Origin: Kribbella flavida DSM 17836 | GTDB lineage: Bacteria; Actinomycetota; Actinomycetes; Propionibacteriales; Kribbellaceae | Direction of reading: 5' to 3' | Length of the DNA: 64,000 nt | Assembly: GCF_000024345.1 (NCBI RefSeq) | Contig: NC_013729.1 | Coordinates: forward strand, 5,766,001-5,830,000 | Shown: in pieces, positions 1 to 64,000 of the stretch | Position numbering within the stretch: the stretch's first letter is position 1 | Layout of the letters: each line of letters opens with the position of its first letter | The notes under the pieces: model-generated | Databases searched by the model: none | Told to the model about the DNA's origin: nothing | The model's input: only the letters and a program-made list of their open reading frames with translations | Translations under genes and position numbers: made by a program

Positions 1-2497
1 AGCGCAACGGGCAGTCCACGATCGTGGTCAACGCGCTGCCGGTCAACGGCACCGGCTGATCCGGTACGGCGATCGGCCGCTCGGACTTGGTCCGTTCCCG
101 CACGCCCCACCAGCGATCCGGGTCGGCGGTCGGGACCAGGGGGTAGCCGCGCTCGTCGGTCGCCTCCGCGAGCTGCGCGAGCTTGTCGGCAGCCACCCGC
201 TTCAGCGCGGCTGAGGACGCCGGGTCCGCCAGCACGCAGCGCAGGTCGGCGACCAGTCCCGGCAGGGACAACGGGCGCCGCGGCCGTCCGGCGACCAGTT
301 TCACCGGGATGTCCAGCTCGGCCAGCAGCCGCGACGGCTGGTCGCCGTCCGCCTCGGGCGCCTGCACGGCCGTGACGATGAGCCGCTCGCGCGCGCGGGT
401 GATCGCGACGTAGAACAACCGCCGCTCCTCGGCGAGCAGGGCGCCGGCGGACAACGGCTCGACCAGGCCGTCCGGACCGAGCCGGTCCGGCTCCAGCAGA
501 GAACCGCGTCGGCGCAGATCGGGCCACTGCCCCTCCTGCACGCTCGCCACCACGACGAGCCGCCACTGCAACCCCTTCGAGCGGTGCGCCGTCATGAGTT
601 GCACGCCGTTCTCCCGGTAGGTCGCGTCGTACCGGTTGTCGGCGGCGATCTCGAGGGACTCCAGCTCGCTCAGGAACGCCGAGACGCCCTTGAAGCCGAC
701 CTGCTCCTCGGCTCGGCCGGCCGCGTCGAACAGCGCGCACAACGAGTCCAGGTCGCGGTTGGCGGCGCGGGCCACCTCGCCGCCACTGTTCGCCTGGCCG
801 CGGAGCCGGCGCAGCCACGGGGACTCCGACCACAGCGACCACATCACCTCGTCCGGCGCGGCGCCGGCGGTTAGGATGTTTCTTGCCTTGAGCAACCTCT
901 CGCCGAGCGCGACGAACCGGGCCTCGGCGGGTGACGCCTGCTCGTCCAGCAGCAGCGGCTCCATCAGCGCCTCGCGCAGCAGCTCGTCCGACGAGCGGGG
1001 CAGCCGCTGACCGCCCGCGGCCTCCCGGTCCCGCTTGCGCAGGACGCGGGCCAGCCGGCGCAACTGCCCGGCATCCATCGCGCCCAGCGGCGACAGCGCC
1101 AGCGCCCGGACGACGTCCACGGTGAGCGTCGCCGGATCGGCGACGGCGCGCAGCGCGAGCAGCATCGGCCGGACCGCGGGCTCACGCGACAGCGGCAGCT
1201 CGTCACCCGCGACGTCGACCGGGATGCCCGCCGCCGCCAGCGCCCGGCGCAACGGCGGGATCGACCGGCTGCCGGACCGGACCAGCACCGCCATGTCGTG
1301 CCAGGCGACGCCGTCCTGCACGTGCGCCCGGCGCAGCAGGTCGGCGATGTGCTCCAGCTCGGCACCGCTGGTGGAGTAGAGATTCGCCTCGACCTTGCCG
1401 GGGCCGAAGACGCAGCCGCTGGCGTCGGGATTGCGGAACCGCTCGAAGGTCTCGCGGTCCAGCGTGCCCGGTACGCCGAGCCGGTTGACGACGTTGCGGG
1501 ACACGCGCAGCAGCGTCGTACCGAACCTGCGGGTCGTCGCGAGCGCGATCTGCGCGGCCGGCTCGCCCGTGACGGTCGGGAACTCCTCGGTGAACCGCAG
1601 CAGGCCGCGCACGTCCGCGCCGCGGAAGGTGTAGATCGACTGGTCCGGGTCGCCGACCACGACCAGGTCGCGGCCGTCACCGGCGATCGCCTGCAGCAGC
1701 TTGGTCTGGCCCGGGTCGGTGTCCTGGTACTCGTCGACGAAAACGACCTTGAACTCCTCGCGCAGCTTCGCCTGGACCTCGGGCTGCTGGGCCAGGATCA
1801 CCGCGCGGTGGATCAGCTCGGAGTAGTCCAGCACCTGCTCGTGGTCGAGGATCTGCAGGTACTCCTCGAAGAAGTCGCCGACCGCGACCCACTCCGGCCG
1901 GCTCGCGGACTGCCCGATCGCGGACAGGTCCTCCGGGTCGAGCCCGAGCTGCCGCGCCTTGCCGATCACCGCCTGCACCTCGTCGGTGAAGCCGCGCGTC
2001 TTCAGCGCCGGGTGCAGGCTGCGCGGCCAGTGCACGACGCCGACCTCCCGGCTGCCACCGAGCACCTCGCTCAACCGCAGCGACTGCTCCGGCCCGGACG
2101 GCAGCCGCAGCGGTACGTCGAAGGCGTCCGCGGGCGTGAACCGGCGCAGCAACGCGTAGCAGAACGAGTGGAACGTCATCGACGGCATCGACCGCGTCGT
2201 CCGCCCCAGCCGGGTGGTGATCCGGTCCCGCAGCTCGGTCGCCGCCTTGCGCCCGAACGTCAGCACCAGCACCTGGTCGGCGCTCAACCCGCGGTTGGCG
2301 ACCCGGTCCACGACCGCCTCGACCAGCGTCGTCGTCTTGCCCGTGCCCGGCCCGGCGAGAACGAGCAGTGGACCACCGGGGTGGTCCACGACAGCTTGCT
2401 GATCAGCATCCAGAACCGGCGCAGGGGCCGGCCCCTCGACACGGCCCGGCGGCTTCACGAGCCGGTAGCGGGATCCTGTTCTGCTGACCACCGTCAC
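1..2497 (-). CDS. adnA: AdnA-like UvrD-family helicase-nuclease subunit (3' end outside window)
   Basis: Superfamily I motor of the AdnAB type, which resects double-strand breaks in actinobacteria. Translation from the minus strand is open for 832 codons to the window edge. It shows Walker A GPGTGKT (residues 49-55), a motif II reading VDEYQDTDP, motif III GDPDQSIYTFRGA, a late TAHRSKGLQW motif and the motif VI-like YVAITRARERL. The last visible residues, TTIVDCPLR, match the start of the RecB-like PD-(D/E)XK nuclease domain, so that domain lies beyond base 1. The GTG start is the first start codon after an in-frame TGA. In mycobacteria adnA and adnB are adjacent, so adnB should follow outside the window. 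Order with ATL, a LipV-like hydrolase and moeZ matches the mycobacterial adnA neighbourhood. AdnB is the main alternative. Confidence 0.85.
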   Translation of the reverse strand, partial: MTVVSRTGSRYRLVKPPGRVEGPAPAPVLDADQQAVVDHPGGPLLVLAGPGTGKTTTLVEAVVDRVANRGLSADQVLVLTFGRKAATELRDRITTRLGRTTRSMPSMTFHSFCYALLRRFTPADAFDVPLRLPSGPEQSLRLSEVLGGSREVGVVHWPRSLHPALKTRGFTDEVQAVIGKARQLGLDPEDLSAIGQSASRPEWVAVGDFFEEYLQILDHEQVLDYSELIHRAVILAQQPEVQAKLREEFKVVFVDEYQDTDPGQTKLLQAIAGDGRDLVVVGDPDQSIYTFRGADVRGLLRFTEEFPTVTGEPAAQIALATTRRFGTTLLRVSRNVVNRLGVPGTLDRETFERFRNPDASGCVFGPGKVEANLYSTSGAELEHIADLLRRAHVQDGVAWHDMAVLVRSGSRSIPPLRRALAAAGIPVDVAGDELPLSREPAVRPMLLALRAVADPATLTVDVVRALALSPLGAMDAGQLRRLARVLRKRDREAAGGQRLPRSSDELLREALMEPLLLDEQASPAEARFVALGERLLKARNILTAGAAPDEVMWSLWSESPWLRRLRGQANSGGEVARAANRDLDSLCALFDAAGRAEEQVGFKGVSAFLSELESLEIAADNRYDATYRENGVQLMTAHRSKGLQWRLVVVASVQEGQWPDLRRRGSLLEPDRLGPDGLVEPLSAGALLAEERRLFYVAITRARERLIVTAVQAPEADGDQPSRLLAELDIPVKLVAGRPRRPLSLPGLVADLRCVLADPASSAALKRVAADKLAQLAEATDERGYPLVPTADPDRWWGVRERTKSERPIAVPDQPVPLTGSALTTIVDCPLR

Positions 2498-2539
2498 ATC
2501 CCATCAGACCCCACCGACAATCCGCGCCGCCCACCCCCA

Positions 2540-2646
2540 CCAGGGCGTGTTGATTAATTCCCTGCAGTCGCGAGCAGGTGCCCAGTGCGGCGAGGTGCCG
2601 TGCCGGGTGCCGCGCAGCACGCAGGGAATTGATCAACACGCCCTGG
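2540..2646. repeat. Long near-perfect inverted repeat (26-bp arms)
   Basis: The arms at 2540-2565 and 2621-2646 are reverse complements with a single mismatch and enclose 55 bp. Each arm contains an AT-rich core around TTGATYAATTCCC, unusual in this GC-rich chromosome. The element sits between the 3' end of the ATL gene and the start of the helicase gene, both on the minus strand. It could fold as a terminator-like structure or be a small non-autonomous palindromic element; no transposase is nearby. Confidence 0.85.
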
Positions 2647-2676
2647 GCCGAGACGGCCGGACTGCGGACGCCGGGA

Positions 2677-2973
2677 TCAGTCCTCGGGGTCCCAGCGGAC
2701 CGCGCGGAGGTCGACCTTGCCGTCGGTGACCCGCACCCCGTCGCCGCGCAGCAGCTGGAGCTGGTCGTCGACCACCTCGTCGGCGGGCACGCCGCTGGCG
2801 CGGATCACCCGCCACCACGGCACGCCGCCGCCGTACTCGCGCATGATCGCGCCGACCTGCCGGGGACCGCCCTGCCCGACGTACGCGGCGATGTCCCCGT
2901 ACGTCGCGACCCGGCCCGGCGGGATCGACTCGACGGCCCGCAGCACTGCTTCGACGTACTCCTCCCGATCCAC
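2677..2973 (-). CDS. Alkyltransferase-like protein (ATL, MGMT-like fold)
   Basis: Small DNA-binding protein related to the C-terminal domain of O6-methylguanine-DNA methyltransferase. It has the family N-terminal helix and the IPPGRVATYGDIA segment. The active-site PCHRV is replaced by PWWRV, so the acceptor cysteine is missing, which defines ATL proteins. These flag O6-alkylguanine lesions for nucleotide excision repair rather than removing the alkyl group. The GTG at 2973 is chosen because a TAGCGT hexamer lies exactly six bases upstream; an in-frame GTG two codons earlier is the alternative. It lies upstream of the helicase-nuclease gene on the same strand, separated by a large inverted repeat. 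Confidence 0.88.
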   Translation of the reverse strand: MDREEYVEAVLRAVESIPPGRVATYGDIAAYVGQGGPRQVGAIMREYGGGVPWWRVIRASGVPADEVVDDQLQLLRGDGVRVTDGKVDLRAVRWDPED

Positions 2974-2979
2974 CCGCAC

Positions 2980-2985
2980 ACGCTA
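2980..2985 (-). promoter_or_regulatory. -10 hexamer TAGCGT, leaderless ATL start
   Basis: On the minus strand TAGCGT is followed by six bases and then the GTG start, the spacing expected for a transcript that begins at its start codon. No convincing -35 box was seen. Confidence 0.5.
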
Positions 2986-3011
2986 GCGCCCGGGCCGGAC
3001 CATGCGCGCGC

Positions 3012-3851
3012 TCAGGCCAGCGGGGCGAGGGCCTTGGCGAGCGGGTCGAGGATCGAGGGCGGGGCGTTGTGGGGAAGGTTCATGACGACCAGGTCGACGC
3101 CCGCCTCCCCGTACGCCGCGGCGGCCGCGACCGCGTCGTCCAGGGGCTGGTCGGGCTCCATCCGGACGTTGACCGAGCAGGTGATCTCGCCGACGTCGCG
3201 GCCGAGCTCGTCGCAGTGCTCGACCAGGATCTGCTTGAGCGGCTTCCAGTCCTCCGGGCCCGGCACGATCACGTTCCACTGCTGGGCCCAGCGGGCGACC
3301 GCGCGCAGGGTGCGCTTCGGGCCCTTGCCGCCGATGGTGATCGGAGGGTGCGGCGTCTGCACCGGCTTCGGTTCGCAGTACGCGTCGGTGAGCTGCACGT
3401 ACCGGCCGTCGAAGTTCGCGACCTTCTGGGTGAGCAGCGCGATCATCGCCTCGACGCCCTCGTCGAACCGGTCGAAGCGCTGCTTCAGCGGCGGCAGCTC
3501 GATGCCGTACGCCGCGGTCTCGATCTCGTTCCAGCCGGCGCCGACGCCGAGCTCGAGCCGGCCGGAGGAGATGATGTCGGTGGTCGCGGCCATGTTCGCC
3601 AGCACCGCGGGATGCCGGTAGATCATGCCGGTCACCTGGCACCCGACCCGGATCCGGCTGGTCGCCTGAGCCAGCGCGGCGAGCGTCGTCCAGGCCTCCA
3701 GGTTCGGGCCGGCCAGGTCACCGGTGAGCGGGTAGAAGTGGTCCCAGTGCCACGCCGACTCGAAGATCTCGTAGTCGTCGGCGGCCACCCAGACGTCCCG
3801 CAGCTGCTGCCACGTGGTGTGCTCCGGCCTGGTCTTGATCGCGAACCGCAT
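3012..3851 (-). CDS. LLM-class F420-dependent oxidoreductase
   Basis: Luciferase-like TIM-barrel enzyme. The sequence carries the segments typical of F420-dependent family members: an N-terminal FAIKTRPEHTTWQQL strand, the SRIRVGCQVTGMIYRHPAVLANMAATTDIISSGRLELGVGAGW region (seen in pieces), and ITIGGKGPKRTLR. It probably uses coenzyme F420 (reduced 5-deazaflavin) on an unknown substrate. About 280 residues is within the family range. The second of two consecutive ATG codons is preferred because GGGAGG is too close to the first. It is transcribed alone, with DUF2277 upstream on the same strand. Confidence 0.85.
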   Translation of the reverse strand: MRFAIKTRPEHTTWQQLRDVWVAADDYEIFESAWHWDHFYPLTGDLAGPNLEAWTTLAALAQATSRIRVGCQVTGMIYRHPAVLANMAATTDIISSGRLELGVGAGWNEIETAAYGIELPPLKQRFDRFDEGVEAMIALLTQKVANFDGRYVQLTDAYCEPKPVQTPHPPITIGGKGPKRTLRAVARWAQQWNVIVPGPEDWKPLKQILVEHCDELGRDVGEITCSVNVRMEPDQPLDDAVAAAAAYGEAGVDLVVMNLPHNAPPSILDPLAKALAPLA

Positions 3852-3926
3852 CATGCCTCCCGGGTAAGGGGTTTCCCACTCGGCAACCTACCCCTTGGCC
3901 CGGGAGACCGGCGCGGCGTCGGTGGG

Positions 3927-4193
3927 TCAGTCGAGGCCGAGGCGGGCGCGGACTTCGGGGCGGCGCAGCGGCGGCACCGTCGGCGGGGGCACGCGGCGGG
4001 CCGGCATCTCCTCCAGCAGCGCCTCGGTGATGCGCGCGACCTCGGCGGCGGCGCGCTCGATGGGCTCCCGGGTGGTCGCGCTGAGCGAGCCGACGCCGGT
4101 CACCTTACGGACGTACTGCAGGGCGGCCGCGTAGATCTCCTCGGAGCTGGCGGCCGGTTCGAGACCCCGGAGGACAGTGATGTTTCGGCACAT
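3927..4193 (-). CDS. DUF2277 family small protein
   Basis: An 88-residue protein starting MCRNITVLRGLEP and continuing with an EEIYAAALQYVRKVTG helix, the signature of DUF2277, whose function is unknown. The internal ATG is chosen over an upstream start at 4259 because family members begin with MCRNI and because TACCGT sits six bases before this ATG. The C-terminus is proline-rich. It is divergent from the gene at 4273, with only about 80 bp between starts. Confidence 0.82.
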   Translation of the reverse strand: MCRNITVLRGLEPAASSEEIYAAALQYVRKVTGVGSLSATTREPIERAAAEVARITEALLEEMPARRVPPPTVPPLRRPEVRARLGLD

Positions 4194-4199
4194 GCTCCG

Positions 4200-4205
4200 A
4201 CGGTA
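4200..4205 (-). promoter_or_regulatory. -10 hexamer TACCGT, leaderless DUF2277 start
   Basis: TACCGT followed by six bases and ATG on the minus strand, the leaderless spacing. It helps choose the internal start of the DUF2277 gene. Confidence 0.5.
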
Positions 4206-4261
4206 CGCGGCCACGGGGACACTGGGCGGCTCGAAGCCGGGCACGAGCCGAGGCAGCACGT

Positions 4262-4267
4262 TAAAAT
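4262..4267 (+). promoter_or_regulatory. -10 hexamer TAAAAT before leaderless start
   Basis: TAAAAT ends five bases before the ATG at 4273, in a short AT-rich patch. No Shine-Dalgarno sequence precedes that ATG, which supports a leaderless mRNA. It may also form half of a divergent promoter region with the DUF2277 gene. Confidence 0.5.
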
Positions 4268-4272
4268 TCAGG

Positions 4273-5004
4273 ATGGAGTGGCTGCTGTTCGTGCTGGGCG
4301 GTGGGGGTGCGGCCGCGGTCGGGAGCTACCTGCGGGCCCGCAGGGTCGCCGGCCGGCGCCGGGACCAGGAGCTCCAGGACGTTCGCCGGCGCGCCGGCGA
4401 GGACGTGACCTTGTTCGGTGAGCAGCTGAGCCGCCTCGGCGAGGTGCTGCAGGGCCGCGACCTGGATGCGGCGACGCGGGCCGACTACCAGTCCGCGCTG
4501 GACGCGTACGAGCAGGCCAAACGCGCTGTCGCCGCGCTGCCGACCACCGAAGCCGCGAGAGGCGTCGTCGACACCCTGGTCGAGGGCCGGTACGCCGTCG
4601 CCTGCGTCCAGGCCCGAGCGACCGGACGGCCGCTTCCCGAGCGCAGGGTGCCGTGCTTCTTCAACCCTGAGCACGGTCCGTCGGCGGTCGACGTGGTGTG
4701 GACCCCGCCGACCGGCGGGACGCGCAAGGTCCCTGCCTGCGCCCAGGACGCGGCCCGCGTCGCGGCCGGCGCCGAACCCGCGGCGTACTACCTGCGCCGC
4801 GGCGAGCTCCAGGTCCCGTACTGGGAGGTCGGCGACCCCGACCAGCCGTACAAGTTCGGCATCTTCGACACCTCGGCCGCCCGCGCGGTCGTGATGAGCC
4901 TGAAGATGCAGAACCGCGGCATCGACGTCGGCCGCGGCCGCAAGGACCCCAGCATCCTGCCCCGCAGGTCCCGCTCCACCCGCCCCGCCGCCGACCAGAG
5001 CTGA
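4273..5004 (+). CDS. Conserved hypothetical protein with N-terminal membrane anchor
   Basis: A 243-residue protein I cannot assign to a named function. Residues 1-20 form a short hydrophobic, glycine-rich segment followed by basic residues, suggesting an N-in/C-out or signal-anchor topology. A coiled-coil-prone helical stretch follows (about residues 25-95, rich in Glu, Arg, Leu and Gln). The C-terminal half contains a VPCFFNPEHGPS motif and a PACAQDA motif, two cysteines that could bind metal or form a disulfide. The start was chosen by the TAAAAT hexamer and lack of coding character upstream. The convergent neighbour is moeZ. Confidence 0.7.
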   Translation: MEWLLFVLGGGGAAAVGSYLRARRVAGRRRDQELQDVRRRAGEDVTLFGEQLSRLGEVLQGRDLDAATRADYQSALDAYEQAKRAVAALPTTEAARGVVDTLVEGRYAVACVQARATGRPLPERRVPCFFNPEHGPSAVDVVWTPPTGGTRKVPACAQDAARVAAGAEPAAYYLRRGELQVPYWEVGDPDQPYKFGIFDTSAARAVVMSLKMQNRGIDVGRGRKDPSILPRRSRSTRPAADQS

Positions 5005-5081
5005 CCCACCGACCGCCGACGGCCTCGAGAACAGCGCGGCCCCCGGCGTACCGGAGTACGACGGGGGCCGGGCCGGGAGGG

Positions 5082-6272
5082 TCAGTAGGACGGCTGGGAC
5101 GGGTCGATCTGGTCGACCCAGGCGACCACACCGCCGCCGACGTGCACGGCGTCGGAGAAGCCGGCGCCCTTGGCGATCGCCAGCACCTCGGCCGAGCGCA
5201 CGCCGGACTTGCAGTGGAAGACGAGCTGCTTGTCCTGCGGCAGCTTCTCCAGCGCGACGCCGGTCTGGAAGTCCGCCTTCGAGATCAGCACCGAGCCGGG
5301 GATCCGGTTGATCTCGTACTCGTTCGGCTCCCGGACGTCGATCAGCGCGAAGTCCTTCTCGCCGTTGTCCTTGAGCTTGATCCACTCGCTCAGCTGCTTG
5401 ACCGAGATCGTCGAGCCGGCCGCCGCGTCGGCCGCCTCCTCGGTGATCGCGCCGCAGAAGCTCTCGTAGTCGATCAGCTCGGTGACGGTCGGGTTCTCGC
5501 CGCAGATCGCGCAGTTCGGGTCCTTGCGGACCTTCAGCGAGCGCCAGTTCAGGTCGAGCGCCTCGTAGATGTTCAGCCGGCCCAGCGACGGGTCACCGAT
5601 GCCGGTGAGCAGCTTGATCGCCTCGGTCACCTGGGCGGCGCCGACCGACGCGCACAGCACGCCCAGCACGCCACCCTCGGCGCAGGACGGGACCATGCCG
5701 GGCGGCGGCGGCTCGGGGTACAGGCAGCGGTAGCACGGTCCGTGCTCGGCCCAGAAGACGCTGATCTGGCCGTCGAAGCGGAAGATCGAGCCCCACACGT
5801 ACGGCTTGCCGAGCAGCACCGCGGCGTCGTTCACTAGGTACCGGGTGGCGAAGTTGTCGGTGCCGTCGACGATCAGGTCGTACTGCTCGAAGATCTCGAA
5901 GACGTTGTCGTTGTCCAGCCGGGTCTCGTGCAGGACGACGTTCGTGTTCGGGTTGGTCTCGAGGATCGACTCCTTGGCCGACTGCGCCTTGGACTTGCCG
6001 ACGTCGGACTGGCCGTGAATGATCTGGCGCTGCAGGTTGGACTCGTCGACGGTGTCGAACTCGACGATGCCGAGCGTGCCGACGCCGGCCGCGGCCAGGT
6101 AGAGCAGCGCCGGGCTGCCCAGGCCGCCGGCGCCGATCACCAGCACCCGGGCGTTCTTCAGCCGCTTCTGGCCGGCCATCCCGACCTCGGGAATGATCAG
6201 GTGCCGCGAGTACCGGCGGACCTCGTCGATGGTCAGCTCGTCGGCCGGTTCGACCAGCGGGGGCAGTGACAC
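5082..6272 (-). CDS. moeZ: MoeZ: adenylyltransferase/sulfurtransferase
   Basis: E1-like enzyme that adenylates the C-terminus of ubiquitin-like sulfur carriers (MoaD, ThiS, CysO type) and transfers sulfur for molybdopterin, thiamine or cysteine synthesis. The ThiF/MoeB domain (about residues 15-270) has the nucleotide loop GAGGLGSPALLYLAAAGVG, the ESNLQRQI segment and two CxxC zinc pairs (CYRC and CAIC). A C-terminal rhodanese domain (about 285-396) carries the loop CKSGVRS with the persulfide cysteine. The 396-residue length and two-domain fusion match actinobacterial MoeZ. The GTG start has AGGAG about eight bases upstream. Confidence 0.95.
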   Translation of the reverse strand: MSLPPLVEPADELTIDEVRRYSRHLIIPEVGMAGQKRLKNARVLVIGAGGLGSPALLYLAAAGVGTLGIVEFDTVDESNLQRQIIHGQSDVGKSKAQSAKESILETNPNTNVVLHETRLDNDNVFEIFEQYDLIVDGTDNFATRYLVNDAAVLLGKPYVWGSIFRFDGQISVFWAEHGPCYRCLYPEPPPPGMVPSCAEGGVLGVLCASVGAAQVTEAIKLLTGIGDPSLGRLNIYEALDLNWRSLKVRKDPNCAICGENPTVTELIDYESFCGAITEEAADAAAGSTISVKQLSEWIKLKDNGEKDFALIDVREPNEYEINRIPGSVLISKADFQTGVALEKLPQDKQLVFHCKSGVRSAEVLAIAKGAGFSDAVHVGGGVVAWVDQIDPSQPSY

Positions 6273-6408
6273 GGGGCGCTCCTCGTCAGCGGGAATTCGG
6301 GGGGTCTGCGGGGTTCAACCGTTCTTCCCTCCCCCATGTTCCCGTACCCGCTCAAGCCCCCGGCCCGGAGTCCACATCCCGGGACACCCGTCTCACCTGC
6401 GATGGCGC

Positions 6409-6504
6409 ACCTCCACCACTCACCCAGCCCGCCGCGGCTCCGACGCTCAGCGTGTTCGGGAGCGCGGGAAGCCTTTCCCACTGGGGTTGGCGAGTGGTGG
6501 AGGT
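6409..6504. repeat. Inverted repeat with ACCTCCACCACTC arms, copy 1
   Basis: Perfect 13-bp arms at 6409-6421 and 6492-6504 enclose 70 bp, in the gap between moeZ and the secreted hydrolase gene. The same arm occurs at 57296 in a second element upstream of another minus-strand gene. It could be a pair of regulator sites or a small palindromic repeat. Confidence 0.75.
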
Positions 6505-6515
6505 TCAGGCTCGCG

Positions 6516-9239
6516 TCAGTCGTCGTCGCGGATCGTGCCGATGACCGTTGACGGCAGGTCGAGCTCGCCGCCCTCGATCGACGTCAGCTGCGCGGTGAAG
6601 CTCTCGGTCGGCTCCTTGACCTTGTCGTCGACGATCCGGACCTGGAGCACACCCTTGGTCCGGCCCGGTTCGACGTACCCGTCCACCCAGCGGACCGGCG
6701 GAGCCTCGTACCCGCTCTCGAAGTCCTTGCCGAGCGTCGCGGAGCCGTCCTTCAGTTCGCCGTTGATGGAGACGTACTGGTCACTGGGCGCCGCCAGCGT
6801 GATCGGGAACTCCAGGAACTCGGCGCCTTCCACCGCGGTGGCCGGCCCGACCGTCACCTTCGGCGTCGGGTCGTCGTCGATCACCAGGCCGTGCCCGAAC
6901 GACTGCTTCAGCAGCCCGTCCCGCGGCACGGAGAGCACCAGACTGAACCGGAGGTCGAAGCTGTCCCGGGTGTTCGCCTTGATCGGCACGGTGATCTTCT
7001 GCCGGGTCTGGCCGGGCTTGAAGACCACCTGCCTGGCGACCTCGCCCACGACCGAGCCCAGCTCGCCGTTGGTCTCGGCGTACACGCTGACCGGGCGGAT
7101 GCTCGGCCGGGACATGCTCACCCAGAAGTCGACGTACTGCGTGCCGGTGTCGCCCTCCCGGACCTTCACGCTGGAGGCGGACAGCTTCGGCAGCAGACTG
7201 GCCGGGCCGGAGGTGCCGACGCCGGGCCGGGAGAACGACAGGTCACTCAGCAGCACGGACCCGCGCGCGACCCGGTCGGTGCGCAGTTCGACGGTCCGCA
7301 CGTCGCGCAGGTCGATGCCCTTCAGCGCGGTGATCGGCAGTCGCACGGTCCGCAGCAGGTTCTTCGGTACGCCGGAGCCGTTCGCGCCCGGCAGCCGGAC
7401 GAGCGCGTCGCCGAGAGCTGAGGCCGGGACCGAGACCGCCCGGCCGTGCCCGTCGACCACCCGGACGCTCAGGTCGGTCCGGGGCGCTCCATCCGGGTCC
7501 GGCGCGGCGCGGAACGTCAGAGCGGCGTACCGGCGGATGTCACGCTGTCCCGCGGCCACCGGAACCCGCAGTACGCCGTTCTTGCCGGTCCAGCTCAGCT
7601 TCGTGACTGCCAGGGTCGGCGTCTTGGCTGCGAAGTAGGCCTCGATCCAGTGCGGCGACTGAGCCCCGTCAGTGGTCGTGCCCGCGCAGTTGGCGGAGCA
7701 GATCGTGGTCTTCGCGCTACCGGAGACCGCTCCAGCCGGCAGTGGCTGGTCAAGCCGGCTCAGGTCCCGACGGTCGGCGGCAGGAGCCTGCGCGACCACC
7801 CGGACGACAGCCCGCCCAGCCGAGGCCGCGCGGGTGCTCGACCCGTCGAGCAACGGCAGCAGCTGCTTCTCGTGACCGAGCTGGAGCCGGAAGAACCCCG
7901 CCACGTACGCCGTACCCACGGCCTGCTGCTCCTTGGCGGTCAGGCGGCCCTGGTACTTCTCGCCACAGGGTGAGTCGCCGGGCTCGCCCCACCAGTCGTC
8001 GTTGGCCGGCGCGGTGGACTGACCGGGCGTCCATTCGGTGTTGAAGTAGTTGTGGTTCGCCCCGAGCACGGTGACGGTCGAGCGCGGCGCGTTGTCGCCG
8101 GCCACGGAGTACCGGGTGTCGTCGTAGAACTTCTGGCCTTGCAGGTCGGAGACGTCACCGTCGCAGTACGGCAGCACGACGCTCATCGCGACACCGGGCA
8201 CGGTCGCCCGGGCGAAGTCGGTCGGTGCCAGCGGCAGCACGGCCCGGATGCCGTACCGGCCGCCGCGGTCCGCGTTGAGCACGGCCGCGCGAGCAACTCC
8301 CTCACCGCCTCGCGAGTGGCCCATCAGGCCGACGTTGCGCAGGTTCACCTTGCCGACGAACTTGGTGCCGAACGGTCCGCCGCCGACGGTGGACCACTTC
8401 TTCCACAGGCTCAGGTGGTCGAGGACCAGCTCGGCGCGGGCCTGCGCGCCCGCGTCGTACGCGTCGCCGTCGTAGGCGTTGACCGCGTTCGCGCTGATCG
8501 ACACGACCTGGTAGCCGTGGCTGGCCAGAGCCTCGGCCGGGCCGTCGTACCCGCGGTAGCTCGGCACTGGCTTCCAGCTACCGGTGCACGGCCACGGCTT
8601 GGTCGGGAACGGTTCGCTCTCGTCACCGCCGTAGCAGAACTGGTGCCGGCCGTGCAGGAAGACGACCAAGGGCCGCGGACCGGTCGCATGCCGCGGCGAG
8701 TAGACCTTGCCGACCAGCTCGGCCTTTTGGCCCAGCCCGGGCAGGTACGTCGCCTCCGCGCCGAGGTCGTACTCGGCGGTCTCGACCTGGTACCTGCCCT
8801 TCGCGCCGGGGTCGTCCCCGAGCGCTGTTCCCTGCGGCGCCTTCAGCCAGTCGGCGTCGGTCGGACCGGGCGCCGCCATCGAGCGCTTGCTGCCGGGGGC
8901 GGGATCACCCGACCAGACCAGCGCGACGGTCCGGGCACGGAGCACCGCAGGATCCTGACTGATCAGTGAGACGCTGCGCCGGTCGGCCGACTGCCGGGCC
9001 ACCCCGACGGTACGGCCGTCGACCGCGAGCAGCGGCAACGCGTCCCGCAGCGGGGCCGGCCGGTCCAGCCGGAGCGTGACCCGGTAGCCGCCGGCGACCG
9101 GGTCCACCGTCCAATTCTTGCCTTGAGCAACAGATTGGGGTGGCGCGGGCGGCGCGGCGAGCGCGGCCGGCGCCGCCCACGCGCCACCCAGCAGTGCGAC
9201 CATCCCCAGCGACAGTGTGGTGCTGCCGATCAACCGCAC
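6516..9239 (-). CDS. Secreted alpha/beta hydrolase with Calx-beta repeats
   Basis: A 907-residue exported protein with a signal peptide (about residues 1-29, ending AALAA). The catalytic domain (about 150-460) has the nucleophile elbow GHSRGG with Ser309, a probable Asp360 in YCDGDV and His396 in GANHNYF. FLHGRHQF at about 194-201 is the likely oxyanion-hole region. This resembles large extracellular esterase/chlorophyllase-like and polyester hydrolase folds. A beta-rich linker region follows, then two Calx-beta-type domains (about 680-790 and 795-907) ending in DDD-rich calcium-binding loops. The substrate is unknown. The GTG start has AAGGGAAG upstream. It is monocistronic between moeZ and the lipV-like gene and looks like an insertion into an otherwise conserved neighbourhood. 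Confidence 0.85.
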   Translation of the reverse strand: MRLIGSTTLSLGMVALLGGAWAAPAALAAPPAPPQSVAQGKNWTVDPVAGGYRVTLRLDRPAPLRDALPLLAVDGRTVGVARQSADRRSVSLISQDPAVLRARTVALVWSGDPAPGSKRSMAAPGPTDADWLKAPQGTALGDDPGAKGRYQVETAEYDLGAEATYLPGLGQKAELVGKVYSPRHATGPRPLVVFLHGRHQFCYGGDESEPFPTKPWPCTGSWKPVPSYRGYDGPAEALASHGYQVVSISANAVNAYDGDAYDAGAQARAELVLDHLSLWKKWSTVGGGPFGTKFVGKVNLRNVGLMGHSRGGEGVARAAVLNADRGGRYGIRAVLPLAPTDFARATVPGVAMSVVLPYCDGDVSDLQGQKFYDDTRYSVAGDNAPRSTVTVLGANHNYFNTEWTPGQSTAPANDDWWGEPGDSPCGEKYQGRLTAKEQQAVGTAYVAGFFRLQLGHEKQLLPLLDGSSTRAASAGRAVVRVVAQAPAADRRDLSRLDQPLPAGAVSGSAKTTICSANCAGTTTDGAQSPHWIEAYFAAKTPTLAVTKLSWTGKNGVLRVPVAAGQRDIRRYAALTFRAAPDPDGAPRTDLSVRVVDGHGRAVSVPASALGDALVRLPGANGSGVPKNLLRTVRLPITALKGIDLRDVRTVELRTDRVARGSVLLSDLSFSRPGVGTSGPASLLPKLSASSVKVREGDTGTQYVDFWVSMSRPSIRPVSVYAETNGELGSVVGEVARQVVFKPGQTRQKITVPIKANTRDSFDLRFSLVLSVPRDGLLKQSFGHGLVIDDDPTPKVTVGPATAVEGAEFLEFPITLAAPSDQYVSINGELKDGSATLGKDFESGYEAPPVRWVDGYVEPGRTKGVLQVRIVDDKVKEPTESFTAQLTSIEGGELDLPSTVIGTIRDDD

Positions 9240-9401
9240 GAGCTTCCCTTCGTCGACGAACAGGTCGTCCGTCAGACCCCGGGCGCGGCCGGATGGTTGT
9301 CCCGGTCAACGGATCGGGACGAAGATCATGCCATGGTCGGACCGGTGGTCATGCCAGGGTCGGATGCCCGCCGGCCGATTGTGTGCACCCCCGGCCGGCC
9401 G

Positions 9402-10319
9402 TCAGCCGATGAGCTGGCGGAAGGCGCGCGCGACCTCCTGCGGATGCTCCATCTGGGCGACGTGGCCGGTCCGCGGCAGGTAGAGCAGCCGGGCGTCGGG
9501 GAAGGAGCGCTGCGCCTTGGTCCGGATGCCCGCGTTGACCAGCCGGTCGCGGCCGCCGTACACGAGCAGGACCGGGCAGGTCACCTTCGCCGTGTCCACC
9601 CACAGCGAGCGGCGCGGCGGAGCCAGGTACGACAGCAGCAGGCTGCGGGCCCCGTCCAGCGTGGCCTGCGGACCCCAAGGCTGCGTGTCACGCATCCGAA
9701 GCTCTTCCTCGTACGCCTGCCGCACCTCGGGCGGCAGCCGGTCGGGCTCGCCGAAGATCATCGCGTAGCCGGCCTGCACCCGGCGCTCGAACGGCAGCTG
9801 CTTGCTGCGCTCGATCACCACCTTGCCCAGCCGCGGGGTGGACAGCGCGGCGAACCAGAGCGCGATCGCGGAGGCGCGGGGATGCGGCAGCGCCGGGGAG
9901 ACCAGCGTCAGCGACGCCACCCGCTCGGGCCGGCGGGCCGCCAGCGTCACCGCGACCGTGCCGCCCATCGAGTTGCCGAACAGGTGGATCGGCTCGTCGC
10001 CGAACTCGGCGTCCCACAGCTTTGCGACCACGTCTGCCTGGTCGTTGATCCCGCCGCGCGGGGCCGGCGGCGTCCGGCCGAAGCCCGGCAGGTCGGGAGC
10101 GATGCCGCGCACGGTGTCACTCAGCAGCAGGCCGAGCGTGGTCCAGTTCAGCGACGACCCGCCGAGGCCGTGCACGAACAGTGCCGGCGGCAGGTTCGGC
10201 GACGCGCCGGGAATGTCCCTGACCAGCACGTCCACGCCTGCGACCGGCACCGTACGGTCCGGCCATGCCTGAGTGCCCAACGGCACCGAAGTGCCGGTTA
10301 CCGACCCGTAACTGTCCAC
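9402..10319 (-). CDS. Alpha/beta hydrolase, LipV-like
   Basis: Cytosolic 305-residue hydrolase/lipase. Triad candidates are Ser117 in GNSMGG, Asp258 in GGRDRL and His286 in RTGHVAQME; HGLGGSS near residue 50 is the oxyanion loop. In mycobacteria lipV occupies the same neighbourhood beside adnA and ATL, so orthology is likely, but the substrate is not shown by the sequence. The GTG start is supported by a TAACAT hexamer six bases upstream. It is divergent from the LigD-like polymerase gene with about 40 bp between starts. Confidence 0.85.
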   Translation of the reverse strand: MDSYGSVTGTSVPLGTQAWPDRTVPVAGVDVLVRDIPGASPNLPPALFVHGLGGSSLNWTTLGLLLSDTVRGIAPDLPGFGRTPPAPRGGINDQADVVAKLWDAEFGDEPIHLFGNSMGGTVAVTLAARRPERVASLTLVSPALPHPRASAIALWFAALSTPRLGKVVIERSKQLPFERRVQAGYAMIFGEPDRLPPEVRQAYEEELRMRDTQPWGPQATLDGARSLLLSYLAPPRRSLWVDTAKVTCPVLLVYGGRDRLVNAGIRTKAQRSFPDARLLYLPRTGHVAQMEHPQEVARAFRQLIG

Positions 10320-10325
10320 AAAGCC

Positions 10326-10331
10326 ATGTTA
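10326..10331 (-). promoter_or_regulatory. -10 hexamer TAACAT, leaderless lipV-like start
   Basis: On the minus strand TAACAT, six bases, then GTG. The position agrees with a leaderless transcript and lies only 30 bp from the divergent gene's start. Confidence 0.5.
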
Positions 10332-10360
10332 GGCCGGTCCGACACTGGACACTGGGAGTC

Positions 10361-11287
10361 ATGGCGGCCGGACCCACCCAACTGACCACCGAGGTCGACG
10401 GGCAGACGATGAAGCTCACCAACCTCGGCAAAGTGCTCTACCCGCAGACAGGTTTCACGAAGGCGGAGGTGATCGACTACTACCACCAGATCGCCCCGCT
10501 GCTGCTGCCGCACCTGACGGACCGGCCGCTGACCCGCAAACGCTGGCCGGACGGCACCGGCGCGGCGTACTTCTTCGAGAAGAACGCACCGCGCGGTACG
10601 CCGGACTGGGTGCGCACCGTGACCCTGCCGACGCCCGGCAGCTCCACCGGCCGGGACGAGGCGGACTTCGTGATCGCCGACGACGTGCAGACGATCGTGT
10701 GGCTGGCGAACCTGGCCGCGCTGGAGCTGCACGTCCCGCAGTGGCGGATCGGGCTGTCCGACGACGGCAAGGACCCGCAGGCCGACCTGGTCGTGTTCGA
10801 CCTCGACCCGGGGCCCGGAGTCACCATCGTCGAGTGCTGCGACGTGGCGCTCGCCCTGCGGGAGCTGCTCGGTCACTACGGGCTGGAGGGCTGGCCGAAG
10901 ACCTCCGGCAACAAGGGCATGCACCTGTACGTGCCGATCGAGCCGGCCTCGTCGCGGGCGACCAGCGCGTTCGCCAAGCAACTCGCGGAGCAGCTGGCCG
11001 AGGCGCTGCCGGAGAACGTGACCGCGAACATGACAAAGGCGCTGCGACCCGGCAAGGTGTTCATCGACTGGAGCCAGAACGCCAGTGCCAAGACCACGCT
11101 CGCGCCGTACTCGCTGCGCGGCGCCGAGGAACCCAGGGTGTCCACCCCGATCGACTGGGACGAGGTCGCCGCGGCCACCGACCAGGCCGAGCTGACCTTC
11201 CTGCCGCACGAGGTGCTGGCCCGCGTCGAGCAGTACGGCGACGTACTGGAGGACCTGTACGACGACCCGCGGCCATTGCCGTCCTGA
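10361..11287 (+). CDS. LigD-type primase-polymerase domain protein
   Basis: A 308-residue stand-alone polymerase domain of the LigD/archaeo-eukaryotic primase type, which in NHEJ repair adds nucleotides at break ends. It contains the catalytic aspartates in FDLDPGPG (about residues 146-153), the KTSGNKGMHLYVP segment (about 178-191) and a third acidic site in VFIDWSQN. The N-terminal TNLGKVLYPQTGFTK stretch is typical of the family. No ligase or nuclease domain is fused and no ku gene is in the window. The ATG has GGGAG five bases upstream. Confidence 0.9.
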   Translation: MAAGPTQLTTEVDGQTMKLTNLGKVLYPQTGFTKAEVIDYYHQIAPLLLPHLTDRPLTRKRWPDGTGAAYFFEKNAPRGTPDWVRTVTLPTPGSSTGRDEADFVIADDVQTIVWLANLAALELHVPQWRIGLSDDGKDPQADLVVFDLDPGPGVTIVECCDVALALRELLGHYGLEGWPKTSGNKGMHLYVPIEPASSRATSAFAKQLAEQLAEALPENVTANMTKALRPGKVFIDWSQNASAKTTLAPYSLRGAEEPRVSTPIDWDEVAAATDQAELTFLPHEVLARVEQYGDVLEDLYDDPRPLPS

Positions 11288-11331
11288 CCCCCTGACCCAC
11301 CCCCTGAGTCACCCATGAAAGGAGACGCACC

Positions 11332-11520
11332 ATGTCCGAGCCCGGTGTCGAGGTCCCTGACGAAGCTCCGGAGGCCGACGTCCTGGAGCAGTACCAGTCC
11401 TCGTCTGGTCTGGAGGAACGCGACGAGCCCACCGGCGACGTGCCGGTCGAGGCGAACCCGGCCGACGTCGACGAGCAGCGCCGGTCACTGGGCGAGGGCG
11501 GCGAGGACGACTACCGCTGA
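11332..11520 (+). CDS. Small acidic protein, 62 residues
   Basis: Short, strongly acidic polypeptide with no hydrophobic segment, probably intrinsically disordered. It has a good ribosome binding site (AAAGGAG, seven bases before ATG) and follows the polymerase-domain gene by 44 bp, so it is probably co-transcribed. Composition and tail (GEGGEDDYR) recall small conserved actinobacterial proteins of unknown function. I do not assign a role. Confidence 0.7.
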   Translation: MSEPGVEVPDEAPEADVLEQYQSSSGLEERDEPTGDVPVEANPADVDEQRRSLGEGGEDDYR

Positions 11521-11634
11521 CCAGGTGCCCGGCCGGTGGCGAAGCTACTGGCCGGGCACACCGCTGGGTAGGATTCGACCGGTATACACCACCGGGGGCT
11601 TGGCCGCCGGTGCCGCACCACTGAAGGAGCCGAC

Positions 11635-12264
11635 GTGTCGACGACACCGGAGACCGCACCGAAGCGCGGCAGCCGCCTGCCCCGGCTGGCCCGCCGCGCG
11701 CAGTTGCTCGAGGCGGCCCAGGAGGTCTTCGTGGCGAACGGCTACCACGCCGCCGCGATGGACGACATCGCCGACCGCGCCGGCGTCTCGAAGCCGGTCC
11801 TGTACCAGCACTTCCCCGGCAAGCTGGACCTCTACCTCGCGCTGCTGGACACCTCCTGCGACGCGATCATCGCCTCCGTCCGCGAGGCGCTGCGCTCCAC
11901 CGACGACAACAAGCAGCGGGTCGCGGCGACCATTCACGCCTTCTTCGACTACGTCGCGAACGCCCAAGGCGCCTTCCGGCTGGTCTTCGAGTCCGACCTG
12001 ACCAACGAGACCGCCGTGCGGGAGCGGGTCGACCGAGTCACCCAGGCGTGCGCCGAGGCCTGCTCCGAGGTCATCAGCGCCGACGCCGGCCTGAGCAAGG
12101 AGCAGTCGATGGTGCTCGCGGTCAGCCTGGTCGGCATGGCCCAGGTCAGCGCCCGCTACTGGCTCGCCTCGGACAACCCGACGCTCACCCAGGAGCAGGC
12201 GGCCGACCTGGTCGCCAGCCTGGCCTGGCGCGGCATCCGCGGGTTCCCGCGCACCGAGAGCTGA
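11635..12264 (+). CDS. TetR/AcrR family regulator
   Basis: A 209-residue repressor with an N-terminal helix-turn-helix (about residues 20-65): ARRAQLLEAAQEVFV, MDDIADRAGVSKPVLYQHF and a KLDLYLALLD helix. The ligand domain is all-helical with no ligand-specific signature. The GTG start has GAAGGAG upstream. A TAGGAT hexamer at 11569-11574 is a likely -10 with transcription starting near 11581. Together with the downstream DUF3107 gene it corresponds to the Rv3208-Rv3208A pair of mycobacteria. Confidence 0.9.
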   Translation: MSTTPETAPKRGSRLPRLARRAQLLEAAQEVFVANGYHAAAMDDIADRAGVSKPVLYQHFPGKLDLYLALLDTSCDAIIASVREALRSTDDNKQRVAATIHAFFDYVANAQGAFRLVFESDLTNETAVRERVDRVTQACAEACSEVISADAGLSKEQSMVLAVSLVGMAQVSARYWLASDNPTLTQEQAADLVASLAWRGIRGFPRTES

Positions 12265-12272
12265 CCTCCCGG

Positions 12273-12290
12273 CCCCGCCGACGCGCGGGG
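12273..12290 (+). terminator. Hairpin after tetR
   Basis: CCCCGC and GCGGGG arms with a six-base loop, followed by TTCT, directly after the regulator's stop codon. The stem is short, so this is only a possible terminator. Confidence 0.4.
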
Positions 12291-12391
12291 TTCTGCTCTG
12301 GGCGGACGGGTGAGGGCTGCGGGTCGGCAGCGGATAGGCTCGAACAGGTACCGGCGAGAGCCGCCGGTCGGAACGTGCCCGGGAGGGTTCC

Positions 12392-12619
12392 GTGGAGGTC
12401 AAGATCGGCGTGCAGCACGCCAATCGTGAGTTGGTGCTGGAAAGCGAGCAGACCCCGGACGAGGTCCAAGCGACCGTCGCCGAGGCGCTGGCGGGCAAGA
12501 CCGGGCTGTTGCAGCTCACCGACGAGAAGGGCCGCCGGGTGATCATTCCGGCCGACCGCCTCGCGTACGTCGAGATCGGCGAGGTGGCCATTCGCAAGGT
12601 CGGTTTCGGCGCGATCTGA
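12392..12619 (+). CDS. DUF3107 family protein (TB9.4-like)
   Basis: A 75-residue protein starting VEVKIGVQHANRELVLE and ending RKVGFGAI, the full DUF3107 pattern. Function is unknown; the mycobacterial homologue is the small antigen TB9.4. The GTG start has GGGAGGG upstream. A TAGGCT hexamer at 12335-12340 could be its own promoter, about 45 bases ahead of the start codon. Confidence 0.88.
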   Translation: MEVKIGVQHANRELVLESEQTPDEVQATVAEALAGKTGLLQLTDEKGRRVIIPADRLAYVEIGEVAIRKVGFGAI

Positions 12620-12787
12620 CTGCCGCCGCAGGTAACTCGCTCCGGCCGGAGCAGCTGACCGAATTGCGATCCGGCGACGGCTGAACCCGGACACGTTTAA
12701 GCGTGTCGCCCAACGGCAACCGTTCTGGTGCGGCGAGACCCTCGTCGCGCCGCGTAGACGCGGTCGTCACAAGGAGGAACCAGCGTC

Positions 12788-13060
12788 ATGGAAATCATCG
12801 GTGTGATCGTTGCCGGTATCATCATCGGTCTGCTCGGCAAATTCGTCGCCCCCGGGGACAGGGACAACATTCCCCTGTGGCTCACCGTGCTGTGCGGCAT
12901 CGGCGGTGTGCTGATCGGCTACTACGTCGCCGCAGCGCTCGGCGTCGAGGCCACTGCGGGCATCGACTGGGTCCGCTGGATCGTCAGCATCGTCGTCGCG
13001 GCCGTTCTGGTCGTCATCGCGGCGACCGTCACCGGACGGTCGAGGACTCGTTCCGTCTGA
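12788..13060 (+). CDS. GlsB/YeaQ/YmgE family small membrane protein
   Basis: A 90-residue integral membrane protein with three hydrophobic helices (about 2-20, 29-50 and 62-82), a GLLGKFVAPG motif after the first helix and a basic C-terminal tail. Family members are small envelope proteins often linked to stress responses. ATG has a strong AAGGAGG upstream. A small dyad, GACACG with a TTTAAG loop, lies at 12690-12707 in the leader region; its role is unknown. Confidence 0.85.
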   Translation: MEIIGVIVAGIIIGLLGKFVAPGDRDNIPLWLTVLCGIGGVLIGYYVAAALGVEATAGIDWVRWIVSIVVAAVLVVIAATVTGRSRTRSV

Positions 13061-13079
13061 CCGCACGCATCGCCTTCTC

Positions 13080-13112
13080 GACCGGCCGCCACCTTCCAGG
13101 TGGCGGCCGGTC
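13080..13112. terminator. Perfect 15-bp hairpin, bidirectional terminator
   Basis: Arms 13080-13094 and 13098-13112 pair without mismatch around a three-base loop. It lies between convergent genes ending at 13060 and 13127, so it can end transcription from both sides. Confidence 0.8.
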
Positions 13113-13126
13113 GGCGTGTGTGCCGC

Positions 13127-13810
13127 TCAGGGCTGCAGGCCGAGGGCCGTCATCCGGGCGGTGTGCGCCTCGGTGAGGCGGGTGAACATCCGGCCGATCG
13201 CGGCCAGGTCGAGCCCGGGGCGGTCGACCGAACCGGCCAGCAGCGAGGCCAGCGAGTCGCGGTCGGCGGCGATCCGTTGGGCCTGGCTGAGCGCCTCGCC
13301 CACCAGTCGGCGGCCCCACAGCGCCAGCCGGCCACCCAGCTTGGGGTCCTCCTCGATCGCGGAGCGGACCCGGTCCACCACGAACTCCGCCTGGCCCGAG
13401 TCCGCGAACACCTCGAGCACCAGGGCCCGGGTCTCCCCGTCCACGAACGAGGCGATCTCGCGGTAGAAGTCGTTCGCCAGGCCGTCACCGACGTACGCCT
13501 TGACCAGGCCCTCCAGCCAGTCCGACGGCGCGGTGTGGTCGTGGAACGCCTCCAGCGGGGTGACGAACGGCTGCATCGCGTCCATCGGGTCGACACCGAG
13601 CGCGACCAGCCGGTCACGCAGTTGCACGAAGTGGCCGAACTCCGTGGTCGCCAGCTGGGCCAGCTGGGCCTTGTCGTTCAGGGTCGGGGCGAGCTTGGCG
13701 TCCTCGGCGATCCGCTCGAACGCGGTCAGCTCGCCGTACGCCAGCACACCCAGCAGATCCACCGCCGCGGCCCGGTAGGCGGGATCGTCGAAGGCCGTCG
13801 TTTCGGTCAT
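13127..13810 (-). CDS. Ferritin-like fold protein (MiaE-like)
   Basis: A 227-residue all-helical protein of the actinobacterial ferritin-like group related to tRNA hydroxylase MiaE. The helix with ELTAFERIAEDA and the later TTEFGHFVQL helix carry Glu and His residues placed for diiron binding. VDGETRALVLEVFADSGQAEFV supplies a second Glu pair. Enzymatic function is not established. The ATG at 13810 (MTETTAF) is preferred over 13822 because TATGGT precedes it by seven bases. Mycobacterial Rv3210c occupies the same place next to the DEAD-box gene. Confidence 0.8.
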   Translation of the reverse strand: MTETTAFDDPAYRAAAVDLLGVLAYGELTAFERIAEDAKLAPTLNDKAQLAQLATTEFGHFVQLRDRLVALGVDPMDAMQPFVTPLEAFHDHTAPSDWLEGLVKAYVGDGLANDFYREIASFVDGETRALVLEVFADSGQAEFVVDRVRSAIEEDPKLGGRLALWGRRLVGEALSQAQRIAADRDSLASLLAGSVDRPGLDLAAIGRMFTRLTEAHTARMTALGLQP

Positions 13811-13817
13811 GGTCCGC

Positions 13818-13823
13818 ACCATA
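13818..13823 (-). promoter_or_regulatory. -10 hexamer TATGGT, leaderless start
   Basis: On the minus strand TATGGT precedes the chosen ATG by seven bases. It supports the shorter start of the ferritin-like gene. Confidence 0.45.
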
Positions 13824-13880
13824 TCGGCCCGTCGGCACCGGCAGGGGAAACGGGCGGGAGGCGGCGGCGCGCTTTACGGC

Positions 13881-14033
13881 TACACTGGACGGTGTTTCGC
13901 CGGTGACGCGCCCAGATGGGCAGCTGGTGCGAGCCGCTTGCACAGTGTCCCGCGCCTCACGATGAAGGGCAGCGATGCCCTAGGCGCCCGGCCCTGTGCA
14001 TCTGTCCGTACAAGCATGTGAGAGGCGATCAGC
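13881..14033 (+). promoter_or_regulatory. Promoter and long structured leader of the DEAD-box gene
   Basis: TACACT at 13881-13886 is a plausible -10, which would start RNA near 13893 and leave about 140 bases of leader. The leader holds a compact hairpin at 13966-13981, a six-base-pair stem closed by a GCGA (GNRA-type) tetraloop, and ends with AGAGG before the start codon. Long leaders on RNA helicase mRNAs are known to be regulatory in other bacteria; that role here is inference. Confidence 0.4.
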
Positions 14034-16505
14034 CTGACCACCTTCCGAGAGCTCGGCGTGCTGCCCGAGATCTGCGACGCGCTCGACCGCGTCAACATCG
14101 TGGAGCCGTTTCCGATTCAGGAAATGACGCTTCCCGTCGCGCTGATGGGCACCGACCTGATCGGTCAGGCCCGCACCGGCACCGGAAAGACCCTCGGTTT
14201 CGGTATTCCGCTGCTGCAGCGGACCATTTCCCCCGGTGAACCGGACTACGAAGAGCTGGCCGCGCCCGGCAAGCCGCAGGCCCTCGTCGTCACGCCGACC
14301 CGTGAGCTGACGATCCAGGTGGCCAAGGACCTGACCACCGCCTCCACCGTGCGCACGGTGCGGATCCTGACCATCTACGGCGGGGTCGCGTACGAGCCGC
14401 AGCTGGAGATGCTGAAGAGCGGCGTCGACGTCGTCGTCGGTACGCCGGGCCGGCTGCTCGACCTGGCCAACCGCGGTGTGCTGGACCTGTCCCACATCAA
14501 GGTGCTGGTGCTCGACGAGGCCGACGAGATGCTCGACCTGGGCTTCCTGCCCGACGTGGAACGGATCCTGCGCAAGACGCCGGAGCTGCGCCAGACAATG
14601 TTGTTCTCGGCAACGATGCCGTCGGCCGTGATCGGCCTGGCGCGCACCCACATGCGGCACCCGCTGAACATCCGCGCGGAGTCGCACGAGGACACCCAGA
14701 TGGTGCCGACCACGGCCCAGTTCGTCTACCGCGCGCACGACCTGGACAAGCCCGAGGTGGTGGCCCGGATCCTGCAGGCCGAGGACCGCGGCCGGGTGAT
14801 GATCTTCTGCCGGACCAAGCGCGAAGCGGGCCGGCTCACCGACGACCTGGCCGACCGCGGCTTCAAGGCCGCCGCGATCCACGGCGACCTGAACCAGCAG
14901 GCCCGCGAGCGGGCGCTGACCCGGTTCCGCGGCGACAAGATCGACGTGCTGATCTGTACCGACGTCGCCGCCCGCGGCATCGACGTCGAAGGTGTCACGC
15001 ACGTCATCAACAACACCTGCCCCGAGGACGAGAAGGCCTACATCCACCGGATCGGCCGCACCGGCCGGGCCGGGGCGAGCGGGATCGCGGTCACCTTCGT
15101 CGACTGGGCCGACGTGACCCGGTGGAAGACGATCAACAAGGCGCTCGACCTGCCGTACGACGAGCCGCAGGAGATCTACTCCACCTCGCCGGAGCTCTAC
15201 CACGACCTCGGCATCCCGACCAGCGCCAAGGGCCGGATCAAGGCCGCCCGCGAGGACAAGCCGGAGCGGGACCGCCCGCCGCGGCGGTCCGAGGCCGAGG
15301 CCGGCTCCAGCCCGGCGTCGGAGTCGTCCGAGCGGCCGGGCCGCAAGCGGAACCGGAACCGGCGGCGAACCCGCAGCGGCCGCCCGCTGGACGGTGTGGT
15401 CGGCAACGAGCCGAAGTCCGAGTCCGACGTGACGGCGAAGACGCAGGTCCCGCCGACCGAGGAGTCGTCGTCGCAGGCCGGCGAAGGGGTGCGCGAGCGC
15501 AAGCCCCGTCAGCGCAACCGCCGCCGGCGTACGTCGGAGAGCGCCGAGTCGAGCACGTCGACCGAGCAGGTCACCGCTGAGCCGGCTGCTGCGACCGACG
15601 TCACCGCTTCGACCGACGTCACCGCTGCGGCCACGGGCGCCGAGACCGGTGCGCCGGTCCAGGCTGAGGCCGCGGTCGAGCAGAAGGCCGCACGGCGGAC
15701 GCGGACCCGCAGGGCTGCGGCGAAGGGGACGGACGCGCAGACCGCGGACGACGCCCAGGCTGCGGACATCGCGGGCATCGGGCAGGAGCCCGGCGCGGAC
15801 GTGGCGACGGCTGCTTCGGTTGAGGCGAGCGGTGCTGCGGAGGCGAACGCTGCGGCCGAGCAGAAGCCGGCGCGGCGTACTCGGACCCGGAAGACGGCAG
15901 CCAAGGCTGCTGAGGCAGACAACGCCGATGCGGCGGGCGCTGCCGAGCCGGCGGCCGAGGTCGCAACGGATACCGAGGCTGCAACGGCTGCCGAGGCGAA
16001 GCCGGCCAGGCGGACGCGTACGCGCAAGGCGGCGGCAGCTGCGGAGCCGATCGCGGCCGAGGCGGCGGCTGAGCCGGTTGCCGCGCCGACGGCGGCTGAG
16101 CCGGTTGCCGCGGAGACGGCTGCTGACGTGCCGGCTGAGAAGCCGGTGAAGCGGGCTCGGACGCGCAAGGCAGCGGCTGCCGAGCCGGTCGCCGAGGACT
16201 CTGCGGCGAGCGCGGCCGAGGCACCGGCGAAGAAGACGGCAGCCAAGCGCACGCGCAAGGCAACTGCGACGCCGGTCGCTGACGAGACGGCGCCGGGCGT
16301 TGAGGCCGCCGGGGACGACGCAGCCGCCGAGAAGCCTGCGAAGCGAGCGGCCCGGAAGACTGCGGCCAAGAAAACAGCTGCGAAGAAGGCGACCGCGAAG
16401 CCGACGGCTGCTGCTGACGAGATCACCGACGAAGCCAAGCCGGCGAAGCGGACTCGGACGCGCAAGGCGGCACCGACCACCCCGACCTTCACGGCGCCCG
16501 AGTAG
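14034..16505 (+). CDS. DEAD-box RNA helicase with long basic tail, probable CTG start
   Basis: ATP-dependent RNA helicase of the RhlE/DeaD type. The core (about 390 residues) has the Q motif (FPIQ), motif I ARTGTGKT, PTRELTIQ, TPGR, DEAD inside LDEADEML, SAT, and the second-domain motifs TDVAARGIDVEG and HRIGRTGRAG. The tail of about 430 residues is Ala/Lys/Arg-rich, with roughly seven variants of a KPARRTRTRKAA unit, and is probably disordered and RNA-binding. The first ATG/GTG in frame is GTG 14058, which would remove the conserved TFRELGV segment carrying the Q-motif phenylalanine. The only usable codon before it and after the in-frame stop at 14019 is CTG 14034, preceded by AGAGG at good spacing. 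Confidence 0.88.
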   Translation: MTTFRELGVLPEICDALDRVNIVEPFPIQEMTLPVALMGTDLIGQARTGTGKTLGFGIPLLQRTISPGEPDYEELAAPGKPQALVVTPTRELTIQVAKDLTTASTVRTVRILTIYGGVAYEPQLEMLKSGVDVVVGTPGRLLDLANRGVLDLSHIKVLVLDEADEMLDLGFLPDVERILRKTPELRQTMLFSATMPSAVIGLARTHMRHPLNIRAESHEDTQMVPTTAQFVYRAHDLDKPEVVARILQAEDRGRVMIFCRTKREAGRLTDDLADRGFKAAAIHGDLNQQARERALTRFRGDKIDVLICTDVAARGIDVEGVTHVINNTCPEDEKAYIHRIGRTGRAGASGIAVTFVDWADVTRWKTINKALDLPYDEPQEIYSTSPELYHDLGIPTSAKGRIKAAREDKPERDRPPRRSEAEAGSSPASESSERPGRKRNRNRRRTRSGRPLDGVVGNEPKSESDVTAKTQVPPTEESSSQAGEGVRERKPRQRNRRRRTSESAESSTSTEQVTAEPAAATDVTASTDVTAAATGAETGAPVQAEAAVEQKAARRTRTRRAAAKGTDAQTADDAQAADIAGIGQEPGADVATAASVEASGAAEANAAAEQKPARRTRTRKTAAKAAEADNADAAGAAEPAAEVATDTEAATAAEAKPARRTRTRKAAAAAEPIAAEAAAEPVAAPTAAEPVAAETAADVPAEKPVKRARTRKAAAAEPVAEDSAASAAEAPAKKTAAKRTRKATATPVADETAPGVEAAGDDAAAEKPAKRAARKTAAKKTAAKKATAKPTAAADEITDEAKPAKRTRTRKAAPTTPTFTAPE

Positions 16506-16532
16506 TCCGAGCACGAACAGACCACTCCGCGG

Positions 16533-16560
16533 ACCCCGTTCAGCACACGCTGAGCGGGGT
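16533..16560 (+). terminator. Terminator of the helicase gene
   Basis: A 12-bp stem (one G-U pair) with an ACAC loop, beginning 27 bases after the helicase stop codon. It lacks a long U-tract, as is usual in actinobacteria. Confidence 0.75.
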
Positions 16561-16683
16561 TCGCGCTGTGCAGGTCACGGTCGGCGAAACCGGTTCGTGG
16601 CCGAACGGTGACCGGCCGCCTGCAACAGCCGCCCTCACGGGACCGTCCTAGGTGGACAGTCCGGCGAGGGGAAGGTTGTGGCA

Positions 16684-17634
16684 ATGGTGAGGACGCGAGG
16701 CAGGGCCGCGGTGGCAGGGATGTTCCTGGTTGCGGCCATGGTGCTGTCCGGGTGCGGGGCCGGTGGAGACAAGGCGACGTCGTCGGAGGGCGCGGCCGCG
16801 CCCCAGGCGGACAACGCTCAGCCGCAGGATGCCGGTGCCGGCAAGAGCGGCGCGGGCACCGACAGCAAGAGCGGCGCCGGCGGGGCCGCTCAGCCGACGG
16901 TCACCCGGGCGATCATCAAGACCGGCAGGCTGACGATCGAGACCGCTGACGTGAACAAGCAGCGGCAGGCCGCGATCACGATCGTCGCCGGGCTGCGCGG
17001 CCAGGTCTCCTCCGAGGACACCGGCAGCGAGAACGACGGCCGCATCACCCGCGCGAACCTGGTGCTCAAGGTGCCCACCCCGGCGTACGAGACGGCGATC
17101 GAACGCCTGTCGGCGCTCGGGACCCGGACCTCGATCCACCAGGAGTCCAGCGACGTCACCGAGCAGGTGGTCGACGTGGACAGCAGGATCGCCTCCCAGC
17201 GCGCGAGCCTGGAGCGGATGCGCACGCTGCTCGCCAAGGCGTCGTCGATCGCCGAGATCGTCTCGGTGGAGACCGAGCTGACCCGCCGCGAGGCCGACCT
17301 GGAGTCGCTGCTGGCCAAGCAGAAGGCCCTGTCGCTGCAGACCGAGCTCGCGACCCTCACCCTGGTGATCACCGAACCGGGCAAGGCGCCGGTCGTGGAG
17401 AAGGAGGACAAGGGCTTCCTGGCCGGTCTGAAGGGCGGCTGGAACGCCTTCACTGCAACGTTCTTCGCGCTGTCCACCGCCGTCGGCGCCCTGCTGCCGT
17501 TCCTGATCGTGGCCGCTCTGATCGGCATTCCGCTCTGGCGCTACCGTCACCGCCTCCGCCGTACGCCGGTCGCCGCCCCCGCGGTTGCCGGCGCCTCCGG
17601 TCCGACCCCGCCGACCGGTTCCCACCAGCCCTGA
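16684..17634 (+). CDS. DUF4349 lipoprotein
   Basis: A 316-residue exported lipoprotein. An N-terminal hydrophobic segment ends in the lipobox LSGC (Cys about residue 23), followed by an Ala/Gly/Ser-rich linker. The DUF4349 domain includes IIKTGRLTIETADVNK, a VVDVDSRIASQRASLERMR coiled-coil helix and LTLVITEP. A C-terminal transmembrane helix (AVGALLPFLIVAALIGIPLW) and a short basic tail follow. Function is unknown; the fold suggests a membrane-tethered coiled coil. ATG 16684 is chosen over GTG 16678 because the GAGGGGAAGG ribosome site is too near the latter. Confidence 0.85.
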   Translation: MVRTRGRAAVAGMFLVAAMVLSGCGAGGDKATSSEGAAAPQADNAQPQDAGAGKSGAGTDSKSGAGGAAQPTVTRAIIKTGRLTIETADVNKQRQAAITIVAGLRGQVSSEDTGSENDGRITRANLVLKVPTPAYETAIERLSALGTRTSIHQESSDVTEQVVDVDSRIASQRASLERMRTLLAKASSIAEIVSVETELTRREADLESLLAKQKALSLQTELATLTLVITEPGKAPVVEKEDKGFLAGLKGGWNAFTATFFALSTAVGALLPFLIVAALIGIPLWRYRHRLRRTPVAAPAVAGASGPTPPTGSHQP

Positions 17635-17661
17635 CCTCCGCCCGGGGCTGAGCAGTCCGGG

Positions 17662-18420
17662 TCAGAGCAGCGCCTTCGCCAGTTCCCGGTACGCCGCCGC
17701 GCCGGAGGTCGCCGGCGCGGTGGTCAGGATGGTCTGGCCGATCGCCGGGGCCTCGGCGAACCGGATCGACTTCGGGATCGGCGGCTGCAGCACCGTCAGC
17801 GCGTAGGTGTCGGCGATGGTCTCCAGCACCGTGCGCGCGTGCGTCGTCCGGCCGTCGTACAGGGTCGGCAGGACGCCGAGCACCTCGAGCCCGGGGTTCG
17901 TCAGCTGCTGGACGTCGTGAATGGTGTCCAGCAGCTGGCCGACCCCGCGGTGCGCGAGCGTCTCGCACTGCAACGGGATCAGCACCTCCGACGCCGCGGA
18001 CAACCCGTTCACCGTCAGCAGGCCGAGGGTCGGCGGGCAGTCGATCAGAACCCAGTCGTACGCCGTACTCAGCGGCCGCAGCGCGGTCCGCAACGCCTGC
18101 TCGGGACCGCTTTCCCTGGCCAGCCGGACCTCGGCCGTCGCCAGCTCGATCGTGGCGGGCAGCAGGTCCGGACCGGCGTCGACGCCGATCAGCACGTCGC
18201 GTGCCTTCAGCTCGCCGAGCAGCACGTGGTGCAGGGAGGCGTCGAGGTCCTCGGGATCGGTGCCGAGCGAGAAGGTCAGGCAGGCCTGCGGGTCCAGGTC
18301 GACCAGCAGGACGCGCTGACCCAGCTCGGCCAGGGCAGCACCCAACGACGCGACGGTGGTGGTCTTCGCCACGCCGCCTTTCTGGTTCGCGACCGCGAGT
18401 GTGCGAGGCACCCGGCCCAT
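17662..18420 (-). CDS. ParA/Soj-like ATPase
   Basis: A 252-residue deviant Walker ATPase. P-loop KGGVAKTTT (about residues 14-22) has the signature lysine; LLVDLDPQ and VLIDCPPTLG are the A' and B motifs. There is no ParB gene or parS site beside it and a chromosomal parAB locus is normally near oriC, so this is more likely an orphan ParA-like cargo-positioning ATPase, like the one beside the DEAD-box helicase in mycobacteria. The start may be ATG 18420 or GTG 18411. The frame stays open far upstream, but that extension is antisense to the MFS gene. Confidence 0.85.
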   Translation of the reverse strand: MGRVPRTLAVANQKGGVAKTTTVASLGAALAELGQRVLLVDLDPQACLTFSLGTDPEDLDASLHHVLLGELKARDVLIGVDAGPDLLPATIELATAEVRLARESGPEQALRTALRPLSTAYDWVLIDCPPTLGLLTVNGLSAASEVLIPLQCETLAHRGVGQLLDTIHDVQQLTNPGLEVLGVLPTLYDGRTTHARTVLETIADTYALTVLQPPIPKSIRFAEAPAIGQTILTTAPATSGAAAYRELAKALL

Positions 18421-18460
18421 TGTGCCGCACCGTGGAACGGCCCGCGTTCCGGGGCGCCTG

Positions 18461-18491
18461 TTGACTTCAAGCCTTGTTGAAGTTTCAGGAT
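18461..18491 (+). promoter_or_regulatory. MerR-type promoter/operator of the MFS gene
   Basis: A -35 TTGACT (18461-18466) and a -10 CAGGAT (18486-18491) are separated by 19 bp, longer than usual. A perfect 7-bp dyad, ACTTCAA and TTGAAGT (18464-18470 and 18477-18483), begins at the -35 and fills the spacer. An overlong spacer with an internal dyad is the hallmark of MerR-family control, where the regulator twists DNA to activate. No MerR gene is in the window. Confidence 0.65.
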
Positions 18492-18498
18492 GGCCGGC

Positions 18499-19995
18499 AT
18501 GACCGAGACCTTGCAGCTGACACCCCCGCGCGCCGGACGGCGCGAGTGGCTCGGCCTCGCCGTCCTGGCGCTGCCGACGATCCTGATCGGCCTGGACATG
18601 ACCGTGCTGCACCTGGCCGCACCGATCCTGACCGCCGACCTCGCCCCGAGCAGTTCGCAACTGCTGTGGATCATCGACGTCTACGGCTTCGTGGTGGCCG
18701 GACTGTTGATCACGATGGGCACGGTCGGCGACCGGATCGGCCGTCGCCGGCTGCTGATGATCGGTGCGGCCGGGTTCGCGCTGGCGTCGGCGATCGCCGC
18801 CTTCGCGTCCAGCCCCGAGTTGCTGATCGCGGCCCGGGCGCTGCTCGGTCTGGCGGGGGCGACGCTGATGCCGTCCACGCTCTCGCTGCTCAGCAACATG
18901 TTCCGCGATCCCCGGCAGCGTCAGCTCGCGATCGCGATCTGGATGACGAACTTCATGGTGGGTGGCATCGCCGGACCGCTGGTCGGCGGCGCCCTGCTCG
19001 AGCACTTCCACTGGGGCTCGGTCTTCCTGATCGGCATTCCCCCGCTGCTGCTCCTGCTCGCGGTGGCCCGGCCGCTGCTGCCGGAGTACCGCAATCCCCG
19101 CGCCGGCCGGATCGACCTGACCAGCGTCGTGCTCTCCACCGGCGCCATCATCGCCGTCGTCTACGGTCTCAAGGAGACCGCCAAGGACGGACTGCACTCG
19201 GTCCCCGTCGTAGTGCTGGTCGCCGGCCTGCTCACCGGCTACGTGTTCGTCCGGCGGCAGCTCACGCTGGCGGAGCCGCTCCTGGACCTGCGGTTGTTCC
19301 ACCACGCCGCCTTCAGCGTCTCCCTGGGCGCGCAGACCTTCGGCCTGTACGTACTGGCCGCCATGCAGTTCCTGGCGATGCAGTACTTCCAGCTGGTGCT
19401 GGGCATGTCCCCGCTGGAGGCAGGCCTGTGGACTCTGCCTTCGGCTTTCTCCGGGATCATTGGCACGCTCGGCGGTCCGCTGGTCGTCCGCTGGCTCCGC
19501 GCCGGTACTGCGATGACTGTCGGCTTCCTCGTCGCCATCCCCGGCCTCGCGCTGATGGCCCTGTCCGGCCGGACCGAGGTGGTGGTGGGCATGACGATCG
19601 CCAGTCTCGGCATCCAGCTCGTACTGGCTCTCACCTACGACCTGGTGGTCGGCAGTGCACCACCTGAGCGAGCTGGAGCCGCATCCGGCATGGGCGAGAC
19701 CGGCACCGAGTTCGGTATGGCCTTGGGCGTCGCAGTAGCAGGCAGTCTGGTCACGGCGGTCTACCGCAGCCAGGTGACCGAGCAGACCTTGCCCAGTGGC
19801 GTTTCCAGCGAGGCGCGTGACACGCTGGGCAGCGCAGTGGCGATCGCCGAGCACCTGCCCGGCCCGCTGGCGCAGGAGCTGCTGACGCTGACCCGCGGCG
19901 CCTACACGGACGGCGTACAGCTTGCGGCACTGGTCAGTGTGGCCATCATCGCCGCGCTGGCTGTGGCCACCGCCACCCTGCTGCGAGCCAAGTAG
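18499..19995 (+). CDS. MFS drug exporter, DHA2 family (14 TM)
   Basis: A roughly 498-residue proton-driven multidrug efflux pump resembling QacA/SmvA. It has about 14 hydrophobic helices, the motif A segment GTVGDRIGRRRLL between helices 2 and 3, a conserved LDMTVLHLA stretch in helix 1 (DHA2 motif D1-like) and a GxxGPLxGG motif C region in helix 5. ATG 18499 is chosen because the upstream ATG at 18490 overlaps the -10 hexamer; the -10 is seven bases away, suggesting a leaderless mRNA. MerR-type control suggests induction by a substrate drug. Confidence 0.88.
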   Translation: MTETLQLTPPRAGRREWLGLAVLALPTILIGLDMTVLHLAAPILTADLAPSSSQLLWIIDVYGFVVAGLLITMGTVGDRIGRRRLLMIGAAGFALASAIAAFASSPELLIAARALLGLAGATLMPSTLSLLSNMFRDPRQRQLAIAIWMTNFMVGGIAGPLVGGALLEHFHWGSVFLIGIPPLLLLLAVARPLLPEYRNPRAGRIDLTSVVLSTGAIIAVVYGLKETAKDGLHSVPVVVLVAGLLTGYVFVRRQLTLAEPLLDLRLFHHAAFSVSLGAQTFGLYVLAAMQFLAMQYFQLVLGMSPLEAGLWTLPSAFSGIIGTLGGPLVVRWLRAGTAMTVGFLVAIPGLALMALSGRTEVVVGMTIASLGIQLVLALTYDLVVGSAPPERAGAASGMGETGTEFGMALGVAVAGSLVTAVYRSQVTEQTLPSGVSSEARDTLGSAVAIAEHLPGPLAQELLTLTRGAYTDGVQLAALVSVAIIAALAVATATLLRAK

Positions 19996-19999
19996 CCGA

Positions 20000-20005
20000 T
20001 ACCGT
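20000..20005 (+). promoter_or_regulatory. -10 hexamer TACCGT, leaderless start
   Basis: TACCGT, six bases, then GTG 20012. It begins five bases after the MFS stop codon, suggesting the hydrolase has its own promoter. Confidence 0.45.
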
Positions 20006-20011
20006 GGAGCC

Positions 20012-20869
20012 GTGAGTACGCCGCGCACGCTGACGTTGCCAGCTGGGGTTCGCCCCGCGACCCTCGAGACCGAGCGGGGCAGCTTCGCCACCCTGCAAGC
20101 CGTACCGGACGTCGGTACGCCGCTCGGCACGGTGCTGCTGGTCCCCGGCTGGACCGGCAGCAAGGAGGACTTCACCCCACTGGTCGACCACCTCGCCCGG
20201 TACGGCTGGCGAACGGTCGCCGTCGACCAGCGCGGCCAGCACGAAACCCCCGGGCCGGCCGACCCCTCGGCGTACACGCTGACGGAGCTCGCGGCGGACG
20301 TGGTGGCGATGAGTCAGGCGCTGGGCGGCTACAGCCAGCTCGTCGGTCACTCGTTCGGCGGTCTGGTCGCGCGCGAAGCCGTGCTGGCCGATCCGTCGGT
20401 GTTCTCGACCATCACCCTGCTCTGCTCCGGTCCGGGCGGGTTCAGCGACGAGGCGAAGGTGCAGGGCTTGCAGATGCTCGCCTTCGGGCTCGACAACCTG
20501 CCGATCGAGCAGGTGTACGACCTGAAGCTCGAGCACGACAGCAAGGAGCCGCGCTACGTCGCGCCGGCCACCGAGATCGCCGAGTTCCTGCGCAAACGCT
20601 TCACCGGCAACGTTCCGGCCGGCCTGTCCGCGATCACCAAGCGGCTGATCGACGCCGAGGACCGGACCGAGCAGCTGGCCAAATCCGGCGTCCGCGCGCA
20701 GGTCGTGTACGGCGAGTCCGACGACGGCTGGCCGCTCGCGGTCCAGGACCGGATGGCCGACATCCTCGGCGTACGCCCGCAAGTCATCGCCGGCGCGGGC
20801 CACTCCCCCGCGATCGAGCAGCCGGCCGCGACCGCCCGCATCCTGGTCGAGTTCTTCCACGACCGCTGA
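20012..20869 (+). CDS. Alpha/beta hydrolase
   Basis: A 285-residue cytosolic hydrolase. It has the nucleophile elbow VGHSFGG, an oxyanion-loop region PGWTGSKED, a DQRGQ strand end, an acidic residue in YGESDDGWP and a catalytic His in AGAGHSPAIEQP. It resembles non-haem peroxidase/epoxide-hydrolase-type family members, and the substrate cannot be told from sequence. The GTG is supported by the TACCGT hexamer. It lies 16 bp after the MFS gene and before a repeat-rich gap. Confidence 0.85.
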   Translation: MSTPRTLTLPAGVRPATLETERGSFATLQAVPDVGTPLGTVLLVPGWTGSKEDFTPLVDHLARYGWRTVAVDQRGQHETPGPADPSAYTLTELAADVVAMSQALGGYSQLVGHSFGGLVAREAVLADPSVFSTITLLCSGPGGFSDEAKVQGLQMLAFGLDNLPIEQVYDLKLEHDSKEPRYVAPATEIAEFLRKRFTGNVPAGLSAITKRLIDAEDRTEQLAKSGVRAQVVYGESDDGWPLAVQDRMADILGVRPQVIAGAGHSPAIEQPAATARILVEFFHDR

Positions 20870-20916
20870 CGGCCGGTCCGGGCGGCTCGTCTGCGCCCAG
20901 CGCCCCGCCGCCCCTG

Positions 20917-21004
20917 GCGCACTCTGATGGGTTAACCCACCAGGTGCATGGTTGGCCCACCGGATTCTGGCGGGCCAACCATGCGTTTGGTGGGTTAACC
21001 CAGG
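20917..21004. repeat. Nested palindrome (cruciform-like), copy 1
   Basis: Two stacked inverted repeats: perfect 15-bp outer arms (20928-20942 and 20988-21002, TGGGTTAACCCACCA) and perfect 13-bp inner arms (20946-20958 and 20972-20984, GCATGGTTGGCCC). Together they could form a nearly continuous hairpin of about 75 bases. The outer arm itself contains the palindrome GGGTTAACCC. It lies after the hydrolase gene. Confidence 0.9.
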
Positions 21005-21050
21005 CCGCCGGGGGGGGTGGTCGCCGTCCGCGCAACCCGACGCACCCACA

Positions 21051-21138
21051 GCGCACTCGGATGGGTCAACTCACCACATGCATGGTTGGCCCACCGGATT
21101 CTGGCGGGCCAACCATGCGTTTGGTGGGTTAACCCAGG
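21051..21138. repeat. Nested palindrome, copy 2
   Basis: Direct copy of the element at 20917, offset by exactly 134 bp. The inner arms (21080-21092 and 21106-21118), apex and right outer arm are identical. The left outer arm (21062-21076) has two changes. The 46-bp spacer between copies is unrelated. Confidence 0.9.
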
Positions 21139-21147
21139 ACGGCTGGC

Positions 21148-21195
21148 ACCGGTACGCCGGCGGTGGTCGCCGGGTACCGGTACGCCGGCGGTGGT
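21148..21195. repeat. 20-bp direct repeat, two copies
   Basis: ACCGGTACGCCGGCGGTGGT occurs at 21148-21167 and 21176-21195, period 28. It sits between palindrome copy 2 and the 3' end of the minus-strand membrane-partner gene, making 20870-21220 a gene-free block composed mostly of repeats. Confidence 0.8.
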
Positions 21196-21220
21196 GCCGG
21201 CGAGCTTGTGGGTCAGCCGG

Positions 21221-22258
21221 TTACGGCGCCGGCTTGATGTAGGTGTCCAGGTCCAGCGTGTCGAGCCCGGTCGGCCGCAGCGCGGTGAGCGTCTTCTCGT
21301 CGAGCACCCGCAGCGTCACCTGGACCGGCTTGTCGCCGGCGCCCAAGCCGACCGACGCGATGCCCAGCTGCTGGCGCGGCAACGCCTCCACCGCCGCGTG
21401 CTGCTTGGCCGCCTCCGCCTGGCTCAGCTTCACCTGCGTGACGCAGAGATTCCCGGCGACCAACGGATCCAGCGCACGCCGCACCTGCCCGAGGTCCCCG
21501 CGCGCGACCCCGATCATCACCACGCTCGGCTTGGTCGGCGGCGCCCCGGGCGTCGTGTCCGTCGGAAAACCCTCCGGCCACCCGATCCACGCATTCTGCA
21601 ACTGTCCACTGCGCGCCCGGACGAAGGACTCGACGGCCGGCGTGATCCACAACGACGCGTCGCCCTTCTTCCACCCGCCGGTCGGCGCCGCACACGGCAC
21701 CTTCTCCGCCTGCTCCGAAGCCGGCGGACGCGGAGCACTCTGCTCGTCGACCGCGATCTTGCCGCCGTTCCAGACGCCCACCAAGTGAGCCTGGCCCGTC
21801 GTGACTCCCTGAATCGTGCTTGCGTTGGCCAGCTTCTCGAGATCGACGCCCGTCACCTCCACCGATTCACCCGGCGCACAGGCGGGACGCTGCTCCCCCG
21901 GTACGACGTACGGCGTGGGCATGGACACCGGCAGGCAGTACTGAACCGGCTCACCCGGCGCGGCCACCACCTGCCCGTCGACCGCGACCCGGTCCCCGTC
22001 ACGGACGAGCAACGGGTGTTCCTTGTCGTTGCCCGGGGCAATGGCCAGCGGCGGCTCGCTCCGGTCCGGCAGCACCACCAGCGCTGCCGTCGCGATGACC
22101 GCCACACTCGCCGCCGCCAGCGCCGGAACCACCCAGCGACGCGGCGCCCGCCGTCCGGTGATCCGCTCCAGATCGGGCTCCGGCGGCGACGGCTGGTCGG
22201 CCCGCCAGCGAGCACCAGCCCGTGCGAGCAGCTCGTCGACCTCGTCGGTCGGTGTCAT
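21221..22258 (-). CDS. Membrane-anchored probable anti-sigma partner
   Basis: A 345-residue protein with a cytosolic N-terminus (TDEVDELLARAGARWR and a basic RRAPRR patch), one transmembrane helix (about residues 41-61) and a large extracytoplasmic part with at least four cysteines. The start codon overlaps the sigma-factor stop by four bases (ATGA), so they are translationally coupled. That context and topology suggest a transmembrane regulator of the sigma factor. No classical zinc-binding anti-sigma HxxxCxxC motif is visible, so the role is inferred from position only. Confidence 0.72.
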   Translation of the reverse strand: MTPTDEVDELLARAGARWRADQPSPPEPDLERITGRRAPRRWVVPALAAASVAVIATAALVVLPDRSEPPLAIAPGNDKEHPLLVRDGDRVAVDGQVVAAPGEPVQYCLPVSMPTPYVVPGEQRPACAPGESVEVTGVDLEKLANASTIQGVTTGQAHLVGVWNGGKIAVDEQSAPRPPASEQAEKVPCAAPTGGWKKGDASLWITPAVESFVRARSGQLQNAWIGWPEGFPTDTTPGAPPTKPSVVMIGVARGDLGQVRRALDPLVAGNLCVTQVKLSQAEAAKQHAAVEALPRQQLGIASVGLGAGDKPVQVTLRVLDEKTLTALRPTGLDTLDLDTYIKPAP

Positions 22259-22770
22259 TCGCTGACCTCCAGCAAGCGGCGCAGGCGAGCCCGCGCGTCG
22301 GACAGTGTGGATTTCACGGTGCCTTCGGAGCAGCCCATCACCGCCGCCGTGTCGGCCACCGACAGATCGGCGAAGTAGTAGCAGTCCACCGCCAGCCGCT
22401 GCCGCGCGGACAGCACCCCGAGCGCCTGCTCGACATCCAGCCGAGCGTCCAGATCGGCCCGCGGCGCGACGCCGTCGTGGTCCGCCAGGTCGGCCACCGG
22501 CCGCACCCGCCGAGCCGCCTTGCGCGCCTGGTCCGCGGTGATCGCCAGCAACCACGCCGACGCCGATCCCCGCGTCGCGTCGTACTGCCCCCACTTCGAC
22601 CAGGCCCGCGCGAGCGCCTCCTGCACGACGTCGTCCCGATCGGCGCCCACCGCCAGCCGCCCCGCCAACCGGGCCATCGCCGGCAGATGCGGCCGCACCC
22701 ACGCGACAAACCCCGCCTCGTCCCCAGGCGGCGCCACCCCACGCACCCGGCCGATCATCGTCGTCGCCAC
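22255..22770 (-). CDS. ECF-type RNA polymerase sigma factor (SigE-like subgroup)
   Basis: A 171-residue group 4 sigma factor. Region 2 includes DRDDVVQEALARAWSKW and the SASAWLLAITADQARKAAR segment. Region 4 includes LSARQRLAVDCYYFADLSV and the HTH GCSEGTVKSTLSDARARLRRLL. The GTG at 22770 is preferred; the frame extends upstream to 22872 but the added residues look non-coding. Regulation is probably by the coupled downstream membrane protein. Confidence 0.85.
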   Translation of the reverse strand: MATTMIGRVRGVAPPGDEAGFVAWVRPHLPAMARLAGRLAVGADRDDVVQEALARAWSKWGQYDATRGSASAWLLAITADQARKAARRVRPVADLADHDGVAPRADLDARLDVEQALGVLSARQRLAVDCYYFADLSVADTAAVMGCSEGTVKSTLSDARARLRRLLEVSE

Positions 22771-22890
22771 ACCCTGTCTACCCTCTCCACCCCACGCCCG
22801 GTTGGGTCCCCACCCCAGATTGCCCAACGAAGCCAGCCACCCCGAGTCATGCCCGTACCAAGATCCCCACACAACCGAAGCCCACCCGAC

Positions 22891-22899
22891 TTATCCACA
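22891..22899 (+). other. Perfect DnaA-box match TTATCCACA
   Basis: A single match to the strict DnaA-box consensus, in the gap between divergent sigma and RelA/SpoT-fold genes. No cluster of boxes and no AT-rich unwinding region accompany it, so it is not an origin. It could be chance or a DnaA-responsive promoter site. Confidence 0.35.
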
Positions 22900-22938
22900 G
22901 ATCCGGATTTCCCACCCCACAGCCCCTCCCCCGCTGAC

Positions 22939-22944
22939 TACCGT
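22939..22944 (+). promoter_or_regulatory. -10 hexamer of the RelA/SpoT-fold operon
   Basis: TACCGT would start RNA near 22951, leaving a 23-base leader that contains the ribosome site GGGGGA before ATG 22974. No -35 consensus is visible. Confidence 0.4.
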
Positions 22945-22973
22945 CGAAGCACGACGACCACTGGGGGATCGAG

Positions 22974-23798
22974 ATGCCTGCAACGCCGAACCCGCCCGAC
23001 CTGCCGGAGCCCGAGGACCTGCAGGCGGAGTTTTCAGCTGCAGGCCACGACCTCGACTGGGGCGATCCGGTTCCGACGCGCGCGGACATCGTCGCGGAGT
23101 TCGGCCCCGAGGCGACCGCAGCAAGCTTCACACTGCTCAGACGACTTCTCGCACATCACGACGAAGCAACTCGGCAATTCCTGCACGCGATCCGGTCCGG
23201 AGACGTACCCCACGAACTCGATCATCGAATCAAGTCGCCCCAGTCCCTGGCGCGAAAGCTGTGGAAGTACCGGCACATGCAACTCCCGGTCGACGACGTA
23301 CTCCGGTACACCGTGGTGACCGAACACCCCGACAGGCTGATCGACTCCGCCCGCGAGACCGTGGCGAGGCTCGCGGAGACCGGATGGCAGGTCCAGTCGG
23401 CGCACCAGTCCTACGTCGACGGCAGCCGCTACAAGGGCATCCACGCCATCATGCGGACGGCAACCGGCACCGAGGTGGAGGTTCAGTTCCATTCGGTGGA
23501 GTCCATTCAGGTCAAGACACGGACCACCGGCCTGTACCACGTCGAACGCGACCCAACGCAGCCCAAAACCGTCCGCGCCGAGGCCACTGCCGAAGCTGTC
23601 CGGCTTTCTGCCGCGATGAGACAACCCGCCGGTCTCGACGCATTCACTGAACTGGGCGGCTGCCGGGTAGAGGCCAGGCGATACGGTTCTTCGGACCGAC
23701 GACCGCCGCGCCGGACGGCGGCCCAGTCGACGCGACATCCCGCGAGAGGTGTCAACCCGGCGAGTGAACGCACCAACGACAACGGGAGAACGACATGA
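22974..23798 (+). CDS. RelA/SpoT-fold nucleotidyltransferase domain protein, toxSAS-like candidate
   Basis: A 274-residue protein with a single small-alarmone-synthetase-like domain (about residues 60-195). Visible motifs are HRIKSPQSLARKL (Arg85, Lys87, Ser88, the ATP-binding R-x-K-S type), VDDVLRYTVV (Asp107/108, metal-site type), SRYKGIHAIM (the G-loop YKxIH) and EVEVQFHS (the E-x-Q motif). There is no HD hydrolase, TGS or ACT domain, so it is not a housekeeping Rel. LRYT motifs of this kind recur in toxin-like RelA/SpoT domains, from family knowledge. The last 70 residues are polar and probably disordered. ATG has GGGGGA upstream. Its stop overlaps the next start by four bases. It may make alarmones, pyrophosphorylate tRNA, or be a divergent non-toxic enzyme. 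Confidence 0.75.
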   Translation: MPATPNPPDLPEPEDLQAEFSAAGHDLDWGDPVPTRADIVAEFGPEATAASFTLLRRLLAHHDEATRQFLHAIRSGDVPHELDHRIKSPQSLARKLWKYRHMQLPVDDVLRYTVVTEHPDRLIDSARETVARLAETGWQVQSAHQSYVDGSRYKGIHAIMRTATGTEVEVQFHSVESIQVKTRTTGLYHVERDPTQPKTVRAEATAEAVRLSAAMRQPAGLDAFTELGGCRVEARRYGSSDRRPPRRTAAQSTRHPARGVNPASERTNDNGRTT

Positions 23799-24109
23799 CG
23801 AGGCTGTTCCTGGCGAGGCAAGCTGAGCGAACGCTCTGGGTCGTAGCCCTGATCGACGCCGACATCTGGTCCTACGTCCCGAACACCGGCAAGTTCCACC
23901 TCAACCTTGGCCTGCGGGACGAGTACTTCGTCGGCGGCAATCTCACGTTCACCGAGATCGGTGTCGGCGAAGCCCGCCGGCTGGTGGCGGACGAAGTCGG
24001 GCGGATGGACAACCAAGGCCTCAACCAGGCCCTGCACGCCTGGGAGGCCGACACCAACACCCTCGATCCTGACACCGTCTTCGCGACGGCTACTGCCGAC
24101 CGTCCCTGA
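23795..24109 (+). CDS. Unknown 104-residue partner of the RelA/SpoT-fold gene
   Basis: I do not recognise this protein. It begins MTRLFLARQAERT and is acidic, with a central aromatic beta-like segment (WSYVPNTGKFHLNLGL) and a helical C-terminal half (GEARRLVADEVGRMDNQGLNQALHAW). There is no membrane segment. The ATG overlaps the upstream stop as ATGA and has GGGAG seven bases ahead, so the two are co-transcribed and probably coupled. Small size, acidity and tight linkage to a toxin-like domain make it an antitoxin candidate by context alone. Confidence 0.65.
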   Translation: MTRLFLARQAERTLWVVALIDADIWSYVPNTGKFHLNLGLRDEYFVGGNLTFTEIGVGEARRLVADEVGRMDNQGLNQALHAWEADTNTLDPDTVFATATADRP

Positions 24110-24372
24110 CGATGTCGCTGTCGGCCGAGGATTCGGTCGCAGATGGCGGACCTTTACCCAAATGGACAGGTCGACAAATCTCCCTGTGCTGCGCGATTGT
24201 CCGCCGTCCGGTCGTCCTATCGTGCATTTCGCGTTGCCCACTTGAGGAAGCGGCTGTCTAGCGCCGCACGACTGGCGTCGTCTGCGATGGCTGGCGCCTC
24301 CGACGATCAGTAGATGGCTTGTACGGCGCCAGTCGCGGCACTGGCCGCCAGTCGTGGCATTGGCCGCCAGCC
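24110..24372. repeat. Gene-free gap with inverted and tandem repeats
   Basis: No convincing gene. Base composition around 24150-24250 is less GC-rich than its surroundings. Arms CTGGCGCC (24291-24298) and GGCGCCAG (24325-24332) pair across 26 bases. A 19-bp unit is repeated in tandem at 24332-24350 and 24351-24369 with two mismatches. The region separates convergent transcription units and may act as a terminator. Confidence 0.55.
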
Positions 24373-25326
24373 TCACCGCGCCGCACCCGCGTACAGCTTC
24401 GCGATGATGGCCTCGATCGGTGGTTCCAGTACCGACAGGTCCACCAGGGGGTACCGGGCGGCGATCTCCGCGACCAGGGGCGCTGCCGACGTGCTGGGCG
24501 GGAAGGAGAGCCACTGGCGTGGGCCGTCCGTGCGGGTGACCGTGGCGCCTTGGATGGTGATCGGTGGAAGGGACGTGGCGAGGTCGACCACGAGCGTGCG
24601 GGGGGCTGACTGGGAGGCGCGGAGGCCGGTGAGGGTGCCGTCGTAGACCTGGCGGCCGTGGTCGATGACCATGACGCGGGAGCAGAGGGCTTCGATGTCG
24701 TCGAGGTCGTGGGTGGTGAGGATGACGGTGGTGCCGCGGTCGCGGTTGAGCTGGGCGAGGAACTCGCGCAGGCGGGCCTTGCTGACGATGTCGAGGCCGA
24801 TGGTCGGTTCGTCGAGGTAGACGATCTCGGGGTCGTGCAGGAGGGCGGCGGCGATGTCGCCGCGCATGCGCTGGCCGAGCGAGAGCTGGCGGACGGGGAC
24901 GTCGAGCAGGTGGCCGAGGTCGAGCAGGTCGACGAAGGTGGCCAGGTTCTCGCGGTGCCGGGCGCGCGGTACGCCGTACATCTTCTGCAGGACGGCGTAG
25001 GAGTCCTTCAGCGGCAGGTCCCACCACAGGGTGGTGCGCTGGCCGAAGACGACGCCGATGCGTTTGGCGAGGTTCATCCGGTGCCGGGACGGGTCGACGC
25101 CGGCGACCCGGATGGTGCCTCCGGTGGGGACCAGGATGCCGGTGAGCATCTTGATCGTGGTGGACTTGCCGGCGCCGTTCGGGCCGATGTAGCCCATCAC
25201 CTCGCCGGGTTCGACGGTGAAGGACAGGCTGTCGACGGCGCGGACCTCTCGCCGGGTACGCCGCAGGCCGGTGCGGGTGGAGACGGTGAACGCGCGGGAC
25301 ACGGAGTCCAGCTCGATGACGGGCAC
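24373..25326 (-). CDS. ABC-2 exporter ATP-binding protein
   Basis: A 317-residue ATPase with Walker A GPNGAGKST, Q-loop in VVFGQRTTLWWDLP, ABC signature LSLGQRMRGDIA, Walker B VYLDEPTIGLD and the switch His in LTTHDLDD. The QRTTLWWDLP sequence and C-terminal extension are typical of the COG4586 group of ABC-2 exporters. It is the last gene of a three-gene operon with two permeases, powering export of an unknown substrate. The GTG start has GGGAG about ten bases upstream. Confidence 0.92.
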   Translation of the reverse strand: MPVIELDSVSRAFTVSTRTGLRRTRREVRAVDSLSFTVEPGEVMGYIGPNGAGKSTTIKMLTGILVPTGGTIRVAGVDPSRHRMNLAKRIGVVFGQRTTLWWDLPLKDSYAVLQKMYGVPRARHRENLATFVDLLDLGHLLDVPVRQLSLGQRMRGDIAAALLHDPEIVYLDEPTIGLDIVSKARLREFLAQLNRDRGTTVILTTHDLDDIEALCSRVMVIDHGRQVYDGTLTGLRASQSAPRTLVVDLATSLPPITIQGATVTRTDGPRQWLSFPPSTSAAPLVAEIAARYPLVDLSVLEPPIEAIIAKLYAGAAR

Positions 25327-25332
25327 GACGGA

Positions 25333-26184
25333 TCAGCTCCCTGTACTGCGGTAGCGACGGAGACCGCCCCGCCAGCCGAGCGACGCCAGCGCGATCATCA
25401 CGACGGCGACCACCGGGGCGAGCAGGCCGATCCAGGACGGCAGTCCCAGCGGGGCGGGTTTGCCCAGTACGAAGAGCACCGGGTAGTAGTTGACGAAGGC
25501 AAGCGGTACGACGAAGGTGACCGCGCGCACGATGTCCTTGCCGAAGATGGTCAGCGGGTACTGCGTGAGCTGCTGCCCGCCGTAGGTGAACGAGTTCGCC
25601 AGCTCCGCGGAGTCGATCGAGATGAACTGGAACGCTCCGCCGAGCACGAAGATCGACGCGAAGATGAGCGCGCCGCTGATCAGCGACAGCGCCAGGAACA
25701 GCACCTTGGCCACCGTCCAGTCGATGTCGACGGCGGCGATGCCGAGTCCCAGGACGAGCCCGGCCTGCAGCGGCCGGCCGAGGCGCCGCAGGGCGAAGTT
25801 GTCGGCGACGGCCTGGATGAACGCGGGCACGGGCCGGACCAGCCAGACGTCCAGGTCGCCGGTGCGGATCCGCTGGCCGACGCGTTCGATCGACCCGGTG
25901 ACCAGGTCGGCGAGGCCCAGCGTCATCGACGCGGTCCCGTAGAGCAGCGCCATCTGGCCGAGCGTGAACCCGCCGAACGTCTCGATGTGGCTGAACATCA
26001 GCAGCACCGCGACGAAGTCGGTCACCGTCATCAGCGCCGACCCGACGAGCATCAGCGCGAACGACGCCGGGTAGGCCAGCGACGACCTGATCCACATCAG
26101 CACCAGCATCCAGTACTGCCCGGGCCAGGCCGTTGCCCTACGCATCCAAAGGGCCCTGTCCACCGGAGAAGAACCATCAGCCAC
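25333..26184 (-). CDS. ABC-2 exporter permease (COG3694-like)
   Basis: A 283-residue membrane protein with about six hydrophobic helices; the segments SLAYPASFALMLVGSALMT and FGKDIVRAVTFVVPLAFVNYYP are characteristic of this permease type. It partners the second permease and the ATPase of the operon. Its start overlaps the upstream permease stop by eight bases, and six bases separate it from the ATPase gene, so all three are coupled. Confidence 0.88.
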   Translation of the reverse strand: MADGSSPVDRALWMRRATAWPGQYWMLVLMWIRSSLAYPASFALMLVGSALMTVTDFVAVLLMFSHIETFGGFTLGQMALLYGTASMTLGLADLVTGSIERVGQRIRTGDLDVWLVRPVPAFIQAVADNFALRRLGRPLQAGLVLGLGIAAVDIDWTVAKVLFLALSLISGALIFASIFVLGGAFQFISIDSAELANSFTYGGQQLTQYPLTIFGKDIVRAVTFVVPLAFVNYYPVLFVLGKPAPLGLPSWIGLLAPVVAVVMIALASLGWRGGLRRYRSTGS

Positions 26185-26968
26185 CGTGAATCACCACCTT
26201 CCGGGTAGCCAGCACGGTCGCCAGCCCGCCCGCCACCAGCAGCACCACCAGCCAGCCGAGCTGGAACGCCAGTGCCTGGACCGGCGCGTCCTGCCCGAGC
26301 CAGACGTCGATCGGCACCTGCATGGTGGCCGCCCACGGTGTCGCCCGAGCGAACTCCCCGAACCAGCCCGGGAACACCACCAGCGGCAGGATCGTGCCGG
26401 AGAAGAACAGCGAGAGCATCAGCGCCAGGTTCTCCAGCCCGCGCGAGTCGGTGATCCAGAAACCGGACAACGCGACCAGGTACCGGAGGCCGAAGCTGAC
26501 CACGATGCCGAAGAACAACGCGACGGCGACCGCCAGCCCCTGCAGGACCGACGACGGGAACCGAAGATCGAACACCAGCGACCCGACCAGCAGCGGTACG
26601 CCGCCCCGGGCGATCAGCTGGAACCCGGCCCGGCCGGCGTCCACCGACAGCCACCACCACATCAGGTGCGTCGGCCGGTACAGGTCGACCGCGATCTCGC
26701 CGGTCCGGACCCGCTCGCCGAGCTCGACGGTGGTGCTCGCGCCGAAGATCCCGATCGGCATCAGCAGGCCCTGCTGCAGCCAGACGAAGGTGAGCGCGTC
26801 GGTCACGTCGTACCCGCCGAGGTTCGGCCGCTGCTCCCACAGCGTCAGGTAGACACCGCAGAAGATGAACCCGAAGACCGTGTTGGTGAACGCGCCCGAC
26901 AAGGTGGCGATCCGGTACGTCGAGAACCGGCGGAACGACCGGACCGCGATCGCCCAGTAGACGCCCAC
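26177..26968 (-). CDS. ABC-2 exporter permease (COG4587-like)
   Basis: A 263-residue membrane protein, first gene of the exporter operon, with about six helices. It carries the N-terminal amphipathic segment WAIAVRSFRRFSTYRIATLSG and the ELGERVRTGEIAVDLYRP motif shared by these permeases. The GTG start has AGGAGG at good spacing. The 230-base gap upstream holds no gene that I can support; a TTGACA-like sequence there (27092-27097) lacks a matching -10. Confidence 0.88.
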   Translation of the reverse strand: MGVYWAIAVRSFRRFSTYRIATLSGAFTNTVFGFIFCGVYLTLWEQRPNLGGYDVTDALTFVWLQQGLLMPIGIFGASTTVELGERVRTGEIAVDLYRPTHLMWWWLSVDAGRAGFQLIARGGVPLLVGSLVFDLRFPSSVLQGLAVAVALFFGIVVSFGLRYLVALSGFWITDSRGLENLALMLSLFFSGTILPLVVFPGWFGEFARATPWAATMQVPIDVWLGQDAPVQALAFQLGWLVVLLVAGGLATVLATRKVVIHGG

Positions 26969-27195
26969 CGTGACCTCCTAACTCGTTCGAGAAGGTGGTG
27001 ACCGGCAGGCACAGCGGCACGCTGAACTGCCCCGGATCCTGACGGACCCGGGGGTTCGGACACCACTGTGGCGGCACGCGGAGCATGCCGTTGTCAAAGG
27101 GAAGGGAGAGCGACGGTACGCCGGTCCGCCGCCGGGCGTCAACTGCGATGTCCCCGGCCAGGACCGGCTCCCCCGGCCCGAGCGGCGCAGCGGTG

Positions 27196-27813
27196 TCAGC
27201 CCGCCCGGATGAAGTCCGCGACCGCGTCGGCGACCAACTGGACGGCGATCGCGCTCAGCAGCAGACCGGCGATCCGGGTGACCAGGAGAACGCCGTTCTC
27301 GCCGAGGATGCGCATGATCACGCCGGAGAACCGCAGCGTCAGCCACATCACCAGGTGGATCAGCACGATGCCGACCGAGATCGCGGCCACGTCCCGGAAC
27401 GACCCGTCGGCACGCTGCACGAACACCATCGTCGCGACGATGGCGCCCGGCCCGGCCAGCAGCGGCGTACCGAGCGGGACGAAGGCGATGTTCGCGTTCT
27501 TGGTCTGGACCGGGTCCTCGGCGGTGTCGGTCAGCAGCTGCAGCGCGATCAGCAGGAGCAGCAGACCACCCGCGACCTGCAGCGCGGGCAGCGTGATGCC
27601 GAGGTTGTGCAGGATCTGCTGCCCGAACGCGGCGAACACCACGATCACGCCGAACGCCACCAGCACCGCCTGCCAGGCGGCCTTCTTCCGGACCGCGCGG
27701 GACTGCCCGGCGGTCAGCGAGATGAACACCGGCACGGTGCCGGGCGGGTCCATGATCACGAACAGCGTGACGAAGACCTCGCTGAGCAGGGCCAGGTTGA
27801 TCAGGTCGTTCAC
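27196..27813 (-). CDS. MarC family integral membrane protein
   Basis: A 205-residue protein with six helices, the conserved VIMDPPGTVPVF motif in helix 1 and PLLAGPGAI in the second half, which define MarC/UPF0056. Despite the name, the transported substrate is unknown. The GTG start overlaps the stop of the PHP gene by four bases (GTGA), so it is coupled to that phosphoesterase. Confidence 0.9.
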   Translation of the reverse strand: MNDLINLALLSEVFVTLFVIMDPPGTVPVFISLTAGQSRAVRKKAAWQAVLVAFGVIVVFAAFGQQILHNLGITLPALQVAGGLLLLLIALQLLTDTAEDPVQTKNANIAFVPLGTPLLAGPGAIVATMVFVQRADGSFRDVAAISVGIVLIHLVMWLTLRFSGVIMRILGENGVLLVTRIAGLLLSAIAVQLVADAVADFIRAG

Positions 27814-28691
27814 GGCAGGTAGACCTCGGGCCCGGTCGTGGCGCTCGCCGCGGCGTTCGCCTTCGCCACCTCGAGCAGCCGCTCGAACTGCTCCGGCTCG
27901 GTGCTGTTCACGCCGAGCTCGTGGTCGATCTTGCCGATCCCGTGGTGGTCGCTGGAACCGGTGTAGATGATGCCGAGGTCGCGGGCGATGCCGCGCAGCG
28001 TCTCCCGTGCCTGCGGCGGGTGGTCCTGGTGGTCGACCTCGATACCGGCCAGCCCGTGGTCGTCGACCAGCTGGGCGATCGTCTCGGCGGTGACCACCTT
28101 GCGGCTGGACCGGCCCCACGGGTGCGCGACCACCGGCACGCCGCCGGCCTCGCGGACCAGGTCGATCGCCCGGCCCGGGTCGATCGCGTAGTGCGACACG
28201 TGCCCGGGCCGGCCGTCGGCCAGGAACCGGTCGAAGGCCTCACCGCGGTCGGCGACGGTGCCGTTGGCGACCAGCGCGTCGGCGACGTGCGGCCGGCCGA
28301 CCGACGGCGTACCGGTCGCCTGGGCGAGCACCTCGTCGACGGTGAGCGCGACGCCCAGCCCGTTCAGCCGGGCGACGATCGAGGGAATCCGGTCGGTCCG
28401 GCCGTCGCGCACGATGCGCAGCTCGTCGGCCAGCGGCTGGTACGACGGGTCGGGCAGGTAGCCGAGCAGGTGCACGGCGATGCCGTTCAGCTTGCAGGAG
28501 ATCTCGATCCCGGGGACGAACCCGATGCCGAGCTGCTCGGCGGCCCGCCGGCCCTCCGCCCAGCCGTCGGCCGTGTCGTGATCGGTGAGCGCGATCACGT
28601 CCAGGCCGTCCCGCTTCGCGTGCGCGATCAGGACGTCGACCGGGTCGGTGCCGTCCGAGCGGTTCGAGTGGGTGTGCAGGTCGATGCGCAC
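27810..28691 (-). CDS. PHP-domain phosphoesterase
   Basis: A 293-residue metal-dependent phosphoesterase of the YciV/RNase AM type, which removes 3'-phosphates from nucleoside bisphosphates or trims RNA 5' ends. PHP metal motifs are DLHTHSNRSDG near the start, ALTDHDTADGW, PGIEISC, VPVVAHPWG and TGSSDHHG. The GTG at 28691 begins the family-typical VRIDLHTHS and has GAAGGGA upstream. It is the first gene of a pair with marC. Confidence 0.9.
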   Translation of the reverse strand: MRIDLHTHSNRSDGTDPVDVLIAHAKRDGLDVIALTDHDTADGWAEGRRAAEQLGIGFVPGIEISCKLNGIAVHLLGYLPDPSYQPLADELRIVRDGRTDRIPSIVARLNGLGVALTVDEVLAQATGTPSVGRPHVADALVANGTVADRGEAFDRFLADGRPGHVSHYAIDPGRAIDLVREAGGVPVVAHPWGRSSRKVVTAETIAQLVDDHGLAGIEVDHQDHPPQARETLRGIARDLGIIYTGSSDHHGIGKIDHELGVNSTEPEQFERLLEVAKANAAASATTGPEVYLP

Positions 28692-28802
28692 GGGTGATCG
28701 GGATCCCTTCTCTGGACATCTGTCAGCGCTGATGCTATCCGGGCGGGCCGCGGGAACCGCGCTCGTCGTCCACCGCCGGGTGCGGCCGGGCGTCCTGGCC
28801 CC

Positions 28803-28808
28803 TATCTT
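28803..28808 (+). promoter_or_regulatory. -10 hexamer TATCTT, leaderless Nudix start
   Basis: TATCTT, six bases, then ATG 28815. No Shine-Dalgarno sequence precedes the ATG, supporting a leaderless transcript. Confidence 0.5.
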
Positions 28809-28814
28809 TTGTGC

Positions 28815-29219
28815 ATGGAGCCGGAACGGGTCGACTGTGTGGGTGCGCTCGTGTACGACGAGCAACGGCGGCTGCTGGTGGTCCGACGAGCCAACGAGCC
28901 GGGCCGGGGCCTGTGGTCGTTGCCGGGTGGACGGGTGGAGCCGGGTGAGGACGACCCGGCCGCGGTGGCCCGCGAGGTGGCCGAGGAGACCGGGCTCGAG
29001 GTGGTCGTCGGCGACCTGGTCGGCGAGGTCGAGCGGGAGGGCCCGCGGAACCGGCTGTACGTGATCCGCGACTACCAGGCGCAGGCGGTCGGCGGCAGCC
29101 TGACGGCCGGGGACGACGCGTCGGACGCCCGCTTCGTCAGCCGGGAGGAGTTCGAGAACCTGCCTACCACGACGCTGCTCGCCTCCACCCTCGCGCAGTG
29201 GAACGCCCTGCCGGGCTGA
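28815..29219 (+). CDS. Nudix hydrolase
   Basis: A 134-residue hydrolase of nucleoside diphosphates linked to X. The Nudix box runs from GGRVEPGEDD through AREVAEETGLEV (about residues 38-60) with all metal-binding glutamates. The preceding LWSLPGG is typical of MutT-like proteins. The substrate is unknown. A single gene, divergent from the PHP-marC operon. Confidence 0.92.
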   Translation: MEPERVDCVGALVYDEQRRLLVVRRANEPGRGLWSLPGGRVEPGEDDPAAVAREVAEETGLEVVVGDLVGEVEREGPRNRLYVIRDYQAQAVGGSLTAGDDASDARFVSREEFENLPTTTLLASTLAQWNALPG

Positions 29220-29249
29220 CACCCGGAAGTGAGCGACGAGCCGTTCGGT

Positions 29250-30215
29250 TCAGTTGAGCGGGGGCGCGTCCAGGGCGATGAACGCGTAGACGGTCGTGCC
29301 GTGCTCGTCGGTGTGGGTGCGGACGAGATCGGCCATCTGGTTGACCAGCAGCAGGCCGCGACCGTTCAACTGTCCCGGGTCGGCCGGGATCCTGCCCGCC
29401 AGCGGGTCGGTCAGCCGTCCGCTGTCGCTGACCTCGCAGACCAGGTGGTTGGCGTCGCGCCAGATCCGCAGCTCACCTTCGCCGTCGGCATGGCGGATGC
29501 TGTTCGCCACCAGTTCGGTGGCGATCAGTTGCAGGTCGGCCATCCGGTCGCCGAGCAGGCCCAGGCGTTCGGCGTGCTCGCCGGCGAACTTGCGGGCGTC
29601 CCGCAGCCGGATCGACTTGCTGATCGGCAGAACCGCGACGTCCCCGGGCTTGTCGGGTTCGTCCAGCGGTTCGTTGTACCGGGCGACGATCGCCTCCGGC
29701 GCGTACTTGTCGCTCGGGTAGCTCCGGCCGCCTTCCCAGACGACGGGGTGCGTGAGCAGGGCGTCGTCCACGACTCGGTCGTCCAGCGCGGACAGGTCGT
29801 ACGGGCAGACGATCGTGACGTCGCGGCCGGCGAATGCCAGGTTGATCAGTGCCTCGTGCTGGGCGCAGGCCGGGTACTCGAGCTCGCTGCGGCCGGCCCA
29901 GATCGGCTCTCCGATGATGCGGACGTGCGTGTCGGCGTGGTCGTCGGCGAATCGGCGCAGCACGGTGGGAATGATCCGCCCCGGGTTGCGGCCGGCCTGC
30001 TCCATGTTGATCAAGGTCACGTCCGCGGCGGCGTCGCCGAGTGCCTCGCGCAGCAGCCGGAGCCTCGACTCGGGCACTGCGACCGCCACCGGCTGGCCCA
30101 GGGCGAGCCCCTCGGTGATGAACTGCACGAGGCTGTCCGTGTACTCCTGGTCGGTGCGGTAGAACAGCGCCGGATGGACGAAACCAGTGGTCGGTCTGGT
30201 GGCAGTCGTGGTCAT
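29250..30215 (-). CDS. MEDS sensor fused to anti-sigma-type kinase domain
   Basis: A 321-residue protein. The N-terminal MEDS (DcmR-type sensory) domain spans about residues 10-180 (HPALFYRTDQEYTDSLVQFITEGLALGQPV). The C-terminal GHKL ATPase of the RsbW type has the N-box ELVANSIRHA, DSGRLTDP and GRGLLLVNQMAD. Proteins of this type bind and phosphorylate STAS antagonists. It is the last gene of the signalling operon; its ATG overlaps the previous stop (ATGA) and has GGAGG upstream. It probably links a small-molecule signal to partner switching. Confidence 0.88.
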   Translation of the reverse strand: MTTTATRPTTGFVHPALFYRTDQEYTDSLVQFITEGLALGQPVAVAVPESRLRLLREALGDAAADVTLINMEQAGRNPGRIIPTVLRRFADDHADTHVRIIGEPIWAGRSELEYPACAQHEALINLAFAGRDVTIVCPYDLSALDDRVVDDALLTHPVVWEGGRSYPSDKYAPEAIVARYNEPLDEPDKPGDVAVLPISKSIRLRDARKFAGEHAERLGLLGDRMADLQLIATELVANSIRHADGEGELRIWRDANHLVCEVSDSGRLTDPLAGRIPADPGQLNGRGLLLVNQMADLVRTHTDEHGTTVYAFIALDAPPLN

Positions 30216-31048
30216 GCGGCCTCCACACGGACGCGGGGAAGGTGCAGCAGCTCCACCAACCGGGAGGCTCCCGGCCACGACGTCCGAAGTACGACGTCGA
30301 CACCGCGGTCGGCGGCGTGCCTGGACAGGCGCACCAGACCGGCATGGTCGACAAAAGTCAGTCCGGTGCCGTCGAGGACCACCTGGTCGCTCGCGGCTTC
30401 CAGTTGTGCCCGCTCCAGCGCCAACGCGAACAGGTCGTCGCTCAGCACGTCGAGCTCACCGGTGAGCGCAGGGGCTCCGCCGGGGGCGGCGTGCAGGCGG
30501 AAGTCGACGACCGCGTTGGTGTTGGGATGCAGGCAGGCGAGCTGCGCGATCGCCGTGTCCGCCAGCTGGTTGCGGTCGTAGGCGCACAGCGCGGAGAACG
30601 GGCGATCGGCCATGTACCGGTCGATCAGGTACTCGTACCGGGCGAAGGCGTCCAGCTGCTCCGCGCTCAGCACCAGGCGGGTGGCCTCCGCGGCGACCCG
30701 CAGGCCGGCGAAACCGTCGGCCAGCGCCTGGTCGGTCGCGGCGGCGTAGGTCTCGACCTGGTCCTCGGGCCGGATCACGGATCCCACCGGATAGGTCGTG
30801 TCCAGCGATGCCACCCGGGCAGCGCCGGACCGTAACGCCCAATCCATCCCGTCGATGCCACGCAGCTCCTCGGTCAGCTCCGAGACATCGCCCGGAGCGG
30901 TGTACCAGACGCGGTACCCGCTCGCGAGGCCGTCAACCAGGAACTCGCGAACCCGCTCCTGGAAGTCCGCGGGCGCGTCGTACTGCCAGCACACGTGATC
31001 GTGGGCGCCCAGCCCGCGCACGTGGTCGACCAGTCCAGACGCTCGCAT
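30212..31048 (-). CDS. MEDS sensor fused to STAS domain
   Basis: A 278-residue protein. The MEDS domain (about 1-175) has the typical GLGAHDHVCWQYDAPADFQERVREFLVDGLASG opening (read in pieces), and the C-terminal STAS-like domain (about 190-278) includes VLDGTGLTFVDHAGLVRLSRHA. The phosphorylatable serine of classical antagonists is replaced in the sequence FVDHAGL, so it may be a constitutive or non-phosphorylated antagonist. The inner ATG at 31048 is preferred; the longer ORF would overlap the upstream gene by 29 bases. Confidence 0.82.
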   Translation of the reverse strand: MRASGLVDHVRGLGAHDHVCWQYDAPADFQERVREFLVDGLASGYRVWYTAPGDVSELTEELRGIDGMDWALRSGAARVASLDTTYPVGSVIRPEDQVETYAAATDQALADGFAGLRVAAEATRLVLSAEQLDAFARYEYLIDRYMADRPFSALCAYDRNQLADTAIAQLACLHPNTNAVVDFRLHAAPGGAPALTGELDVLSDDLFALALERAQLEAASDQVVLDGTGLTFVDHAGLVRLSRHAADRGVDVVLRTSWPGASRLVELLHLPRVRVEAA

Positions 31049-31058
31049 GGCGGCGAGT

Positions 31059-33527
31059 CTACCGATGCTTTGCCGGTTGCGTGACAATCTCCGCCCACAC
31101 CACCTTGCCGTCGGGGGTACTGCGGGTCCCCCAGCGCGCCGCGAACGCGTTCACCAGGTACAGACCGCGGTGCTGCTCCTCCTCGACGGACGGCTCGAAC
31201 AGGCGGGGCGTGGTGGCGCCGTGATCGGCCACGTCGACGGTCAACCGGGTGCCGTCGTGGTGCAGCCGGAGGGTTCCGGGCTCACCGGTGTGACGCACCG
31301 CGTTGCTGACCAGCTCGACGGTCACCGTGAGTGCGCGGTCGATCACGTCGGCCAGGCCCCACTCCGTCAACCTGTCGCGGACGAACGCCCGGGCCTGCGC
31401 GCCGATCGCCGGGTCCGCGGTCAGCGGCAGTGAGGCCGTCCGGCGGTAACCCTCGAGGTGGTGCACGTGCAGCAGCGCCACGTCGTCGTCGTGCTCGTGA
31501 TCGGTGAGCCGGTCGATCAACTGGTCACAGGCCGCCTGCAGATCCAGCTCGCCGGACAGCTCCTCCAGCCCCGCCACGAGGGCTTTCAGGCCGTCAACGA
31601 CCGTACGCCGGCGGCTCTCCACCAGCCCGTCCGTGGAGAGCGTCAGCCGAGCCCCCGGGGGGAACGCGGTCTGCTGCTGCAGGAACGTGTCGCCGACACC
31701 GAGCGGCATGCCCAGCCCGTCCCCGATCAGCCGGGCCGGCTCACCGGGCGCCATCAGGACGGCCGGCAGGTGGCCGGCGTTGGCGATCGTCAGCGACTGG
31801 TCCACCGGGTCGTGCACGGCGTACAGGCAGGTGACGAAGGTGGCGCCGGCGGTCGTCTCCGCCAGGTGGGAGACGTGCTGCAGCAGGTCGGCGGGCGGCA
31901 GGTCGAGCAGCGCGTACGAGCGCACCGCCATCCGGATCTGGCCCATCACCGAGGCCGCGGTGACGCCCCGGCCGACGACGTCGCCGATCACGAACGCGGT
32001 CCGGCCGGCCGGCAGCTCGATCACGTCGAACCAGTCCCCGCCGACCTCGGAGCCGGTCGCGGCCGGCAGGTAGCGCGAGGCGATCTCCAGGTGGGCGATG
32101 CGCGGCACGGTCGGCAGCATGCTGCTGGCCAGCTCGGTCGCCATCCGCCGCTGCCGGGCGAACAGCCGGGCGTTGTCCAGCGCGATCGCGGCGTACCCGG
32201 CGATGCCCTCGGCCAGCTGCTCGTGCCGGGCGGTGAACCGGCCGATCTCGGAGTGGCCGAAGAAGAACCCGCCGAGCACCTCCTGCGACGACGGCGAGAT
32301 CACCGACACCGCCAGGTAGCTGTGCACCGGCAGGTGCCCCGCGGGCATCCCGTAGTACGGCGCGTTGCGGCCGTACCGCGGGTCCATGGTGATGTCGTCG
32401 GAGCGCACCGTGCCGTGCCCGTCGAAGGTGGCCGAGAAGACCGCCGTGTTGCGCGGCATCGGGAACTGGGCGAAGGCCTCGCGCGGCACGCCGGCCAGGG
32501 TGTAGAGCGTGTACGACTCGCCGTACTGGTTCACCAGGTTGTAGAAGAACGCCCCGAACTCCGCGCCGGTGGCCTTCGTCGCGGCGTCGGTGGCGTCCTG
32601 GACGAGGGTGTCCAGGTCCAGCTGCGCGGTCAGCCGGCGCCCGACCACCTGCAACGTGTCCACCAGGGCCGCCTCGGCCTGCAACCGCCGGACGGCGTCC
32701 TCCAGCTCGGCTGCCTGGGTGCGCGACGACTCCTCCAGCACCCGCAGGTGCTCGCGCAGGGCGTCGCGCTGTGCCTCCAGCCCGAGCCGGCCCGAACCGT
32801 TGTGAGCGTGGGTCAGCAAGCCGGCCCGGACGCTGACGGCCACCGGCTGGAACAGGTCCGCCGCCTCGACCGGGATGGTCGCCCGGGAGAACATCACCAC
32901 GCAGAACACGTTGCCGCCGGGCAGCACCCCGCCGAAGCCCAGCACCGAAGCGATGTCGTGGTCGCGGACGAAGTCCTGGTCCGGGAGCCGCTCGCTGCCG
33001 ACCGCCTGCTGGACGTGGAACACCCCGAACCGCTCGTGCTCGGCGCGGACCGACCCGGCCACCACGTCCTCGGCCCGCAGACCCAGCGCGGACACCAGAG
33101 CCGAGATCAGCGGCGCCGTGGTCACCGTCTCGGTCGAGATCAGCGGGACGACCCGGTGCACGCGGGAGGCGGTCCGGTCGTTCCAGACCGGGCGCCGGCC
33201 CGCGCTCGCGTCCAGGGTCAGGCAACGCAGGTCCGGGTCGGCCACGCCCTCCGTGCGGCTCCGCGCGATCCGCTGCTGCTCGTCGTCCAGGTCGGCGAAC
33301 CGCCGGGTGGACAGCAGCCGGACCACCTCGAGGACCGGCTCACCGTTCTCGTCGAGGAAACCGTCCCGCAGATGCCGGACCACGCCCTCCGCCGCCGGCA
33401 CAAACCCGTCGGCGGCCTCCGCGAGCGTCCGCAGCTCGGCGGCCATCCGGACCATGTCCGACAGACCGAAGGCGGCGAAGTCGTAGCCACCCCGCGGCTG
33501 CTCGGCCACGGACAGCTCGGCGATCAC
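31059..33527 (-). CDS. GAF-SpoIIE phosphatase-GHKL kinase hybrid
   Basis: An 822-residue multi-domain protein. Residues about 1-270 form an N-terminal region of ANTAR/GAF-like composition. A coiled coil (about 255-295) precedes a GAF domain (about 300-450). The PP2C SpoIIE phosphatase (about 475-680) has [24 protein letters not shown] and STDGLVESR with metal-binding aspartates. An RsbW-like ATPase (about 695-822) has [11 protein letters not shown] and GLYLVNAFA. It can both dephosphorylate and phosphorylate STAS partners, a single-chain switch. GTG overlaps the upstream STAS stop by four bases. Confidence 0.9.
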
Positions 33528-33880
33528 GACCGGCCGGAGCCGCCGTGCACGCTGGGAACCTCGGCGTGGATCTCCAGCAGGCGGTGCAGCATCGTCACGG
33601 TGATCGCGGCCTCGACCTGCGGGCGCAGCCGGGCCAGCGACAACGCGCCGCCCGCCGCGGCGGCGGTCTTGTGCAGACGCACCAGCGCGCTCAGCGCACT
33701 GGAGTCGCAGAAGGTGAGGTCCACCAGGTCGAGCACCAGTGACCGTCCCGACGCCGCGAGCGGCTCGACGACCTCGAGCAGCTCCGGGGTCGTCCCGAAG
33801 TCCAGTTCACCGGTGACCTTCGCCACCACATCCGCACCGCGATCGTCGACGTCGATCGTCAGCAACAACTCGTCACTCAC
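33524..33880 (-). CDS. STAS-domain anti-sigma factor antagonist
   Basis: A 118-residue RsbV/SpoIIAA-like protein. The signature [26 protein letters not shown] carries the serines that a GHKL kinase would phosphorylate. It is the first gene of the four-gene operon and the obvious substrate of the phosphatase-kinase encoded next. The GTG start has AAGGGG upstream. No sigma factor is encoded in the operon, so the target lies elsewhere. Confidence 0.9.
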
Positions 33881-34040
33881 CGTGGCCCCTTAACCCTGTC
33901 CAGCAACTGCGCCTGTTCGGGCGGCAGGGCTGTCCGGCAGCGCGAAGTGCACGCCGTCGCCTCCCCATCACCGCGGGCGCGGACACAATACCTGGCACCG
34001 TCCGGCACCGCAGCCACGACCCGCGAACCCGGGACCAGGC

Positions 34041-34046
34041 GATACT
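34041..34046 (+). promoter_or_regulatory. -10-like hexamer GATACT, leaderless start
   Basis: GATACT, six bases, then ATG 34053, with no ribosome binding site. The first base departs from TAnnnT, so confidence is lower. Confidence 0.4.
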
Positions 34047-34052
34047 CCGACG

Positions 34053-34841
34053 ATGGACAAGAACGGACCGGTGCGGGCGATCGAGCACAACACCGCCGAA
34101 CTGCTGCTGGCGATGGGCCGGGCCGGCGGCGGGACGCAGCGTGACGATCCTGGCCTGCGCTGGACCCTCGGCGGTTCGCCGATCGACTACCACAACGCCG
34201 TCGTCGCCGCCGACCTGACGGCGGAGGAGGCCGACCGGGCGATCGCCGAGTCGCTGCGCCTGCTGCGCACGTACGGCGTCCCCGGCAGCTGGCACGTCGG
34301 ACCGTCGACGCGGCCGCGCGACCTCGGTGACCGGCTGCTGGCCGCGGGCTTCACCTACGGCGGCAGCGAACCCGGGATGGCCGTCGAGCCGGCCGTCCTG
34401 AGTGACGAACCGACCGGTCCCGGCAATCTCCGCATCGCCCGGGTGCTGGACGAGCAGAGCCTGGCGGTCTGGGCGGCGACGCTCGGCCGCGGCTTCGGCG
34501 AGGGGCCGAAGGAGGCGGACTGGGTCGCCTCGGTGTACCGGCACGAGGGCTTCGACGATCCCTGGCGGCACTACCTCGGCACGCTCGACGGCGTACCGGT
34601 GGCGACGGCAACCGTCTTCCTCACCCCGGGCGTCGCCGGCGTCTACTTCGTGATGACCGTGCCCGAGGCCCGGCGGCAGGGCATCGGCGCCGCGATCACC
34701 CGGTACGCCGTCCGCGCGGCCGCCGACGTCGCGCAGTACGCCGTGCTCGGCTCCTCGCCGGCCGGTCGGTCGGTCTACGAGAGCCTCGGCTTCCGGCAGT
34801 ACTGCACGATCGACCTCTACGAGTGGGCGCCGGACAGTTGA
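34053..34841 (+). CDS. GNAT family N-acetyltransferase
   Basis: A 262-residue acetyltransferase. The C-terminal GNAT fold (about 125-260) has the beta4 strand GVYFVMTVPEARRQGIGAAITR, with the acetyl-CoA loop RRQGIG, and the motif B region VLGSSPAGRSVYESLGF. The N-terminal half (about 1-110) is a degenerate second domain of the kind seen in double-GNAT proteins. The substrate is unknown. It is convergent with the histidine phosphatase gene, with stops touching at 34841/34842. Confidence 0.85.
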   Translation: MDKNGPVRAIEHNTAELLLAMGRAGGGTQRDDPGLRWTLGGSPIDYHNAVVAADLTAEEADRAIAESLRLLRTYGVPGSWHVGPSTRPRDLGDRLLAAGFTYGGSEPGMAVEPAVLSDEPTGPGNLRIARVLDEQSLAVWAATLGRGFGEGPKEADWVASVYRHEGFDDPWRHYLGTLDGVPVATATVFLTPGVAGVYFVMTVPEARRQGIGAAITRYAVRAAADVAQYAVLGSSPAGRSVYESLGFRQYCTIDLYEWAPDS

Positions 34842-35429
34842 TCAGCTGTTCCACTGGTGGATGGCCGGAGAACCCCGGTCCCAGCCGAGCACGGAGACGG
34901 TCGCGGTGTTCAGGACGAAGTGCCGTCCCTCGGTGACGTCCAGCTCGAGCCAGCGGGCGGTCAGGGCGCGCAGCGCGTGCGAGTGGCCGAACACCAGGAC
35001 GTCGCCGTCGACCGCGGCGATCCGGGCGTTGACCCGGTCGAGCCGGGCGGCCACCTGGGCGGGAGTTTCACCGTTCGGCACCGGGTGCGCCCACACCGTC
35101 CAGCCGGGCACGGTCTCCCGGATCTGCGCGGTGGTGATGCCCTCGTAGTCGCCGTAGTCCCACTCCACCAGGTCGTCGTCGATCTCGGCGTCCGGAAAGC
35201 CGGCCAGCTCGGCCGTCCGCCGGGCGCGTTGCCGCGGGCTGGTCAGCACCAGGTCGAAGTCGTGACCGGTGAGCCGCTGCTTCAGCTCGGCCGCGATCCG
35301 CTCGCCGTCGGGGGTGAGCGGGAGGTCGGTGGTGGACGTGTGCCGCCCCGACCTGCTCCACTCGGTCTCGCCGTGCCGGACCAGCCAGAGCCGGTCCTTC
35401 CGCTCCGCTGACGCTGCGTGTGTCGTCAC
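34842..35429 (-). CDS. Histidine phosphatase family protein
   Basis: A 195-residue phosphatase of the phosphoglycerate mutase-like superfamily. Catalytic RHGETEW has the phospho-acceptor histidine (about residue 19). TSPRQRARRTAELAG and GHSHALRALTARWLEL supply the second arginine and histidine, and the general acid is probably in LVEWDYGDYEG. The physiological substrate is unknown. The GTG is supported by a GACGAT hexamer six bases upstream. It is divergent from the LacI operon. Confidence 0.9.
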   Translation of the reverse strand: MTTHAASAERKDRLWLVRHGETEWSRSGRHTSTTDLPLTPDGERIAAELKQRLTGHDFDLVLTSPRQRARRTAELAGFPDAEIDDDLVEWDYGDYEGITTAQIRETVPGWTVWAHPVPNGETPAQVAARLDRVNARIAAVDGDVLVFGHSHALRALTARWLELDVTEGRHFVLNTATVSVLGWDRGSPAIHQWNS

Positions 35430-35508
35430 CGCTCCATCGTCGCAGAACCTCCGGCCGGACGCCCTGAACCCTTGACCAACCGCCCCGGAACAGGGCAGGG
35501 TCGAAAAC

Positions 35509-35523
35509 TGTAAGCGCTTCCAC
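35509..35523. promoter_or_regulatory. LacI-type operator upstream of the sugar operon
   Basis: TGTAAGCGCTTCCAC contains the palindrome AAGCGCTT with a central CG, the typical half-site pair of LacI/GalR repressors. It ends 22 bases before the lacI-type gene, so binding there would block the whole operon, including the repressor itself. Confidence 0.75.
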
Positions 35524-35544
35524 TCACCCCCGAGGAGGCCGCGG

Positions 35545-36588
35545 ATGCCGTCCGGACCGACCGGCAGGCCGGCGACGATCTACGACGTCGCTGCGCTGGC
35601 ACAGCTGTCGATCGCCACGGTTTCGCGAGTCCTGCAGGGCACCGGACCGGTGTCGGACAAGGCCAGGGCCCGGGTCGACCAGGCGGCGCAGGAGCTGAAC
35701 TACGTACCGCTGCGCGCCGCTCGCAGTCTGGCGGTGCAACGCCACGAGGCGCACGGCTTGGTGCTGCCCGACCTGGCCGGCCCGTTCTACGGCGACTTGC
35801 TGATGGGCTACGAACGGTGGGCCGGCGAGCACGGCCAGAGCGTTGTCCTGACCGTCACGCACGGGAACCCGGATCCGTTGCGCAGCGTGCGGGACCTGGC
35901 CGGCCGGGTCGACGGACTCGTTGTGCACGGCAACGCGCTCGGCCTGGCGGCGATCCAGGAGCTGCGCCGGACGAAGGTGCCGGTGGTCGTCGTCGCGCAC
36001 CCACCGGTGACCGGGTGCGACTCGGTCCGGACCGAGAGCGCGCCGAGTGCCGAGCGCCTGGCGACCAGGCTGCTGGACCACGGACGGCGCAAGCTGCTGT
36101 TCGTCGGCGACCCGGCCAGCTCGTACGACGTGTCGCAACGCTACGCGGGGTTCGCGAAGGCACTGGCGGCCCGGGGTCTGGAGGTGCCGGAGCCGGAGCG
36201 GGTACCGCTGACGGAGGCGGCCGGCGGCGAGTTCGCGGCGAAGTTGCTCGCAGCAAAGACCGCCGGGCCGGACGGACTGGTCTGCGCCAACGACGAGTTG
36301 GCGCTGGCCGCTCTGCAACGGCTACGGGCCGGCGGGCTCGAGGTCCCCGGCGACATCGTGGTGACCGGGTGGGACGACGTGATGGCGGCGCGGTACGTGT
36401 CGCCAGGGCTGACCACCGTGCGGCAGCCGATGGCCGAGCTGGGCCGGCTGGCCGCCCAGCGCCTGCACGAACGCGTGTCCGGGCAACGCACCCGCGCGCG
36501 CAACGACGTACTGCCGACAGAACTCGTGCTGCGGGACAGCTGCGGCACGGCATCGGGGGATGCAGCAGGGACAGCAGCAACCGACTGA
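35545..36588 (+). CDS. LacI family transcriptional repressor
   Basis: A 347-residue repressor. The N-terminal HTH (TIYDVAALAQLSIATVSRVLQGTGPVS, about residues 10-36) and hinge helix (PLRAARSLA) are followed by a periplasmic-binding-like sugar domain with LVCANDELALAALQRLRAGG and VTGWDDVMAARYVSP. It is the first gene of the operon with transporter and glycosidase genes, so it very probably senses the imported oligosaccharide and represses via the operator just upstream. Confidence 0.92.
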   Translation: MPSGPTGRPATIYDVAALAQLSIATVSRVLQGTGPVSDKARARVDQAAQELNYVPLRAARSLAVQRHEAHGLVLPDLAGPFYGDLLMGYERWAGEHGQSVVLTVTHGNPDPLRSVRDLAGRVDGLVVHGNALGLAAIQELRRTKVPVVVVAHPPVTGCDSVRTESAPSAERLATRLLDHGRRKLLFVGDPASSYDVSQRYAGFAKALAARGLEVPEPERVPLTEAAGGEFAAKLLAAKTAGPDGLVCANDELALAALQRLRAGGLEVPGDIVVTGWDDVMAARYVSPGLTTVRQPMAELGRLAAQRLHERVSGQRTRARNDVLPTELVLRDSCGTASGDAAGTAATD

Positions 36589-36599
36589 GGAGACCAAGC

Positions 36600-37892
36600 A
36601 TGATCACCCAGACCACCCGACGCCGGCTGGTGACCGGCGGCGCCGTTCTGACCGCCACCGCGCTGGCGCTGTCCGGTTGCGGCCGGTCCGAGGACACCCC
36701 CAAGGCGGCCCCGCAGGCCACCACCAGCATCGGCAGCGACCCCGCCACCGGGAACCTGACCGTCTGGGCGATGGGCACCGAGGGCGAGAACCTGCCCAAG
36801 CTGACCAAGGCGTTCGAGCAGGCCAACCCCGGCGTGAAGGTGACCGTCACGCCGATCCCGTGGGACGCCGCGCACAACAAGTTCACCACCGCGATCACCG
36901 CCCAGTCGGTGCCGGACGCGGCGATGGTCGGCACCACCTGGATGGGTGAGTTCGCCGACCTGGACGCGCTCGACCCGACCCCGGCCGGGATCGACAGCGC
37001 GAGCTTCTTCCCCGGCGCACTGGACACCACCAAGGTGGGCGACGTCCAGTACGGCGTCCCGTGGTACGTCGAGACGCGGGTCGTCTACTACCGCAAGGAC
37101 CTGGCCGCCAAGGCCGGCATCACCAGTCCGCCGACCGACTGGGACGGGCTGAAGGCGATGGCGAAGGCGATGCAGGACAAGGCCGGCGCGAAGTACGGCA
37201 TCAACCTGCAGCCCGGTGGGCAGGGGTCCTGGCAGACGGTGATGCCGTTCGCCTGGTCGGCCGGGGCGAGCGTGACCACCGAGGACGACAAGGAGTTCAC
37301 CTTCGACACCCCGCAGATGCAGGAGGGGCTGAAGTACTACCAGTCGTTCTTCACCGAGAAGCTGGCCGGCACCGACCTGCCGCCGAACCAGACCGAGGCG
37401 CAGTTCGTCAGCGGCCAGGTGCCGATGTTCATCTCCGGCCCGTGGATGGCCGGCTCGATCGCCAAGCTGGGCGGCGACAAGATCAAGCAGAACATCGGCG
37501 TCTTCGAGCTGCCGAAGAACCAGACCTCGACCTCCTTCGTCGGCGGCAGCAACTTCGTCGTGTTCAAGGCGAGCAAGAACAAGGACAGCGCCTGGAAGCT
37601 GGTGAAGTGGCTGTCCGACGCCAAGACCCAGGCCGAGTGGTTCAAGCTGTCCACCGACCTGCCGGCGGTGCAGAGCGCCTGGCAGGACCCGAGCATCGCG
37701 AGCGACCCGCTGCTGCCGGTGTTCGGCAAGCAACTGGAGACCGCGAAGGCGCCGCCGTCGATCGTCAGCTGGGAGCAGGTGGCGACCGCGTTCGACGCCG
37801 AGATCGAGAAGATGGCCAAGGCCGGACAGACGCCGGAGCAGACCGCGAAGGCGATCCAGGCCAAGGCCGCGTCGATCGGGACCGGCAGCTGA
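36600..37892 (+). CDS. Sugar ABC transporter substrate-binding lipoprotein
   Basis: A 430-residue extracellular solute-binding protein of family 1. The signal peptide begins with an RRR cluster and ends in a lipobox ALSGC (about residues 20-24). The mature part has NLTVWAMGTEGENLPKLTKAFEQ, VPWYVETRVVYYRKDL and the late FVGGSNFVVFKAS segment typical of maltose/oligosaccharide binders. It follows the lacI gene by 11 bases and precedes two permeases. No ATPase is in the cluster; such systems commonly share a distant MsiK-type ATPase. Confidence 0.92.
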   Translation: MITQTTRRRLVTGGAVLTATALALSGCGRSEDTPKAAPQATTSIGSDPATGNLTVWAMGTEGENLPKLTKAFEQANPGVKVTVTPIPWDAAHNKFTTAITAQSVPDAAMVGTTWMGEFADLDALDPTPAGIDSASFFPGALDTTKVGDVQYGVPWYVETRVVYYRKDLAAKAGITSPPTDWDGLKAMAKAMQDKAGAKYGINLQPGGQGSWQTVMPFAWSAGASVTTEDDKEFTFDTPQMQEGLKYYQSFFTEKLAGTDLPPNQTEAQFVSGQVPMFISGPWMAGSIAKLGGDKIKQNIGVFELPKNQTSTSFVGGSNFVVFKASKNKDSAWKLVKWLSDAKTQAEWFKLSTDLPAVQSAWQDPSIASDPLLPVFGKQLETAKAPPSIVSWEQVATAFDAEIEKMAKAGQTPEQTAKAIQAKAASIGTGS

Positions 37893-37896
37893 ACCG

Positions 37897-38775
37897 ATGC
37901 GATCACTGAGGCGCGAGACCGCCGCCGCGTGGATCCTCGTCCTGCCGTTCGTGGCGCTGTTCCTGGCCTTCACGGCCGGGCCGGTGCTGGGGTCGCTGGG
38001 GATGAGCTTCACCGACATCAAGCAGCGTGACCTGCGGACGCCGTTCGCGGTGAACGGGGTCGGCTTCGACAACTACCTCAAGGCGCTGTCCGACGAGACT
38101 TTCCGCCAGGCAGCGTTCAACACGGCGTACTTCGTCGTGATCGGGGTGCCGCTGACGCTGGCCGTCGCGCTGGCGGCGGCGGTGCTGCTGGACCGCGGCG
38201 TGAAGCGGTTCCAGGCGCTGTTCAAGGTCGGCTACTACCTGCCGGTGGTGACCTCGATCGTCGCGATCGCGGTGATCTGGCGGTTCGTGCTGTCGCCGGA
38301 CGCCGGGCTGGTGAACACCGTGCTGGGCTGGGTCGGCATCGACGGGCCGAACTGGCTGGCCTCGAAGACCTGGGCGATGCCGTCGCTGATCGCGATGGCG
38401 GTCTGGCGCAACTTCGGCTCGGCGATGATCATCTTCCTGGCCGGCCTGCAGGGCATCCCGCAGACCGTCGAGGAGGCCGGCCAGATCGACGGTGCGGGCC
38501 CGTGGCAACGGTTCCGGTACCTGATCCTGCCGTTGCTGCGGCCGACCCTGCTGTTCACCAGCGTGACCACCGGGATCGGCTACCTGCAGTTCTTCGAGGA
38601 GCCGTTCGTGATGACCCAGGGCGGCCCGCTGAACTCGACCGTCTCGGTGTCGATGTACACCTACCAGCAGTTCGGGTTCGGCAACTACGGGCTGGCCACG
38701 TCGATGAGCTACCTGCTGTTCGTGGTGATCGCCGTGATCACCTTCATCCAGTTCCGGCTGCTGAGGGAGAAGTGA
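37897..38775 (+). CDS. Sugar ABC transporter permease (MalF-type)
   Basis: A 292-residue permease with about six transmembrane helices. The EAA loop reads EEAGQIDGAGPWQRFRYLILPLL, which docks on the ATPase. It starts four bases after the binding-protein stop and its stop overlaps the next start by one base (TGATG). Confidence 0.92.
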   Translation: MRSLRRETAAAWILVLPFVALFLAFTAGPVLGSLGMSFTDIKQRDLRTPFAVNGVGFDNYLKALSDETFRQAAFNTAYFVVIGVPLTLAVALAAAVLLDRGVKRFQALFKVGYYLPVVTSIVAIAVIWRFVLSPDAGLVNTVLGWVGIDGPNWLASKTWAMPSLIAMAVWRNFGSAMIIFLAGLQGIPQTVEEAGQIDGAGPWQRFRYLILPLLRPTLLFTSVTTGIGYLQFFEEPFVMTQGGPLNSTVSVSMYTYQQFGFGNYGLATSMSYLLFVVIAVITFIQFRLLREK

Positions 38776-39587
38776 TGCGCCGTACCTGGTGGATCTACCT
38801 GATCGCCGTGCTCGGTCTGGTCGCGGTCGCCGCGCCGTTCGTGTGGATGCTGCTGGGCAGCTTCAAGACCCAGGGCGAACTGCTCCGGGTGCCGCCGACG
38901 TGGTTGCCGCAGGCGCCGACCACGCAGAACTACGACGATCTGTTCAACAAGGCCAACTTCCCGCGCTACTTCCTCAACTCGACGCTGGTCGCGCTGGTGG
39001 TGACCGCGGGCAACCTGGCCTTCTGCTCGATGATCGGGTACGCGCTGGCCAAGCTGCGGTTCAAGGGCCGCAACGCGCTGTTCGTGCTGGTGCTGGCGAC
39101 GCTGATGGTGCCGGGCATGGTCACCTTCGTGCCGCTGTTCGTGTTCGTCACCAACGCCGGGCTGGCCAACAGCTATCCCGGCCTGATCCTGCCGTTCCTG
39201 GTGTCGCCGTTCGGCGTCTTCCTGATGCGGCAGTTCTTCTCCGGCCTGCCCGACGACCTGATGGACGCCGGCCGGGTGGACGGCACCAGCGAGCTGGGCA
39301 TCTTCGCCCGGATCATGCTGCCGCTGACCCGGCCCGCGCTCGCCACGTTGGGCATCCTCACCTTCCTCGGCTCCTGGAACAACTTTCTCTGGCCGCTGGT
39401 GATCGCCCAGACCGAGGACAAGTACACCCTTCCCGTCGCCCTGGCGCTGTACTCGACCGGACAGAACGCGCAGAACTTCGGCCTGCTGATGGCCGGCGCG
39501 GTCGTGGTCGTGGTGCCGGTGCTGGTGATGTTCCTGGTGTTCCAGCGCCACGTCACCAAGGGCATAGCGATCACCGGACTCAAATAG
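38775..39587 (+). CDS. Sugar ABC transporter permease (MalG-type)
   Basis: A 270-residue permease with six helices and the EAA loop MDAGRVDGTSELGIFARIMLPL. It ends TKGIAITGLK, the usual C-terminus of MalG-type sugar permeases. The ATG is the second half of a TGATG junction. It pairs with the upstream permease. Confidence 0.92.
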   Translation: MRRTWWIYLIAVLGLVAVAAPFVWMLLGSFKTQGELLRVPPTWLPQAPTTQNYDDLFNKANFPRYFLNSTLVALVVTAGNLAFCSMIGYALAKLRFKGRNALFVLVLATLMVPGMVTFVPLFVFVTNAGLANSYPGLILPFLVSPFGVFLMRQFFSGLPDDLMDAGRVDGTSELGIFARIMLPLTRPALATLGILTFLGSWNNFLWPLVIAQTEDKYTLPVALALYSTGQNAQNFGLLMAGAVVVVVPVLVMFLVFQRHVTKGIAITGLK

Positions 39588-39603
39588 AGACTTGGAGACG
39601 TAG

Positions 39604-41181
39604 ATGACCGCCACCATCAGTCGCCGCACGCTGTTAGCCGCCACCGGAACCGCCGCTCTCGTCGGCACCACCGGTGCCGCGTACGCCGTACCCTCGCGCA
39701 GCCCCGCCGAGTCGCTGCTCGGGGGGTGGAAGCCCAGCCGGCAGGACAAGGCACTGGTCGGCCGCTGGGCCCGGGACACCTGGCGCAGTCTGGTCGCGAT
39801 GACCGACGAACGGACCGGGCTGCCGGCCGACAACATCGGCGCGTCGGTCACCGACCCGGTGCGCAGCGGCTACACCTCACCCACCAACATCGGTGGCTAC
39901 CTGTGGAGCACGGTGGTCGCCCGCGAACTGGGCCTCATCTCGCCGCGGGAGTCGCTGCGCCGGATCACCCAGACCCTGACCACGATGACCCGGGTCGACC
40001 ACCACGAACCCAGCGGCATGTACTTCAACTGGTACGACGAGGCGACCGGCGAGGTGCTGCGGGTCGATCCCGACGGGACGAAACCGATCACGCCGTTCGT
40101 GTCCAGCGTGGACAACGGCTGGTTCGCCGCCGCGCTGATGGTGGTCCGCAACGCCGAGCCGCGCGCTCGCCGGCTGGCCGACGCGCTGCTGGGCCAGATG
40201 AACTTCGCCTACTACTACAACCCCGCCGTCCGGCCCGGCGGCCTGATGCGCGGCGGCTTCTTCGAGACCCCGCCGCCGGACGAGGAGACCGACAAGGGCA
40301 ACCACGCCGGCACCGGACCGGACGTGTACTACCGCAAGTTCCACTACGACACCTGCAACACCGAGGCCCGGATCGCGCCGTACATCGGGATCGCGCTCGG
40401 GCAGGTGCCACCGCAGCAGTACTTCGCCACCTACCGGACCTTCCCGGACTCCTGCGACTGGTCCTGGGTGGAGCAGCGGCCGAAGGGCGTGCACCGGACC
40501 TACCTGGGCATCGACGTGTTCGAGGGCACCTACAGCTATCGCGGGATGCGGCTGGTGCCGTCCTGGGGCGGCGACATGTTCGAGTCGCTGATGCCGGACC
40601 TGTTCGTGCCGGAGTCCCGCTGGGCGCCGCGCAGCTGGGGGCTGAACCACCCGCTCACGGTCCGGGCGCACATCGAGCACGGCCTGGAGGAGGCGAAGTA
40701 CGGCTACTGGGGCTTCTCGCCGGCGTCGAACCCGCGCGGCGGGTACTCCGTGTACGGCGTGGACGCGATCGGGATGGACCCCGGCGGCTACCCGTCGGAC
40801 CTGGAGGCGACGAACTACGACGCCGGGTTCGAGGGCTGCCGCGAGGGCGTCAACCCCAACCCGACGTTCGGCGACGGCGTGGTCACCCCGCACGCGGCGT
40901 TCCTGGCGATGCAGTACGCGCCCCGGCAGGCGATCGACAACCTGGCCCGGATCGAGACCCGGCTGAAGGCGTACGCCGGCGGCGGGTTCTACGACTCGGT
41001 CGCGGTGCGGTCCGGGCTGATCGCCAGGCGCTACCTGTCGCTCGACCAGGCCATGGTGATGGGTGCCATCGGCAACGTGTTCGGCCACGACGTGATCCGG
41101 CGCAACTTCAGCCGTGGCCCGGTCGAGCGCCGGGTCCGCCCGCTGATCGCGATGGAGGAGTTCACCGCCGGCCTCGAGTGA
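39604..41181 (+). CDS. Tat-exported DUF3131/glycoamylase-like glycosidase candidate
   Basis: A 525-residue protein with a twin-arginine signal (SRRTLLAATGTAALVGTTG, cleavage probably near AYA). Visible blocks are TSPTNIGGYLWSTVVARELG, GMYFNWYDEATGEVLR, VSSVDNGWFAAALMVV and GVDAIGMDPGGYPSDLE, all characteristic of DUF3131/glycoamylase-type (alpha/alpha)6 proteins related to GH144 beta-1,2-glucanases. It probably trims an oligo- or polysaccharide outside the cell before import. Substrate assignment to beta-1,2-glucan is only a possibility. It follows malG-type permease by 16 bases. Confidence 0.75.
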   Translation: MTATISRRTLLAATGTAALVGTTGAAYAVPSRSPAESLLGGWKPSRQDKALVGRWARDTWRSLVAMTDERTGLPADNIGASVTDPVRSGYTSPTNIGGYLWSTVVARELGLISPRESLRRITQTLTTMTRVDHHEPSGMYFNWYDEATGEVLRVDPDGTKPITPFVSSVDNGWFAAALMVVRNAEPRARRLADALLGQMNFAYYYNPAVRPGGLMRGGFFETPPPDEETDKGNHAGTGPDVYYRKFHYDTCNTEARIAPYIGIALGQVPPQQYFATYRTFPDSCDWSWVEQRPKGVHRTYLGIDVFEGTYSYRGMRLVPSWGGDMFESLMPDLFVPESRWAPRSWGLNHPLTVRAHIEHGLEEAKYGYWGFSPASNPRGGYSVYGVDAIGMDPGGYPSDLEATNYDAGFEGCREGVNPNPTFGDGVVTPHAAFLAMQYAPRQAIDNLARIETRLKAYAGGGFYDSVAVRSGLIARRYLSLDQAMVMGAIGNVFGHDVIRRNFSRGPVERRVRPLIAMEEFTAGLE

Positions 41182-41199
41182 CCTCCTCTGCCCCGCCCA

Positions 41200-41241
41200 G
41201 TGCGTCCGGAGAACGTCGGCCTGCCGGTTCTCCGGACGCAC
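41200..41241. terminator. 15-bp perfect hairpin between the two glycosidase genes
   Basis: Arms GTGCGTCCGGAGAAC (41200-41214) and its complement (41227-41241) enclose 12 bases. The position inside the sugar operon suggests attenuation or mRNA processing before the GH39 gene. The arm is nearly identical to the hairpin at 56142. Confidence 0.8.
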
Positions 41242-41266
41242 GACGACACCTGTTGGAGGTGTGTTG

Positions 41267-43096
41267 ATGGACAGCGACGCCAAGAGCGACTGGGACGCCC
41301 GGATCTCGGTGCGCAGCGACGAGGCGCGGGAGTTCGGCTTCCCGGATCTCGACCCGCCGAAGGAGGTGACCGCGGTCGGCGGGGTCGGGCAGGTGACGAT
41401 CGACTGGTCACCGGTGCCCGGCGCGGTCGGGTACCTGGTCCTGCGCGGGCTCGAGGACGGCCCGCTGGAACCGGTCGACCACCACAGCGGCGACGTCCTG
41501 CCGGTCCCGGCACCGCCGTACGTGGACACCACCTGCACGCCCGGTACGGCGTACCGGTACGCCGTGGCGAGTGTGCCCGAGGTGACGGTGGCCGGCCGGG
41601 CCAGTGAGGTGGTCGGGGCGGTTCCACTGCTGGCTTGCGACGAGGTGCCGGTGGTTCAGGTTCGTGTCGACGCGACGGCCGAGGGGGTCGGGCTGCCGAA
41701 GCCGTGGACGCCGATGGTCGGCAGTGAGCGGCTCAGCCAGCTGCTCTGCACCGATCTCACCGGCGGGCGGCCGATCGGGGTCGAGCTGGAGCAGGCACTG
41801 CGGCGGATGCACGACGAGCTCGGCGTCCGGACGGTCCGGGCGCACGCGATCTTCCACGACGACACCCGGGTCTACACCGAGGTCGACGGTGAGCCGGTCC
41901 TCGACTTCTCGGTGGTCGACGCGATCTACGACAAGCTGCTCGGGATCGGGCTGCGGCCGGTCGTCGAGCTGGGCTTCATGCCGCGCGACCTGGCGGCGGA
42001 CCCGTCGAGAACCGTCTTCGCGTACGGCGCGATCATCTCGCCGCCCCGGTCGTACGAGCGCTGGGCAGAGCTGGTCCGCGCGCTCGTGCAGCACCTGGTC
42101 GACCGGTACGGCCTGGACGAGGTGCTCGGCTGGGACTTCGAGGTGTGGAACGAGGCAAATCTGGAGGTCTTCTGGTCCGGCACCAAGGCCGAGTGGATGC
42201 GCCTGTACGACGTGTCGGCGGCCGCGGTGAAGTCGGTGGATCCGCGGCTCGCCGTCGGTGGTCCGTCGTCGGCGGCGGCCGGCTGGGTCGACGACCTGCT
42301 CGCGCACGCCGCGTCGGTGGGGTCGCCGGTCGACTTCGTCTCCACCCACACCTACGGGAGTCCGCCGCTGGACGTGCGGGCGTCGCTGGACCGGCACGGC
42401 TTCGGTGCCGCGCGGATCCTGTGGACGGAGTGGGGAGTGACGCCGACGCACTTCAACCCGGTCAACGACTCGGTCTTCTCCGGGGTGTTCCTGCTGCGCG
42501 GCATGAAGTCGGCGGCCGGACGGGTCGACGCGCTGGCGTACTGGGTCGCGTCCGACCACTTCGAGGAGCTGGGCCGTCCGCCGCGGCTGCTGCACGGCGG
42601 CTTCGGCCTGCAGACCGTCGGCGGCCTGCCGAAACCGCGCTACCACGCGCTTTCCCTGCTCAGCCGTCTCGGCCCGGTGGAGCTCCCGGTCACCTTCGAC
42701 GGCGACGGCGCCAACAGCCTGGTCGAAGCCTGGGCGTCCCGCGACCGCGACCGGGTCGCCGTCCTGCTGTGGAACCTCACCCTCGACCAGACCAAGGCGA
42801 ACGGCGACGAAGCCCTCACCCGCACGATCGAGCTGTCGCTGCCAGACGCCGACCCCGACTGGACCGCCACAGCCACCTACCTGACCCCCGGCCCCGCCGA
42901 AGCGGCAGGTGGGTCGGGTGATCTGGCGGCCGAAGCCACGGCTCTCGGCGTCGGTGACTGGCCGACCGACGAGCAGTGGAAGCAACTGGCGGCCCGGGCG
43001 GTCCTGCGCAGCGAACGACTGGCCCGCGCCGGCGACCGGATCACCCTCACCCTGCCGATGCCGTCCGCCGTACTGATCGAGCTCCGGCCGAGCTAG
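41267..43096 (+). CDS. GH39-type glycoside hydrolase with N-terminal FnIII-like domain
   Basis: A 609-residue intracellular enzyme without a signal peptide. Residues about 30-120 form a fibronectin-III-like domain (VTIDWSPVPGAVGYLVLRG). The catalytic (beta/alpha)8 domain has the acid/base Glu296 in WNEANLEVFW and the nucleophile Glu388 in LWTEWGVT, the clan A pattern of GH39 beta-xylosidases and related enzymes. It would cleave the imported sugar in the cytosol. ATG has GGAGG seven bases ahead. Its TAG stop and the convergent MaoC stop share the palindrome CTAG (43093-43096). Confidence 0.85.
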   Translation: MDSDAKSDWDARISVRSDEAREFGFPDLDPPKEVTAVGGVGQVTIDWSPVPGAVGYLVLRGLEDGPLEPVDHHSGDVLPVPAPPYVDTTCTPGTAYRYAVASVPEVTVAGRASEVVGAVPLLACDEVPVVQVRVDATAEGVGLPKPWTPMVGSERLSQLLCTDLTGGRPIGVELEQALRRMHDELGVRTVRAHAIFHDDTRVYTEVDGEPVLDFSVVDAIYDKLLGIGLRPVVELGFMPRDLAADPSRTVFAYGAIISPPRSYERWAELVRALVQHLVDRYGLDEVLGWDFEVWNEANLEVFWSGTKAEWMRLYDVSAAAVKSVDPRLAVGGPSSAAAGWVDDLLAHAASVGSPVDFVSTHTYGSPPLDVRASLDRHGFGAARILWTEWGVTPTHFNPVNDSVFSGVFLLRGMKSAAGRVDALAYWVASDHFEELGRPPRLLHGGFGLQTVGGLPKPRYHALSLLSRLGPVELPVTFDGDGANSLVEAWASRDRDRVAVLLWNLTLDQTKANGDEALTRTIELSLPDADPDWTATATYLTPGPAEAAGGSGDLAAEATALGVGDWPTDEQWKQLAARAVLRSERLARAGDRITLTLPMPSAVLIELRPS

Positions 43097-43596
43097 CTGA
43101 GCGGCGTGGGGCGGCCCGGCTGTTCGCCGCCCCGCGCCTCCAGGTACGAGTTCTTCGGCACCATCACCTTGCGCTTGAACACGCAGACCACCGTGCCGTC
43201 CTGCTTGTAGCCCTTGGTCTCCACGTGCACCACCCCGCGGTCGTCCTTGGACCTGGACTCCCACTTGTCCAGCACCACGGTCTCGCCGTAGACGGTGTCG
43301 CCGTGAAAGGTCGGCGCGACGTGCCGCAGCGACTCGATCTCAAGGTTCGCGATCGCCTTGCCGCTCACGTCCGGCACCGACATGCCGAGCAGGATCGAGT
43401 AGATGTAATTGCCGACCACAACGTTCTTGCCGAACTGCGTGGTCTGCTCGGCGTAGTGCGAGTCCAGGTGCAGCGGGTGGTGGTTCATCGTGAGCAGGCA
43501 GAACAGGTGGTCGTCGTACTCGGTCACCGTCTTGCCGGGCCAGTGCTTGTAGACCGCGCCGACCTCGAACTCCTCGTAACTGCGCCCGAACTGCAT
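43093..43596 (-). CDS. MaoC-like dehydratase (mesaconyl-CoA hydratase candidate)
   Basis: A 167-residue hot-dog-fold hydratase. FCLLTMNHHPLHLDSHYAEQTTQFG contains the catalytic Asp/His dyad of MaoC proteins, and the GKNVVVGNYIYSILLGMSV segment follows. Together with the CoA-ester lyase (56200) and acyl-CoA dehydrogenase (51874) on the same strand it suggests mesaconyl-CoA hydration in the ethylmalonyl-CoA pathway; other enoyl-CoA substrates are possible. ATG 43596 has GAAGGAG upstream; the frame extends further but without coding character. Confidence 0.83.
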   Translation of the reverse strand: MQFGRSYEEFEVGAVYKHWPGKTVTEYDDHLFCLLTMNHHPLHLDSHYAEQTTQFGKNVVVGNYIYSILLGMSVPDVSGKAIANLEIESLRHVAPTFHGDTVYGETVVLDKWESRSKDDRGVVHVETKGYKQDGTVVCVFKRKVMVPKNSYLEARGGEQPGRPTPLS

Positions 43597-43825
43597 CCGT
43601 GCTCCTTCCGTTCCGGCCCATGCTGCCCGGTCCGGCAGCAGCCAGGCAGCCCCCACGCCAGTGGTCTTGCTCTCACGCCCGCTGGCCGGCCGAGTGGTGT
43701 TCGTCTCACCAGGCGCCGGACCGCCCGACAGCGGTGCGTGGGCGCGCTGTCACCCGGAGGTGAGCGATCGGTGAGCGGCCGGTGGTTGGCTGGGACCGCT
43801 ACCGGCGACCTGGGGGAAGGACACC

Positions 43826-44866
43826 ATGCTGCGGATCCACTTCACCGCCGAGGACCTCGCGAGCACGACTCTCGCCGCGGAGCCCGACCCGCTGTGGGAG
43901 GCCCTGCTCAGCCTGCACATGCTGCAGGTCGAGGACGGCCCGGTTCCGTACGGCGCCTGGCGGCAGCGGATGCGCAGGCGCCTGCCGCGCGAGACAGTGG
44001 GCCCGCTGGCCGCGCTGGCACCCCCGATCGGCTACTCCCCCGACTTCCTCACCCCGTCCGACCCCAGCGGCGGCTTCGACGCGACACTCGACCGGGTGCT
44101 GGCCACTTCCCGGCAGCGGGTCCGCCGAGACCTGTCGAGGCTTGCGCCCCGCCGTACTGCGGCGAGCTGGGTCCGTCAGCTCGCCGAAGCCCAGCCGGAG
44201 TCGCTGCACCGGCTCGGCCATGCGCTCCGCGTCTACCACCGCTCCGCGCTCGCGCCGTACTGGGCGTCGCTGCGAGGCGCGGTGCAGTCGGACCACCGGC
44301 AGCGGCTGGAACAGCTGTCGTCGGGCGGTGTCGGCGCGGTCCTGGCCGGCATCCACCCGGAGGCTCGCTGGCGCGACCAGGTGCTGGAAATCGCCGGCTT
44401 CCAGGACGAGGAGGTCCGGCTGGACGGTCGCGGGATCCGGCTGCAGCCGTCGTACTTCTGCTGGAAGGCTCCGACCAAGCTGGGCGACCCGGAGCTGCCC
44501 CCGGTGCTGGTGTTCCCGATCGGGAACCCCACCGGCCTGCAGCTCGACCGGCGCGCGGGCGACTCCGAGCAGAGCCTGGCCGCTCTGCTCGGCAAGACCC
44601 GGGCGTTCGTGCTGGGCCTGACCGTGAACGGCTGCACCACCTCCGAGCTGGCCGCCGCGTGCAAGATCACGCTCGCGACGGCCAGCCACCAGACCGCCGT
44701 ACTGCGGGACGCAGGGCTGATCCTGTCCCAGCGGCACGGCAAGTCGGTGCGGCACCGGGCCACCCGGCTCGGGCACGCTCTGCTCGAAGGTCGCGACCCT
44801 TGGTCAGGGGACACTGGCCTCCATGACAGCCGTCTTTCGCCTTCTGGGGCCCATCGCGGTCCTTGA
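43826..44866 (+). CDS. DUF5937/ArsR-type winged-helix regulator, paralogue 1
   Basis: A 346-residue regulator. The N-terminal LRIHFTAEDLASTTLAAEPDPLWEALLSLHMLQ block (read in pieces) defines the DUF5937 type. The C-terminal winged helix (about 268-325) reads TTSELAAACKITLATASHQTAVLRDAGLI, like ArsR repressors, but no metal-binding cysteine motif is apparent. It has two paralogues, at 49770 and 50881. ATG has GGGGGAAGG upstream. The last 44 bases overlap the start of the AfsR-like gene in another frame, so the pair is tightly linked. Confidence 0.83.
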   Translation: MLRIHFTAEDLASTTLAAEPDPLWEALLSLHMLQVEDGPVPYGAWRQRMRRRLPRETVGPLAALAPPIGYSPDFLTPSDPSGGFDATLDRVLATSRQRVRRDLSRLAPRRTAASWVRQLAEAQPESLHRLGHALRVYHRSALAPYWASLRGAVQSDHRQRLEQLSSGGVGAVLAGIHPEARWRDQVLEIAGFQDEEVRLDGRGIRLQPSYFCWKAPTKLGDPELPPVLVFPIGNPTGLQLDRRAGDSEQSLAALLGKTRAFVLGLTVNGCTTSELAAACKITLATASHQTAVLRDAGLILSQRHGKSVRHRATRLGHALLEGRDPWSGDTGLHDSRLSPSGAHRGP

Positions 44867-47837
44867 AGAGGGGCGGGAGCTACGGATCGGGGCCCCGCGG
44901 CTCCGGACGCTGCTGGCGGCTCTGCTGGTGAACGCCAACCAGACGGTCACCGCGACCGAGCTGGTGCAATGGCTGTGGGGTGGTGAGCCGCCTGCCCGTC
45001 CGCAAGGTGCCCTGCACACGACGGTATTCCGGCTGCGCGCCCTTCTGGGACCGGACGCGACGCTGCGGACCGTCGCGGGCGGGTACCGGCTCGATCTGCC
45101 GCCCGGCGCGCTGGACCTCGACCGGTTCCGCGAGCTGGCCGCGGCCGGCACGGTCGAGGACCTGACCGAGGCGCTGCGGTTGTGGCGGGGCGAACCGCTG
45201 ACCGGCGCTCTGGAGCACCCTGCTGTGCTGGACCAGCGCGCTGTCCTGACCGAGGAGTGGTTGCGGGTCACTGAGCAACTGGTCGACGCCCGGCTCGCAC
45301 AGGGCGATCACAACGAGCTGATCGCCGAGCTGACCGCGCTCACCAAGCAGTACCCGCTGCGTGAGCGGTTCTGGGCGCAGCTCATGCTGGCCCTGCACAG
45401 GTCCGCCCGGCAGGCCGACGCCCTGGCTGCCTACCTCGAACTGGCCAAGCTGTTGCGGGAAGAGCTCGGTATCGATCCGGGCGAGGAGATCCGCCGGTTG
45501 CACCACGTCGTGCTGGCCGGCGACGGCCCTGGCGACGACCTGGACCCCGACACCGAGGTGAGGCCCGTGCAGCCGCCGCCGGACTGGCAGGTGCACCGGC
45601 AGTTGCCGATCGAGATCGGCGACTTCGTCGGGCGTCACGACGAGGCGGATGCCATCGTGGACCGGCTGACCAGCCCGTCCGGTGTTCCGGTGGTTGCCAT
45701 CAGCGGACCTCCTGGGGCCGGCAAGACCGCGCTCGCCGTCCGGGTGGCGCACCGGCTGCGGGACGAGTACCCGGACGGTCAGTGGTACGTCCGGCTGGAC
45801 GGAGCGAGGGACTCGGAGCGCGATCCCTCCGAGGTGTTACGAGCCTTGCTGGAGTTGGCCGGAGCCGAGGTCCTGACCGGCGACGCCGACACGCTCTCCG
45901 CCCGGTTGCGCTCGCTCCTGGTGGATCGGCGCGTGCTGATCCTGCTGGACGATGCGAAGGACTCGCAGCAGGTCCGTCCACTGCTGCCGGGGACGCGGCA
46001 CAGCGCCGTACTGGTGACCAGCCGGAACGAGTTGACCGGGCTGAGCGTGCTGGACAGCGCCTTGTGCACGACAGTCGCCGTACTCGAGGTGGACGAGGCC
46101 GTCGACCTGCTCCGGGCGGTGATCGGGTCGGCGCGGGTCGATCGCGAGCCGGAAGCCGCCGCGGAGCTGGCGAAGCTGTGCGGCTGTCTCCCCCTGGCGC
46201 TGCGGATCGCGGCCAGCCACCTCGCCGCACAAGCCGGTGACTCGATCGCGTCGTACGCCGAGGAGCTGCGGGCCGGCGACCGGCTGTTCGCCCTGTCCGT
46301 GGCCGGCGAGCCGGATGCGGCCGTCGAGGTGGCGTTCGACCGCTCGTACGAGGCGCTGGTTCCGGAGTCCCAGCAACTGTTCGCTCTGCTCGGCATCGTG
46401 CCCGGTCCGGACGTCACGGCACCGGCAGCCGCCGTCCTGCTCGACACCACGCTCGCGGTGGCGCGACGACTGCTCGACACCCTCGTCACCGCCAACCTCC
46501 TGGTCCGCCAGCGCGACCGCTACTGCATGCACGACCTGCTTCGCCTGTACGCCGCACGACGCGCGGCCGTTCACCCTGCGGCCGAGGGAGCCTGGTTGCG
46601 CCTGTGCGACTGGTACCTGCGGACAGCCGACGCGGCGACGCAGTTCGAGTACATGCCGTCGGTGCGGATCACTCCGCGGCTGAGCGACGAGCGGATGTTC
46701 GTGCTTGCCGCGGAGGCCAGGCAGTGGCTCGAGGACGAGGAGGCCGGCCTGGTCGCGGTGATCAAGCGGGCTTCCGAGCATGGGCCGCAGGAGACCGCGT
46801 GGCGACTGGCCGACGTCCTGCGGCAGTACCTGACGCTCAACCACCGCGTGGATCCCTGGCGCACCGCAGTTCTCGCCGGACTGTCGGCGGCGCAGACCAC
46901 CCGTGATCTCGGCGGGCAGGGTGCGATGCTGCACAGCATGGGCGCCTTGCAGTTCGTCAGCGGGGACACCGCTGCCGCGATCGCCTCGGCGGAGCAGGCA
47001 GCTGAGCTCTACCAGCGGGCCGGCTTCGGGCTGGGCCACGCGGCACTGCTCTGCAATCTGGGCATGGCTCACGACGACCAGGGCGACTCGGCGCGAGCGG
47101 CCGAGCTGTTGGAGCGTGGAATCGCCGGACTCCGTGAGTACGACAGCCCGGCGGCCATGGTGAACGCCCTGAACAGCCTCAGCAACGTCGAGTGCAACCT
47201 GGGCAACCTGGACGCCGCCCTGGCCGCAGCGGACGAGGCGATGACCACCGCACCCGATGTCCGCAGCCGCACAGTGGCCATGTTCAACCGCGGCGTCGCG
47301 TACCGCCTCCTGGGCGATCTGGAGCAGGCGGAGCGGGATCTCGGCCAGGCTGCTCTGTCGGATGACGAGTCGCTGCCGCTGCAGTACGAGGCGGCTCTGC
47401 TGTACGCCGACCTGGGCTACCTGGAAGAGGCGGAGAGCTGGGCTCGTCGTGCGCTGACCCGCAGCCGCGGCAACGGCCAGCCCTGGCACGAAGCCGCGGC
47501 CCTCAACGCACTCGGCACGATCTACCGTCGGCGGGGACGCTGGAACGACGCTGTGCGCTGCCATCAGGCCGCCGGCGGGATCGCCCGCAGCAACGGGCAC
47601 CGGGCAACGGTCGCCGAGTCGGTGCTCGGGCTGGCGGAAGCGGACCTCGGTCAGGGTCAGCGTGACCGAGCGGCCGAGCTGGCCAGGCAGGCGCTGCTGG
47701 CCGCGCGCCGGCTCGGGCACCGGATCCTGGCCTGCCGGGCCTTGCTGCTGCTCGCCGTCCTGGAGCCGGCCGGCGGCCATGAGGCCGAGGCGGCCGCGCT
47801 CCAGCAGGCGACCGGCTTCGTCGCTAGGGCGAGCTGA
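44823..47837 (+). CDS. AfsR/SARP-type regulator (wHTH-BTAD-NB-ARC-TPR)
   Basis: A 1004-residue regulator. An OmpR-type winged helix (about 1-95) precedes a BTAD domain (about 100-245: LAAYLELAKLLREELGIDPGEEIRRLH). An NB-ARC ATPase domain has P-loop GPPGAGKTA (about 296) and a hhLDD Walker B (LILLDDAKDS), and TPR repeats run from about 690 to the end. This is the AfsR architecture: a nucleotide-gated transcription activator, often a regulator of secondary metabolism. No biosynthetic cluster is in the window. It ends in a hairpin that includes its stop codon. Confidence 0.9.
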   Translation: MTAVFRLLGPIAVLEEGRELRIGAPRLRTLLAALLVNANQTVTATELVQWLWGGEPPARPQGALHTTVFRLRALLGPDATLRTVAGGYRLDLPPGALDLDRFRELAAAGTVEDLTEALRLWRGEPLTGALEHPAVLDQRAVLTEEWLRVTEQLVDARLAQGDHNELIAELTALTKQYPLRERFWAQLMLALHRSARQADALAAYLELAKLLREELGIDPGEEIRRLHHVVLAGDGPGDDLDPDTEVRPVQPPPDWQVHRQLPIEIGDFVGRHDEADAIVDRLTSPSGVPVVAISGPPGAGKTALAVRVAHRLRDEYPDGQWYVRLDGARDSERDPSEVLRALLELAGAEVLTGDADTLSARLRSLLVDRRVLILLDDAKDSQQVRPLLPGTRHSAVLVTSRNELTGLSVLDSALCTTVAVLEVDEAVDLLRAVIGSARVDREPEAAAELAKLCGCLPLALRIAASHLAAQAGDSIASYAEELRAGDRLFALSVAGEPDAAVEVAFDRSYEALVPESQQLFALLGIVPGPDVTAPAAAVLLDTTLAVARRLLDTLVTANLLVRQRDRYCMHDLLRLYAARRAAVHPAAEGAWLRLCDWYLRTADAATQFEYMPSVRITPRLSDERMFVLAAEARQWLEDEEAGLVAVIKRASEHGPQETAWRLADVLRQYLTLNHRVDPWRTAVLAGLSAAQTTRDLGGQGAMLHSMGALQFVSGDTAAAIASAEQAAELYQRAGFGLGHAALLCNLGMAHDDQGDSARAAELLERGIAGLREYDSPAAMVNALNSLSNVECNLGNLDAALAAADEAMTTAPDVRSRTVAMFNRGVAYRLLGDLEQAERDLGQAALSDDESLPLQYEAALLYADLGYLEEAESWARRALTRSRGNGQPWHEAAALNALGTIYRRRGRWNDAVRCHQAAGGIARSNGHRATVAESVLGLAEADLGQGQRDRAAELARQALLAARRLGHRILACRALLLLAVLEPAGGHEAEAAALQQATGFVARAS

Positions 47838-47851
47838 TCAGCCCGCCCTAG
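47824..47851. terminator. Bidirectional hairpin overlapping two convergent stop codons
   Basis: Arms CTAGGGCG (47824-47831) and CGCCCTAG (47844-47851) plus an inner GCT/AGC pairing. The TGA of the AfsR-like gene lies in the loop side and the TAG of the stress-protein gene in the right arm. Confidence 0.65.
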
Positions 47852-48363
47852 CTGGACTGCTCGGGAAGGCGCGGCGCGACCTCACCCTTGAGAGCCAGCT
47901 TGGCCAGGTGGTTGCGCGCCTCCTCGGCGTACTTGAAGTCGCAGAGCACGTCGTACGTCGTCGCCACCACCGCGGTCCGGGACGTGAAGTCGCGGCGGCC
48001 ACCCAGCTGGGCGTAGCCGATTGCGCCGAACGCCATCCCGAAGATCGCGCCCAGCACCACACCGGTGACCAGGGCGGCCAGCCAGCCGCCCTCACTGGTG
48101 AACAGGCCGAGCAGCACGCCGACGAACAGGCCGAACCAGGCGCCGCTGGCCAGGCCGGCGGTGAGCGCCCGGGCCCAGGTCAGCCGGCCGGTGATCTTCT
48201 CCACCTGCCGCAGGTTGTTGCCGACGATGGTGGTGTGCTCCACCGGGAACTTCTCGTCCGAGAGGTAGTCGACCGCGCGCTGCGCCTCCAGGTAGGTGTC
48301 GTACGTGCCGATCGTCAGCCCCGTCGGCCGGGGGTCCATCGAGGGCATGCCCTGGGTGCTCAT
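47848..48363 (-). CDS. YflT/general stress-like membrane protein
   Basis: A 171-residue protein. The cytosolic N-terminal alpha/beta domain (TIGTYDTYLEAQRAVDYLSDEKFPVEHTTIVG) is of the heat-induced YflT type. Two glycine-rich transmembrane helices (about 70-115) and a C-terminal cytosolic tail follow. The biochemical role is unknown. ATG 48363 has GAGAGGAA upstream; a longer frame exists but lacks homology-like composition. It is divergent from corA. Confidence 0.82.
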   Translation of the reverse strand: MSTQGMPSMDPRPTGLTIGTYDTYLEAQRAVDYLSDEKFPVEHTTIVGNNLRQVEKITGRLTWARALTAGLASGAWFGLFVGVLLGLFTSEGGWLAALVTGVVLGAIFGMAFGAIGYAQLGGRRDFTSRTAVVATTYDVLCDFKYAEEARNHLAKLALKGEVAPRLPEQSS

Positions 48364-48473
48364 CGTCGTTCCTCTCCACTGTTGCTTCCACCCCATCATT
48401 GCCGACGCCCGGTAGCGGGCGCAGTAGCGGCGCAGTGACGGCGCAGTGGCCGCCGCGGCCTCGGCACGTTGAT

Positions 48474-48479
48474 AGCCTC
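48474..48479 (+). promoter_or_regulatory. -10 hexamer TAGCCT, leaderless corA start
   Basis: TAGCCT, six bases, then ATG 48486. The same hexamer at the same spacing precedes the genes at 60554 and 62514. Confidence 0.5.
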
Positions 48480-48485
48480 GCGTCG

Positions 48486-49592
48486 ATGACCAGCCGGAGG
48501 TGGGACATGGGCGCGACACGCCGCGTCGGACGTGTCTTCTCCCGCCGTACCCCGTTGGGGTCGCTGCCACTCGACCTGGTCGGCAGCGGCAAGCTGGACG
48601 GCGCCCTGGTCGACTGGGCCTACTACCGCGACGGTCACCGGGACACCCGCGACGGCAACTACGTGGATGCCCTGGCGCGCGCCCGGCGCGGCGTTGGCTT
48701 CGTCTGGATCGGCCTGTTCCAGCCGAACGAGCGCCAGTTGGCCGTGGTCGGTGAGGAGTTCGGCCTGCACCCGCTGGCCCTGGAGGACGCCACCGAGGCG
48801 CACCAGCGCCCGAAGCTGGAGCGGTACGGCGAGACGCTGTTCGCCGTGTTCAAGACCGTGCGCTACGTGCCGCACGACGACCTGACCGCCACCAGCGAGG
48901 TGGTGGAGTCGGGCGAGGTGATGGTGTTCTGCGGCCCCGGCTTCGTGATCACCGTGCGGCACGGCGGGCACAGTGAGCTGGCCGGGCTGCGGCAGGTGCT
49001 GGAGAGAACGCCGGAGCGGCTGGCGGCCGGCCCCGGCACGGTTCTGCACGCGATCGCCGACCACGTCGTCGACAGCTACCTGGCGGTGGCGGCCTCGGTC
49101 CAGTCCGACATCGACGTGATCGAGACCGAGATGTTCAGCCCGCGCGGCTGGCGCAACATCGACCGGGTCTACCAGCTCAAGCGCGAGGTGCTGGAGCTGA
49201 AGCGCGCGGTCGCTCCGCTGGCCGGACCGATGCGGGCCCTGGCCACCCTGCGGCACCCGCTGATCGCCGACGAGATCCGCGACTACTTCCGCGACGTCGA
49301 CGACCACCTGCTCCGGGTCAAGGAGCAGGTGGTCTCGTTCGACGAGCTGCTCAGCTCCATCCTGCAGGCCGGCCTGGCCCAGGTGCAGGTCTCGGAGAAC
49401 GAGGACATGCGCCGGATCTCCGCCTGGGTGGCGATCATCGCCGTCCCGACGTTGATCGCGGGGGTCTACGGAATGAACTTCGAGCACATGCCGGAGACCA
49501 GCACGAAGTACGGGTACTACGTGGTGCTGGGCGGCATGGCGACCGCTTGCACCGTGCTCTACCGGCTCTTCAAACGCAACCGCTGGCTCTGA
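48486..49592 (+). CDS. corA: CorA magnesium/cobalt transporter
   Basis: A 368-residue channel. The large cytosolic funnel domain with long helices (HVVDSYLAVAASVQSDIDVIETEMF) precedes two C-terminal helices, with the selectivity motif YGMNF (GMN) after the first and a basic terminus KRNRWL. It takes up Mg2+ under the membrane potential. Two starts are possible: ATG 48486 with a leaderless hexamer, or ATG 48507 with a strong GGAGG six bases upstream; both could be used. Confidence 0.92.
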   Translation: MTSRRWDMGATRRVGRVFSRRTPLGSLPLDLVGSGKLDGALVDWAYYRDGHRDTRDGNYVDALARARRGVGFVWIGLFQPNERQLAVVGEEFGLHPLALEDATEAHQRPKLERYGETLFAVFKTVRYVPHDDLTATSEVVESGEVMVFCGPGFVITVRHGGHSELAGLRQVLERTPERLAAGPGTVLHAIADHVVDSYLAVAASVQSDIDVIETEMFSPRGWRNIDRVYQLKREVLELKRAVAPLAGPMRALATLRHPLIADEIRDYFRDVDDHLLRVKEQVVSFDELLSSILQAGLAQVQVSENEDMRRISAWVAIIAVPTLIAGVYGMNFEHMPETSTKYGYYVVLGGMATACTVLYRLFKRNRWL

Positions 49593-49769
49593 GCTGGCAG
49601 CCTGGTGCCATGGCCGCCACTGGCCTGAACCGGGTCCCCGCGAACGGTTGTGCCGCCCGAAGGCACCTGGTTCAATGCGCCCATCGCTATCGGTCAGCGG
49701 TCCGCCACGATGTGCTACCGACCCCGCCCAGCGGACGCCGCCCGACGTACGAGGCTGCCGGGAGGGCCC

Positions 49770-50792
49770 GTGCTACGCATTCACTTCACCCCGCGCGACC
49801 TGGCCAAGGTGACGATTGCGACCAGGCCTGCCCCGCTCTGGGAGGTGCTGCTCAGCCTGCACATGCTGCAGCACTCCGACGGCCGGCTGGTGTTCGAGGA
49901 CTGGCGCCGGCACGTGCGTACGACGGTCGCTCCGGACCAGATGCGGCTGCTGCTGGAGCTGACGCCACCGCGGGGCTACTCCCCCGACTTCCTGACCCCG
50001 GCCGACTGCCCAGCCGACTTCGAGAGCGCGCTGGAGCTCGCCCTGTCCACGCCCAGGCAGCAGGTGCGCAGCCAGCTCGACCTGCTCAGCCACTACCGCC
50101 CTGTCTCGCCGTGGACCCGCGAGCTGGCCGAGGGCGAGCGGTCGTCGATGCGCAAGCTCGGCCACGCGATCCGGACGTACCACGACGCCGCCATCGCGCC
50201 GTACTGGAAGTCCATCGGCACTCATGTCTCGGCCGACCGGGCGCATCGCGGTGAGGCGCTCTCCCGGCACGGCGTGGATCGGCTGCTGTCGTCGCTGCAC
50301 CCGCGAGTTCGCTGGGTGGCTCCGGTGCTGCAGGTGCTCGACATGACCGACCGCGACCTCTACCTGGACGGCCGCGGGATCGAGCTGCAGCCGTCGGCGT
50401 TCTGCTGGCAGGTGCCGACGAAGCTGCAGGACCCTGAGCTGAAGCCGATCCTGGTCTACCCGATCCAGCACGCACCGGGCATTCTCCGCCAGTCGTCGAC
50501 CGAGGCGTCCGCCCCGTCCAACCCGCTCGGCGCTCTGCTCGGCTCCACCCGGGCGGCGGCGCTGGAGGCAGCGGTTGAGGGCTGCACGACGACCGAGCTG
50601 GCCAAGCGCTGCAACATCTCCCCAGCCGCGGCCAGCCACCAGGCGACCGTACTGCGGGAGGCCGGGCTGATCACCACCCGGCGCGACGGCGCCTCCGTCC
50701 GGCACGAGATCACCCAGCTCGGTATCTGGCTGCTCTCCGGCCACGGCTCGGGCGGTCTCCGGCGCGAAACTCTGCCGGCCGTCGCGAACTGA
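49770..50792 (+). CDS. DUF5937/ArsR-type regulator, paralogue 2
   Basis: A 340-residue paralogue of the proteins at 43826 and 50881. It shares LRIHFTPRDL, PPRGYSPDFLTPA, RGIELQPSAFCWQVPTKL and the HTH TTTELAKRCNISPAAASHQATVLREAGLI. The GTG start has GGGAGGG upstream; the frame extends to 49650 but the family begins at VLRIHF. It is in tandem with paralogue 3, 88 bases apart. Ligand and targets are unknown. Confidence 0.83.
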   Translation: MLRIHFTPRDLAKVTIATRPAPLWEVLLSLHMLQHSDGRLVFEDWRRHVRTTVAPDQMRLLLELTPPRGYSPDFLTPADCPADFESALELALSTPRQQVRSQLDLLSHYRPVSPWTRELAEGERSSMRKLGHAIRTYHDAAIAPYWKSIGTHVSADRAHRGEALSRHGVDRLLSSLHPRVRWVAPVLQVLDMTDRDLYLDGRGIELQPSAFCWQVPTKLQDPELKPILVYPIQHAPGILRQSSTEASAPSNPLGALLGSTRAAALEAAVEGCTTTELAKRCNISPAAASHQATVLREAGLITTRRDGASVRHEITQLGIWLLSGHGSGGLRRETLPAVAN

Positions 50793-50880
50793 GGTCCCCC
50801 GGGCCGCTGATCGGCAGCGTCGGTGACAGCGGAATGAAAGCGGAGCCCGGCACGATGGTCGCCGAGGAAGGGAGACCCTC

Positions 50881-51867
50881 GTGCTGCGCATCCATTTCAC
50901 CAGCCAGGACCTGGCCCGGACCACGGTCGCCGAGGAGCCGGACCCGCTCTGGGAGGTCCTGCTCAGCTTGCACCAGCTGCAGGTGCAGGACGGCTGGAGC
51001 CACTACGGCCACTGGCGTGAGAGCACGCGCAGGCAGCTTCCGAAGCAGGTCGCGCAACTGCTGCAGCTCACACCGCCGCGCGGGTACTCCCCTGACTTCC
51101 TGACGCCCGCCCATCCGGGCAAAACCTTCGAAGAGGGCGTGGAGCAGGTCTTGTCCACTTCCCGTCGCCGGTTCCAGCAGGAGCTCGAGCTACTCTCCGT
51201 ACGCCGAACGGGCTCGGGCTGGATCCGGGAGCTGGTCAACGGGCACGGTGACGTCGTGAAGGGACTCGGCCAAACGCTGCACGTCTATCACCGGCACGGC
51301 ATCGCGCCGTACTGGGACTCCCTGCGTTCGCTCGTCCGCGCCGATCATCAGCAGAAGGTCGGGCATCTCGCTGCGGCCGGGGTGGACCACCTGCTCGGCC
51401 ACCTACATCCGGCCGTTCGCTGGGAAGCGCCGGTCCTCAAGGTCGACGGGCTGCCGGACCAGGATCTGCACCTGGAGGGACGCGGTCTTCGTCTGCAACC
51501 GTCGGTGTTCTGCTGGCGGAAACCGACCAAGCTGCGCGACCCGCTGCTCCAGCCGGTGCTGGTCTACCCGGTCCAGCACGGACCCGGAGCCCTGCACCGC
51601 CGCTCGGCCGGCGGCCAGTCACGCCCGCTGGCCGCCCTGCTCGGCCAGACCCGCGCCGCCGCTCTGGAGGCCATCGCCAACAGCTGTACGACGACCGAGC
51701 TGGCTCAGCGCTGCCAGATCTCCCTCGCCGGCGCCAGCCGCCAGGCGGGGGTGCTGCGCGACGCCGGGCTGATCACCACCCGGCGAGCCGGGCAGGCGGT
51801 CCGGCACGACCTCACCGCCCTGGGCCGGATGGTGCTGGAGGGCAGGGCCAGCGGCCAGAGCTTGTAG
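50881..51867 (+). CDS. DUF5937/ArsR-type regulator, paralogue 3
   Basis: A 328-residue paralogue with LRIHFTSQDLARTTVAEEPD, PPRGYSPDFLTPA, RGLRLQPSVFCWRKPTKLRD and the HTH TTTELAQRCQISLAGASRQAGVLRDAGLI. The GTG start has GAAGGGAG upstream. Its last codons (GQSL, stop) are encoded by a copy of the 3' end of the convergent acyl-CoA dehydrogenase gene, so its C-terminus was shaped by a duplication. Confidence 0.83.
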   Translation: MLRIHFTSQDLARTTVAEEPDPLWEVLLSLHQLQVQDGWSHYGHWRESTRRQLPKQVAQLLQLTPPRGYSPDFLTPAHPGKTFEEGVEQVLSTSRRRFQQELELLSVRRTGSGWIRELVNGHGDVVKGLGQTLHVYHRHGIAPYWDSLRSLVRADHQQKVGHLAAAGVDHLLGHLHPAVRWEAPVLKVDGLPDQDLHLEGRGLRLQPSVFCWRKPTKLRDPLLQPVLVYPVQHGPGALHRRSAGGQSRPLAALLGQTRAAALEAIANSCTTTELAQRCQISLAGASRQAGVLRDAGLITTRRAGQAVRHDLTALGRMVLEGRASGQSL

Positions 51868-51889
51868 TCCCGGTCAGAGCTTGTAGTCC
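51853..51889. repeat. 18-bp near-tandem duplication at a convergent gene junction
   Basis: Copies at 51853-51870 and 51872-51889 differ at one base and are separated by one base. The right copy is the 3' end of the acyl-CoA dehydrogenase gene in antisense; the left copy supplies the end of regulator paralogue 3. Confidence 0.85.
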
Positions 51890-53064
51890 TCGAGCAGCCG
51901 GCGGCCGATGATCATCCGCTGGATGTCGGCGGTGCCCTCGCCGATCAGCAGCATCGGCGCCTCGCGGTACAGCCGCTCGATCTCGTACTCCTTGGAGAAG
52001 CCGTAGCCGCCGTGGATCCGGAAGGAGTCCTCGACCACCTGCGAGCAGTACTCGCTGGCCAGGTACTTCGCGACGCCGGCCTCGAAGTCGTTGCGGGAGC
52101 CGGCATCCTTCTTCCGGGCCGCCTTCACCATCAGCTCGTGCGCGGCCTCGACCTTGACCGCCATGTCGGCCAGCCGGAACAGCACCGCCTGGTGCTCGGC
52201 GATCTTCCGGCCGAAGGTCTCCCGCTGCTGGGCGTAGGAGATGCCGAGCTCGAACGCCCGCCGGGCCACTCCGCAGCCGCGCGCCGCGACGTTCACCCGG
52301 CCGACCTCGACGCCGTCCATCATCTGGTAGAAGCCCTTGCCCGGGACCCCGCCGAGGATCTGGCCGGCGTCGATCCGGTAGCCGTCGAAGATCAGCTCGG
52401 TGGTGTCGACGCCCTTGTAGCCCATCTTCTCGATCTTGCCCGGCACGGTCAGGCCCTGGTCGACCTCGCCGAAGCCCGGCTCCTTCTCGACCAGGAACGT
52501 GGTCATGTTCTTGTAGACCGAGTCGGCGCCCTCGTCGGTCTTCACCAGCACCGCGACCAGGTTGGCCGAACCACCGTTGGTCAGCCACATCTTCTGGCCG
52601 TTGACCGTGTAGCTGTCACCGTTCTTGACGGCCTTGGTCTTGATCGCCGCGACGTCGGAGCCGCAGCCCGGCTCGGACATCGAGAACGCGCCGCGCACGT
52701 CGCCGGTCGCCATCCGCGGCAGGTACTTCTGCTTCTGCTCGTCGGTGCCGTGCTGGAGCAGCAGGTACGCGACGATGAAGTGCGTGTTGATGATGCCGGA
52801 CACGCTCATCCAGCCACGGGCGATCTCCTCGACGCAGAGCGCGTAGGTGAGCAGCGACTCCCCGAGCCCGCCGTACTGCTCGGGGATCATCAGCCCGAAC
52901 AGGCCGAGCTCCTTGAGCCCCTCGACGATCGCCGTCGGGTACTCGTCCTGGTGCTCCAGCTCGGTGGCCACCGGCAGGATCTCCGCCTCGACGAAGGCCC
53001 GAACCGTCTTCAGGATCTCCTCCTGGACGTCGGTGAGTCCTTCGGTCTGCTGCAACCTGCTCAT
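51874..53064 (-). CDS. Acyl-CoA dehydrogenase (possible methylsuccinyl-CoA dehydrogenase)
   Basis: A 396-residue flavoprotein. AFSMSEPGCGSDVAAIKT and the MWLTNGG region bind FAD, and FGRKIAEHQAVLFRLADMA and YREAPMLLIGEGTADIQRMI contain the catalytic Glu in IGEGT. It oxidises an acyl-CoA and passes electrons to ETF. Presence with MaoC and CoA-ester lyase genes suggests the methylsuccinyl-CoA step of the ethylmalonyl-CoA pathway, though a general short-chain enzyme is possible. ATG has AAGGAG upstream. Confidence 0.88.
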   Translation of the reverse strand: MSRLQQTEGLTDVQEEILKTVRAFVEAEILPVATELEHQDEYPTAIVEGLKELGLFGLMIPEQYGGLGESLLTYALCVEEIARGWMSVSGIINTHFIVAYLLLQHGTDEQKQKYLPRMATGDVRGAFSMSEPGCGSDVAAIKTKAVKNGDSYTVNGQKMWLTNGGSANLVAVLVKTDEGADSVYKNMTTFLVEKEPGFGEVDQGLTVPGKIEKMGYKGVDTTELIFDGYRIDAGQILGGVPGKGFYQMMDGVEVGRVNVAARGCGVARRAFELGISYAQQRETFGRKIAEHQAVLFRLADMAVKVEAAHELMVKAARKKDAGSRNDFEAGVAKYLASEYCSQVVEDSFRIHGGYGFSKEYEIERLYREAPMLLIGEGTADIQRMIIGRRLLEDYKL

Positions 53065-53209
53065 CTGCGGCTCCTTGCGTCGAGATCGCCTACTCGCGAG
53101 TATCGCGAACCCCAGCATCCCGGCCCACCCCGACACCCGCTGTGACTCCCACCACCCACACACCGTCAGGTGGCTCACGCCCGCCCGCGGCCGCGATCTG
53201 TTGCGCGAG

Positions 53210-53755
53210 CTAGCCGACCTGAGCTGTCGGAGGCGGCTGTGGACTCGCGACCGCGTGCCAGTACGCCGCGTAGGCACCGGTCTGCTTGACCACGCGATCC
53301 GGCGTAGGGGCGGCCGGCCAGAACTGCAGCAGATAGCGATCGACCGGCGCATCGTCATCGTTCGACCCAGAGTCGGCCTGGTGACCGGCGTCCATTCCCC
53401 AACCGCAGTACCGCACCCGGTGGTCGATCGACGCAAGACCCAGTCGCCACCGCTGCTCACCGCCCCAAGTCACCAGGACGGCGTCACCCTCCGGCTTGAA
53501 CGACGCCTCGACGATCTCCTCCCACTGGTCGTCGACGGGCGGCGCGTCGTCGTGGACCTCGACGGTGAAGCCGACCTTGCCGGTGTGCAGGCCGGTGATC
53601 AGGAACAGCTTCCCGTCGACCGCCGCGCCGCACAGCCCGTTCTGCTGACCGCCGAAGCACTCCCCGAGGTCGGAGTAGTCCTCACGGCTCTCGACGTACA
53701 ACTGCCCGTAGTGAACCCAGGCGGGCTCGTCCACCACCACTCGTCCAGAGCTCAT
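53210..53755 (-). CDS. Hypothetical protein, 181 residues
   Basis: Unrecognised soluble protein without signal or membrane segments. It opens MSSGRVVVDEPAWVHYGQLYV and is rich in beta-like stretches and acidic residues (GSNDDDAPVD), with three cysteines. It lies ten bases downstream of the Ser/Thr kinase gene on the same strand and is probably co-transcribed. No ribosome binding site is clear, which suggests coupling. It could be a kinase substrate, by context only. Confidence 0.65.
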   Translation of the reverse strand: MSSGRVVVDEPAWVHYGQLYVESREDYSDLGECFGGQQNGLCGAAVDGKLFLITGLHTGKVGFTVEVHDDAPPVDDQWEEIVEASFKPEGDAVLVTWGGEQRWRLGLASIDHRVRYCGWGMDAGHQADSGSNDDDAPVDRYLLQFWPAAPTPDRVVKQTGAYAAYWHAVASPQPPPTAQVG

Positions 53756-53765
53756 CGCGGTGGGG

Positions 53766-55304
53766 TCACTCGTCGTCGCGGTCGTTGTCGCGGTCGCCGT
53801 TGTTGCTCACGTACGGGCTGAAGGTGCGACTGAGGGTGGTGACGAGAACGACTTCTTCCCGGGTGGGTTGCCAGCGGTTGGTGCGCTGGGCCATCGCGAG
53901 GCGGCGGACGGCGTCGCGGTACTTGTCGGCGGCCTTGTCGTTCTTGCCTTCCGCCAGCGCCTTGGCCGCCTCGTCGAGGTCCTTGGCGGCTTCGCGGACC
54001 GAGCGATTGGGGTCGCCCTGGCGGAGCAGCTCGGCCAGCGCGCGCAGGGATCGAGCCGGGCCGGTCTCCGCGGGCTTCTCCGGGCTCTTCTTCGGCTTCT
54101 TCGGAGTCGGGGTGTCCTTGGGCTTCGACTGCCTGGCGGTCGGCGTCGGGGTCGGGGTCGGCTTGGGCTTGGGCTGAGTGCTCACCTTCGCCACGGTCGG
54201 CGTGGCCGTCGGCGTGCCGCCGGCCTGCGCGGGCGGATCGGTCGAGACGCCCTCCCGCAGCAGGGCTGCCGCGACCACGCCGGCCAGTACGACGGCTGTG
54301 CCCGCGATGACCTTCGCGAACGGCAGTCGCCGTCGTGGCCCCGCATGTCCTGCGGCTGCCGGTGCCGCGCTCGCTGCCCGGTTGTCGCCGGGCAGTTCGT
54401 CGTCCAGCGAGGCAGCAGGTGCTCCGAGCAGCTCCTCGTCGAGCGAAGGCCGGACCGGCTCACCAGCCGGCGCCCCGAACGGCAGGACCTGGGTGGCGTT
54501 GCCCGCCGGGTTGTTGAGGTGCGCGATGACCTCGGCCGTGGACGACGGCCGCTGCGCCGGGTCCTTGGCGAGCATCCGCAGGACGAGCTCGCCCAGGCCG
54601 GGCGCGGCGTCAGTACGGCGTACTGGGGGTGGCGGGGCTTCCAGGTGCTGGCGGAGGACCTGCTCGACGGTGTCGGCGACGAAGGGCGGCACGCCTTCGA
54701 GCAGCTCGTACAGGACGCAGCCCAGCGAGTACCAGTCGCTCGCCGGGGTCGCCTTGCCGCCGCGCACCTGCTCCGGCGAGATGTAGGCGGCCGTGCCGAG
54801 CAGGACCTGCCCGGTCGCGCCGTTGAGGCTGCCGGTGTGGGCCAGGCCGAAGTCGGTGATCTTGAGCGTGCCGTCGGTCGCCAGCAGCAGGTTGCCCGGC
54901 TTCACGTCGCGGTGCACGATCCCGGCCGCGTGCGCCGCGTCGAGCGCCCGCGCCCCCTGGACGGCGACGTCGGCGACGACCTTCGTCGTCGGCAACCCCT
55001 CGGACCGCAGCAGCTGCGCCAGATCGGTGCCGGTGACCAGCTCCATCACCAGGAACACGTGGTCGTCGGCGGCCCCCACGTCGTACGTCGCGACCACGTT
55101 CGGGTGCTGCAGCCGGGCGGCGGCCTGGGCCTCGATCCGGAACCGCTGCACCGCGTCCATCGGATCGCCCTCGAGAGCGCGCAGCAGCTTCACCGCCACC
55201 TGACGCGCCAGCACGGTGTCCTCGGCCTGCCAGACCTCACCGGCACCACCTCGCCCGAGCAGGCTCAGCAACCGGTAACGCCCCGCGAGTACCACGCCGT
55301 TCAC
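53766..55304 (-). CDS. Membrane Ser/Thr protein kinase (PknB-type)
   Basis: A 512-residue kinase. The catalytic domain (about 9-265) has the glycine loop GRGGAG (17-22), Lys39 in VAVKLL, HRDVKPGN (131-138) and DFG (151-153). A proline/alanine-rich juxtamembrane stretch, one transmembrane helix (about 335-355), a Pro/Thr-rich linker and a small helical extracellular domain (about 430-500) follow, with no PASTA repeats. The extracellular part probably senses a signal. GTG 55304 is preferred; TTG 55319 is possible. Confidence 0.9.
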   Translation of the reverse strand: MNGVVLAGRYRLLSLLGRGGAGEVWQAEDTVLARQVAVKLLRALEGDPMDAVQRFRIEAQAAARLQHPNVVATYDVGAADDHVFLVMELVTGTDLAQLLRSEGLPTTKVVADVAVQGARALDAAHAAGIVHRDVKPGNLLLATDGTLKITDFGLAHTGSLNGATGQVLLGTAAYISPEQVRGGKATPASDWYSLGCVLYELLEGVPPFVADTVEQVLRQHLEAPPPPVRRTDAAPGLGELVLRMLAKDPAQRPSSTAEVIAHLNNPAGNATQVLPFGAPAGEPVRPSLDEELLGAPAASLDDELPGDNRAASAAPAAAGHAGPRRRLPFAKVIAGTAVVLAGVVAAALLREGVSTDPPAQAGGTPTATPTVAKVSTQPKPKPTPTPTPTARQSKPKDTPTPKKPKKSPEKPAETGPARSLRALAELLRQGDPNRSVREAAKDLDEAAKALAEGKNDKAADKYRDAVRRLAMAQRTNRWQPTREEVVLVTTLSRTFSPYVSNNGDRDNDRDDE

Positions 55305-55452
55305 ACCAACACCCCACAACGCCTTCCGCCTGGCCGGACCAGCGCCCTACCTTAGGTGCCCACGCGCCGCAGGGCGAGCGGTCGGCCCGTCCGGTGGACG
55401 GTCTTTACCTGCTCCTGCCACGAACCACGGTGCCGATCGCCACCACACGTAC

Positions 55453-55458
55453 TAGGTT
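55453..55458 (+). promoter_or_regulatory. -10 hexamer TAGGTT, leaderless cyclophilin start
   Basis: TAGGTT, six bases (GACCAC), then ATG 55465. Confidence 0.5.
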
Positions 55459-55464
55459 GACCAC

Positions 55465-56133
55465 ATGAAGCGATCATTCGTTCCCGCCCTGATCGCGACG
55501 ACGCTGCTCGCCGCGACGTTGACCACCACCACCGCGTCGGCCGCGCCCGCCCCGTCCGGCGGCGGTGCCCCGACCGTCCGGTGCGAGTTCACCCCGACAC
55601 CGGAGAACCCGGCCGCGAAGCCGGTCACCGTGCCGTCGGCGACCGCGAAGGCCCGCGGCACCGTCGACGTGTTCTTCGCGACGAACTACGGCCCGTTCGT
55701 GGTCCGGATGGACCGCGCGAACGCGCCGTGCGGGGTGCACAACTTCGTGCACCTGACCAAGAGCCGCTTCTACGACCGCACCCAGTGCTTCCGGCTGACC
55801 AACTCGGCCCGGCTCGGTGTGCTGCAGTGCGGCGACATCTACCGCCAGGAGGAAGGCGGCCCGGGCTACAAGTTCCCCGACGAGGTCACCGGCCGGGAGA
55901 CCTACCCGCGCGGCACCGTTGCCTACGGCAACCAGGGACCGGGCACCAACGGGTCGGAGTTCTTCGTCGTGCACTCGTTCGCCAACATCCCGCCGAACTA
56001 CACCGTGCTCGGCCGGGTGATCTTCGGCATGTCGACCTTCGACCGGATCGTCGCCGCCGGCATCGCCGACCCCGACCTCGACGGCCCGCCCACCTCGCCG
56101 GTCCGCATCCTCAAGGTGCTCACCCTCGGCTGA
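55465..56133 (+). CDS. Secreted cyclophilin-type peptidyl-prolyl isomerase
   Basis: A 222-residue exported foldase. The signal peptide (about 1-27) ends ASAAPA. The cyclophilin domain (about 60-222) has NFVHLTKSRFYDRTQCFRL, GPGTNGSEFFVVHS and YTVLGRVIFGM. The catalytic arginine of classical cyclophilins is replaced in this bacterial subtype. It contains four cysteines, consistent with extracytoplasmic disulfides. It probably assists folding of secreted proteins. It ends at a strong hairpin. Confidence 0.9.
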   Translation: MKRSFVPALIATTLLAATLTTTTASAAPAPSGGGAPTVRCEFTPTPENPAAKPVTVPSATAKARGTVDVFFATNYGPFVVRMDRANAPCGVHNFVHLTKSRFYDRTQCFRLTNSARLGVLQCGDIYRQEEGGPGYKFPDEVTGRETYPRGTVAYGNQGPGTNGSEFFVVHSFANIPPNYTVLGRVIFGMSTFDRIVAAGIADPDLDGPPTSPVRILKVLTLG

Positions 56134-56141
56134 CCGCCTGT

Positions 56142-56184
56142 GCGTCCGAAGAACCCTGCGCTGCCGGCAAGGTTCTTCGGACGC
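56142..56184. terminator. 14-bp perfect hairpin, bidirectional terminator
   Basis: Arms GCGTCCGAAGAACC (56142-56155) and 56171-56184 pair perfectly around 15 bases, between convergent genes ending at 56133 and 56200. The arm matches the hairpin at 41200 except for one base. Confidence 0.8.
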
Positions 56185-56199
56185 TCCGTGCCGAGATGA

Positions 56200-57171
56200 T
56201 CAGTCGGTCGGGGGCTGCCAGACGTCGGTGCGCGTCAGGCCCGCGGCGCGGCCCTTGGCGGAGATGACCAGGGCCATCTTGCGGGAGGCCTCGTCGATCA
56301 TCTCGTCGCCGAGCATCACCGCGCCCCGGGCGCCGCCGGCCGCCGAGGTGAAGTGGTCGTAGGCGTCGAGAATGTTCTCGGCGTGGTCGTAGTCGTCCTG
56401 CCGCGGCGAGTAGACCTCGTTCGCGGCGGCGATCTGGTCCGGGTGCAGCACCCACTTGCCGTCGAAGCCGAGCGCGGCCGACCGGCCCGCCACCCGGCGG
56501 AACCCGTCGACGTCCTTGATCTGCAGGTACGGGCCGTCGATCGCCTGCTTGCCGTGCGCCCGGGCCGCCATCAGGATCTGCATCAGGATGTAGTGGTAGG
56601 CGTCGCCGACGTCGTAGCCGGGCGGCTGCTCGCCGACCACCAGGGACTTCATGTTGATCGAGGCCATGAAGTCGGCCGGGCCGAAGATGATCGTCTCCAC
56701 CCGCGGCGAGGCCTGCGCGATGGCGTTCACGTTCGTCAGGCCGAGCGCGTTCTCGATCTGCGCCTCGATGCCGATCCGGCCCGGCTCCAGGCCGTGGACC
56801 TTCTCCAGCTGGGTGAGCAGCAGGTCCAGCGCGACCACCTGCTCGGCGGTCTGCACCTTCGGCAGCATGATGCAGTCCAGGTTGGCGCCGGCGCCGGAAA
56901 CCACCTCGATCACGTCGGCGTAGGTCCACTCGGTGGTCCAGTCGTTCACCCGGACGACCCGGATCTTCGAGCCCCAGCCGCCCTCGTTCAGCGCGGCGAC
57001 GATGTTCTTGCGGGCGTCCACCTTGGCGATCGGCGCGACCGAGTCCTCCAGGTCGAGAAACACCTGGTCGGCGTCCAGCCCCTTCGCCTTGGCCAGGAAC
57101 CGCGGGTTGGAGCCCGGGGTCGCCAGGCAGGACCGCCTGGACCGGAACGTCTCACTCGCCTCGTCAGCCAT
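56200..57171 (-). CDS. CoA-ester lyase (HpcH/HpaI; malyl-/methylmalyl-CoA lyase type)
   Basis: A 323-residue TIM-barrel lyase of the CitE/MCL family. RRSCLATPGSNPRFLAKAKG binds CoA, DLEDSVAP and EAQIENALG carry metal-site acids, and ETIIFGPADFMAS is a conserved barrel strand. In the ethylmalonyl-CoA pathway it would cleave beta-methylmalyl-CoA to glyoxylate and propionyl-CoA. ATG 57171 has GAAGGG eight bases upstream; GTG 57180 is an alternative. The ccr and meaA genes usually found with it are not in the window. Confidence 0.88.
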   Translation of the reverse strand: MADEASETFRSRRSCLATPGSNPRFLAKAKGLDADQVFLDLEDSVAPIAKVDARKNIVAALNEGGWGSKIRVVRVNDWTTEWTYADVIEVVSGAGANLDCIMLPKVQTAEQVVALDLLLTQLEKVHGLEPGRIGIEAQIENALGLTNVNAIAQASPRVETIIFGPADFMASINMKSLVVGEQPPGYDVGDAYHYILMQILMAARAHGKQAIDGPYLQIKDVDGFRRVAGRSAALGFDGKWVLHPDQIAAANEVYSPRQDDYDHAENILDAYDHFTSAAGGARGAVMLGDEMIDEASRKMALVISAKGRAAGLTRTDVWQPPTD

Positions 57172-57295
57172 CGCCGTCACCCTTCGCCTCGGTTACCCGT
57201 CGGTCACCGGCAGCGTACGGCGAAAGCTCCGTCCCCGGCCCGGTGACTTCCCTCACCCCGGGTCGGCCTGTGGTACTCCTCACGGGCGAAGGCGG

Positions 57296-57390
57296 ACCTC
57301 CACCACTCACCAAAGCCGGCTGGGACCCCAACCGGCCGCACACCACGGCGCGGCTGGCGCGGCGGAGCACGCTTGCTGAGTGGTGCAGAT
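57296..57390. repeat. Inverted repeat with ACCTCCACCACTC arms, copy 2
   Basis: The left arm at 57296-57308 is identical to that at 6409. The right arm at 57378-57390 matches its complement at 11 of 13 positions. It lies in the 240-bp divergent gap between the CoA-ester lyase gene and the gene at 57413. Confidence 0.65.
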
Positions 57391-57412
57391 CCGCTTGTGA
57401 CACCCTGGGGCG

Positions 57413-57931
57413 GTGACGACGGACGAGGCCGTGGCGGAGATCGGCGCGGTGATGAAGAAGGCCGGGCTGGTCTGGCTGTCCTGGAACGGGCAGCGCGCGA
57501 TGCCGGCCTGGTTCGCGACGGTCGACGGCGCGTACGTCGTCCTGGCGGATCGCGACGGCAGCGCCGAGCAGCCGCTGCCCGGACTGGCCGACGCCGACGC
57601 GGTCCAGGTCGTCGTTCCGGCCAAGCCGGCGACGAGCCGCCTGGCCTCCTGGACTGCCGCCGTACGACGGCTGGAACCGGGCACGGAGGAGTGGACCGCC
57701 GCCGCCCTGGTCCTCCGCACCGAGCGCCTCAACGCCGCCGGGCTGGGCAACCAACTCGACCGCTGGCAGGCCCAGGCGGACGTGCTCGTCCTCGAGCCCA
57801 CCGGCGCGGTCACCACGACCTACGACGACACGCATCCCGCTGTGACGCCGCCAGAGACCTCCGCGACGACCCGAGGCAAGCGCCCGATCACCCTGCACAA
57901 GCGGGCCCGGCGCCGCCCGAAGCTCAGCTGA
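57413..57931 (+). CDS. Hypothetical actinobacterial protein, 172 residues
   Basis: Soluble protein, not assigned. MTTDEAVAEIGAVMKKAGLVWLSW and PAWFATVDGAYVVLADRDGS suggest a small split-barrel-like fold. The C-terminus is very basic (LHKRARRRPKLS). The GTG is supported by CACCCT six bases upstream, close to the leaderless pattern. It is a single gene with no informative neighbours. Confidence 0.7.
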   Translation: MTTDEAVAEIGAVMKKAGLVWLSWNGQRAMPAWFATVDGAYVVLADRDGSAEQPLPGLADADAVQVVVPAKPATSRLASWTAAVRRLEPGTEEWTAAALVLRTERLNAAGLGNQLDRWQAQADVLVLEPTGAVTTTYDDTHPAVTPPETSATTRGKRPITLHKRARRRPKLS

Positions 57932-57969
57932 CACGCTGCCGCCCGCCGCTCTGACCCTCCGGCCGGGGC

Positions 57970-57992
57970 AACCTGGACGGACCGGATCACGT
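57970..57992 (+). promoter_or_regulatory. ECF-type promoter candidate upstream of the sigma gene
   Basis: AAC (57970-57972) and CGT (57990-57992) are 17 bases apart, the common ECF promoter layout with an AAC -35 core and a CGT -10. The position suits autoregulation by the sigma factor starting at 58034. Confidence 0.4.
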
Positions 57993-58033
57993 ACTTCCGA
58001 TCGTCAACTGATCCGGCGGCGACGGGACGGCCC

Positions 58034-58549
58034 ATGTTCGGCAAGGAGCGGCGGGACCTCGAGTTCTCGGAGTACGTGGCGTCTCGGCGGTCCCGGCTGG
58101 TCGGCACGGCGTACCTGCTGTGCGGGGATCGTCACCAGGCCGAGGACCTCGTGCAGACCGCACTGGCCAAGCTGTACGTCGCCTGGCCGCGGGTCCGGCG
58201 CTCGGACGGCGAGGACGCCTACGTACGGCGAATCCTGGTCAACGCCGGGATCGACGCCAGCCGCCGGCCGTGGCGGCGCGAGCACACCTCCGACCAACTG
58301 CCGGAGTACCCGGCGGACGAGGGGCTCGGGCTGGAGGACCGGGACGAGCTGATCGCGGCGCTGAGCACATTGGCCCCCGGGCAGCGCCGGGTGATCGTGC
58401 TGCGCTACTGGCTCGGGCTGTCGGTCGAGGAGGTCGCCACCGACCTGCAGATCACGCCGGGCACGGTGAAGAGCCAGTCGTCGAAGGCGCTGCAGAACCT
58501 CCGGCACCAGTTGATCCCCGAACTCGCAGCGCTGACGGAGGAGCACTGA
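58034..58549 (+). CDS. ECF sigma factor, SigE-family
   Basis: A 171-residue sigma factor. Region 2 has FSEYVASRRSRLVGTAYLLCGDRHQAEDLVQTALAKLYVAW (read in pieces) and region 4 has LAPGQRRVIVLRYWLGLSVEEVA and ITPGTVKSQSSKALQNL. The sequence belongs to the SigE-type group common in actinobacteria. It has an overlapping downstream membrane partner (stop and start share one base). Confidence 0.9.
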   Translation: MFGKERRDLEFSEYVASRRSRLVGTAYLLCGDRHQAEDLVQTALAKLYVAWPRVRRSDGEDAYVRRILVNAGIDASRRPWRREHTSDQLPEYPADEGLGLEDRDELIAALSTLAPGQRRVIVLRYWLGLSVEEVATDLQITPGTVKSQSSKALQNLRHQLIPELAALTEEH

Positions 58550-59400
58550 TGAACGAGCACGACCTGCACGAGCGGATGCGCGACAGCACCGCCTGGACCG
58601 ACCACCTCGGCACCGAACCGGCCGCCGACCTGCTCCGCGGCCGGAAGCGGCTGCGGAGGCGGCGGACCACGATCGGGGCGTCGGCCATGTCCGCGATCGC
58701 CGTGGTCGCGGCCGGCGCGACAATCGCCGCCGGCCAGCTGCCCGGTGCCGCGGACGGCCAGGTGGCCGGAGATCCGACGCCGGGCGTCTTCGGCGTTCTG
58801 CGGCTGACCCCGGGCGGACCGACGATCACGTGCCCGCTGTCCGCCGCACCTCCGGGCGGGTTGCCCGCAGGTACGGCGGAGCCGAACCACCTGCGGATCC
58901 TGGTGTCCCACGTGGACCCGGCCCGGACCCACCTGAAAGGCCGCTCTGCCGGCATACTGCGGCGGCCGGGCGACGGCCCCTGTGAACCGCGCGGCGTCGC
59001 GGCAGCGTGGTCGGAGTGGCACGAGGCGGGCGGGACCGGCTTCGCCGCCGTGGCGGTGCGGGCGAAAGGCGACTACGGGCCGGTGGAAGCCAACGAAATC
59101 CCCGAGCCGCGAGCCGACGTCTGCGGGCTGTACACCGACCGCTCGACCTTCACCGACTGCCGAGTCATCACCACCGCCGCCGGTCAGAAGGTGCGGGTCG
59201 GCACCCGGGGCAAGCAGGCCTACTGGGCCAGCTACGTCCGGCCCGACGGCGCGATGGCGTACGCGACCGTGGAGGGCGACAACCGACGGGCGGACCCAGG
59301 GCCGGCCCCAGCCGACGAACCGGACCCGGTCCTGGCGCCGAGCGTGACGCTGGAAGCTCTGATCGCCACGGTCACCGATCCTGCCCTCGACACCTACTGA
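58549..59400 (+). CDS. Membrane partner of the ECF sigma factor
   Basis: A 283-residue protein with a short cytosolic helix region (MNEHDLHERMRDSTAW), a strongly basic stretch (GRKRLRRRRT), one transmembrane helix (about 42-62) and a large extracytoplasmic domain with four cysteines. Start and sigma stop overlap as TGATG, so it is coupled. It probably controls sigma activity, but no classical anti-sigma zinc motif is seen. A terminator hairpin follows. Confidence 0.75.
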   Translation: MNEHDLHERMRDSTAWTDHLGTEPAADLLRGRKRLRRRRTTIGASAMSAIAVVAAGATIAAGQLPGAADGQVAGDPTPGVFGVLRLTPGGPTITCPLSAAPPGGLPAGTAEPNHLRILVSHVDPARTHLKGRSAGILRRPGDGPCEPRGVAAAWSEWHEAGGTGFAAVAVRAKGDYGPVEANEIPEPRADVCGLYTDRSTFTDCRVITTAAGQKVRVGTRGKQAYWASYVRPDGAMAYATVEGDNRRADPGPAPADEPDPVLAPSVTLEALIATVTDPALDTY

Positions 59401-59414
59401 CCCGCGCCGAAACC

Positions 59415-59442
59415 GCGACACCTCCGCTGGTGGAGGTGTCGC
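59415..59442. terminator. 11-bp perfect hairpin, bidirectional terminator
   Basis: Arms GCGACACCTCC (59415-59425) and GGAGGTGTCGC (59432-59442) with a six-base loop, between convergent genes ending at 59400 and 59446. Confidence 0.8.
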
Positions 59443-59445
59443 AGG

Positions 59446-60414
59446 TCAGAGCCAGCCGCGCTCGCGGGCGTGCCAGCCCAGCTGCAGGCGGGACCGGGAG
59501 TGGGTCCGCTCCATCAGCAGCTGGACCCGCCGGGCGACCGTACGCCGGCTGGTGCCGAGCCGGGCGGCGGCGGCCTCGTCGGTGAGGCCAGCCACCAGCA
59601 GCGACAGCAGGTACCGGTCGTCGGCGGACAGTGGATCCTCGGCAGCGAGGGTCTCCCCGGCCGTCACCGACAGCGGACTGGCCCGCCCCCACACCGTCTC
59701 GAAGAGCGCGACCAGAGCGTCCAGCAGGCTGCACGGGTGAACCAGCAGCGCCGCGTCGTGCGCCGGGGTGGCCCAGTCCAGCGGCAGCAACGCCAGCTCC
59801 CGATCCGCGACGGCCAGCTTGGTCGGCAGGTCGTCCGCGATCCGGGCTTGCTCACCAGCCCGGACGTGACTGACCGCGCTGGCCGACAGCAGCGAGTCCT
59901 CCAGCGCCGAGCTGTCGTAGATCACCCGGTACACGACGCCGTCGGCCTGCCGGGCCAGCTGCGTCCTGTTCACCTCGGCCGACGCCGCGTACGGCGGCGC
60001 GACCAGCTCACGGACCTCCTGCCGGGCCGTGCGTTGCACCCGGTCGAACGCCAGGTTGACCGCGGTCTGTCCGGAGACGATCTCGATGAGCTCCTCGGTC
60101 CGCCGGTTGCCGGCCTGGTTGTACGCCTCTGCCGCCAGCCGGTACGCCGCCTCGCGGACCCGTTCCAGCTCCTCCTCCTGCCGCTGGACCAGCTGCTCGA
60201 CCGCCAGCTCCGGCGGCACCGGGACGACCAGCTCGCGCGGCGGCGGCGTACGGTGCACGAAGCCTTCGCTCTGCAAGGCGTCGACGGCCCGCAGTACGTC
60301 CTCCAGCGTCGAGCCGGCTCGCTCGGCCAGCTCCGTCACCGTCGCGGCACCCTGCCGGACCAGCGCCAGGTAGATCGCTTCGTTCTCGGCGCCCAGTCCG
60401 GTGGATCTCCGCAC
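59446..60414 (-). CDS. TrmB-like/LuxR-type transcriptional regulator
   Basis: A 322-residue regulator. The N-terminal winged helix of the TrmB kind (ENEAIYLALVRQGAATVTELAERAG) precedes a helical linker with an EEELERVREAAYRLAAEAY coiled coil and a central effector-like domain. The C-terminal LuxR HTH is LLVAGLTDEAAAARLGTSRRTVARRVQLLMERT. This layout occurs in many streptomycete-type regulators of unknown signal. GTG 60414 has GAGGGG upstream and a TACAAT -10 about 54 bases ahead. Confidence 0.85.
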   Translation of the reverse strand: MRRSTGLGAENEAIYLALVRQGAATVTELAERAGSTLEDVLRAVDALQSEGFVHRTPPPRELVVPVPPELAVEQLVQRQEEELERVREAAYRLAAEAYNQAGNRRTEELIEIVSGQTAVNLAFDRVQRTARQEVRELVAPPYAASAEVNRTQLARQADGVVYRVIYDSSALEDSLLSASAVSHVRAGEQARIADDLPTKLAVADRELALLPLDWATPAHDAALLVHPCSLLDALVALFETVWGRASPLSVTAGETLAAEDPLSADDRYLLSLLVAGLTDEAAAARLGTSRRTVARRVQLLMERTHSRSRLQLGWHARERGWL

Positions 60415-60467
60415 GTTCCGCCCCTCGCTCGCCCCGGTGCCCCCGACCGGCCCCACCCGCCGAGCAC

Positions 60468-60473
60468 ATTGTA
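60468..60473 (-). promoter_or_regulatory. -10 hexamer TACAAT of the LuxR-type gene
   Basis: Minus-strand TACAAT, close to the consensus. RNA would begin near 60460, giving a leader of about 46 bases with a ribosome site before GTG 60414. Confidence 0.5.
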
Positions 60474-60541
60474 AGGACCTTCTGGACCGTGCCGGGGCCG
60501 GCGCCGGTGGTGGCCTGCGCGCCTCGGTCCCCCCGGGCGGT

Positions 60542-60547
60542 TAGCCT
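60542..60547 (+). promoter_or_regulatory. -10 hexamer TAGCCT, leaderless start
   Basis: TAGCCT, six bases, then ATG 60554. The same hexamer and spacing occur before corA and mrp. Confidence 0.5.
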
Positions 60548-60553
60548 TCGAGC

Positions 60554-61816
60554 ATGAGCGGATCACCGGCACGTGTGTACGTCGCCCGGCTGGCCGGACT
60601 CCCCGTGTACGACCCGAACGGGGACCAGGTCGGCAAGGTGCGCGACGTCGTGGTGACGCTGCGGCAGGACACCCAGCCGCCGCGGGTGCTCGGGCTGGTG
60701 GTCGAGGTGTTCACCCGGCGGCGCATCTTCCTGCCGATGACCCGGGTGACCTCGATCGAGGTCGGCCACGTGATCACCACCGGACTGCTGAACATGCGCC
60801 GCTTCGAGCAGCGGGCCACCGAGGTGCTGGTGCTCGGCGAACTGCTGGACCGGACCGTCACGATCCGCGAGACCGGCGCCGCCGCGGTGGTGTTCGACCT
60901 GGCGATGGAGCAGTGGCGGACCCGGGACTGGATGCTGTCGAAGGTCGCGGTGACCGAGGGGGCCAAGCGGTTCCGGCGCCGCGGGCAGTCGCACGTGCTG
61001 GACTGGGCCGACGTCAGCGGGTTCGCGCAGACCGAGCACGGGCAGGGCGCGACGCACATGCTGGCCGCGTTCGACACGATGAAGCCGGCCGACCTGGCCG
61101 GCGTACTGCACGAGCTGTCGCCCAAACGGCGCAAGGAGATCGCGTCCGCGCTGAACGACGAGCGGCTGGCCGACGTGCTGGAGGAGCTGCCCGAGGACGA
61201 CCAGGTGGAGATCCTGGCCGGCCTGGACACCGAGCGGGCCGCGGACGTGCTCGAGGAGATGTCGCCGGACGACGCGGCCGACCTGATCGCCGAGCTGCCG
61301 ACCGACACCGCCGAGCGGCTGCTGACGCTGATGGAGCCGGACGAGGCCGAGGACGTCCGGCGCCTGCTGACGTACGAGGAACGCACGGCCGGTGGCCTGA
61401 TGACGTCCGAGCCGGTGATCCTGCCCGCCGACGCGACCGTGGCCGACGCGCTCGCGCACGTGCGCAACGCCGAGCTGAGTCCGGCGCTGGCCGCGATGAT
61501 CTACGTCTGCCGCCCGCCGCTGGAAACCCCGACCGGCCGGTTCATCGGGATCGGCCACATCCAGCGGCTGCTGCGCGAGCCGCCGTCGGCGCTGGTGTCC
61601 GGCGTACTCGACACGGACCTGGACGGGTTGCGTCCGGACGACGGGCTGCAGGCGGTGAGCAAGTACCTCGCGACCTACAACCTGGTCGCTGCTCCGGTGC
61701 TCGACGACGAGGGCCGGCTGCTCGGCGCGGTCACCGTGGACGACGTACTGGACCATCTACTGCCCGACGACTGGCGTGGATCCGCGCCGCAGGAAGGGGA
61801 TCCGCATGCCCGGTGA
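60554..61816 (+). CDS. Cytosolic PRC-barrel/MgtE_N/CBS protein
   Basis: A 420-residue protein without membrane helices. An N-terminal PRC-barrel (VYDPNGDQVGKVRDVVVTL) precedes a second barrel-like segment. An MgtE_N domain (about 175-275) has superhelical repeats such as RLADVLEELPEDDQVEIL and RAADVLEEMSPDDAADLI. Two CBS motifs (about 285-400) follow: MTSEPVILPADATVADAL and GAVTVDDVLDHLLPDDW. Lacking the MgtE pore, it may sense Mg2+ or nucleotides and regulate a partner. Its last 11 bases overlap the DUF1003 gene. Confidence 0.85.
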   Translation: MSGSPARVYVARLAGLPVYDPNGDQVGKVRDVVVTLRQDTQPPRVLGLVVEVFTRRRIFLPMTRVTSIEVGHVITTGLLNMRRFEQRATEVLVLGELLDRTVTIRETGAAAVVFDLAMEQWRTRDWMLSKVAVTEGAKRFRRRGQSHVLDWADVSGFAQTEHGQGATHMLAAFDTMKPADLAGVLHELSPKRRKEIASALNDERLADVLEELPEDDQVEILAGLDTERAADVLEEMSPDDAADLIAELPTDTAERLLTLMEPDEAEDVRRLLTYEERTAGGLMTSEPVILPADATVADALAHVRNAELSPALAAMIYVCRPPLETPTGRFIGIGHIQRLLREPPSALVSGVLDTDLDGLRPDDGLQAVSKYLATYNLVAAPVLDDEGRLLGAVTVDDVLDHLLPDDWRGSAPQEGDPHAR

Positions 61817-62411
61817 CAACCGCCGTCGCAGCCGGCCGGACGACCGGCGCGGTTCCCGGTCCGCCGAACGCCGCGGCGCACGGTCGGACGAGCGCCGCTC
61901 CGAGGATCGCCGGCTGACCCGCCCGGCCGCCGACCGGCTGGACGTCCCGCGCGAGCTGCGCCGGACACTGGTCCGGCGGCGCGCGTACGACGCGGACGCG
62001 TTCGGGCGGCTGTCGGAGCGGATCGCGCGGTTCCTGGGCACCGGGCAGTTCCTGGTCTACATGACCGCGACGATCGTGTTCTGGGTGCTGTGGAACATCT
62101 TCGCGCCCGAGCACCTGCGCTGGGACCAGTACCCGTTCATCTTCCTCACGCTAGCGCTCAGCCTGCAGGCCTCGTACGCCGCGCCGCTGATCCTGCTCGC
62201 GCAGAACCGGCAGGAGGCCCGGGACCGGGTCCAGTACGAACGCGACCGCGACGTCGACGCCCGCAGCCGGGCCGACATGGAGTTCCTGGCCCGGGAGATG
62301 GCCTCGCTGCGGATGTCGGTCGGCGAGGTCGCGACCCGCGACTTCCTGCGCTCGGAACTGCGCTCGCTGCTGGCCGAGCTGGACAAGGACCGCGAGGACG
62401 ACCGGGTCTGA
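61806..62411 (+). CDS. DUF1003 membrane protein
   Basis: A 201-residue protein. The N-terminus is disordered and Arg-rich (about 1-40), followed by two transmembrane helices (about 78-100 and 113-133) with the DUF1003 signature WDQYPFIFLTLALSLQASYAAP, then a charged helical C-terminus. Function is unknown. ATG 61806 has GAAGGGG upstream and overlaps the MgtE-like gene, so both are translated together. Confidence 0.88.
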   Translation: MPGDNRRRSRPDDRRGSRSAERRGARSDERRSEDRRLTRPAADRLDVPRELRRTLVRRRAYDADAFGRLSERIARFLGTGQFLVYMTATIVFWVLWNIFAPEHLRWDQYPFIFLTLALSLQASYAAPLILLAQNRQEARDRVQYERDRDVDARSRADMEFLAREMASLRMSVGEVATRDFLRSELRSLLAELDKDREDDRV

Positions 62412-62501
62412 GCCGCGGGAGCGGCCGGTGGTCCTGGTGAGGTTCGCCTTGCCGGAGCTACGTCACAGTGGACCGTGGTGGGGCGCCTGTGCGTGAGCAC
62501 G

Positions 62502-62507
62502 TAGCCT
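62502..62507 (+). promoter_or_regulatory. -10 hexamer TAGCCT, leaderless mrp start
   Basis: TAGCCT, six bases, then ATG 62514. A second TAG-containing motif overlaps the spacer. Confidence 0.5.
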
Positions 62508-62513
62508 GTAGCC

Positions 62514-63659
62514 ATGGCTCCCACTGCTGACCAGGTGACCGCTGCGCTCGGGTCCGTGATGGATCCCGAGATCAAGAAACCGATCACCGAACTGGGCATG
62601 GTCGAGTCCGTCGTGGTGCGGACCGACGGCGTCGTGGCGGTGAAGATCCTGCTGACCGTGTCCGGCTGCCCGATGAAGGACACGCTGCGGCGCGACACCA
62701 CCGCGGCGGTCAGCGCGCTGGACGGCGTCACCGGGGTCGAGATCGAGCTCGGCGTGATGTCGGCGGAGCAGCGGGCGGCGCTGCAGACCCAGCTGCGCGG
62801 CGGGGTGGCCGAGAAGGAGATCCCGTTCTCCCGGCCGGACTCGCTGACCAAGGTGTTCGCGATCGCCTCCGGCAAGGGTGGCGTCGGCAAGTCGTCGGTG
62901 ACGGTGAACCTGGCCGTCGCGATGGCCGCCAAGGGCCTGTCGGTCGGCGTGCTCGACGCCGACATCTACGGTCACTCGGTGCCGGCCATGCTCGGTGTCG
63001 CGGACGAGCGGCCGACCGCCGTCGACGACATGATCATGCCGGTGCCCGCGCACGGCGTGAAGGTGATCTCGATCGGCATGCTGAAGCCCAAGCGCGACCA
63101 GGTGGTCGCCTGGCGCGGCCCGATCCTGGACCGTGCGCTGGTGCAGATGCTGGCCGACGTCTACTGGGGCGACCTGGACGTGCTGCTGCTCGACCTGCCG
63201 CCGGGCACCGGCGACATCGCGATCTCGGTCGGCCAGCGGCTGACCACCGCCGAGGTGATCGTGGTGACGACGCCGCAGGAGGCCGCCGCAGAGGTCGCCG
63301 AGCGGGCCGGCACGATGGCCCAGATGGTGCACCAGCGGGTGGCCGGCGTGATCGAGAACATGTCCTTCCTGCCCTGCCCGCACTGCGGTCCCGAGCACCG
63401 GATCGAGATCTTCGGCAGCGGCGGTGGCCAGCGCGTCTCCGAGACCCTGTCCGCCCGGCTGGGCTACCCGATCCCGCTGCTCGGCGAGATCCCGCTCGAC
63501 GAGCGGCTGCGCAGCGGCGGCGACCTCGGCGACCCGCTGGCCGTCACCGACCCGGACACGCCCGCGTCCCGGGTCATCGCCGACATCGCCCAGCGCCTCG
63601 GCGGCCGCCCCCGCGGCCTGCTCGGTCGCCAGCTCGGCCTCTCCCCGGTCGGCCGCTGA
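62514..63659 (+). CDS. mrp: Mrp/ApbC-type Fe-S cluster carrier ATPase
   Basis: A 381-residue P-loop NTPase that carries or assembles iron-sulfur clusters. The N-terminal DUF59/MIP18 domain (about 1-95) is typical of actinobacterial Mrp. The deviant Walker A is GKGGVGKSS, Walker B reads LLLDLPPGTGD, and CPHC (CxxC) near residue 287 would bind a bridging cluster in a dimer. The start is fixed by the TAGCCT hexamer. It is followed by an unrelated acetyltransferase. Confidence 0.95.
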   Translation: MAPTADQVTAALGSVMDPEIKKPITELGMVESVVVRTDGVVAVKILLTVSGCPMKDTLRRDTTAAVSALDGVTGVEIELGVMSAEQRAALQTQLRGGVAEKEIPFSRPDSLTKVFAIASGKGGVGKSSVTVNLAVAMAAKGLSVGVLDADIYGHSVPAMLGVADERPTAVDDMIMPVPAHGVKVISIGMLKPKRDQVVAWRGPILDRALVQMLADVYWGDLDVLLLDLPPGTGDIAISVGQRLTTAEVIVVTTPQEAAAEVAERAGTMAQMVHQRVAGVIENMSFLPCPHCGPEHRIEIFGSGGGQRVSETLSARLGYPIPLLGEIPLDERLRSGGDLGDPLAVTDPDTPASRVIADIAQRLGGRPRGLLGRQLGLSPVGR

Positions 63660-63741
63660 CCTTCTCGGCGCCTCCGGGCACGGTCGTCGGCCGCTGACGT
63701 GCTGAGCGGCCGGTGTGCTGCCTGGTGATTGACTGGGGACC

Positions 63742-64000
63742 GTGCCGATCCCTGCCGAGACGCCGGTCCTGACCGACGGCGTGGTGACGCTGCGCGCGCC
63801 ACGCCCCGACGACCTGCCGGGCGCGATCGCACGGGCCGAGCAGGAGCCCGGCGGGAGCTTCGGCACCGAGGACATCACCCGGTGGATCGGCTTCGGAATC
63901 GCCGAGGCGTGGACCGCCCGGTCCCAGCTCGTCTTCGTGATCGAGTACCAGGGCCGGTACGCCGGTTCGGTCGGTCTCCGGCCGGACCACCGCGGCAGTG
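63742..64000 (+). CDS. GNAT family N-acetyltransferase (cut by window edge)
   Basis: Open frame from GTG 63742 to the window end (86 codons). It has the opening of RimJ-type GNAT proteins: LTDGVVTLRAPRPDDLPGAIARAEQEP, then FVIEYQGRYAGSVGLRPD. The acetyl-CoA loop lies beyond the window. The start is uncertain; no clear ribosome site is seen. Confidence 0.75.
   Translation, partial: MPIPAETPVLTDGVVTLRAPRPDDLPGAIARAEQEPGGSFGTEDITRWIGFGIAEAWTARSQLVFVIEYQGRYAGSVGLRPDHRGS

Follow-up and report, generated by a model that had tools for sequence, protein, structure and literature searches.

A putative four-gene partner-switching operon in Kribbella flavida with a serine-less MEDS-STAS protein encoded next to a predicted RsbA-family MEDS-kinase

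The window analyzed here, a 64,000-nucleotide stretch of the Kribbella flavida DSM 17836 genome, carries on its minus strand four genes arranged head to tail between positions 29250 and 33880, which we call A, B, C and D. Gene A (33524..33880, 118 amino acids) encodes a putative single-domain STAS anti-sigma antagonist; gene B (31059..33527, 822 amino acids) an N-terminal domain followed by GAF, SpoIIE/PP2C phosphatase and HATPase kinase domains; gene C (30212..31048, ATG at 31048, 278 amino acids) a MEDS-STAS protein with an RsbB-type STAS; and gene D (29250..30215, ATG at 30215, 321 amino acids) a MEDS-kinase. The stop codon of A overlaps the start of B by four nucleotides (GTGA, 33524..33527) and the stop codon of C overlaps the start of D in the same way (ATGA, 30212..30215), whereas B and C are separated by a gap of 10 nucleotides. 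A promoter scan revealed no sigma-70-type promoter in positions 28700-34200, and no terminator-like site was found on the minus strand within 29250-33880. The overlaps and the lack of an internal terminator-like site suggest co-expression of the four genes, although they do not by themselves prove a single transcript. An earlier sequence-only reading had described the gene order and the two overlaps, both borne out by the gene coordinates, and had counted two kinase domains, one phosphatase and two STAS domains, an inventory that Pfam recovers with the STAS of C below threshold.

Protein A scores 61.9 bits against the Pfam STAS model (cut-off 22.6) and 65.4 bits against TIGR00377 of NCBIfam (cut-off 53.45). 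Its phosphorylatable serine, Ser60, lies in the motif FCDSSAL (codon 33703-33701) and is kept in the orthologues of loci L043 and L064. Protein B begins with a domain of about 245 residues (32793..33527, minus strand) that has no match in Pfam or NCBIfam and has relatives in 11 of 394 genomes of the class, K. flavida counted. The sequence-only reading had overlooked this N-terminus of some 240 residues. Its predicted structure, made from two sequences, reached a pLDDT of 38 and was discarded. On the same strand follow a GAF domain (32175..32621; PF13185, 48.4 bits versus 28.6), a SpoIIE phosphatase domain (31461..32009; PF07228, 147.1 bits versus 25) and a serine-kinase-like HATPase domain (31092..31421; PF13581, 33.2 bits versus 27.4). 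GGDWFD, GDVVGRG, TDGLVE and DDVAL, which we take to be the metal-binding motifs of SpoIIE/PP2C phosphatases, are all present in the three B orthologues. The N-box of the kinase domain is intact in these three proteins and their G2 box reads HRGL, a departure from GxG in which histidine replaces the first glycine; relatives with the same N-terminal domain have similar G2 boxes.

Residues 12-312 of D score 394.1 bits against NF041045, far over the curated cut-off of 210, and D is thereby predicted to be an RsbA-family anti-sigma factor. The adjacent sigB gene of Streptomyces, which lies outside the NF041045 model itself, is absent beside D. Its MEDS domain (29745-30176, minus strand) matches PF14417 with 124.6 bits versus a gathering score of 29.8, and its Pfam HATPase domain spans 29286-29609 on the same strand. 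The N-box residues Glu234 and Asn238 are invariant in 20 diverse and 31 closer sequences, as is Gly287 in both alignments and Gly266 in that of the closer sequences. No solved structure matched D by sequence at E 0.1. A STAS antagonist with a phosphorylatable serine (A), a PP2C/SpoIIE phosphatase with its metal-binding motifs (B) and a GHKL anti-sigma kinase with intact boxes (D) are all encoded here, which supports assigning the gene set to the partner-switching type. The same three components make up the RsbV/RsbW/RsbU-RsbP and SpoIIAA/SpoIIAB/SpoIIE systems of Bacillus, where, unlike in K. flavida, the sigma gene is linked. Those systems are not known to include a MEDS domain or, beside the kinase, a second antagonist lacking the serine.

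Protein C consists of a MEDS domain (30524..31000; PF14417, 153.2 bits versus 29.8) and a STAS domain (30245..30466; STAS_2, 26.5 bits, under the cut-off of 29.2), both on the minus strand. The model of C has a mean pLDDT of 94.7, and by its order of strands and helices the chain from residue 183 onward can be read as STAS. Fold searches with residues 1-180 of the model retrieved FlaH (Z 15.3) and KaiC (Z 14.2), and a Walker A motif occurs in none of 55 C-type MEDS domains; the MEDS of C thus models as a KaiC/FlaH-like fold devoid of Walker A. Among solved structures the best match to C by sequence was a Thermotoga STAS protein, at E 0.7. The phosphosite of the C STAS is occupied by His235 (codon 30346-30344), in agreement with the earlier remark that one of the two STAS domains seemed to lack the serine, Ser60 being kept in A. 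Across an alignment of 24 sequences, K. flavida counted, this histidine and 30 further residues never vary. Ser or Thr at the phosphosite was found in none of 31 and none of 57 MEDS-STAS proteins, in two sets that each include K. flavida. A one-off decay of the serine in C is ruled out by its absence across MEDS-STAS proteins together with the invariant His235. Being encoded directly upstream of an RsbA-type kinase and having neither Ser nor Thr at this site, C looks like an RsbB, one that carries a MEDS domain where the Streptomyces form has no extra domain.

The same arrangement was found well beyond Kribbella. A STAS gene lies directly upstream in 61 of 80 named relatives of D, these being the top 80 among at least 589 obtained with a six-sequence query and leaning to close ones; 24 of the 61 encode MEDS-STAS proteins, and the other 19 relatives have no STAS directly upstream. 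In one of the searches, no more than six candidates were scored in any genome. All 24 named MEDS-STAS genes have ATGA or GTGA at their stop codon. Once identical STAS sequences had been removed (126 kept of 145 aligned), the STAS encoded immediately before a MEDS-kinase proved to lack Ser/Thr in 80 of 82 cases, comprising all 44 with a fused MEDS and 36 of the 38 without one. The loci are distributed over Streptomycetaceae, Pseudonocardiaceae, Nocardiaceae and Nocardioidaceae. Of the 31 further STAS encoded in them, 30 keep Ser/Thr. The two serine-bearing STAS beside a MEDS-kinase belong to L060 and L072. The replacement residue follows the lineage, with His in 28 of the 44 fused and Val in 34 of the 38 unfused domains. 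A MEDS-domain census of 58 proteins in 56 stretches, which excluded four places with a MEDS below the cut-off and the three of K. flavida, likewise found no Ser/Thr in four of four MEDS-STAS (three of which the first set had also covered) and four of four unfused STAS beside a MEDS-kinase, and Ser/Thr in eight of the nine remaining STAS. In a STAS tree of 70 hand-picked rows and 108 columns, the serine-less STAS, fused or unfused, occupy one side of a branch (99/99), and the STAS of C groups there with unfused Streptomyces STAS. The missing serine is, judging from these alignments, a property of the MEDS-STAS/RsbB-type lineage and not a peculiarity of C. MEDS-STAS genes adjoining MEDS-kinase genes recur across the class and the C-D pair is not a local curiosity, yet many such proteins were unpaired in the DNA read: 34 of the 36 census MEDS-kinases lacked a MEDS-STAS within the stretch examined, and for 10 of 31 MEDS-STAS the short flanking DNA contained no MEDS-kinase, a plain kinase being present in five of these cases.

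The sequence-only reading had taken the two MEDS domains to be duplicated sensors. A local duplication is ruled out by their 23% identity and by a tree of 44 C/D pairs in which C-MEDS and D-MEDS fall on opposite sides of one branch (96/80), with one exception, the D row of L021, which sits on a long branch at the base of the C side. They represent two lineages that separated long ago. A small hydrocarbon-type ligand has been suggested for MEDS domains, and one ligand for both is possible because H, E, C, Y and H residues are common to the two sets; they differ at one site, which reads H-x-C in 47 of 55 C-type and H-x-A in 96 of 103 other domains. Both K. flavida domains lie far over the Pfam cut-off of the MEDS/DcmR family. 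They are joined to a STAS and to an anti-sigma-type kinase, unlike DcmR itself, a transcription regulator.

The closest characterized arrangement is that of Streptomyces coelicolor, as judged by the NCBIfam name and the order of the genes. Lee et al. 2004 reportedly saw no phenotype on rsbB disruption, and RsbB is said to be without the phosphorylatable serine. In excerpts of PMC8346170, the gene order is rsbB-rsbA-sigB, RsbA regulates SigB, a separate phospho-switched RsbV (SCO7325) activates SigB and RsbB is reported to be uninvolved in SigB control. As far as these excerpts go, both species encode an RsbV-like STAS just before an RsbA kinase, and a phospho-switched RsbV, putatively A in K. 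flavida, apart from this pair. K. flavida differs in that its RsbB-type STAS bears a MEDS domain, A and the phosphatase B are encoded in the same operon and a linked sigma gene is lacking. Since S. coelicolor RsbB is reported to be outside SigB control, a STAS lacking the serine could be dispensable, in that species at least. C might accordingly be a structural subunit or decayed leftover that only stabilises D or its MEDS, with A doing all the switching, and its weak STAS scores would fit; but C does not look decayed, given its invariant residues and the replacement residue typical of each lineage, and we consider this quite improbable.

The complete A-B-C-D set was found in three genomes (K. 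flavida, G024 and L064), all of which keep the serine of A and the phosphatase motifs of B. It is accessory in Kribbella, where 2 of 38 genomes carry it; of the 36 genomes without C, the empty site was inspected in 8. Conservation in relatives had been proposed as a check of the operon, and the recurrence of C-D across the class, together with the complete set in two further genomes, confirms the gene set as more than a chance assembly, as judged from gene neighborhoods. Most of the loci read have C-D pairs without A-B. Conversely, nine loci with a B-type N-terminal domain revealed no MEDS gene, and in two of them (L178 and L179) a STAS gene adjoins the B-like gene. These distributions, and the overlaps within A/B and C/D with none between B and C, would be expected if the transcript carried two separate switches, a self-contained A-B and an independent, MEDS-controlled C-D, with no exchange of partners. 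A-B would then resemble a split version of mycobacterial Rv1364c. According to the parts of PMC10950880 consulted, this single polypeptide has PAS, PP2C, kinase and STAS domains and targets the serine of its own STAS. The likeness to Rv1364c, as described there, is in phosphatase-kinase-STAS content; in K. flavida the STAS is a separate gene, A, and by Pfam B has no PAS domain and a GAF instead. Against separate switches, C lacks the serine, which would leave C-D on its own without a serine phospho-switch, and the four genes stand together in three genomes, in L064 with other flanking genes than elsewhere. The HRGL in place of GxG implies that a kinase other than that of B may be required for A, a weak argument because relatives with the same N-terminal domain have similar boxes. 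On balance we regard two separate switches as unlikely.

No sigma factor had been noticed in the gene set, and indeed none of the 38 matches to the SigBFG model in the K. flavida genome lies in the window. The five strongest are elsewhere in the genome, three of them over the curated cut-off, and the 8 to 8.5 kb around each hold no STAS, MEDS or SpoIIE gene; one weak HATPase match lies beside one of the five. The search for a sigma factor, another check proposed earlier, supplied candidates, none of them linked to the operon. Four of these five SigBFG genes (all but L006) were followed over 38 Kribbella genomes and none was gained or lost with the operon. The gene G000:C1:5606160 is closest (46-52%) to the sigma factors of Streptomyces RsbA loci, but a tree places it in another clade (91/84); as the sigma target it is only a candidate. 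A missing linked sigma gene is usual for MEDS-STAS/MEDS-kinase loci, as a SigBFG gene was found in none of 24 named loci with a MEDS-STAS upstream of a MEDS-kinase (up to 8 kb on each side). The lack of a sigma gene in the K. flavida locus and of a tracking one among the four tested, and the existence of STAS-only proteins whose targets are different or not known, as treated in portions of the review PMC8256260, could mean that the switch controls an enzyme or other protein through A. Such an output seems highly improbable to us, as SigB-type genes accompany the family of D in Streptomyces, where seven loci show the order STAS (with Val at the phosphosite), MEDS-kinase, SigBFG gene, matching rsbB-rsbA-sigB of S. 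coelicolor, and in 4 of the 36 census loci with a MEDS-kinase.

The reading we prefer, to which we give about an even chance, is that one RsbA kinase, D, serves two antagonists: A, phospho-switched and reset by B, and C, phosphorylation-proof and tuned by its MEDS. The interactions, phosphotransfers, MEDS role and sigma target that we infer are as follows. D, and perhaps also the kinase domain of B, would phosphorylate A and so release it; the phosphatase of B, steered by the N-terminal and GAF domains, would dephosphorylate A, which could then capture D and set free a sigma factor encoded elsewhere. C, as an RsbB-type STAS not phosphorylatable on serine, would be expected to bind D directly. 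It would be made next to D, probably through translational coupling, and the tightness of the C-D complex would be set by MEDS-MEDS contact or a MEDS ligand instead of phosphorylation. A precedent exists in the mycobacterial SigF system, where, in the passages of PMC10950880 on UsfX/RsbW1, one anti-sigma factor is met by a phospho-switched antagonist, RsfB, and a phosphorylation-independent one, RsfA; the latter is redox-controlled through cysteines and, unlike C, is described there with no MEDS fusion. Several observations speak against two antagonists for D, apart from the possible dispensability of RsbB in S. coelicolor. B has its own kinase domain, and A may therefore belong to B alone. 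The complete set is rare, and the presence of the operon is followed by none of the four tested SigBFG genes. The unpaired MEDS-STAS and MEDS-kinases, the 19 named relatives of D that have no STAS just before them, and the serine kept in the STAS of L060 and L072 also count against it.

A broader reading, which we find somewhat unlikely, is that MEDS-STAS/MEDS-kinase pairs form a widespread ligand-gated switch independent of phosphorylation, in which a KaiC-like MEDS heteromer would decide whether the kinase is held by C or free, and A-B, as a classical phospho-switch of that kinase, would make the whole a two-input gate. The serine would then have been given up for an invariant histidine in the clade of C. 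Accounts of partner switching usually rest on the phosphorylation of a single STAS serine. That residue is missing from 80 of 82 RsbA-adjacent STAS, which by itself would make the Streptomyces RsbB an instance of a testable rule and points to MEDS as a possible replacement input. In the open-licence literature we found no paper title on MEDS-STAS or MEDS-kinase pairs and no paper on a MEDS role in anti-sigma control. The K. flavida operon offers a compact test case because both antagonist types and the phosphatase lie side by side. In three genomes of one genus (L023, L025 and L027) a serine-less MEDS-STAS adjoins a kinase-STAS fusion whose STAS bears the serine. Both antagonist types of K. 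flavida occur there in a different arrangement, which favours the reading with two antagonists.

The K. flavida genome is a single contig of 7,579,488 bp, and the partner-switching operon is encoded in the window by four head-to-tail genes on the minus strand: A (33524-33880), a STAS antagonist; B (31059-33527), with GAF, SpoIIE and HATPase domains; C (30212-31048), with a MEDS domain and a weak STAS match; and D (29250-30215), a MEDS-HATPase protein scoring 394 bits against the NF041045 'RsbA' model (cut-off 210). A overlaps B, and C overlaps D, by four bases, and 10 bases separate B from C. Gene coordinates and Pfam/NCBIfam domain calls bore out the sequence-only reading of four genes, their overlaps and their domains; its domain list was correct, but overlooked about 240 N-terminal residues of B (32793-33527, minus strand) that matched no Pfam or NCBIfam model. 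Relatives of this N-terminal domain were present in 11 of 394 genomes of the same class, K. flavida included, and in the nine loci read it was always joined to SpoIIE in one protein, in some also with GAF and kinase domains. In all three complete operons identified, A keeps its serine and B its four phosphatase motifs. The kinase domain of B keeps the N-box and shows HRGL where D has GRGL; since HRGL or HRGI also occurs in other proteins with this N-terminal domain (loci L172, L178 and L179), it does not clearly indicate inactivity. The half formed by A and B looks like a split version of Rv1364c as described in PMC10950880.

The absence of a phosphorylatable serine is a family trait. Neither Ser nor Thr occupied the phosphosite in any of the 31 MEDS-STAS proteins found in the class with C as query (C itself included). 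In the combined loci, a STAS directly upstream of a MEDS-kinase lacked both residues in 36 of 38 unfused cases (L060 and L072 being the exceptions) and in 44/44 fused ones; the same held for 13/13 MEDS-STAS not so placed, and Ser/Thr was present in 30/31 other STAS. A separate census started from the MEDS domain gave four serine-less MEDS-STAS out of four (three at places already counted) and four serine-less unfused STAS out of four beside a MEDS-kinase, with Ser/Thr in eight of the nine remaining STAS. Of the 82 STAS read in the position immediately before an RsbA-type MEDS-kinase, 80 lack the phosphorylatable serine. In a tree of STAS domains (108 columns, rows chosen by hand) the serine-less forms shared one side of a branch (99/99), where the unfused form, mostly from Streptomyces, was a single group (97/89) lying among fused ones. 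A different arrangement of these two antagonist types occurs in three genomes belonging to one genus (L023, L025 and L027): there a serine-less MEDS-STAS precedes a kinase to which a serine-bearing STAS is fused.

The pairing of C and D also recurs. Of the 31 MEDS-STAS genes found with C as query, 21 had a same-strand MEDS-kinase in their flanks (about 1.5 kb), five had a plain kinase and five had neither. Among the best 80 of at least 589 relatives of D, which lean to close ones, the gene immediately upstream encoded a STAS in 61 (MEDS-STAS in 24, plain STAS in 37) and none in 19, and the MEDS-STAS stop was ATGA or GTGA in 24/24. The census contained 58 MEDS proteins, by the models used 36 MEDS-kinases, four MEDS-STAS (two beside a MEDS-kinase) and 18 neither. 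In a tree of 44 C/D pairs the two MEDS sets fell on two sides of one branch (96/80), so they are old partners; a recent duplication between C and D is thereby ruled out. Residues H, G, R, E, C, Y and H are kept in both C-type and other MEDS, and two places after the first His there is Cys in 47/55 C-type domains versus Ala in 96/103 others. The third MEDS protein of the genome (L148:4436-5359, near 5383995) is a MEDS-kinase for which the models used found no STAS, sigma or SpoIIE neighbour.

AlphaFold2 modelled C confidently with 24 sequences (pLDDT 94.7, pTM 0.90). Fold searches covered residues 1-180, which matched FlaH at Z 15.3 (rmsd 3.0 over 162) and KaiC at Z 14.2 (rmsd 2.9 over 164); a Walker A motif was detected in none of the 55 C-type and 103 other MEDS domains. 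From residue 183, by our reading of the model, strands and helices appear in the order expected for STAS. Residue 235, the phosphosite position at the beginning of a helix, is a histidine where A has serine; this histidine is invariant in the 24 closest sequences, C included.

Lee et al. in 2004 reportedly described RsbB without the serine. The order STAS, MEDS-kinase, SigBFG occurs in seven Streptomyces loci, six by the distance rule of the script plus L119, which the rule missed owing to a stop-to-stop frame. The NCBIfam name and the gene order, which give the match to S. coelicolor, suggest that D belongs to the RsbA type and that C is an RsbB carrying a MEDS domain, unlike the unfused RsbB-type STAS of Streptomyces. 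According to PMC8346170, S. coelicolor has an rsbB-rsbA-sigB operon with SigB regulated by RsbA, not RsbB, and a separate RsbV, SCO7325. This reported lack of a part for RsbB speaks most strongly against regulation by C; the invariant histidine and lineage-typical replacement residues argue most strongly for it. That C is a mere stabiliser or leftover we consider improbable. The best reading, evenly poised in our judgement and with all interactions inferred from sequence, model and gene order, is that D is an anti-sigma kinase served by a pair of antagonists: A would be switched by phosphorylation and reset by B, and C would be phosphorylation-proof, with its MEDS domain doing the tuning. That one transcript instead carries two independent switches seems rather unlikely. 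The observation is real and mostly explained by known families; our searches of open-licence papers found no account of the near-universal serine loss in STAS directly upstream of RsbA-type MEDS-kinases.

Conservation in relatives, proposed as a check, held for the C-D pair but not for the complete set, found in three genomes. C was present in 2/38 Kribbella genomes, and some D-like match in all 38, the best after the two C-bearing ones being 36% identical. The operon (29250-33880) forms a 4.8 kb cassette between NUDIX and GNAT genes. All six flanking genes tested were shared by the second Kribbella genome with it (L043), and in eight of eight others read, of the 36 without C, the flanks were conserved and A-D absent (L153-L160), the distance between NUDIX and GNAT being less than 300 bp in five of them and about 1.7 kb in the other three. 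The third operon, 57-72% identical, comes from a record titled Nocardia sp. NRRL S-836, and none of the six flanking genes turned up there. In its distribution the operon therefore resembles an accessory cassette.

As the sequence-only reading stated, the set lacks a sigma factor, and the window contains no sigma gene. The search it proposed for one did not yield a partner: none of four sigma genes tested tracked the operon over the 38 Kribbella genomes. Sigma gene 5606160 was in all 38 at 90-96% identity, and close matches to the other three were not confined to the two operon-bearing genomes. No STAS, MEDS or SpoIIE gene was seen in the stretches read around the five strongest SigBFG-model matches (three over the cut-off), one of which had a weak HATPase match nearby. 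The simplest reading is that a resident sigma factor is the target of an accessory switch. At another locus (L211), a SigBFG-type sigma gene comes immediately after the gene for a MEDS protein in which no second domain was recognised, possibly a further route from MEDS to sigma control.
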